Shown piece after piece: positions 1 through 32,279 of a DNA stretch of 32,279 nucleotides. The position numbers and the translations under genes are program-made. The stretch is from the NCBI GenBank assembly GCA_937872225.1, contig CALMRZ010000018.1, forward strand, positions 1 to 32,279, given 5' to 3'. The notes beneath the pieces were generated by a model that saw nothing but the letters and a program-made list of their open reading frames with translations, ran no database searches and was not told the origin of the DNA. Source of the stretch: an uncultured Spirochaetota bacterium (GTDB taxonomy: Bacteria > Spirochaetota > UBA4802 > UBA5550). The number at the start of each line of letters is the position of its first letter. Position 1 is the stretch's first letter.

Positions 1-66
1 AATATAAACTTATTGATAATATAACTCTATTATTTCGGTGTCAGAGTAAAAAATATTTATTAACTC

Positions 67-95
67 TTGAAATATTTTTAATTTGTTTATATCAT
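67..95 (+). promoter_or_regulatory. Sigma70-type promoter of the phosphoesterase-nucleotidyltransferase gene
   Basis: TTGAAA at 67-72 and TATCAT at 90-95 are separated by 17 bases, each matching consensus at five of six positions. The surrounding 118 bases are very AT-rich. Transcription would start near 102, giving a leader of about 17 bases before the ATG at 119. This would exclude the upstream in-frame ATG at 83. Called by eye. Confidence 0.55.
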
Positions 96-118
96 TACTA
101 AATATATCTGGATCATAT

Positions 119-1804
119 ATGAAAATCATTTTCCTGACCGACATCCATGGATCTTTCAACCAGACCGCATCCCTTCTCTATGAATCAGTCGCTGATCTAT
201 ACATTGTAGGCGGGGACCTTATCGATATCCCTTTCTATAGCATCAATACAGCCATTCAGTACCACGACATTCAGACATATCTTCACAGCCTCAGAAAAAA
301 GATGGGCCGGGAAAAACTGATCCTTGAGGACTTTGTAAACGAGCTACTTGATTCCCCCAACGTACCGGAAGACATTATCGACAAGGGAAGCGAATACCAA
401 CAGCTCACCATCAGGGCCCGCCGTGTCATGCAGCAGAAATACAAGGTCCTTGAGAACATAATATCCTTCAAATCCTCCACGGTATTTGCACTTCCTGGCA
501 ACTATGACATGGACCTGAAATTTACCTCCCTCCACGAGAGGGACCTTCACCTCCACTGGCACAATATCGGCGGTCTCAAGATAGCAGGATACGGCGGCGC
601 CGATGTATGGACCGCGGGAATCCCGGAGCGGTATATCGTTAAATACAACGGCGGCATAGGGACCGACGACAGCAACAACGAGATGTGGAATTTCTTCAAG
701 GCCGTTAAGCCGGACATCATCGTCGCCCACCAGCCTGCCCACGGCATCCATGACCGCATCGCCCGCATCGGTCCGTCAGGTTCGCCTGCCCTCAGGACTT
801 TTTGCGAGAATAACGACGTCAAGCTGTGCCTTACCGGCCATATCCACAACGACTGGGGTTTCAAGGAAGTCGAAGGATGCGTATATCTCAACCCGTCCAA
901 TTTCGGCGAGGTGACAACCGTGCAGGGCGAGGTGTCCGAGGGAGGTTTCTTCTATCAGATCGAGTTCAACGAAACCGACCTTGAAAAAATTTCATTGAAG
1001 AAAATGGTCGGCGATCACCGCATTCATGACATCGTCGAATACTACCACATCGACGGTAGATGGCTCGAGGATATCATTGATGTTGAGCGTTTACAGGCCA
1101 GGTGCCTGGGGCGGAACTACGACATGGAGGTGCAGAAATATCACCATATCCCGGAAATCGAGCTCTTCAAGGAAATTAAGAATTTTTTCCGGATGTTCCG
1201 AACCCAGGAAACCGAAGAGCGTCTGGACGAGCTCGACCATGCCATTGAGCTCCTAAAAGACAAGTTCGACGACATAGCCATGGACATCGTCGGATCAGTG
1301 AACATGGGCATCTCCCAGGAAAGCTCAGATATCGACATCGTCCTGTACGTCCGGTGCGGAAGGAACTGCCAGGACATGTACGAGCAGTGCGACTACTACA
1401 AGAGCGCGAAGGCCCTGCTCGAAAACATTATCGGCGACAAATACAAGTTTGAGATCATCGACTGCATCGACCTGAACGTGGTCGAGCGCAGCATTATCAC
1501 GAAGAATTACGAGTGCGAGGTGACCCAGCGCTTCGTGGCGTACCGGTCCATATGCAGGCCGGTCAACTATAAGGCCATAGCGCCGATCGAGGACATCCTT
1601 AACGAAGACATCGAGTTCCGCCGTGAGATGGAAGGAAGCATCAGGTCCTATTTCCGGATATTCGCAACGACATCACAGCACATGCGCTCTTTTGACAAGT
1701 ATGAATCACGCCTGAAGTCGATCGGGATCAAGCTGCCCGAATCGATTCGGGACAAGATACGGGAATACCTTCAGGTTACCAACACCGACAATCTGAACTG
1801 GTGA
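119..1804 (+). CDS. Metallophosphoesterase-nucleotidyltransferase fusion protein
   Basis: 561 residues, predicted cytoplasmic. Residues 1-265 form a calcineurin-like phosphoesterase domain with its metal ligands in order: D8 and H10 (TDIHG), D33 (GGDLID), N128 (GNYD, where most relatives have GNHD or GNHE), H204 (AHQPAHG), and H241/H243 (GHIH). After a linker, residues 385-455 form a Pol-beta-like minimal nucleotidyltransferase core: G392-S393, D404 and D406 (SSDID) and a likely third carboxylate at D448. The C-terminal 100 residues are probably helical. An in-frame ATG lies 36 bases upstream, but the predicted transcript starts after it and homology starts at MKIIFLTDIHG. Both active sites look intact, so the protein may remove and add phosphoryl or nucleotidyl groups. 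The substrate is unknown. It is probably monocistronic, since a strong hairpin follows. Confidence 0.85.
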   Translation: MKIIFLTDIHGSFNQTASLLYESVADLYIVGGDLIDIPFYSINTAIQYHDIQTYLHSLRKKMGREKLILEDFVNELLDSPNVPEDIIDKGSEYQQLTIRARRVMQQKYKVLENIISFKSSTVFALPGNYDMDLKFTSLHERDLHLHWHNIGGLKIAGYGGADVWTAGIPERYIVKYNGGIGTDDSNNEMWNFFKAVKPDIIVAHQPAHGIHDRIARIGPSGSPALRTFCENNDVKLCLTGHIHNDWGFKEVEGCVYLNPSNFGEVTTVQGEVSEGGFFYQIEFNETDLEKISLKKMVGDHRIHDIVEYYHIDGRWLEDIIDVERLQARCLGRNYDMEVQKYHHIPEIELFKEIKNFFRMFRTQETEERLDELDHAIELLKDKFDDIAMDIVGSVNMGISQESSDIDIVLYVRCGRNCQDMYEQCDYYKSAKALLENIIGDKYKFEIIDCIDLNVVERSIITKNYECEVTQRFVAYRSICRPVNYKAIAPIEDILNEDIEFRREMEGSIRSYFRIFATTSQHMRSFDKYESRLKSIGIKLPESIRDKIREYLQVTNTDNLNW

Positions 1805-1812
1805 TCGCCGAA

Positions 1813-1832
1813 GCCCCTTCTCCGGAAGGGGC
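1813..1832 (+). terminator. Stem-loop after the fusion gene, UCCG tetraloop
   Basis: Eight perfect base pairs (GCCCCTTC with GAAGGGGC) close a UCCG loop. With the C-G closing pair this is a UNCG-class tetraloop, which is unusually stable. No U-tract follows, so it may protect the 3' end or assist Rho rather than act as a full intrinsic terminator. Confidence 0.5.
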
Positions 1833-1857
1833 CACTTGAATTTCTGGACCTTGCATC

Positions 1858-2553
1858 ATGTTCCGCGATATAACAGCGCCGTACCACGCCCTTGAATCAT
1901 GGCTGTATGATCGGGCCGTGGCCCCCGCGATATATGAAATGCTCGAAGAGCGGCCCCGGTTCCTGCGGCCCCTCCTGAAGGCGATACCGTCTGATGGCCG
2001 TCTCCTTGACGTGGGCTGCGGCGGGGGCCATCTGGCCATTAACCTTGCGGCCGCCAACCCCTGCTGGCACATAACCGGTCTGGACCTTTCCGCGGACCAG
2101 GTGCGGCGCGCCCGGAAACGTTCCCCTGACCCCAGCGGCAGACTCTGTTTCATGGCTGGTTCCGCCATGAGTCTGCCCTTTGCCGATGATTCCTTTGACG
2201 GCCTTATCAGCGTCTGTTCAATCAAGCACTGGCCGGACCCGGCCCGGAGCCTCAAAGAATGCCTGCGCGTCCTCCGGCCGGGATGCCCCCTGGTCGTGAT
2301 GGAAGTGGACCCGGACAACCATCGCGATGACCGGCGGGCCTTTGTCGCGCGGCAGCATGCGCCCTGTTTCCTGAAACCGTTGGCCATGGCCGGGTTCAGG
2401 TGGAAAATCGCCGCCCGGTCTATGCCGTTGAAAGATGCCGAATTATTGTTTACCGCGCTGCCGGTATCCCGTGTTAAAGCAGGCCCGGTTCCCGGCACGC
2501 CGTTATGGATGATACGCGCGGTTAAAAAACGCTCCTCAAACGTAAAAAGGTAG
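1858..2553 (+). CDS. Class I SAM-dependent methyltransferase
   Basis: 231 residues with the Rossmann methyltransferase fold of the Methyltransf_11/25 type. Motif I, LLDVGCGGGH, lies at residues 49-58 and binds S-adenosylmethionine. The acidic end of strand 2 (GLDLS, 74-78) would contact the ribose. Further on are SAMSLPFADDSFD and the post-motif segment LRVLRPGCPLVVMEVDPD. The substrate cannot be told from sequence. No membrane segment is visible. The start has only a weak upstream purine stretch. It ends four bases before the proposed ATT start of the next gene, so the two are probably co-transcribed and translationally linked. Confidence 0.85.
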   Translation: MFRDITAPYHALESWLYDRAVAPAIYEMLEERPRFLRPLLKAIPSDGRLLDVGCGGGHLAINLAAANPCWHITGLDLSADQVRRARKRSPDPSGRLCFMAGSAMSLPFADDSFDGLISVCSIKHWPDPARSLKECLRVLRPGCPLVVMEVDPDNHRDDRRAFVARQHAPCFLKPLAMAGFRWKIAARSMPLKDAELLFTALPVSRVKAGPVPGTPLWMIRAVKKRSSNVKR

Positions 2554-2557
2554 TTAC

Positions 2558-3301
2558 ATTATAATAAGACACGCCATCGCATCAATCATTCTTGCTCTGA
2601 CCCTCTTCGCGGCCGCCGGTTGCGCCACCCATTCGCGGGTGAAGCTCGATCCCCCGCTCCGGTTCCTCCTCCTGGGAGACTCCATCATGGCGGGCTACTT
2701 CGGATACATGCTGGAGCACCGACTCAGGGAAATGCCCGGCGTTCAGGTCCTCCGCATCGCGGTGAAGTCAACGGGCCTCAGCGAGTTCATCCGCTTTGAC
2801 TGGCACGGCAAGACGCTCCAGTATATACAGTGGTTCCGCCCCGACGTGGTGGTGATCCTTTTCGGCGGGAACGACTGCTACGCCCTGCGCAGGCAGGACG
2901 GCACACTCCTGCTCTTCACCCAGGAAGGCTGGCGCGATGAATATGCTTCCCGGCTGGACCGCTACCTGGACGATATCGCGCCGAAGGTGAAGCGGGTCTA
3001 CCTTGTCGGGCAGCCCTCGACAAACCACCCCTACTTTGAATCGCGATACCCGGTGCTGAACAAGGTATTCCGCGACCGCAGCCGGAAACACCGCGGCGTC
3101 CGTTACATACCGGCATGGGATATGACCAGTGAAAAGGGATTGTTCGTGGCGGTCATGAAAGACAGCAAAGGCAGGGCAGGCGCGGTGAAATATCCGAACG
3201 ACCCGATACACCACACGCCCTTCGGCGGCCAAGTTCTGACGGAACGCTTCTTTGACTACATCTCCGACGAATTTCATCCGCCGGCAGTCGTACCACGGTA
3301 A
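2558..3301 (+). CDS. SGNH-fold esterase/hydrolase lipoprotein, probable ATT start
   Basis: Extending the reading frame upstream of the first GTG (2639) gives an apparent lipoprotein signal: R-H, a hydrophobic run (ASIILALTLFAA) and the lipobox AAGC with the cysteine at residue 22. No ATG, GTG or TTG exists in this stretch before an in-frame stop at 2543. An AAAAAGG ribosome site at 2544-2550 sits seven bases before an ATT at 2558, the most likely start (ATA at 2561 is the alternative), giving 247 residues. The mature protein has the SGNH blocks: GDS at 40-42 (nucleophile S42), GGND at 103-106, and D215-x-x-H218. It is probably a periplasm-facing esterase or acetylhydrolase of unknown substrate. 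Starting at GTG 2639 would remove the export signal. Confidence 0.75.
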   Translation: MIIRHAIASIILALTLFAAAGCATHSRVKLDPPLRFLLLGDSIMAGYFGYMLEHRLREMPGVQVLRIAVKSTGLSEFIRFDWHGKTLQYIQWFRPDVVVILFGGNDCYALRRQDGTLLLFTQEGWRDEYASRLDRYLDDIAPKVKRVYLVGQPSTNHPYFESRYPVLNKVFRDRSRKHRGVRYIPAWDMTSEKGLFVAVMKDSKGRAGAVKYPNDPIHHTPFGGQVLTERFFDYISDEFHPPAVVPR

Positions 3302-3304
3302 GTC

Positions 3305-4555
3305 TCAGATGCGGGAGAAGTCCAGGGTGCCGAAATAATCATCCAGCGTCTCGGCGCGGCGGATCATCTCGACCGAGCCGTCCTCCTTCAGCATGAGCTC
3401 GGCGGAACGGAGCTTGCCGTTATAATTGAAACCCATGGCGAAGCCGTGGGCGCCGGTGTCATGGATCACGATGATATCGCCGATCTCTATCTCCGGCAGC
3501 CTGCGGTCGACGGCGAACTTGTCGTTGTTCTCGCACAGGGATCCGGTCACGTCATAGGTGTGGTTCAGCGGCCGGTCCTCCTTTCCGACCACGGTGATGT
3601 GATGGTAGGCGCCGTACAGCGCGGGACGCATGAGGTTCGCCATGCACGCGTCCAGGCCGATATAGTTCTTGTAGATGTTCTTCCTGTGGATAGCCCTTGC
3701 CACCAGGTAGCCGTAGGGGCCGGTGATCATCCGGCCGCTTTCCATGAATATCTTCAGGGGATGAAGCCCCGCGGGAACGATGATCTGCTCGTAACGCTCG
3801 CGGATTTTATCGGAAACATATTCAAGGTTGATCGCATTCTGCTCCGGCCGGTACGGGATCCCGAAGCCGCCCCCCAGGTTCACGAACTCGAAGCGGACCC
3901 CCACCTCCAGGTGGATTTCCGCGACCAGGTTAAAGAGCATGTCAGCCGTGTCGACGAAGTAGTCCGGGTCAAGCTCGTTTGAGGCGACCATGGTATGGAG
4001 CCCAAACCGCTTCACTCCCTTCTCGCGCAGGATGCCATACCCCTCGAATAGCTGTGGCCGCGTGAAGCCGTACTTGGCATCCTCCGGGTGGCCGATGATA
4101 TGATTGCCTCCCCTCAGGGGCCCGGGGTTATACCTGAAGGATATGACTTCGGGCAACCCGGCCTCCTTTTCCAGGAAGGGGATGTGGGTGATATCATCGA
4201 GATTGATGATGGCCCCCAGTTCCCTGGCCTTCACGTATTCCACGGCCGGCGTATCGTTGGAGCTGAAAAAAATATTCTCCCCGGTGATCCCGGTCCGCTC
4301 CGACAGAACCAGCTCCGCCAGGGAGCTGCAGTCCGAGCCGAAACCCTCCTGTTTCAGGGCCTTCATGATGTAGGGATTGGGGCACGCTTTTACGGCATAG
4401 TATTCCTTGAAGCCGGGGGCCCAGGAAAAGGCCTTTACCAGGCGCCTGGCATTTGCGCGCATCCCCTTCTCGTCATATATGTGGAAAGGGGTCGGATATT
4501 CCTTCACGATGCGTTCTATCTGCTCCCTGGTAAAGGGAAGGGTCTTATCAGTCAT
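3305..4555 (-). CDS. lysA: Diaminopimelate decarboxylase
   Basis: 416 residues, a fold-type III PLP enzyme that decarboxylates meso-diaminopimelate to lysine. The PLP lysine lies in YYAVKACPNP (about residues 52-61). GGGFGIPY binds the cofactor phosphate, ESGRMITGPYG replaces the usual EPGR motif, and CENNDKF is the C-terminal Cys-Glu substrate motif. GAHGFAMGFNYNG closes the active site. HTMVASNELD stands where typical enzymes have HIGSQ, marking a divergent branch I associate with Leptospira and some anaerobes. A related decarboxylase such as carboxynorspermidine decarboxylase is less likely given the length and the CE-D motif. It converges with the SGNH gene, with stops three bases apart. 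Confidence 0.85.
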   Translation of the reverse strand: MTDKTLPFTREQIERIVKEYPTPFHIYDEKGMRANARRLVKAFSWAPGFKEYYAVKACPNPYIMKALKQEGFGSDCSSLAELVLSERTGITGENIFFSSNDTPAVEYVKARELGAIINLDDITHIPFLEKEAGLPEVISFRYNPGPLRGGNHIIGHPEDAKYGFTRPQLFEGYGILREKGVKRFGLHTMVASNELDPDYFVDTADMLFNLVAEIHLEVGVRFEFVNLGGGFGIPYRPEQNAINLEYVSDKIRERYEQIIVPAGLHPLKIFMESGRMITGPYGYLVARAIHRKNIYKNYIGLDACMANLMRPALYGAYHHITVVGKEDRPLNHTYDVTGSLCENNDKFAVDRRLPEIEIGDIIVIHDTGAHGFAMGFNYNGKLRSAELMLKEDGSVEMIRRAETLDDYFGTLDFSRI

Positions 4556-4878
4556 TTCGAATCCGCCTCATGTGTTGATTGCAAATGTTGAAGATACTTA
4601 TTCCGCACAACGGGACCATGTCAAGAATAATAATCGTCCGCCCCAAGCCAGGCCATGACAGTAAAACAAGACGGAATTGCCGGCATTCTCCCGCTTAAAA
4701 GCCCGCTCAGTACGGTTGCCAAAAGCACGATAGCTTCCCCGGGCGGTATTCCGGGAACCATTCGCAGTATTTACAGTTCAAGACCTAAATTTTTAGTGAC
4801 AAATCTACTATAATATGTGCAAAATTCAGTAACAATAACCGACATTTTAAATAAACGGCAAAGAACCAGGGTGGGGCA
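4556..4878. other. Divergent intergenic region between lysA and the chemoreceptor gene
   Basis: 323 bases with no convincing gene. On the minus strand TTGACA (complement of 4619-4624) is a perfect -35 for lysA, but the -10 at 17-18 bases (ATAAGT/TAAGTA) is poor. On the plus strand a perfect TATAAT occurs at 4809-4814 without a good -35 at normal spacing. An AT-rich leader precedes the chemoreceptor start. No tRNA or strong hairpin was seen. Confidence 0.5.
4809..4814 (+). promoter_or_regulatory. Candidate -10 box for the chemoreceptor gene
   Basis: TATAAT matches consensus exactly and lies 64 bases before the ATG. No acceptable -35 hexamer sits 16-18 bases upstream, so the promoter may be activator-dependent or the match may be chance in an AT-rich stretch. 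Confidence 0.3.
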
Positions 4879-6441
4879 ATGGCTTCTAATAAAAAACAGA
4901 AAGATAAAGATATTCATGGCGAAGCGGAAAAGTCAAAAATCTTTTCAGACGTCATCATCGAAAACAACAAGCGGATGCTGTATGCCTTCCTCTTCATAGT
5001 CGGTTTTGCCAATGTAGCCGTCACCGCCATCAAGGCCGCGGGGATCGGCTCACAATACCTTGAATACGAGCATATCGCCATAGAGCTGGCCATCGTCGCC
5101 GTAACGCTTACCATCACCGTCCTTGTGTCCAACAGGTTCAAGGGAAAAATAGCTTCGGGCTACATAATGATAACCGGCGTCCTGATCTGCATATCCGTGT
5201 TCGAATCCACGTTCCATGGCGCGAAACAGCTCTTCGCCACGCGCTACATTCCCCTCGCACTGAGCATTTTTTACTTCAATACTCCCATCACCATATATGC
5301 GACGATCATCGTCTTCATTTCCCAGACGGTTATTTTCATCATCAACCCCGAGCTGCGCCTGCCGCCGCCTGTTTCAGACACGGCGGTGCGCTATATCCTG
5401 TACGGCATGGTCGGCGTCGGCGCCTTTGTCGGCTCCCGGGCGACGCGGCGCCTCCTGAAGTTCGCCATCTACCAGCATGACGAGGCGAAGAAAAGCCTGT
5501 CCGGCCTCCGCGGCATGGCTGTCGCCGTCACCCAGTCCATGGACATCCTGAAAAAGGAAACGGTGGAGCACGACCAGATCACCAAGAACATGAACGACAT
5601 ATCGCAGCACCAGGCGGCGGCCCTCGAGCAGATAACGACCTCCCTGGAAGAGCTGGCCTCGAATTCCAGCACCATCAGCGACATCGCCCGCTCCCTCTAC
5701 GAGGAGCTGGCCATCACCGTCGACTCGGTGAACGACCTGAAGTCCGTGAACGACAAGGTGCAGGATAGCTCGCTGGAGATGAACCGTTCGCTGAACGAGG
5801 TGACCCAGTACTCGGAGGCCACCGCTGACCAGATCAAGCTCACCGAGGAGAAGTTCAACACGGTCAAGGTCAAGTCGGACGAGATGGCGAGGTTCGTCCA
5901 GATCATAAACGACATAGCCGATAAGGTCAACCTCCTCTCCCTCAACGCCGCCATCGAGGCCGCCCGGGCCGGCGAATACGGCAGGGGCTTTGCCGTCGTT
6001 GCTGACGAAATATCGAAGCTGGCCGACGCCACGACCCAGAACGCCAAGGAGATCGGGAATATCATCAGCGAGAACCTGAAGCTCATCGACGAAAGCGGCA
6101 GGCTCATCAACATGTCCGTGGAGACGATGAACAAGCTCAATGAGGCAATCCTGGCCATCAAGGTCGAGGTTACCGAGGTGGGCAATCTCATCAACGACAT
6201 CGGCGTGACCATCAAGACGATAAAGAACCTGAACATCAAGATACACGAATCGAGCAAGACCATCGAAAACTCGACGGCGGAGCAGAAGATCGCGACGGAC
6301 GAATCGACCAGGACCGCCTTCGATATCGCCCAGAACTCGCAGGAGATCGTCACCATCGCCCTCAAGCTGTCCCGGTCCACCACGGTGATCAACGAGCTCA
6401 CCGCGGAGCTGGACCGGATCATCGGGGAGATGGTGCAGTAG
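4879..6441 (+). CDS. Methyl-accepting chemotaxis protein with multi-pass membrane N-terminus
   Basis: 520 residues. After a charged cytoplasmic tail (1-33), residues about 34-190 form several hydrophobic segments, probably five or six helices, with short loops and no periplasmic sensor domain. No HAMP domain is evident. A long coiled coil follows from about residue 205. The signalling tip at about 347-385 reads [24 protein letters not shown] then [16 protein letters not shown], the CheA/CheW contact region. The protein ends without a CheR-binding pentapeptide. The membrane module itself may sense membrane state, redox or a small ligand; the signal is unknown. AGGGTGGGG precedes the ATG. The stop lies two bases from the convergent copA stop. 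Confidence 0.88.
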
Positions 6442-6443
6442 TT

Positions 6444-8855
6444 CTACTTAAACCTCTTCAGCAGCAGCGAATTCATCACCACTGACACCGAGCTCATGGC
6501 CATGGCCGCGCCGGCCAGTATGGGCGACAGCATCCCCGACGCCGCGAAGGGTATGCCGATGCAGTTGTATATGAAGGCCCAGAAAAAGTTCTGCCTGATC
6601 TTCCGTATGGTACGGCGCGAGAGCCGGATCGCGGTGACGACCCCCGTGAGGTCGCCGCTCATAATGGTTATGTCCGCCGATTCCATAGCGATATCGGTGC
6701 CCGTGCCGACGGCGATTCCCGTGTCCGCGGCCGCCAGGGCCGGGGCGTCGTTGATGCCGTCGCCCACCATGGCCACCGCCCCTGCCTTGCGCTGAAGGTC
6801 CCGCACCGCGTCCGCCTTGCCGCCGGGAAGGACCCCGGCGATGACCCGGCCGGCGTCGATGCCTGCCTGCTCGGCGATGAATTCGGCGGTGCGGCGGTTG
6901 TCTCCCGTCACCATGTACACGTCGAGCCCCATATCCTTCATGCCGGCCACCGCCCGCCGGGACGTTTCCCTGATGGTGTCCGAAACCGCGACCACTCCGG
7001 CAGCCCTGCCGCCGGCGGCGACGATCACTGCGGTTTTGCCCATGCTTTCCAGGCCGGCAATGATATCATCGCAGCAGGATGCGTCAATGCCGCTCTCCCG
7101 CACATAGGCCAGGGTCCCGGCCAAAATGTCAGTTCCGTCATACCGGGCGCGCACTCCCCTGCCCGGCTCCGCCATGAATTGCTCCGGGTCGGGAATGTCA
7201 TGCACCTCCGACGCGCGGCGGTATATGGCCCTGCCGACCGGGTGCTCGGATTTCTTTTCAGCAATGCCGGCATAGCGCAGCAGATCGTTTTCCGGGATCC
7301 CGCCGGCCGAAACCGCGTCCGAAACCGACAGGTCGCCGGTGGTGATGGTGCCGGTCTTGTCAAGCATAACGGCCCGCGTGCGGTACGCAGCCTCCAGTGC
7401 CGGGCCGCTCTTAAAGAGGATCCCCAGGTCAGCGCCGCGGCCCGTGCCCACCATGACCGCCGTGGGGGTGGCGAGGCCGAGGGCGCAGGGACAAGCGATG
7501 ACCAGCACCGCCACGGCACTCACGATCGCCATTTCCAGGTTCCCCGTGGCGACCATCCATGCGACGAAGGCGACCGCCGCCACCGCAAGGACCGACGGCA
7601 CGAATACCGCGGCCACCCTGTCGGCGAAGCGCTGGATCGGCGGCTTCCCGGCCTGGGCCTCCTCGACGGTGCGGATGATCTGTGCCAGGACGGTATCCCT
7701 GCCGACGCGCTCCGCCCGGAAGGCAATCGTCCCGAAGCGGTTGATGGTCGCCCCGGTGACCGGGTCGCCGGGGCCCTTGTCGACCGGCACGCTCTCGCCG
7801 GTGATCATGCTTTCGTCCACCGATGAAGAGCCCTCGATGACGCGGCCGTCAACGGGGATCTTCTCTCCCGGCCGCACCGTCACCGTGTCTCCCGGCGCGA
7901 CCTCGGCGGCCGGGACAACGATCTCGCGCCCGTCCCTCACGATGGTGGCCGTCGCCGGCTGGAGCTTCACGAGCTTCTTGATGGCTTCGGATGTCATCCC
8001 CTTGGCGCGCGCCTCGAAGAACTTGCCCAGCAGGACCAGGGTTATGACCACGGCCGAGGCCTCGAAATAGAGGTCCCCCGCGGCGGCGCCCGTCAGCGGC
8101 AGAATAAAGCCATTGTATATGCTGTAGAAATAGGCGGCGCTGGTCCCCAGGGCCACCAGGAGGTCCATACCCGGACTGCCGCCGCGGACCCCCAGGTACG
8201 CGTTGCGGTAAAAACGCCATCCCACGACGAACTGCACCGGCGTGGCCAGGGCAAGCTGCAGCAGCGGATGATGGAGCGCAGGGGCGTGGACGCCGATCAG
8301 CATCAGGATCATGGATGCTATCAGGGGGGCGCTCAGCGCCGCGGACACGGCGACCAGGATGCCGAGCTTCCGCACCTCGCCGCGCCGGAGCTCCGCGGCG
8401 CGGTCCGGGGCCTCCTCCTCGATCTTCTCTGCGTCATATCCAGCCCGGCGTATCTCGTCGATGATCTCATAGGACTTGACCCTGAGGGGATCAAAGCGCA
8501 CCCTGCCCTTTTCCGTGGTGAGGTTCACGGCGGCCTCGAGGACCCCGTTCTTTTTCGCAAGAGCCTTTTCGATGCGGGCGGCGCAGGCGGCGCACGACAT
8601 CCCGGTTATGATGAGATCAACCTGGCCTTCGCTTTTCTGCTCCTCCAGTTCGGCCCCGTAGCCCGCCTTTTCCACGGCGGCGATGATATCGTCCTGCTTG
8701 ACCGCCGCGTCATCAAAGGTGACGCTGGCCGTTTCCAGCGCCAGGTTGACGCTGGCGTCGCTCACTCCCTCCAGCTTTTTCAGCGACTTCTCGATCCTGG
8801 CCGAACAGGCGGCGCAGGACATTCCGGTTATGCGGAGCTTCCTGATTGTTTCCAT
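6444..8855 (-). CDS. copA: Copper-translocating P1B-type ATPase
   Basis: 803 residues from [11 protein letters not shown]. The open frame runs 273 bases further upstream but would cross the divergent gene and its promoter, and AAGGG precedes the chosen ATG. Two N-terminal heavy-metal domains carry GMSCAAC (C14/C17 and C88/C91). The membrane copper site is C455-P-C457. The phosphorylated aspartate is D499 in [11 protein letters not shown] (actuator), SEHPVG (nucleotide-binding histidine) and [14 protein letters not shown] (hinge) are all present. [13 protein letters not shown] in the last helix supplies the conserved M-SSxxV pattern. These features indicate Cu(I) export from the cytoplasm rather than Zn/Cd transport. 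No CueR/CopY-type regulator gene is adjacent. Confidence 0.93.
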
Positions 8856-8955
8856 TACAGTGCCCTTGTTAGTAAGAAATCCATGTCCGTATATTGTTAC
8901 CGCGGGGGGACCGATTGCAACCAACTTATCAGCCATCAATATAAAAAAAAGAGGA

Positions 8956-8984
8956 TTGAATTTTTTATCGACTCCGGATATAAT
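8956..8984 (+). promoter_or_regulatory. Strong promoter of the exported protein divergent from copA
   Basis: TTGAAT at 8956-8961 and a perfect TATAAT at 8979-8984 are separated by 17 bases. Transcription would start near 8991, leaving about 34 bases before the ATG at 9025. It probably also serves the PII-like gene 61 bases further on. Confidence 0.65.
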
Positions 8985-9024
8985 CCCACCAGAGACATAC
9001 CATAAGAAATGAAAGGGTTTATTC

Positions 9025-9897
9025 ATGAAAATGACGACGCTGTTACTTCTGACCTGTGTGTTTCTCGCCGCCGTGGTCGTTACCGACGGCGCCGGCGAAC
9101 CCATGGAAAAGCACTTTGTAATCATCAATTATTCGGTCCACCATTGCAACGCGGAGATTGAGCTGAACGGCATACACATCACCGAGACCGACAGGGACGA
9201 CGCATACACGGTAACGGGTTTTTCCGAGGTCGGCATGTGGATCTATCCCGGGACAAACACCGTGACGGTTGCCGTCAAACCCCTTGAAAAAAAAATCGAT
9301 TCGTCCGGCAAACCGTCCATAACGGTCAGCCTGTCCACCGTCAGGGAAGGGCAGATGACCAATGAAGGAAAAATATTTTTCGAATTACGGATCCCGGAAA
9401 AAGAGGGCGATAACCGCCTTGATAATGTCAAATCGCCCTTTACCAGATCGGCAACCTTCAAGCCGTCATATGTTCCTCCCTCGGAATTGTGGGCCAGGGC
9501 AAAACCGGCAAAGCTGGACGACGAGGCGCGCAGGCAGATAACCGGGATCATCAGGGATTACCACGCGGCGCTGCAGAAGAAGGACGCCAATGCCGTCTGG
9601 GACCTGCTCCGGTTCGCCTCCACGGACATGATGAAACTGCGCCACCAGTCCACCGATGACCTGAAGACAAAATTCATGCAGTCATTCAAGGAAATGCTGG
9701 CCGAAAGGGATTTCATCCTCCTGCCCCTTGACGCGGACAATCTGGTCATGAGGCCGGTTGCCGACGGAAAGCTCGTCGAAGTCACCGACAGGAACGGCAG
9801 GGAACCGATACGGACAAAAGAAATCAAGAACGCGGGATCATTCACCTTCGGCGTGTACGCGGGTTACATTGACGGGAAATGGATGATAGCGCGATAG
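9025..9897 (+). CDS. Exported protein with C-terminal NTF2-like domain, function unknown
   Basis: 290 residues with a classical signal peptide ([19 protein letters not shown], cleavage near residue 23). Residues 25-125 are rich in alternating hydrophobic residues, suggesting a beta-sandwich. The C-terminal half (about 155-290) begins with [21 protein letters not shown] and ends [16 protein letters not shown], the pattern of SnoaL/NTF2-like domains (helix, then curved sheet). That is inference from pattern, not a database match. I do not recognise the whole protein. A GAAAGGG ribosome site precedes the ATG. It is divergent from copA and upstream of a PII-like gene, so a link to metal stress is possible, though it has no metal-binding Cys, Met or His clusters. 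Confidence 0.75.
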
Positions 9898-9958
9898 GAT
9901 CAAAGTTTACCGACATGGTCCCCGCACAGGGACACAAATAAATTAAACGAGGAAGAAC

Positions 9959-10300
9959 ATGAAAGAAATCAAGGCAATAATCCGGTCATCAAAATTATGG
10001 GACGTGACCGAAAAGCTCCAGCAGATCGAAGGGTTCCCCGGCGTATCCGTCTCGGAGGTCAAGGGATTCGGAAGACAAAGAGCCAAAAACGCAAAAGATA
10101 AAATAATGTATGAGCGGGTTGCCGTAATACCGCGAATCAAGCTTGAAGTGGTTGTCAATGATGACATGGCTGATGCGGTTGTCGATTTGATTCAAAAATA
10201 TGCGCAAACGGGATATACGGGAGACGGCAAGATATATGTCTACCCGGTCGAGGAGGTGGTGAGGATCCGGACGAATGAACGCGGACCCGGTGCCCTTTGA
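9959..10300 (+). CDS. PII-family signalling protein, divergent metal-efflux-associated type
   Basis: 113 residues covering a full PII fold. VSEVKGFGRQ precedes the T-loop, and TGYTGDGKIYVYPVEEVVRIRTNERG contains the B/C-loop signature that binds ATP/ADP. The T-loop (about 41-57) reads RAKNAKDKIMYERVAVI and shares little with GlnB/GlnK. A tyrosine occurs at 51, but after aligning the GRQ motif it is one position off the uridylylated Tyr51. The first helix lacks the usual PF (IIRSSKLWDV). No amtB, glnA or glnD lies nearby. From memory this form (GFGR-R, RIRT-ERG) matches the PII-NG group found beside heavy-metal efflux systems, which fits copA 1.1 kb away. GAGGAAG precedes the ATG. Confidence 0.85.
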   Translation: MKEIKAIIRSSKLWDVTEKLQQIEGFPGVSVSEVKGFGRQRAKNAKDKIMYERVAVIPRIKLEVVVNDDMADAVVDLIQKYAQTGYTGDGKIYVYPVEEVVRIRTNERGPGAL

Positions 10301-10303
10301 GAG

Positions 10304-10323
10304 CATGGGCCGGCGCGCCCATG
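10304..10323. terminator. Stem-loop between the PII-like gene and ilvC
   Basis: CATGGGC (10304-10310) and GCCCATG (10317-10323) form a seven-pair stem with a six-base loop, directly after the PII-like stop. No U-tract follows. Confidence 0.4.
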
Positions 10324-10329
10324 ATCCGT

Positions 10330-10360
10330 CGCACCACGCCGCGGGAGGCGGCGGGGTGCG
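10330..10360. terminator. Long GC-rich hairpin separating convergent genes
   Basis: Two six-pair helices (CGCACC/GGTGCG outer, CGCCGC/GCGGCG inner) are separated by one A-G mismatch and close a GGGAG loop. It lies between the convergent PII-like and ilvC genes, seven bases after the ilvC stop on the minus strand. There is no T-run on either side, so it may act as a bidirectional 3'-end stabiliser or a Rho-assisted terminator. Confidence 0.5.
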
Positions 10361-10367
10361 ATAATAT

Positions 10368-11363
10368 TCACTTTGCGTTGATCCACTTCATCATCTTGCG
10401 GAGGTCCGCGCCGACCTTCTCGATGAGATGGTTCTTCTGCTCTTCCTTGATCCTGTTAAACTCGGGCCTTCCCTTCTCGTTCTCCTCTATCCACTTTTTC
10501 GCAAATTTGCCGTTTTGGATCTCCTTAAGGATCTTCTTCATTTCCTTTCTGGTCTTCCTGGTTATGATGCGGGGACCGCTCATGTAGTCGCCGTACTCGG
10601 CCGTGTCGGACACGGAGTAGCGCATGTAATTGATCCCGCCCTGGTAAAAGAGGTCGACGATGAGCTTGAGCTCGTGGAGGCATTCAAAGTAGGCGATCTC
10701 CGGCTGGTACCCGGCCTCGACCAGGGTATCGAACCCGGCCTTGACCAGCTCGGAGGCGCCGCCGCAGAGGACGGACTGCTCACCGAAGAGGTCGGTCTCG
10801 GTCTCTTCTTTAAATGTCGTTTCGAGAACGCCGGCGCGGGTAGCGCCCAGCCCTTTCGCGTAGGCCAGGGCGGTCTGCTTGGCCTTGCCTGAAGCGTCGT
10901 TATGGATGGCGATCAGGCACGGCACGCCGCCGCCCTTCTCGTATTCGCTCCGGACCAGGTGGCCCGGGCCCTTGGGCGCTACCATGATGACATCGATCTC
11001 CTTCGGCGGTACGATCTGGCCGAAATGGATGTTGAAGCCGTGGGAGAAGACCAGGGTCTTGCCCGCCTTCATAAAGGGCTCCACGTCGCTCTTGTAGAGC
11101 TTCGCCTGCACGTGGTCCTGGGCCAATATCTGGATCAGGTCCGCCTTCTCGGCCGCTTCCCGCGCCGTCACCGGCTTGAAGTTGTGCGATTCCGCCAGCC
11201 GATAGTTATCGGTGCCGGGCAGCTCCGCCACGATGACGTTCAGGCCGCTATCGCGGAGGTTCTGCGCCTGGGCGTGGCCCTGGCTCCCGTATCCGACGAT
11301 CGCTATCGTTTTATTCTTCAACGCGCCCAGGTCGGCGTCGTTATCATAATACATCTTTGCCAT
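10368..11363 (-). CDS. ilvC: Ketol-acid reductoisomerase
   Basis: 331 residues, the short class I form. It isomerises and reduces acetolactate or acetohydroxybutyrate in valine and isoleucine synthesis. The Rossmann motif [17 protein letters not shown] spans 24-40. The cofactor-specificity loop reads ELPGTDN at 47-53, without the arginine and last serine that usually grip the NADPH phosphate. The KARI domain contains the magnesium-site segments [19 protein letters not shown] and [23 protein letters not shown] precedes the ATG. It lies downstream of ilvN on the same strand after an unusual 190-base gap, so it may have its own promoter or be separated post-transcriptionally. Confidence 0.95.
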
Positions 11364-11380
11364 GATGAACTCCTTGCAGA

Positions 11381-11400
11381 CCCCCTGTCCCCCGGAGGGG
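11381..11400 (-). repeat. GC-rich inverted repeat, ilvC-proximal arm
   Basis: Reads CCCCCTGTCCCCCGGAGGGG on the plus strand, the exact reverse complement of 11532-11551. A related but imperfect copy of the core CCTCCGGGGGAC-GGGGG occurs at about 14834-14850, which suggests a dispersed intergenic motif. Confidence 0.8.
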
Positions 11401-11531
11401 CCATGGGTCTATTTATAATATATTTAATCTATTAAACTATAACCATGCATTAAAACAGGATATAATCCAACTCAATAATACGCCGATAGTTATCGGTAGT
11501 TGCTTATTGCAACCGAGTTATTCCCTCGTGC

Positions 11532-11551
11532 CCCCTCCGGGGGACAGGGGG
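11532..11551 (+). repeat. GC-rich inverted repeat, ilvN-proximal arm
   Basis: Exact reverse complement of 11381-11400. It ends two bases before the ilvN stop codon. Each arm can also fold on itself because CCCC and GGGG runs occur within it. Confidence 0.8.
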
Positions 11552-11553
11552 AT

Positions 11554-12054
11554 CTACTCTTTTAATAGCGACACCCGCCCGGTGCGCATAAGCTCCTTGA
11601 TGCCGTAAGGCTTCAGGAGCTCGATGAAATTCTGCACCTGGTCCGGATCGCCCTTCACGCCCAGGGTGATGGTCTTCTGTGATATATCGGCGATGTCCGC
11701 CCTGAAGATCTCCCCCAGCTGGTATATCTCGGGACGCTTGTTCGGCGGGGCATTCACCTTCACCAGCACCAGCTCGCGCTCCACGGTGGGCATATCGGAA
11801 TGGTCGCTCACCTTTATAACGTCGATCAGCTTGTTCAGCTGCTTCTTCACCTGCTCAATGACGCGGTCATTGCCCCGGACCACGATGGTCATGACCGATA
11901 CGTCCTCCTGCTCGGTCGCGCTCACCGCGAGGGAATCGATATTGTAGCCGCGCGCGGAAAAGAGCCCGGCGACGCGCGCCAGGACGCCGAAGCGGTTCTC
12001 CACCTTGACCGATATCACGTATTGTTTTATGTCTTCGTCATGTGGCGCTGTCAT
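11554..12054 (-). CDS. ilvN: Acetolactate synthase small (regulatory) subunit
   Basis: 166 residues, the usual length for the IlvH/IlvN family. The N-terminal ACT domain contains VENRFGVLARVAGLFSARGY (about 17-36), the site that binds valine at the subunit interface, followed by the conserved VKQLNKLIDVIKV. The C-terminal half is the second ACT-like domain. It activates and confers valine feedback on IlvB. It starts three bases after the ilvB stop, so the two are translationally coupled. Confidence 0.93.
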   Translation of the reverse strand: MTAPHDEDIKQYVISVKVENRFGVLARVAGLFSARGYNIDSLAVSATEQEDVSVMTIVVRGNDRVIEQVKKQLNKLIDVIKVSDHSDMPTVERELVLVKVNAPPNKRPEIYQLGEIFRADIADISQKTITLGVKGDPDQVQNFIELLKPYGIKELMRTGRVSLLKE

Positions 12055-12057
12055 GGC

Positions 12058-13743
12058 TCACGCGAGCATCTCCCTCATGATGATCTCTTTGAACGACTGT
12101 CCCGCCGGCACCATCGGATACACGTTCTCCTCACGGGAGACGATAAAATCCAGGATGATGGGCCGGTCGGTTATGGCAAGGGCCTTCTGCAGGGCCGGCG
12201 CGACCTCGTCATAGGTCTTGATACGAATCCCCTCGGCGCCGTAGGCCTCGGCAAGTTTCACGAAATCGGGGGCAAAATCGATGCAGGTATGGCTGTAGCG
12301 TCTGTCGAAAAACAGCTGCTGCCACTGGCGCACCATGCCGAGAAACCCGTTGTTGAGTATGGCGATGATGACCGGCAGCCGGTGCTGCACCGCCACGATG
12401 AGCTCCTGTATGTTCATCTGTATCGACCCATCGCCGGCGATGTCGATGACCCGCTTGTCCGGCCGCGCCAGCTGCGCGCCGATGGCGGCGGGAAAGCCGT
12501 AACCCATGGTGCCGAGGCCGCCGGAGGATATGAAGGTCCGCGGCTGGGTGTATTTGTAGAACTGCGCCGCCCACATCTGGTTCTGCCCCACCTCGGTGCA
12601 GATGATGGCGTCGCCCTTTGTCTGGCGGTAGATCTCCTCAACGACGAACTGGGGCTTGATGCGGTCGTCGCCGTTCCTCTCGTAGGTCAGGGGATGCTCC
12701 CTCTTAAGCCTGTCGATCTCGGCGAGCCACTCGTCGATCTTCGGGGCCTTTATCTGCTCGATCATCTGGGTGAGGACCCGCCTGCAATCCCCCACGATGG
12801 GGACGTCCACCGGCACCGTCTTGCTGACCGACGCGGGGTCGATATCGATGTGGATGACCTTCGCATTCGGGATGAAGTCGGAGATCTTGCCGGTGACCCG
12901 GTCGTCAAAGCGGGCACCCACGGCAATAAGAAGATCAGACTCGTTCACCGCGTGGTTGGCATAATAGGTGCCGTGCATGCCCAGCATCTCCAGGGCAAGG
13001 CGGTCCGTCTCCGGGTAAACGCCCAGGCCAAGGAGGGTCGTGGTGACCGGTATCTGGGTCTTCATCACGAACTCCCTGAGCTCCTTCGAAGCGTTGGATA
13101 TCACCACGCCCCCGCCGGCGTAGATCACCGGCCGCTTCGATGTCTCGATAAGCTGGCACGCCTTCTTGATCTGTCCCGGATGGCCTTCGTAAACGGGCTT
13201 ATAGCTCCGAATGTGCACGGTATCGGGATAGGCGAACTTGTGTTCGCCCTTTGATATGTCCACCGGCACGTCAATGAGGACCGGGCCCGGCCTGCCGGTA
13301 GAGGCAATGTAAAATGCTTCTTTAATGATGCCCGCGAGGTCCTTGATGTCCTGGACAAGGTAATTGTGCTTGGTTATGGGGCGGGTGATGCCGGTGCTGT
13401 CGACTTCCTGGAAGGCGTCGTTGCCTATCTGCTGCCGCGTCACCTGACCGGTGAAGACCACCAGGGGCACGGAGTCGAGATGGGCCGTGGCGATGCCGGT
13501 CACACAGTTGGTGGCGCCGGGACCCGACGTGGCTATGACCACGCCGACCTTGCCGGAAGCCCTGGCATAGCCGTCGGCGGCGTGCACGGCCCCCTGCTCA
13601 TGCCTGGTGAGTATGAATTTGAAGGGCGCGTTGTGCAGGGCGTGGAAAATGGGGATTACCACGCCGCCCGGATAGCCGAACATGCACTCGACCTTCTCTT
13701 TCTTCAGGCATTCAACAATGATTTCAGCGCCTTTGATCTTCAC
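12058..13743 (-). CDS. ilvB: Acetolactate synthase large (catalytic) subunit
   Basis: 561 residues, thiamine-diphosphate dependent. It joins two pyruvates, or pyruvate with 2-oxobutyrate, at the head of branched-chain amino-acid synthesis. The N-terminal pyrimidine domain contains [10 protein letters not shown] and [19 protein letters not shown] with the catalytic glutamate in HEQ. The central domain carries the FAD-associated pattern [11 protein letters not shown]. The C-terminal domain has GDGSIQMN with the downstream LNNGFLG, the magnesium/ThDP site. The start is GTG (13741-13743, complement), with GGGG seven bases upstream; no closer ATG exists. It is the first gene of ilvBN(C). Confidence 0.95.
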
Positions 13744-13787
13744 GGAAAACCCCGGACGAAAAAATAACTATATGAAAGAAAGTGATT

Positions 13788-13817
13788 ACCATACTGTCCC
13801 GTGTTAATATTTGTCAA
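13788..13817 (-). promoter_or_regulatory. Promoter of the ilvBN(C) operon
   Basis: On the minus strand a perfect TTGACA (complement of 13812-13817) is followed after 18 bases by TATGGT (complement of 13788-13793). Transcription would start near 13781, giving a 38-base leader, too short for classical leader-peptide attenuation. Confidence 0.55.
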
Positions 13818-13854
13818 TTTTTTTTCTTGAAAAGCGGCCCGATGAAAAAATTCC

Positions 13855-13882
13855 TTGAAATAAAACAAGTCAGGGGTATCAT
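13855..13882 (+). promoter_or_regulatory. Promoter of the gene at 13917, divergent from ilvB
   Basis: TTGAAA (13855-13860) and TATCAT (13877-13882) are 16 bases apart. The same two hexamers form the promoter at 67-95. Transcription would start near 13889, about 28 bases before the ATG. Confidence 0.5.
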
Positions 13883-13916
13883 ACCTCCGGGTCAACGATA
13901 AGGATGGACGGCCGCC

Positions 13917-14825
13917 ATGCTTGACAAGTTCATAGACGATGTGCTGAAGAAAATAATGGCGCAAAACGCAAAGGGGAACCATGACGCCATCCCTCATTCC
14001 GATACATTCGAGAAGGAGATGCAGTCGCTCCTCGGCATCGACCGTGCGGAACTGGAACGGATAATCCGGATACTCAAGGACTCCCATAAGATATTCTCCT
14101 TCGAGATCATCAAGGACGACCCGGAAAATGAAATAAAGCGGGTCGACGGCTACGTGGAAACCGACCTCCAGACCATACGGAAACTTAAAAACTTCTTCCA
14201 GAAGCTCCTCATGGACGAATACGAGAAACAGTTCAACAAGCGGCTCCTCTTCCACCAGATCGTCAAGGACATGTATTCCAGGCCGCAATTCTATAAAAAC
14301 ACCATTATCGGCCAGATCGGCAACAAGGCGATCATGCTGGATGAATACGAGGGATACATCGAGCGAAACTTCAACGAATTCACCGATTCGTGGAAAACGA
14401 ACAAGCTTAACGAGCTCCTCAAGATAAACGACAACAAGCTTCTCCGCGACGCCGCGCCACCCTCCCCCGCCGCGGGCAAGGACCCCGCCAACGGCAAGGC
14501 GGCCAAGACCAGCCAGCGGGCGGTCGACACTCCCGAGTATCAGAAATATTCAAACGATAAATCGAAGCAGTCCCTCTCAAAGGTCATGCAGATATACGGG
14601 GTGGAATTCTTCTTCCGCATCAACCTGCGCAAATACAACTTCGACCTGCTGATGCAGATCATCGAAAGCGGCGAGATAGACCGGCGGTCGGACCTGGTCC
14701 TTCTGCGCGACATGATCCAACACATGAAAGATAACGTCGGCAGGGACCCCAAGCTGGGCGAGTACACCGATAAGATATACCGCCTCGAGCGTATCATTTC
14801 ACGGCAGATGCTCTACAGCCACTGA
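13917..14825 (+). CDS. Two-domain cytoplasmic protein of unknown function
   Basis: 302 residues, highly charged, with no signal peptide or membrane segment. The N-terminal part (1-175) is helical and includes LERIIRILKDSHKIFSFEII (47-66), which could be a winged-helix segment, then many Lys/Glu-rich helices. A proline/alanine/lysine-rich linker at about 178-205 (PPSPAAGKDPANGKAAK) joins a helical C-terminal domain (about 210-302) beginning EYQKYSNDKSKQSLSKVMQIYGVEFFFR. I do not recognise the family; it may be lineage-specific. It has its own promoter divergent from ilvB. An AAGGA ribosome site lies about 12 bases before the ATG. It converges with the thioredoxin-fold gene across a 27-base hairpin-containing gap. 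Confidence 0.75.
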   Translation: MLDKFIDDVLKKIMAQNAKGNHDAIPHSDTFEKEMQSLLGIDRAELERIIRILKDSHKIFSFEIIKDDPENEIKRVDGYVETDLQTIRKLKNFFQKLLMDEYEKQFNKRLLFHQIVKDMYSRPQFYKNTIIGQIGNKAIMLDEYEGYIERNFNEFTDSWKTNKLNELLKINDNKLLRDAAPPSPAAGKDPANGKAAKTSQRAVDTPEYQKYSNDKSKQSLSKVMQIYGVEFFFRINLRKYNFDLLMQIIESGEIDRRSDLVLLRDMIQHMKDNVGRDPKLGEYTDKIYRLERIISRQMLYSH

Positions 14826-14829
14826 CCGC

Positions 14830-14854
14830 GACACCTCCGGGGGACGGGGGTGTC
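14830..14854. terminator. Hairpin between convergent genes
   Basis: GACACC (14830-14835) pairs with GGTGTC (14849-14854), enclosing a GC-rich loop related to the ilv-gap repeat. It overlaps the stop codon of the minus-strand thioredoxin-fold gene. No T-run follows. Confidence 0.4.
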
Positions 14855-15416
14855 ACTTCTTGCCGCAGGGGCTCTTGCCGTCCATGTAATCCTGGAACGG
14901 CACCTTGTTCAGGTAGCACCCATCCTTGATATAGCTCAGAAGCGGGAGCATCATCGATTTGTTGATATACCCGGGTATCTTCGTGATCAGGTTCCCGTCG
15001 CGGTCCATGAAAACAAGGGTGGGAAGTCCCTGGACGCCAAGCATCATGGCGAATTCCTGCTTGGTCAGGACATGGTTCTTATACTTGATGGTCTCGCCCG
15101 GGTTCCTGTCGGTGTGAAGCCTGACGCAGATGTAATTGTCGCCCAGCTTCCTGGCGACATCCCGGTCCGAAAACACTTCCACCTCCATCTTGCGGCACCA
15201 ACCGCACCAGTCGGCGTAGAAATCCATGATGACGGGTTTTTTCTTTTCCGCTGCGAGTTTCAGGCCGTTGTTGAAATCATGCCATATCACCGTTGCCCCG
15301 CCCGCGGCCGGGGCCGGGGCCGATGTTTCACCGTTCTCCATTTCGGATGATTTCGAACAGGAAGCGAATATCCAGAATACGGTTATTATCAGAATGAGCA
15401 CATTGATTTTTTTCAT
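14853..15416 (-). CDS. Thioredoxin-fold lipoprotein (WCGWC)
   Basis: 187 residues. The signal sequence MKKINVLILIITVFWIFASC ends in a lipobox with the cysteine at 20. A Ser/Pro/Ala-rich linker (21-42) leads to a thioredoxin-like domain with VIMDFYADWCGWC; the redox pair is C71/C74. GLPTLVFMDRDGN holds the cis-proline. WCGWC and the length resemble DsbD C-terminal or thioredoxin_2-type proteins, so it is probably a periplasm-facing disulphide reductase or thiol donor. No DsbD-like membrane partner is adjacent. An upstream ATG at 15428 lacks a ribosome site, whereas GGAGA lies five bases before the ATG at 15416, so the latter is used. Two extra cysteines (GCYL, SPCGKK) lie near the C-terminus. 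Confidence 0.87.
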   Translation of the reverse strand: MKKINVLILIITVFWIFASCSKSSEMENGETSAPAPAAGGATVIWHDFNNGLKLAAEKKKPVIMDFYADWCGWCRKMEVEVFSDRDVARKLGDNYICVRLHTDRNPGETIKYKNHVLTKQEFAMMLGVQGLPTLVFMDRDGNLITKIPGYINKSMMLPLLSYIKDGCYLNKVPFQDYMDGKSPCGKK

Positions 15417-15587
15417 CGGTATCTCCATGGTCTATCGGACGGCAACTCCCCTGGGCCGTCATATTCCTCTATGTAAATGATCCGGTAAGACAGATGCAAC
15501 CGTCATTAAAAAGATCAATAAAAAATGCAATCGAATATTATGGCTTTTATTAATCCTCTCCGCAAGGAAAGCAAGAAGATTTCCGTT

Positions 15588-15616
15588 TTGTAATATTGAT
15601 TCGCTGCAGCTATCAC
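15588..15616 (+). promoter_or_regulatory. Candidate promoter of the nucleosidase-like gene
   Basis: TTGTAA (15588-15593) and TATCAC (15611-15616) are 17 bases apart. Both hexamers match consensus at only four positions, so this is tentative. The predicted start would fall at the edge of the palindrome that follows. Confidence 0.3.
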
Positions 15617-15623
15617 CAGTAGG

Positions 15624-15641
15624 TTATTAAGAATTTAATAA
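15624..15641. promoter_or_regulatory. AT-rich palindrome, possible operator
   Basis: TTATTAA-GAAT-TTAATAA is a perfect seven-plus-seven dyad with a four-base centre. It sits just downstream of the candidate promoter, where a bound repressor would block transcription. The binding protein is unknown, and chance in AT-rich DNA is possible. Confidence 0.35.
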
Positions 15642-15728
15642 ATTTCTTTAATTTTGTCAAGCAGATTTATTGCGCTGGGCAAATAATAGTTATTGACCGG
15701 CTCCGCCACGCATGATGTCCATGCATCC

Positions 15729-16337
15729 ATGGGAAACAGTATCGGAATACTGATGGCGACCATTATCGAGGCAAAGCCCTTCATCGGAGGACTGGGCCTC
15801 GAGCTCATTGAAAAAAAACCGGTCCCCATCTACGGCAACGGCTCCGCCGTCCTGGCCTTATGCGGGATTGGGAAGTCCTCAGCCGCCATTGCCGCGACGG
15901 ACCTCGCCGACCGGTACCCACTTTCACGGATCATTAACCTGGGATCGGCCGGGGCCACCGGCATGAAACATGCCATAGGCGAAATACTTCACATAGACAT
16001 GGTGTATGAACTGGACCGCCCGCGTCTCGACGCGGAAGGCCCGGTGGAGCACCGGCCCGACACCCTCAAAGGATTCAGCCTCGCAACCCTTGCCACCCAG
16101 GACAGGCCCGTGCTTGAAGAGCATGACCGATCTGCGGCGGGAAAATTCGCCGACCTGGTTGACATGGAAGGCGCCGCCGTGGTGCAGGCCTGCCGCGCCC
16201 TGGACGTGGAAGTAAACCTCTTCAAGATCGTGACCGACACGGCCGGATGCTCCGTCAAGGACATCATAGGCAACATAGTGGCCACGCGGAATTCTCTTTT
16301 TGAATTTTTCAGGGACAGGGTAATGCCGGCGCTGTAG
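15729..16337 (+). CDS. Nucleoside phosphorylase/nucleosidase-family protein
   Basis: 202 residues of the PNP/UDP superfamily, similar in plan to 5'-methylthioadenosine/S-adenosylhomocysteine nucleosidase and futalosine hydrolase. IGILMATIIEAKPFI begins the fold, CGIGKSSAAIAATDL is the glycine-rich segment, LGSAGATG the phosphate/ribose loop, and VDMEGAAVVQAC the ribose-binding motif with its conserved glutamate. It should cleave an N-glycosidic bond in a purine nucleoside; which one is not clear. ATG 15729 has no evident ribosome site. A TTG at 15693 and an ATG at 15753 are alternatives, but the latter would cut into the first strand. Confidence 0.75.
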   Translation: MGNSIGILMATIIEAKPFIGGLGLELIEKKPVPIYGNGSAVLALCGIGKSSAAIAATDLADRYPLSRIINLGSAGATGMKHAIGEILHIDMVYELDRPRLDAEGPVEHRPDTLKGFSLATLATQDRPVLEEHDRSAAGKFADLVDMEGAAVVQACRALDVEVNLFKIVTDTAGCSVKDIIGNIVATRNSLFEFFRDRVMPAL

Positions 16338-16347
16338 ACGCCCTCTC

Positions 16348-16694
16348 TCAGTAAAAGAACTTCTCCGTCTCGTCGGGGATCCCGGCGCTGCCGTTTATCA
16401 ATGTCACCTCTATCCACACAATGCTGTCCAGGCAATACTGGTGATAATACCCGTAATTGACCGTGGTTCCCGGTATCCTGCCCTGCACCATCAGGAGCCT
16501 TTCCCTGTCATCGAAGCAATAGACGTCACCGCAATCGCCGGAACCGTCCTGTCCGCAAAAACAGTTCTTCAGGACTCGGAGCAGGCCCTTCCCGTCATAG
16601 CCCGCTTCCCTGCAGGAGAATGAATCCCCGCAATTCCCGCCCCAGCTACCGAAGCGGCGAAGAAAATCAGCGGAACGGTCAGATAGTTACGCAT
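16348..16694 (-). pseudogene. Frame-disrupted exported Cys-rich small protein
   Basis: The start is well supported: GAGGTG lies seven bases before the ATG, followed by a signal peptide (MRNYLTVPLIFFAASVAGA). That frame then runs into an unrelated tail and stops at 16569. In another frame, from about 16650 to the stop at 16348, a coherent protein of about 100 residues reads FGSWGGNCGDSFSCREAGYD and ends GIPDETEKFFY. It has seven cysteines and a YGYYHQYC segment. This frame has no start of its own (an in-frame stop lies at the signal-peptide start). The most economical reading is one secreted Cys-rich protein of about 115 residues with a one-base frame change in the G-runs at about 16626-16647. 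It may be a pseudogene, a sequencing error or true recoding. Family unknown. Confidence 0.6.
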
Positions 16695-16777
16695 GGCATT
16701 GCACCTCGTTGAAATCATTCGCACAACATTGCCGGCATGGCAAGAAGAATATGCGCCGCGGCGTCTGCGGCTTTCTA

Positions 16778-17053
16778 TTACATCATCCTGCCAAGATAGA
16801 CGTGCCACTCCCGGGACCCGGTGATCTCCCGCCCCGCCCGTTCCACGAAATCGCGGTCTCCGGTTTCAATATACCGGGAGCAGAGCCTGCCCGCCGAACA
16901 CTCCCTCAGGGAATCAGGCAGCTCGCCGAATTTCCTGAAATCGTCATGGGCAAGATCATAGAAGGCCGCGGCGAGGACGCGCCACCCGGCCTCGGTGATG
17001 CCGAGCCGGAGCCAGGGAGGCCCCGGGGCGTCTGCTGCTTTGAGCTGAGCCAT
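16778..17053 (-). CDS. Small protein of unknown function
   Basis: 91 residues starting MAQLKAADAPGPPW. The sequence has protein-like character (WLRLGITEAGWRVLAAAFYDLAHDDFRKFGELPD; ERAGREITGSREWHVYLGRMM) and is more plausible than the opposite-strand frame. AAGGAG lies 14 bases before the ATG, rather far, so the start is uncertain; the frame is open for 24 codons upstream. No signal peptide or known motif was seen. It precedes the Cys-rich gene on the same strand by 83 bases and may share a transcript. Family not recognised. Confidence 0.5.
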   Translation of the reverse strand: MAQLKAADAPGPPWLRLGITEAGWRVLAAAFYDLAHDDFRKFGELPDSLRECSAGRLCSRYIETGDRDFVERAGREITGSREWHVYLGRMM

Positions 17054-17261
17054 TATTGTATGACATACTCCTTCAGACGGAAATGCATCTATCCTGACTG
17101 CGCACCGGCCCCAGTATGGGGGCATCCAATCCTGACATCAAGAACAAAAACAAGGTGCTGACCCCATCCGGCCGCTGAAACCCCGGAGAACCGCCAAAGC
17201 TCTGCGGGAACAGCATGACCCAGATCAGGGGTCCTTATTACTGTAAATTAATTATCCTCCC

Positions 17262-17297
17262 GCGACATAAAAATACTTGCATTTAGCGACATAAAAA
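17262..17297 (+). repeat. Direct repeat GCGACATAAAAA, two copies before tkt
   Basis: Identical 12-base copies occupy 17262-17273 and 17286-17297, with starts 24 bases apart (about two helical turns). The second copy fills most of the spacer of the candidate tkt promoter and the first lies just upstream of its -35, as expected for an operator bound by a tandem regulator. Confidence 0.5.
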
Positions 17298-17305
17298 AAT
17301 ATTAA
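17277..17305 (+). promoter_or_regulatory. Candidate tkt promoter
   Basis: TTGCAT (17277-17282) and TATTAA (17300-17305) are 17 bases apart. The hexamers are weak (three and four matches), but the placement relative to the direct repeats and the start codon at 17382 is sensible. Confidence 0.35.
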
Positions 17306-17381
17306 TACATCATTGATTTCCTCTCGAACCGACGACAATCCTGACTATCTGCCGTCTTGATTTTTTATTAAGGACTGACCT

Positions 17382-19373
17382 ATGGCCATAACCAATGACG
17401 ACCTCAAGCTGATTGCGACATCAATACGGACCCTGTCCATGGACGCGGTTCAGAAGGCCAACTCCGGACACCCGGGCATGCCCATGGGGTGCGCCGATAT
17501 CGCCGCCGTGCTCTGGGCGAAGATACTGAAGCACGACCCGGCCGATCCCGCCTGGGCCAACCGCGACCGCTTCGTCCTGTCCGCGGGCCACGGGTCAATG
17601 CTCCTCTATTCCGCGCTGCACATGAGCGGGTACGACCTGACCCTTGACGATATCCGGAACTTCCGCCAGCTCCGCAGCAAAACCCCGGGACATCCCGAGC
17701 ACACGGCGACGCGCGGGGTGGAGACCACCACCGGCCCCCTGGGCCAGGGCTTCGCCAACGGCATCGGCATGGCCGTGGCGCGGGACATCCTCGCCGCCGA
17801 GTTCAACGGCCCTGACGGCGCCGTCATCGACCATTACATCTACGCCCTCGTCAGCGACGGCGACATCATGGAGGGCGTTTCCTCGGAGGCGGCCTCCCTG
17901 GCGGGCCACTGGGGCATCGGGAAGCTGATATACATCTATGATTCGAATGACATCTCCATCGAAGGGCCGACCAGCCTCGCCTTCTCCGAGGACGTGGCGA
18001 AGCGCTTTGCCGCGTACGGCTGGCACGTGCAGAACATCGACGGCCATGATTACGCCCAGATAGAGAAAGCGATCAAAAAAGCTCAGAAGAACCTCGACCG
18101 GCCATCCATCATCATCGCCAAGACCCGGATCGCCAAGGGAAGCCCGAAACTGGAAGGATCCGAGGAATCCCACGGGGCGCCCCTGGGCGTTGACGAGGTT
18201 GCGGCATCCAAAAAGAACATCGGCTGTTCCCCGGACGAATCCTTCTGCGTTCCCCAGCGGGTGTATGACATCTTCGGCGAGCGGAAGAAAAAAATGAAAA
18301 GGGCCCACAACGCGTGGAAGAAGCAGTTCAAGGCGTCGTTATCCGGCGAGAAACTGGCCCGGTGGAATTCCTTTTTCAGCATTCCCGACATCAACGCCCT
18401 CAGGACGAAGCTTCCCGCCTTCGACCCGGCCAAGGCCGTGGCGACGCGGTCCGCGAGCGGGAAGGTCCTCGAGGCGCTCTTCAGGGAAATGCCGAACCTC
18501 ATCGGCGGGTCCGCGGACCTCGGTCCCAGCAACAAGTCCTTCGTGAAGGGCTTCAGCGAATCGGGAAAGGGCGCGATCGGCCGCAATATCCACTTCGGGA
18601 TCAGGGAGCACGCCATGGGGTCGATCCAGAACGGCATGGCCTATTACGGCGGCATCGTCCCCTACACCGCCACGTTCCTCGCTTTTCTCGACTACATGCG
18701 GCCGCCGGTGCGCCTTGCCGCCCTGGGCGGGCTCCGCACCATATACGTCTTCACCCATGATTCCTTCTTCGTGGGCGAGGACGGCCCCACGCACCAGCCG
18801 GTGGAGCACGTGGCGTCGGCGCGGGCCATCCCCAACCTGAACGTGATACGGCCGGCCGACGCCGAAGAAACGAAGGAAGCCTGGCTCGCCGCCATCGCCC
18901 GGGCGAAGGGCCCCACCATGCTTTCCCTCACGCGCCAGGACCTGCCCGTCATAGCGCGGGAACAGGGCCGCGGAGCGGAGAACCTCCACAGGGGCGCCTA
19001 CATCGTGAAGGACGCCGCCGGAAAGCCGGACATCGTGATACTGGCGTCAGGATCGGAAGTGCATGTATCCATGGCCGCCGCGGAAGAGCTCGCGTCAAAA
19101 GGAATCAAGGCCAGGGTCGTCTCCTTCCCCTGCTGGGAGCTCTTCGACGAGCAGCCGTCATCGTATCGCATGGAGGTGCTGTCCCACGGCACCCCCAAGG
19201 CCGTCGTTGAGGCGGGGATCCGCATGGGCTGGGAGAAATACGCCGGCCCCCATGCCCTCTATGTCACCATGGAGACCTTCGGGACGTCTGCGCCGGCCAA
19301 GGTCCTGGCGGAAGAGTTCGGGTTCACGAAGGAGAACATCGTGAAGAAAATAACGGAGTTCCTGAAATCATAA
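17382..19373 (+). CDS. tkt: Transketolase
   Basis: 663 residues, full length. It transfers two-carbon ketol units between sugar phosphates in the non-oxidative pentose phosphate pathway. [13 protein letters not shown] (about 27-39) and the ThDP/magnesium motif [19 protein letters not shown] (about 162-180) lie in the N-terminal domain. [19 protein letters not shown] contains the catalytic glutamate of the second domain, and [20 protein letters not shown] contains conserved substrate histidines. The C-terminal domain ends with [23 protein letters not shown] lies eight bases before the ATG. The gene stands alone; the next gene follows 82 bases later. Confidence 0.95.
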
Positions 19374-19455
19374 TGCGTAACCTTGGCGGGGTCAGGCGTT
19401 CATATCCTTCACTGGATGATAAATTTCGCCATATGAAAACAGGCAAGAGGGAACA

Positions 19456-19662
19456 ATGATGAAACAGATAGTAACGGCGCCGGGAATGAGCTGCATGCAC
19501 TGCAAAATGACCATTGAAAAGGCGGTGAAAGGGCTGCCGGGAATTGCCAGCGTCAACGCGGACCCGGACACGAAAAAAGTCGAAATTAATTTTGACGAAA
19601 AGACTGTCACGCTGGAAGCCATCAGGCGTGCCATAGAAGAAGCCGGCTATGATGTGGAATAA
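19456..19662 (+). CDS. copZ: CopZ-like heavy-metal-binding chaperone
   Basis: 68 residues making one heavy-metal-associated (HMA) domain. GMSCMHCKMTIEKAV holds the Cu(I) ligands C13 and C16, and the fold ends in the usual IEEAGYDVE. Such proteins carry Cu(I) in the cytoplasm to CopA, whose own HMA domains have the same motif. A mercury or other soft-metal carrier is possible. Two adjacent ATGs occur (19456 and 19459), with GAGGGAAC just upstream. The true copA lies 10 kb away. Confidence 0.85.
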   Translation: MMKQIVTAPGMSCMHCKMTIEKAVKGLPGIASVNADPDTKKVEINFDEKTVTLEAIRRAIEEAGYDVE

Positions 19663-19742
19663 TATCCCCTATACCTTCGCCCCGGGTCCGGGAAAACCAG
19701 CTCTCAGCATGTAAACATTTACATACGATAAATTTTAACGCC

Positions 19743-19767
19743 GCCGCGGCCCTTTCCGCGGCTTTTT
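19743..19767 (+). terminator. Rho-independent terminator after copZ
   Basis: GCCGCGG (19743-19749) and CCGCGGC (19756-19762) form a seven-pair GC stem with a CCCTTT loop, followed by TTTTT. It is the clearest intrinsic terminator in the window and separates copZ from its paralogue. Confidence 0.85.
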
Positions 19768-19792
19768 CATATCTCTTTTTTCACTCCGGCAG

Positions 19793-19821
19793 TGGATAAT
19801 TCCCGGTAATATTGGTATACT
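19793..19821 (+). promoter_or_regulatory. Promoter of the cysteine-less HMA gene
   Basis: TGGATA (19793-19798) and TATACT (19816-19821) are 17 bases apart. Transcription would start near 19828, just before AAGGAG and the ATG at 19843. With the terminator upstream, this makes the paralogue a separate transcription unit. Confidence 0.5.
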
Positions 19822-19842
19822 AATAAACACAAGGAGTTATCC

Positions 19843-20073
19843 ATGCTTGTAACAAAAGAACTAACCTCAGCCAACATGAGGGGCGGTTACAGCAAAACGA
19901 CCATCGAGAATGCCGTCAACAACCTTGGCGGCATCGAGAGTGTCGTCGCGGACCCGTACACAAAAAGGGTGACGGTGGAATTCGACGAGTCCACGCTGAC
20001 CGTCGAGGACATCCGGCACACCATCGAGGACGCTGGCTACGAAGCTGAAATCGAAGCCGATTCGATGCAGTAG
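19843..20073 (+). CDS. HMA-domain paralogue lacking both metal-binding cysteines
   Basis: 76 residues. An ungapped alignment to the CopZ-like protein 180 bases upstream gives about 33 identities in 62 positions, covering the whole fold (TIENAV, ADPYTKRV, FDES, DIRHTIEDAGYE). In the metal loop, however, GMSCMHCK has become NMRGGYSK: C13 aligns with glycine 14 and C16 with serine 17. It therefore cannot bind Cu(I) in the normal way. The frame is intact and has an AAGGAG ribosome site, a promoter and well-formed secondary-structure positions, so it looks expressed and selected. It may be a regulatory or structural partner, or bind something else. Confidence 0.8.
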   Translation: MLVTKELTSANMRGGYSKTTIENAVNNLGGIESVVADPYTKRVTVEFDESTLTVEDIRHTIEDAGYEAEIEADSMQ

Positions 20074-20090
20074 CCGCCAGTGACCGGCAA

Positions 20091-21485
20091 TTACGGGCAG
20101 CCAGGAAGGGTGCCTCCGGAAGCACCGAGTGCGTCACGCACGGTCGATGCTGTCCCGTAATCACTTCCGCCCCAATACGCGTCGCTGAATGCCCTGGCGA
20201 TGATTTCCGCACCGGTGCCCCAGGTACCGTTATTCATTTCAATCATAAGCACCCTGCCGTCAGTGCAGTCGTAGAGCAATTTTGCCGCCCAAGCGGTGTC
20301 CCTAATGTCAGCCCCGCAGGTGTAATTACGAATATATGAAATAAAATCATTCAGCGCGTTCAGGTCATAGCCGGTGAGGATCATCGTCTGGTCCGCGTTT
20401 GCGATGCGTGTAAAAAGATACACGCTGGCCAGGGTATTGGATATGCCGAGGGTGATATTGTCCGCCGGCGGCGCCGTAGTATCCAGCCGGTATTCCCGCA
20501 GCTCGCCGTGGCCCCAACCGAAGGGCAGCGTGTTCAGGTCACGGGGAGTATCCTGGTAAAAGTAGAGAGGAGTGATTGAAGAATCTGCCGCAAGAGCAAC
20601 AGTCTGTTCAAAGGGCACCAGGGTGTCCCACTCGTCGTGCACCACCATGAAGGGTGTTTCCAGCTTTGCCAGCAGCGCTGTCCCATCCCAGTCTGCCCAA
20701 TCGGTCACAGCCTTGATGCGCTCAAGATAGGGCGCAAAAAATGACTGATACTGTCCCCTTTTGACATCGTCGGTGATATCCGGGATATGATTCGGGAGAA
20801 CCCCGGCGGTATTCTCGACATAACCGACCTCATCGGCAAAATCGCTCAGGGGGAAGAAGGCGATCCCGGCACGGGGCACCGCTCCGGCGGGCGCGTTGGC
20901 CGCGCCGTAGAGGGCCTCGAAGCCGCCCCAGGATCCTCCCCAGATGCCGATCCGCGCCGTGTCAGCCACTCCGGATTCCTTCAGGAACCGGAGGCCGGCC
21001 ACCGTGTCGTCCACGTCGTTCCGGATGCTGCCCCCTGCATAATACCGTTCAAACACATAGAGGACGCCGTAGCCGTTCAACAGATGCAGGGTGGCGTTCT
21101 TCACATACTGGGCGCTGGAAGTGACCGGCACCCCGGCGGGAACGCTGTCGCCGTTCCACTTGATATAATCATAGGGCTGTGTCAGCACCACCGCGGGTTT
21201 CACCCCGCCCTCGAGGGGTGGTATCCACATGGCGTAGGAGGAGTCTTTCCCGTCATAATCCAGCTTGAGAAGATAGTAGCAATGCCAGCCCCGCTCGATC
21301 CAGGCGGAGCCGCTGTCAATCACGGTTACACCTGGTGTCCCAGCGAGCTCCGGACATTGCGCGGGAAGAAATGGCGCCAGGGCCGTCAGGCTGGCATCGC
21401 TCTTTGCGCCGCACCCGGCCAGGGCGGCCGCCATTGCCACCGGGACCGAGAGAATAACTGCATGAAAATTTGTCGATAGCTTCAT
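20091..21485 (-). CDS. Alpha/beta-hydrolase lipoprotein
   Basis: 464 residues. A lipoprotein signal ends in ALAGC (C25). The core is an alpha/beta hydrolase related to prolyl-oligopeptidase or acetyl-xylan-esterase-like enzymes. The nucleophile elbow is GIWGGSWGG with S185, the acid is probably D287 (HDEWDTLVP), and the base is H326 (FGWGHGE). DDTVAGLRFLKESGVADTARIG precedes the elbow as usual. The last 120 residues may form an extra domain. It is probably a surface or periplasmic esterase/peptidase; the substrate is unknown. AGGG lies close to the ATG. It converges with the cysteine-less HMA gene (stops 17 bases apart). Confidence 0.85.
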   Translation of the reverse strand: MKLSTNFHAVILSVPVAMAAALAGCGAKSDASLTALAPFLPAQCPELAGTPGVTVIDSGSAWIERGWHCYYLLKLDYDGKDSSYAMWIPPLEGGVKPAVVLTQPYDYIKWNGDSVPAGVPVTSSAQYVKNATLHLLNGYGVLYVFERYYAGGSIRNDVDDTVAGLRFLKESGVADTARIGIWGGSWGGFEALYGAANAPAGAVPRAGIAFFPLSDFADEVGYVENTAGVLPNHIPDITDDVKRGQYQSFFAPYLERIKAVTDWADWDGTALLAKLETPFMVVHDEWDTLVPFEQTVALAADSSITPLYFYQDTPRDLNTLPFGWGHGELREYRLDTTAPPADNITLGISNTLASVYLFTRIANADQTMILTGYDLNALNDFISYIRNYTCGADIRDTAWAAKLLYDCTDGRVLMIEMNNGTWGTGAEIIARAFSDAYWGGSDYGTASTVRDALGASGGTLPGCP

Positions 21486-21538
21486 ATACCCTGTTCACCC
21501 GCGATATTCATAAACGTGCAACTTTTTCGCGTCCATAT

Positions 21539-21567
21539 ATAATAATAAATTGTTATATCCGGGCCAA
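21539..21567 (-). promoter_or_regulatory. Promoter of the hydrolase lipoprotein gene
   Basis: On the minus strand TTGGCC (complement of 21562-21567) and TATTAT (complement of 21539-21544) are 17 bases apart, within an AT-rich gap downstream of polA. Confidence 0.45.
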
Positions 21568-21614
21568 TATAGATTCCTGAAAAATGGAAGTTTTAGAAGG
21601 GTATGCAGGGGCCC

Positions 21615-24338
21615 TCAATGCGCCTCTTCCCAGTTTTTTCCCACACCCACGTCGACCTTCACCGGCACGGCGAGGTCGAGGGCGTGCTCCATCCGGTCCA
21701 CCACCAGCTTTTTCGCCGCGTCCATCTCGTCCTCCGGCACCTCGAATACGAGCTCGTCGTGGACCTGCATGATCATCCGCGTCTTCATCTTATTCCTTTT
21801 AATGTCGTCGCTGATGCTGATCATGGCGATCTTGATCATGTCCGCCGAGGTGCCCTGGATCGGGGTGTTGATGGCGACGCGCTCCGCGCCCTCGCGGCGG
21901 AAGGAGGTGTCGGAATCGATCTCGTCGATGCCGCGCTTCCTGCCGAGGAGCGTCTTCACGTAGCCGTTCGCCCGGGCGAACTCGATGGTCTCGTCGATGA
22001 ACTTCTTGAACCCGGGATACGTCTCGAAATAGATGCGGATGAACTCCGCCGCCTCCTTCACGCCGATCTCCGCCTGCTGGGACAGGCCGAAGGGAGACAC
22101 GCCGTAGATGGTGGCGAAGTTGATGACCTTGGCCTGGCGCCGCATGTCAGGGGTGACCCCGTCAATGGGCACGCCGAAGACCGACGACGCGGTCATGGCG
22201 TGGATGTCGATGCCGTCGTTGAAGGCGCGGATCATGTTGGCGTCGCCGGAAAGGTGCGCGGCCACGCGGAGCTCGATCTGGGAATAGTCGGCGGACAGGA
22301 GAAGGCACCCCTTCTCCGGCACGAAGCCGCGGCGGATGCCCTTGCCCATCTCGTCCCGCACCGGGATGTTCTGGAGGTTCGGGTCGGACGAGGAGAGCCG
22401 TCCCGTCGCCACCACGGTCTGGTTGTAGGAGGTGTGGATCCTCCCCGTCTTCGGCGAAACAAGCTTCGGCAGTGCGTCGATATAGGTGTTCTTGAGCTTC
22501 GACAGCGACCGGTACGAGATGAGGTTGTCGATGATGGGGTGGCTCCCCTGGAGCGACTCGAGCACCCGGATGTCGGTGCTGAGGCCCGTCTTGGTCTTCC
22601 GCTGGGGCTTGAGCCCCAGCGTGTCGAAGAGGACATGGGAGAGCTCCCGCGTGGAATTGATATTGAAGGTCTGTCCGGCGTCGGCATATATTTTTTCCTC
22701 GACCTGTTTTAAAAGCTCCCGGTTCTTCACCTCCAGCTTCTTGAAATAGGCGATATCGATCTTCACCCCGGCCCGTTCCATGTCCGCCAGCACCGGCACC
22801 AGGGGCATTTCGATCTCGTCGAAGAGCTTTAGCAGGTCTTCATCGTCAATCTTTCTCTTGAAGATGTTGTACAGGCGGTAGGTGATATCGGCGTCCTCTA
22901 TGGCGTATTCCGATATTTTATCGAGGGGCACCTCCTCCACGGGGATGGCGCTCTTGCCGGTTCCCACCAGCTCCTTGAAGGTGATGGTCCTGTAGTTGAG
23001 ATATTTTTCCGCAAGGTCGTCCATATTATGGCGGCGGTCATTGGGCGACAGCAGGTACGACGCCACCATGGTGTCGAAGGCGACGCCGGCCAGCTCTATG
23101 CCGTAATTCGCAAGCACCAGGAGGTCGTATTTGATGTTCTGGCCGATCTTCTTCACCTTCGGGTCCGTCAGGAGCGGCTTCAGCCGGGAGAGGGACAGGT
23201 CAGGGTCCAGGTACTCCTCGCTGAACATGCCCCGGGACAGGAGCGGCAGATACCACCCTTCCCCCTCTTTGATGGAAAACGACATGCCCACCAGCTCGGC
23301 CTCGACCGGCGAAAGGGACGTTGTTTCCGTGTCAAGGGAAACCTCCCCGGCCTTCCGGATAAGACCGATCATCTCCTCAAGCTCCGCCTCGGTCCTGATA
23401 ATGCGGTACTCTTTATGCACCGCTTCCTCTTTTGTATCTTCCTTAGCGCCGTGCGGTTCGGCGGCGGCGTCAGCGCCGAAGAAATCCTTGATGACCGAGG
23501 CCATCTCAAGTCTCGTGAAATAGGGCACCGCCGCGTCGCGGCTGATTCCCTTGAAGCTGAACTCCGATATATCGTGACGGATAGGTAGATCCGTCCGCAC
23601 CGTGACCAGGTCGCGGCTCAGGTAGGCCATCGCCTTCCCCCGGGCAAGGGTATCCTTCTGTTTTCCCTTGATATCGTCGATGTGCTCATACAGGCCGTCC
23701 AGGCTCCCGTATTCGGCGATCAGCTTCTGCGCCGTCTTCTCGCCGATCCCCTTCACTCCCGGCACGTTGTCGGAGGTGTCGCCCACCAGGGCCATGTAGT
23801 CGATCACCTGGTCCGGGCGCACGCCCAGCATCTCCTCGACCTCCTTCGGGCCGTAGACCTCGTACTCGGATATGCCCTTCTTGTTGGCGTATATCCTCAC
23901 GCCGTCGCCCACCAGCTGGTAGGCGTCCTTGTCGCCGGTGACCAGCATCACCTCCACGTCCTTCGAGGCGTATTTCTTCGCCATGGTGCCCAGGACGTCG
24001 TCGGCCTCGAAATCGGCCTCCTCGATCCGGGGAATACCCAGGGTCTCGATCATCTTCTTGATCTCGTCGACCTGGGAGCGGAGGTCGTCCGGCATCTTCT
24101 GGCGGTTCGCCTTGTACTCGGGATACAGGGCAAAGCGGAACGATTTCTTCGGCGGGTCAAAGGCCACGGCCAGGTAGTCCGGCTTCTGGTCCGCTATGAG
24201 CCTGAGGAGCATCCGCGCGAACCCGAAGATGGCCGAGGTGTTCTGGCCGTCGCTGTTCACCAGGGGGTTGCGTATGAAGGCAAAGTAGGCCCGGTAGCAG
24301 AGGGCATGGCCGTCGATAATGAAAAGGCGTTTTTTCAT
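21615..24338 (-). CDS. polA: DNA polymerase I
   Basis: 907 residues with three intact activities. The 5'-nuclease domain (1-290) contains DADFEADD-type acidic clusters (EEADFEADDVLGT), VTGDKDAYQLV and the helix-hairpin-helix VKGIGEKTAQKL. The 3'-5' proofreading domain (about 320-510) retains DTETTSL, GQNIKYDLLVL and YAIEDAD, so exonuclease activity is expected. In the polymerase domain, motif A is SADYSQIELRVAAHLSGD (about 680), motif B is RRQAKVINFATIYGVSPFG (about 730) and motif C is QVHDELVFEVPE (about 858). It lies 46 bases downstream of a large exported-protein gene on the same strand. The ribosome site is weak. Confidence 0.96.
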   Translation of the reverse strand: MKKRLFIIDGHALCYRAYFAFIRNPLVNSDGQNTSAIFGFARMLLRLIADQKPDYLAVAFDPPKKSFRFALYPEYKANRQKMPDDLRSQVDEIKKMIETLGIPRIEEADFEADDVLGTMAKKYASKDVEVMLVTGDKDAYQLVGDGVRIYANKKGISEYEVYGPKEVEEMLGVRPDQVIDYMALVGDTSDNVPGVKGIGEKTAQKLIAEYGSLDGLYEHIDDIKGKQKDTLARGKAMAYLSRDLVTVRTDLPIRHDISEFSFKGISRDAAVPYFTRLEMASVIKDFFGADAAAEPHGAKEDTKEEAVHKEYRIIRTEAELEEMIGLIRKAGEVSLDTETTSLSPVEAELVGMSFSIKEGEGWYLPLLSRGMFSEEYLDPDLSLSRLKPLLTDPKVKKIGQNIKYDLLVLANYGIELAGVAFDTMVASYLLSPNDRRHNMDDLAEKYLNYRTITFKELVGTGKSAIPVEEVPLDKISEYAIEDADITYRLYNIFKRKIDDEDLLKLFDEIEMPLVPVLADMERAGVKIDIAYFKKLEVKNRELLKQVEEKIYADAGQTFNINSTRELSHVLFDTLGLKPQRKTKTGLSTDIRVLESLQGSHPIIDNLISYRSLSKLKNTYIDALPKLVSPKTGRIHTSYNQTVVATGRLSSSDPNLQNIPVRDEMGKGIRRGFVPEKGCLLLSADYSQIELRVAAHLSGDANMIRAFNDGIDIHAMTASSVFGVPIDGVTPDMRRQAKVINFATIYGVSPFGLSQQAEIGVKEAAEFIRIYFETYPGFKKFIDETIEFARANGYVKTLLGRKRGIDEIDSDTSFRREGAERVAINTPIQGTSADMIKIAMISISDDIKRNKMKTRMIMQVHDELVFEVPEDEMDAAKKLVVDRMEHALDLAVPVKVDVGVGKNWEEAH

Positions 24339-24384
24339 GGTGGCTTACATAATCCTTGAATTTGATATGAACATGGGTGATGCG

Positions 24385-26814
24385 TCAGTGCGCCACGACA
24401 ACCTTCAGCATCTTATCAAGGGTGGTCCTGTTGCCCAGCGTTATGGCCTTTATGTGGATATAATAGAGTCCCGGTCCCACCCGGCGGTTGTCCTTGTTGA
24501 CGCCGCACCAGCCGGTGTCGCGGATATTCTGGCCACCCGGACGGTACATCCGGTCCGCCAGGATGTTGATGACCCTACCCTTCGCGTCATATACCTTGAT
24601 GGTCACCAGGGAATCAACGGTCAGGAAATAGGCCGGGAAGCAGCAGGGTATCGCGCTGGTCAGCACGTTGTTCAGCACCCTCGTCGGCCACGGAAAGAAA
24701 ACGGCCTTCTTGCTGACGCGAAAACGCCATTCATCCTGCGTCCAGTCGCCGGGAGGAGCGGCATCAGGCGTATGGTCGTAGTAGGTTGGCACCCCGCCGA
24801 TCACGGTTTCCACGATAAACCGGATATTTGCATTCATTCTCATGAGCCTGTGCGTGCTCGGGATAAGGGCCTGGTAGGTATTGGCCGTGATCTTTACGCA
24901 GGGTATGGTCCAGCGCCCCGTGCCGCTGGCGAGACTAATGATATCGTCATTGGGTGCGGGAGCGGGGACCGTACCATACTGCGGCGTCCCCGGGCCTTCG
25001 TCAGAATCGTTTCCGGCGATAATGATATTGACCCGCTCCGGGACCTTTCCCGCTGTGACAATGTACACGGTCACTTTTATGGCTGTTTTCCTCACGGTGT
25101 GAGCGGCCGGATCAGCATTTGAAAAAGCGCTGTTGGGATACGAGGTTATCCCGTCAGTAATAGATGCCTCCACGGTAACCGCCGATGTCGTTACGTTGCC
25201 GGAGATCTGGTTATCCAGGGGAACCTCATTGCCAAACACATCGATGGCTGAAATCCGGTAATTATAGTCCGTCAGGGGCTCGAGGGGATTGGCGGCCCCT
25301 CCCACGGTATAGGTACCGGTGCCTATCAACCCGAGGGCCGCGTCAGTGGACCTGTCGAGCATCCGCCAGGTCGGATCGCCAACCCGCCGGAAATATATGC
25401 GGTATGTTTGAAAATCAGCATCATAGGCCGGCGCCCCCGTTGAAAGCGGCGTCCACTGAAGGGTGAAGCTTGTTGCTGTCGAGGACGGCGGTAGCGAGCC
25501 CAACTGGGGAGTAAAAGGGGTGGCGCCATATCCGGGCCAATGGGCGTTTTCCCAGCGGCAGGGATAGGGGCCTGAATTCAGTATCCGCGCCGCCACGTTC
25601 TGCCCGTTTGCCGGGTTGGTATTGCCGTAGGCGCCGCCCGTAACGGATTGGACTGAATAATCAACTTGACTGTTGCCGCCCGGACCTACAGCCGGAAGAG
25701 GTGTTATTAACACGGTACCTGTCGCAGCGCCATTGAGAACCTGCAGGTTGTATGTGTTGGTGCCGTCAGTGACGGAAAAGGTCACAGTGCCCTGCATTAC
25801 TGCCGTGGTTTGAAGGCGGAGCTGGGTACCGGATACATTCTCGCTTCTGACATAATATGGTTGAGGTGGATTATTGACACCTCCCCCGTTAACGAACGTC
25901 AATCCACCGGCGTTCACGCTCACCATGCCGACAATGACATTCAGCGTGCCGGTGGCGAGTTCAGGCCCGCCGGGGGTATTCATGGCCGCCGTGACGGACC
26001 ATGTGTACGGCCCGGGTATGCCGGCGGCGATCACAAGCGCGGCGGTAGCCAGGCCATTGGAAAAATACTCAAACCCGACCTGGAACACGAAGTCGTTTGT
26101 TGAGCCTGCATTAGCGATTGCTGTCGGCGCCCCAGTCCGATTAAGCACCAGGCTGTTTATTTCAGCCGCCGGGACCTGGGTGGTAATAGACTGGCCCAGA
26201 ATATAATATACGATCCGGCCGGTAATGTTGAAGGCATCATGCCATGGATTTACGAACCCGTCCGCAGCATCCCCGGTCTGCGCGAAATTAAGCACAGCGA
26301 TCTGGGAAATAATGCCAAAATTGAACGTGCGGGTATTATTGGCTGAAGTGGCGTTGTTGTTCGCGGTAACGGTTGCGGTTATGTTGTTATTGGCCGATTG
26401 TTGAGGCGCGGCATTCCAGTTAAACCGGACGACCACCGTGTAATCGATCGCGGTATACGGACCTGCGCCCCCTGAATTGTCGGTCGCTGACAGAACCGTA
26501 ATATTGGTTCCGCCGAAGGCGTCGGCCCCGGGACTGTTGAGGTCGACATAGAAGCTGCTACCCCCGGGAAAAGCGACATTGATGGTATGCTGTGCCGCGT
26601 TGCTCCAGTAGGCTTTCCCCGTGGCTGCCGTGTCTATCGCCTGTATGCGGAAGGTGTAGTCACCGGTCGTATGCTGCCCGGCGCAATAATATGACAGGCC
26701 GTTGGACAATGTAGTCGGAGAGGCGGCAGTAAGAGTAACCGATGAAATGGCCGCCCAAGCCTGTGATGTCAGTAATATAATCGCAATTATGGGGAAATAT
26801 ATATATTTTTTCAT
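24385..26814 (-). CDS. Large exported protein with fibronectin-like and FlgD/sorting-like C-terminal domains
   Basis: 809 residues. A classical signal peptide (MKKYIYFPIIAIILLTSQAWA) is followed by a beta-rich, Asn/Thr/Gly-rich region (25-400). A fibronectin type III-like segment follows (around 450-540: YRIYFRRVGDPTWRMLD, then LTDYNYRISAIDVFGNE). The C-terminus (about 715-809) reads VTIKVYDAKGRVINIL, then GLYYIHIKAI and a basic tail. This is the Ig-like fold seen in FlgD and in type IX-type sorting domains. That suggests surface display or secretion, but no secretion partner is in the window. Function unknown. It is divergent from the larger surface protein and shares overlapping -35 elements with it. 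Confidence 0.8.
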   Translation of the reverse strand: MKKYIYFPIIAIILLTSQAWAAISSVTLTAASPTTLSNGLSYYCAGQHTTGDYTFRIQAIDTAATGKAYWSNAAQHTINVAFPGGSSFYVDLNSPGADAFGGTNITVLSATDNSGGAGPYTAIDYTVVVRFNWNAAPQQSANNNITATVTANNNATSANNTRTFNFGIISQIAVLNFAQTGDAADGFVNPWHDAFNITGRIVYYILGQSITTQVPAAEINSLVLNRTGAPTAIANAGSTNDFVFQVGFEYFSNGLATAALVIAAGIPGPYTWSVTAAMNTPGGPELATGTLNVIVGMVSVNAGGLTFVNGGGVNNPPQPYYVRSENVSGTQLRLQTTAVMQGTVTFSVTDGTNTYNLQVLNGAATGTVLITPLPAVGPGGNSQVDYSVQSVTGGAYGNTNPANGQNVAARILNSGPYPCRWENAHWPGYGATPFTPQLGSLPPSSTATSFTLQWTPLSTGAPAYDADFQTYRIYFRRVGDPTWRMLDRSTDAALGLIGTGTYTVGGAANPLEPLTDYNYRISAIDVFGNEVPLDNQISGNVTTSAVTVEASITDGITSYPNSAFSNADPAAHTVRKTAIKVTVYIVTAGKVPERVNIIIAGNDSDEGPGTPQYGTVPAPAPNDDIISLASGTGRWTIPCVKITANTYQALIPSTHRLMRMNANIRFIVETVIGGVPTYYDHTPDAAPPGDWTQDEWRFRVSKKAVFFPWPTRVLNNVLTSAIPCCFPAYFLTVDSLVTIKVYDAKGRVINILADRMYRPGGQNIRDTGWCGVNKDNRRVGPGLYYIHIKAITLGNRTTLDKMLKVVVAH

Positions 26815-26853
26815 ATGCTGTCCATGGTTATCCGCATATATTTATTTCGACAG

Positions 26854-26882
26854 ACTGTAATAGCATGTAAAAACATTGACAA
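26854..26882 (-). promoter_or_regulatory. Promoter of the 809-residue exported protein
   Basis: On the minus strand TTGTCA (complement of 26877-26882) and TACAGT (complement of 26854-26859) are 17 bases apart. The -35 overlaps that of the opposite promoter by five bases. Confidence 0.45.
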
Positions 26883-26904
26883 ATGACGGTATTTCATTTA
26901 TTAT
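26876..26904 (+). promoter_or_regulatory. Strong promoter of the 1,271-residue surface lipoprotein
   Basis: A perfect TTGACA (26876-26881) and TATTAT (26899-26904) are 17 bases apart, the best promoter in the window. Transcription would start near 26911, which rules out the first in-frame ATG at 26883 and supports 26955 or 26964. Confidence 0.7.
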
Positions 26905-26963
26905 TTAATATATTACAGCCATTTAGCTTGAATAGGTCAATCAAAAAATCCTTTATGCGCATA

Positions 26964-29900
26964 ATGAACCGCATCATCGTCCGGGGATTGATTCTTGCAG
27001 CCGGAACCATCATGCTGGCGTTCACGGCATGCAAGGAAGCGCCGTCGGTTTTCCCCCTGGATACCATTATAAATTTCGTTTCCAATCCTCCCGGGTACTA
27101 TTATCCGCTGATCATGAACGTTGCGCCTGCTAACGGCTCGACCGAGATCGCGGTCAATACCAGCTGCGCCGTTGTCTTCAACATGGCCGTCGATCCGGCC
27201 ACCCTGACCGCGGCCACGGTCAGGGTCCACACGGGGCCCCCGGCCCCGGCAGGCACCGACCTGAACTTCGGGGTGGATTTTACGGTTAACTACACGCCCC
27301 TCGACGCCTTCATGACCATCTCCTTCGCCGCGACACTGCCCGCAAGCACACCGGTGACACTGACGCTGACCGGAGGGATTACCGATCCGACGGGGATACC
27401 CCTGAACAACCCCGGGTCCTTCACCTTCACGACAGGCACGATCGCCGACACGACACAGCCTAACATATCTGCGGGAACCGAAAATCCGACCGGCGGCGGT
27501 ATTGAACTGACCAATGCGCTGCGGCTTGCCAATTCCCATCAGATTGAAATAACCTTCGACAAGGCAACCATCGATCCATCCACCGTCAGCATGACAACTT
27601 TCTACCTGTATGATAATGCCGGGGGATTTGTCGTCCCCTCAACCTATGCCTTTGCCTATGCGGCGACCACCACCACGGTGACACTGACGCCGACGGTCAA
27701 CCTGGCGGCGTCAACCGCGGCCAACAATTATACAGTCTGGGTCACAACGGGAATAAAGGACCTGGCGGACAATTCCCTGAGCGCCGGCATGAATTGGAGC
27801 TTCACCACCACAGTAACGCCCCTCGACCCGGTGGCGGGAGCGCCCACGTACGTGAGCGGCCCCCTGGTGGACTACGCCAAGTTTAACGCATTATCACAGA
27901 ATGAGGCGCTCATCAGCTGGACCAATAACGAGACGACCCGGTACCGCGTGTATTACGGCCTGGGGGATGACATCGCCACGGCAATTCCCGGAGCCGCGAC
28001 CTGGGGTGAATACTCCGACTACCACGCGGTAACCCTTGGCCCGACCCTGACGGCAAACCACCGTTACTGGTTCAAGGTGAGATGCCAGGATTACAGCTTC
28101 CTCCCTACCGCGCCGGCAGACTACCCGGCGACGGCGCTGCAGTTCAATACAGAGAGCGATGACGCCGCCGGCGGCATGGTGATCATCGACGATGGCGGCG
28201 GCACCGGGAGCCAGCATACCGCCCGGAGGCTGACCCAGCACCCGGTCAATGGGAACCCGACCGGCTTCTTCCTCTTCTGGACCAGCAACCCGGGCGCAGG
28301 GAACGGCATCAACGGGCAGTTTTACGACAGTACGCTCGCCGCGGGATGGAACGGGGGAAGCCCCCATATACTCTTCAACAGCGGCGCTAACTACGCCTTT
28401 CAATCCGCGGCCGAAGACGGATATAATGGCGTCATAATACTGGCATCAGCCGGCGGCCTCACCTACGCCAAGCGTTTCTCGAGCAGCGGCGCATCCTCCT
28501 GGGGTTACGCGTCCGCTGCCAACGGCCTCGCGGTGGCGGCCGGCGCCATCTCCAGCGTATCGGCTGTCCCGGTATATAACAGCATCACGCTGACGGTCAC
28601 CAGCGGGGTGACGGAGATGGGTTCCCTGGGGCTGAGCAATCCCTTCTTCGACGATGATGTGAACCTGAGCGGACTTACTGATGGTGACATTATCATGGAC
28701 CAGGCCACCCACGACGGCACAACCATCGACAACAATACCGTAGTGCAGAACTTTAATTACATTCTTGGACAGGATAGCAACATCATCGGGGCCGGTGACA
28801 CTTATTTTATTGGTGATGCCAGCAGCAGTGTCACTATAACCGAAACCGACCACGACATTTGGGACACCAGCCCTTCCGCCCTATATTATGATTATGCCAG
28901 TAATGTCAATAACGATCATGTGTATACGCCTCACGGCTATACGCTACCCGGCGGCTGGACCTTAAATGCAGGCGATATTATCATGAATGGCGCAAATTAT
29001 GGAAGACTCACTGCGGTGAACCTAAGAACACCGATAACCATTGCGGGAAACAGGATAGATTCCGGCACAGTCACGGGAACGAGTGATGATCATCTATATG
29101 ATGCAAAAATGTGGAGCACATTCAATCTCGTCGAGAATAATGATCGGGTTGTTAACACAACGGACAGTCTTGTCAGTTATATTACTAATGTGGCTGATTT
29201 TGACCTGACACTCTTTAATCCACCGCTGATGAATTTTAATTTCGGCTTTCCCAGCGACAGTTATGCTATATACGACCGGTATTGCGTGGACCACTCGGGT
29301 GATGCCAATCAATTCAGCGCGTTCTATGATTTTACAGTCAACTGGGCAATTACCATATTAAACGGCGTAAACTTCACCGTGTACGATTATACCGGCCCTA
29401 CGGGCACGGCCCAGGCCATACCGGCAAATCCGCTGCTTGATAACGAAGGGACATTTCAATCCGCCGTCGCGCCATTACCGGTAGTGATCGGCGACATTGT
29501 CACCAATACTACGGATTCGACCTCCGCTCTTGTCAGTTCATCAACATACAATCACGCGCTGGGACTGGATTCAAATATCATGGCCGACAACGAATTTTTT
29601 TCCATCAGGCGTTACCGGTACACCCCGCTGGCCGCCGGGCGATGCGGCGCCGGAAGCTCCACCAATACCATCATCGACCCAGCCAACAACTTCCCGGCCC
29701 TCTCCGTCCAGGTCGGAGACATCGCCTACAATCCGGCGACCAGCCTGTATGCCGTTATCATAGCCATTCCATCAAACAACGAGCTTACTCTCTCCAGGAA
29801 CATCGGTTTCGCCAATAACATACTATACGGCATATTTCACTGCCCCGGGGTTCTCTTTACATACCAATCGGGAGCGGACGTATTGGGCAGGGTTGTGGCC

Positions 29901-30779
29901 ATGGAAGGTACACCGCCGGTCCAGCTGGTGGCGCCCTTCACCATTTCGGCGGCATCCAACAGTCCCACTGCCATTTCCGACGGGAACGGAAACGCGATCG
30001 TCATATACCGTCTTTCTGCAACGCAACAGATCTTTGCCCGGCTCGTGAGCCTGCAGGGGGTCACCACTGCCGGTCCCTTCGAGATTGACACGCAAAACGC
30101 CTCGGCCGAGACGATCCTTGACGTGCAGAGCGACAACGCCGGGGGAGCAGTCATACTTTACAAACTGGCCTCGAATTCCCTGCGGGCGCAGCGGATCACC
30201 CTTACCCCGGCCGCGTCGACGCGCAACTGGAGCGCTAACGGCATACAGATAGCCCTTATGGCGACAACGGAAGAAGCCATGGAATACCTTCCCGCGGCCG
30301 ACGACGTGATCGTCGCGGCGAACAACAACGGCGGCAACAACATGTACGCATGGAGATGGCACGGCGCGGCGATCCCGTCTGTCGTATGGGCCCATGCTCC
30401 TCTTACCGCCACCGGGACGGCGCACCAGCCGAAAATATACTACGATACCGGCGCTGCCACGGCCATAATACTGTGGCATGACGACCGGTTCTACGCCCAG
30501 CCGTATATCAGCACGGGACAGGGAGTTTTCGGTCTCAAGGTAAATGCCCTGACCGGGGCAATCGATGCGGCATGGAACGCGGCGGATTCCGGTACGGCTG
30601 ACTGGAACGGCGCCTCGATTATATTCAACCATTATGACATTTTTCCGCCAAATCCCATTGTGGCGCCATACAATAACAGCAACAACGGATTGGTCATATG
30701 GGACGATTACCGGGCCGGCAAGCCGAACGGCGCCCCGGACCTGCGGTACCTGCCCCTTGACGGCTTTACGCCTCCCTGA
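26964..30779 (+). CDS. Very large surface lipoprotein: Ig-like, fibronectin-like and repeat modules
   Basis: About 1,271 residues. The signal MNRIIVRGLILAAGTIMLAFTAC ends in a lipobox-like FTAC. ATG 26955 (three codons earlier) is an alternative start; neither has a clear ribosome site. Residues about 50-165 and 168-290 look like two Big_5/SbsA-type Ig domains (VAPANGSTEIAVNTSCAVVF; QIEITFDKATIDPSTV). A fibronectin-like domain (290-395) follows. From 395 on, beta-propeller-like blades recur (NGVIILASAGGLTYAKRF; NGNAIVIYRLSATQQIFARL; GGAVILYKL; NGLVIWDDYRAG). About residues 550-960 interrupt the blades with degenerate GDI-N repeats encoded by more AT-rich DNA. It is probably exposed at the cell surface. 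Function unknown. Confidence 0.82.
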   Translation: MNRIIVRGLILAAGTIMLAFTACKEAPSVFPLDTIINFVSNPPGYYYPLIMNVAPANGSTEIAVNTSCAVVFNMAVDPATLTAATVRVHTGPPAPAGTDLNFGVDFTVNYTPLDAFMTISFAATLPASTPVTLTLTGGITDPTGIPLNNPGSFTFTTGTIADTTQPNISAGTENPTGGGIELTNALRLANSHQIEITFDKATIDPSTVSMTTFYLYDNAGGFVVPSTYAFAYAATTTTVTLTPTVNLAASTAANNYTVWVTTGIKDLADNSLSAGMNWSFTTTVTPLDPVAGAPTYVSGPLVDYAKFNALSQNEALISWTNNETTRYRVYYGLGDDIATAIPGAATWGEYSDYHAVTLGPTLTANHRYWFKVRCQDYSFLPTAPADYPATALQFNTESDDAAGGMVIIDDGGGTGSQHTARRLTQHPVNGNPTGFFLFWTSNPGAGNGINGQFYDSTLAAGWNGGSPHILFNSGANYAFQSAAEDGYNGVIILASAGGLTYAKRFSSSGASSWGYASAANGLAVAAGAISSVSAVPVYNSITLTVTSGVTEMGSLGLSNPFFDDDVNLSGLTDGDIIMDQATHDGTTIDNNTVVQNFNYILGQDSNIIGAGDTYFIGDASSSVTITETDHDIWDTSPSALYYDYASNVNNDHVYTPHGYTLPGGWTLNAGDIIMNGANYGRLTAVNLRTPITIAGNRIDSGTVTGTSDDHLYDAKMWSTFNLVENNDRVVNTTDSLVSYITNVADFDLTLFNPPLMNFNFGFPSDSYAIYDRYCVDHSGDANQFSAFYDFTVNWAITILNGVNFTVYDYTGPTGTAQAIPANPLLDNEGTFQSAVAPLPVVIGDIVTNTTDSTSALVSSSTYNHALGLDSNIMADNEFFSIRRYRYTPLAAGRCGAGSSTNTIIDPANNFPALSVQVGDIAYNPATSLYAVIIAIPSNNELTLSRNIGFANNILYGIFHCPGVLFTYQSGADVLGRVVAMEGTPPVQLVAPFTISAASNSPTAISDGNGNAIVIYRLSATQQIFARLVSLQGVTTAGPFEIDTQNASAETILDVQSDNAGGAVILYKLASNSLRAQRITLTPAASTRNWSANGIQIALMATTEEAMEYLPAADDVIVAANNNGGNNMYAWRWHGAAIPSVVWAHAPLTATGTAHQPKIYYDTGAATAIILWHDDRFYAQPYISTGQGVFGLKVNALTGAIDAAWNAADSGTADWNGASIIFNHYDIFPPNPIVAPYNNSNNGLVIWDDYRAGKPNGAPDLRYLPLDGFTPP
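28660..29780 (+). repeat. Degenerate GDI-type repeat modules inside the surface lipoprotein gene
   Basis: Related segments recur in the protein: GDIIMDQATHD (near 28685), GDIIMNGANYG (near 28975), NDRVVNTTDSLVSYITN (near 29138), GDIVTNTTDSTSALVSS (near 29490) and GDIAYNPATSLYAVI (near 29718). Two copies continue into LGQDSNI and LGLDSNI (near 28768 and 29563). The spacing is irregular, so these are diverged modules rather than tandem DNA repeats. The DNA here is visibly more AT-rich than the flanks. Confidence 0.6.
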
Positions 30780-30780
30780 T

Positions 30781-31782
30781 TCAGAGCCACTCCAGCTTTT
30801 TCTTTTCCAGCAGAGTAATCCTGTCGCTGAGACGCCGCGATACGTAAAGCTTGAGATCTTCATCTATCAGGATCACGTCGATCTCGCCGTGGCGCTTCAG
30901 GAATTCCCTCGCCTTTTCGAGGCCCATCACGAAGATGGCCGTGGCGAAGGCGTCAGACAGCACCGCGCTTTTCGATATGACTGAAACCGATGCGAAGGTT
31001 TTGGCGGGGTACCCGGTGCGGGGATCGATGATATGGTGATACCGGACGCCGTTCCGCACCACGAAGCGCTCGTAATCGCCGCTCGTGGCAACGGCGTCCA
31101 TGTCTTCCAGCTCTATGGTCATGAGGATAGACTCCTTGCGCGGGTGCCGCAGGCCCGTCACCCAGGGGCTGAAAAACTTTTTGCCGAACACCTGGAGGTC
31201 GCCGCCGGCGTCGACGATGCCGGCCTTCACGCCCTTCGCCTTCAGAGCCTCGACACCCTTCATCACCGCGTATCCCTTGGCAATGGCCCCCATGCCGATC
31301 TTCATGCCGGGCCGTGCGAAGAATATGGCGCGGTGACCAGGATCAAAAACCATGTTCTTCGACCCCACCAGGGGGAGCCGGGCAGCCACGGCAGACGCCG
31401 ATGGCGGTCTGAAGTTTTTATCCTTGTAGTTCCAGAGGCCTTCCAGGGCGGCAAAGGTAATGTCGAAGCAGCCGTCGGTTTCCGCTGATATATCAGCGGA
31501 CCTTTTAATGAGATCACAAGTCTCCCTGCTCACCGTAACCGGTCCTGCCGCCCCTTCGTGGTTCAGCCGGTACACATCGCTCTCCGGCCTGACGGGGCTC
31601 ATGAGCCTTTCGATCCGCTCGATCTCGCCGAAGGCGGCCCCGGCGGCGGCCCCGGCCCGGGCCGTGTCGCACACCATGGTCAGGTTTACGGAAGTCCCCA
31701 TGAGGGGCATGGACACGTGGTTGACCGGCTTCTGGCAGGAGACAGTTGCAATAATTATAAAGGACAAAACAAAGCGTTTCAC
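30781..31782 (-). CDS. apbE: FAD:protein FMN transferase, lipoprotein form
   Basis: 333 residues from a GTG start (31780-31782, complement) with GGAGA seven bases upstream. The in-frame ATG at 31818 would add 12 unnecessary residues before the signal. The signal VKRFVLSFIIIATVSC ends in a lipobox cysteine at 16. Family motifs are complete: MGTSVNLTM, GMGAIAKGYAVMKGVEAL (flavin and metal region), DAGGDLQVFG, TSGDYERF, YHHIIDPRTGYPA and the C-terminal SDAFATAIFVMG. ApbE attaches FMN covalently to a Thr/Ser of exported or membrane redox proteins such as NqrB/C and RnfG/D. No such target is in the window. It converges with the surface lipoprotein gene (stops one base apart). Confidence 0.93.
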   Translation of the reverse strand: MKRFVLSFIIIATVSCQKPVNHVSMPLMGTSVNLTMVCDTARAGAAAGAAFGEIERIERLMSPVRPESDVYRLNHEGAAGPVTVSRETCDLIKRSADISAETDGCFDITFAALEGLWNYKDKNFRPPSASAVAARLPLVGSKNMVFDPGHRAIFFARPGMKIGMGAIAKGYAVMKGVEALKAKGVKAGIVDAGGDLQVFGKKFFSPWVTGLRHPRKESILMTIELEDMDAVATSGDYERFVVRNGVRYHHIIDPRTGYPAKTFASVSVISKSAVLSDAFATAIFVMGLEKAREFLKRHGEIDVILIDEDLKLYVSRRLSDRITLLEKKKLEWL

Positions 31783-31905
31783 GGATACATCTCCAACATA
31801 ATAACTTGAGTTAGGCAATTTTATAAGGAAAAAAGAGTCAACGGGGCAAAAAATAGTATTAATTTTTCACCCCATTGAGAATAGTCTCATAAAAACGAGT
31901 CAACT
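31783..31905. other. AT-rich spacer, probable left end of an insertion sequence
   Basis: This spacer must hold the apbE promoter and the transposon left end. GAGTCAAC occurs twice (31835-31842 and 31897-31904). No terminal inverted repeat can be defined because the right end of the element lies outside the window. Confidence 0.3.
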
Positions 31906-32279
31906 ATGGGAAAAAAAAGCGCAGAAGTACCAGAAAAGCAACTACTTTCGGGAAGTAGAAAAAATATTTTCAAAGCCCCAGCAGCGTCATTTTAATACAT
32001 TTATCGACGCTGCAATTGAGTTGGAAGGACGACGGACTATCACACGGATTAACAGCGCAAATCCATGTGGAACAGACGTCAGCAACGACATTAAGTTCAT
32101 ACGCGACACTGAATGGACCAAAGATGAATTGATGAATGCGAATCGACTTTATTTCAAAAGCACAGCGGGATATTCCAAGACGGGATTTTACATAATAGAT
32201 GATTCAGTGCTCGGGAAGGCGGGGAAGCCCAAACATATGGAGGGGCTTGGCTGGCATTATTCCCATTCAGCCTATGCAA
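31906..32279 (+). CDS. DDE-type transposase, 5' part only, apparent frame problem at the start
   Basis: The frame running from 31907 to the window edge encodes AQKYQKSNYFREVEKIFSKP, then QQRHFNTFIDAAIELEGRR, and FYIIDDSVLGKAGKPKHMEG with a likely first catalytic aspartate in IIDD, then GLGWHYSHSAYA. This resembles the N-terminal part of IS4/IS701-like DDE transposases; the family is not certain. The only nearby ATG (31906) is one base out of this frame, and an eight-A run (31911-31918) lies directly after it. The start may therefore use slippage on the A-run, an unusual codon such as ATT 31874, or carry a homopolymer indel. The gene is cut by the window end. Confidence 0.7.

Follow-up and report, generated by a model that had tools for sequence, protein, structure and literature searches.

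A cysteine-free paralogue of the copper chaperone CopZ with the substitution pattern of purifying selection in two sister species of Spirochaetota

Introduction

Copper chaperones of the CopZ/Atx1 type, represented by the models PF00403, TIGR00003 and NF033795, carry a CxxC motif after strand beta1 of the HMA fold. HMA domains that have lost this motif are known from plants. In rice HMA4, MBD-1 is a CxxC-less metal-binding domain (MBD) lying beside the ATPase core, and in the cryo-EM study it is interpreted as extending the actuator domain structurally (PMC10973460). In MBD3 of Arabidopsis RAN1 (8RNZ) the cysteines are replaced by Asn and Asp. The domain nevertheless bound Cu(I) in vitro; it has been proposed to be an anchor or regulator, and its contact with a partner is predicted to run through the sheet (PMC12586476). 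In the HMA-like domains of plant HIPPs and in the integrated domains of NLRs, the CxxC-less HMA fold serves as a protein-binding surface (reviewed in PMC12835825).

Here we analyze a stretch of 32,279 nucleotides from an uncultured Spirochaetota bacterium (hereafter, the window). It encodes a CopZ and, next to it, a 76-amino acid CopZ paralogue without cysteine, which we call HMA2 (19843-20073, forward strand). Like rice HMA4 MBD-1, HMA2 retains the HMA fold (in its case by prediction) while the CxxC is gone (PMC10973460), and like RAN1 MBD3, which is a structural match to the HMA2 model, it is a degenerate HMA domain with a predicted intact fold. Unlike these two, which are domains within ATPases of plants, HMA2 is a separate protein. 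With the HIPP and NLR domains it shares an HMA fold (in HMA2, again, a predicted one) that has lost CxxC; those domains, however, belong to eukaryotic proteins that are often larger, fused or isoprenylated, and to an unrelated lineage of loss.

Results

HMA2 lacks both metal ligands of CopZ

The copZ gene (19456-19662, forward strand) follows the transketolase gene tkt (17382-19373, forward strand), and five species of the genus share this order. The copZ start is more likely to lie at the second ATG, 19459, than at 19456, since the copZ of a relative begins at the equivalent ATG. A ribosome site, GAGGGA (19447-19452, forward strand), is read from the sequence 6 nt before this likely start. 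The product is a copper chaperone with a CxxC (MSCMHCK). It matches Pfam HMA with 72.1 bits and scores over the cut-off of TIGR00003 (65.2 against 62), yet below that of NF033795 (79.1 against 91).

Comparison of the two neighbouring proteins revealed 52% identity over 63 residues with no gaps, in agreement with an earlier note on this DNA that had put the paralogues at about half identical. The MSCMHCK of CopZ is aligned to MRGGYSK of HMA2. The replacement of CxxC by GxxS described in the earlier note is therefore present, as GGYS, and HMA2 has no cysteine anywhere; its reading frame is intact, also as described. HMA2 belongs to the HMA superfamily by its match to Pfam HMA (PF00403; 45.3 bits, E 1.1e-11, cut-off 24.8). 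Both NCBIfam copper models place it under their cut-offs (38.3 against 62 for TIGR00003; 48.9 against 91 for CopZ_Bs, NF033795), and after beta1 it has GGYS, or GGHS in its orthologue, instead of the CxxC of CopZ. On these features, HMA2 should not be called a copper chaperone, because it has neither the motif nor the scores of CopZ. It resembles the CopZ/Atx1-type chaperones in length, gap-free identity, Pfam match and predicted fold, and differs from them in the missing cysteines, the low copper-model scores and an acidic C-terminal tail, EIEADSMQ, which is the same in both species where HMA2 was found. The whole protein is more acidic than CopZ (pI 4.3 and 5.3, respectively).

An AlphaFold model of HMA2, built with an 8-sequence alignment, has a pLDDT of 89.5. 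Its elements (E2-10, H15-26, E31-37, E42-48, H54-63, E67-70) are those of the HMA fold, so the statement that the CopZ-type fold was kept holds by prediction. The best structural matches of the model are CopZ, MerP and ATPase MBD structures, mostly at 0.7-1.0 A rmsd; against CopZ 6ff2, Foldseek gave a TM of 0.96 on the target and 0.7 A.

HMA2 retains Met12 and Met75. Binding of a metal through these and other ligands (His59, carboxylates), with HMA2 serving another or a harder metal as chaperone or sensor, appears improbable to us. It would fit the strong acidity of the protein, and His59 is common to three related cysteine-less proteins and missing in the CopZ proteins compared. The loop, however, contains no His, Met or Asp cluster, residue 16 being Tyr, His or Arg, and Met75 is missing from the third relative. 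The RAN1 domain, which bound Cu(I) without CxxC (PMC12586476), also speaks for this possibility: a missing CxxC is no proof of missing metal binding. With this precedent and with Met12 and Met75 kept, residual Cu(I) binding by HMA2 is conceivable.

HMA2 has its own promoter

Downstream of copZ there is a terminator-like hairpin followed by a T run (19743-19762, forward strand), with a 7-bp, all-GC stem and an energy of -14.7 kcal/mol. It is followed by a sigma-70-like promoter of HMA2, TGGATA-N17-TATACT (19793-19821, forward strand). The region yielded two sigma-70-like promoters, whereas 0.7 would be expected from shuffled sequence. In the sister species the element reads TGGATA-N17-TATAAT, and the hexamers and the 17-nt spacing are kept. 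The ribosome site reported earlier for the second gene, AAGGAG (19831-19836, forward strand), ends 6 nt upstream of the ATG and is also conserved in the sister species. The promoter had been described as isolated by a terminator; this is well founded for the window, and less well for the sister species, whose hairpin is weaker (-11.1 kcal/mol).

Several other features of the window were observed. Between copZ and the terminator, positions 19711-19733 contain a palindrome, GTAAA(C/T)ATTTACATA(C/A)GATAAAT, common to the sister species. A shared operator with other copper genes was considered and rejected: the conserved GTAAAYATTTAC palindrome is found once in the window, here only, and the longer element has one other genomic copy, with three mismatches, and no second good copy. 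Within 19792-19843, TGGATAA of the -35 element is complementary to TTATCCA, which overlaps the HMA2 start region, so a transcript reading through from copZ could mask the HMA2 start; in the sister species these segments pair less strongly. Further downstream, adjoining polA, two divergent genes encode large proteins (24385-26814, reverse strand, and 26883-30779, forward strand). The product of the former has 809 amino acids and a weak fibronectin type III-like stretch. The position of the pair is kept across the family while the sequences diverge fast.

An orthologue without cysteines and a constrained sequence

Orthologues were sought in the genus (6 species), the family (20 genomes) and the phylum (393 genomes). 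In this search the sole close match (83% identity) came from the sister species, where the locus order is the same, tkt-copZ-HMA2-esterase-polA. The loop of the orthologue is MSGGHSK and it contains no cysteine. The two species are sisters in the polA tree with support of 100/99. HMA2 is absent from three congeners (G001, G003 and G005) although copZ follows tkt there, which indicates that it is dispensable; in the sixth species (G002) there was no HMA match whatsoever. The distribution is patchy, at two of the six species of the genus, and HMA2 is clearly intact in two members that form one sister pair. Among plasmid relatives, the matches carry annotations as CopZ, copper-binding proteins or P-type ATPases, and the one unannotated match has CxxC. 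Since both orthologues lack the cysteines, the loss is, as judged from the two sequences, older than the split of the species and hence not the local decay that cysteine-bearing orthologues would have indicated.

The two HMA2 genes differ at 44 nucleotides, and 30 of these changes fall at third positions; 13 amino acid changes result. Three methods gave dN of 0.09-0.10, dS of 0.9-1.3 and dN/dS of 0.07-0.11; for the CopZ pair of the same species dN/dS is 0.09-0.16. When changes were placed neutrally in 5000 random trials, a mean of 28 amino acid changes and a minimum of 19 were obtained, and over half of the placements additionally made a stop. The low dN/dS and the small number of amino acid changes relative to neutral placement demonstrate purifying selection at the sequence level for this species pair, in a single comparison with dS of about 1, near saturation. 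A relaxed substitution pattern, named earlier as evidence against a new role, was not what we found: HMA2 is strongly constrained.

These data bear on the view that HMA2 is a non-functional relic in decay. Such a relic would account for the patchy presence, and a relative in another genus, described below, has a possibly damaged start and is one codon short. A decaying gene would not be expected to show a dN/dS of about 0.08, an intact frame, and a promoter and ribosome site that are conserved between two species at dS of about 1. Contradicted by both dN/dS and the neutral placement trials, this explanation was rejected as very improbable.

The changes between the orthologues are unevenly distributed. 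Strands beta1, beta3 and beta4 and the tail are invariant (none of 26 positions changed), while three of nine positions of the old metal loop changed. The CopZ pair shows the opposite, with the cysteine motif fixed and the strands variable. We noticed this small contrast post hoc, and its p of 0.02 was obtained for a single partition of our choosing. On this contrast, the putative working surface of HMA2 would be the sheet face and the tail rather than the old metal face; as a weak, post hoc hint, it also speaks against docking by way of the former metal-site face.

CopA and the possibility of a decoy

The likely pathway partner of CopZ is CopA, a copper P-type ATPase with two CxxC metal-binding domains (6444-9128, reverse strand), whose true start is probably the methionine of METIRKL, at 8855. 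CopA has two MBDs in the window (8412-8855) and in the sister species, and one in the other congeners. The single MBD of G001 (L098) resembles the second, and those of G003 (L097) and G005 (L096) resemble the first, a pattern suggesting that the domains were lost separately. In two genera of the family, CopA frames of about 815 amino acids (L077 of G016, L072 of G010) end in a CopZ-like CxxC domain and represent CopA-CopZ fusions.

HMA2 might be a competitive decoy that, through its old metal face, takes the CopZ docking site on the MBDs of CopA, or dimerises with CopZ, with less copper transfer as a result. K18 and the TIE of helix 1, beside the former metal site, are retained on a fold predicted to be intact, and a two-MBD CopA is encoded 10 kb from HMA2. 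In the two species that carry HMA2, CopA has two MBDs; in the three that lack it, CopA has one. The correlation rests, however, on one sister pair; a tie between HMA2 and two-MBD CopA, though it fits the genus, is broken by G008 and G011, which have two-MBD CopA without HMA2, and was rejected. HMA-HMA contacts of the docking type are largely bridged by copper, and between the HMA2 orthologues variation is greater at the metal-site end. We consider a decoy unlikely.

Origin of HMA2

In another genus of the same family (G015), a cysteine-less HMA is encoded at positions 10226-10444 of L040; its lone cysteine is residue 2, away from the metal site. With the metal-loop columns removed, it clusters with the HMA2 pair (support 89/84). 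A recent duplication inside the sister pair, which would unite HMA2 and CopZ of the same two species, was disfavoured with these columns removed (AU p 0.012), in trees built on an alignment of 63 columns only and having long branches. The "duplicate" of the earlier note thus stands as a paralogue and probably not as a recent copy made within the pair. The simplest reading of these sequences is that duplication preceded the split of the two genera, with losses afterwards; long-branch attraction between HMA2 and the G015 copy is possible. In that copy, the ATG with the best position relative to its ribosome site does not share the reading frame of the HMA domain, and one codon is missing in beta3. 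The copy may be damaged near its start. All other HMA domains inspected in the family table carry CxxC. A survey of cysteine-less HMA proteins across the phylum covered the high-scoring matches listed, and any frequency taken from it would be biased.

Two further cases were observed elsewhere. A Clostridiaceae MAG (L028, 5938-6147) encodes a 70-amino acid cysteine-less HMA protein, weakly matching Pfam HMA_2 (PF19991); its gene is flanked by rluD and nadD, and copper genes are absent there. An unrelated 118-amino acid HMA protein without CxxC is encoded in another family of the phylum (L050, 2373-2729, reverse strand), near copA and a 164-amino acid protein containing cysteine; no clear orthologue of it was detected among 120 genomes of its family. 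As these cases are unrelated, loss of the metal cysteines from free-standing HMA proteins has, by sequence, probably occurred more than once.

The HMA scaffold of HMA2 could have been recruited to a role outside metals, adjacency to copZ marking its birthplace only. The G015 relative is encoded at a distance from copZ and close to the gene of an ArsR-type regulator, and the genomic setting of the Clostridiaceae protein is likewise free of copper genes. HMA2 itself, however, remains beside copZ in both intact cases, and we give a non-metal role little credence.

Discussion

We favour, at a probability of roughly 0.4, the reading that HMA2 is a former CopZ-type chaperone which no longer binds Cu(I) at its usual site and has been kept as a small protein-interaction module in copper handling. 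HMA2 would bind another protein, and this partner would most likely belong to copper handling, with CopA, CopZ or a regulator as candidates. Contact would be made by the beta-sheet face and the acidic C-terminal tail, with no copper bridge, and HMA2 might anchor or tune its partner, by analogy with the CxxC-less MBD of rice HMA4 and with Arabidopsis RAN1 MBD3. The partner, the surface and the link to copper are what we infer; it counts against this interaction module that HMA2 lies outside any copper operon of its own. The earlier note had proposed a new role as decoy, docking partner for CopA or regulator. Its general part, that an intact and selected protein with a lost metal site has changed its role, is supported, and the specific roles are proposals.

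More tentatively, and with some doubt, HMA2 may be regarded as a free-standing bacterial "pseudo-chaperone" that gave up copper and became a dedicated regulator or anchor of copper export. It would act in trans, in contrast to the CxxC-less MBDs of eukaryotic copper ATPases, which are present in cis, and such proteins may have arisen repeatedly, as in L028 and L050.

Cysteine-less HMA modules are known in principle; a free-standing bacterial one under measured selection appears to be new. In the open literature we found no account of a bacterial CopZ paralogue without cysteines; this is weak evidence, most subscription journals lying outside the search.

If HMA2 acts without metal, it offers a natural way to ask which functions of the HMA fold go beyond carrying copper. 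The CxxC-less domains of eukaryotic copper ATPases raise the same question, but isolating them for study is difficult. A small, probably soluble bacterial protein encoded beside its metal-binding parent would, if metal-free, be far easier to handle.
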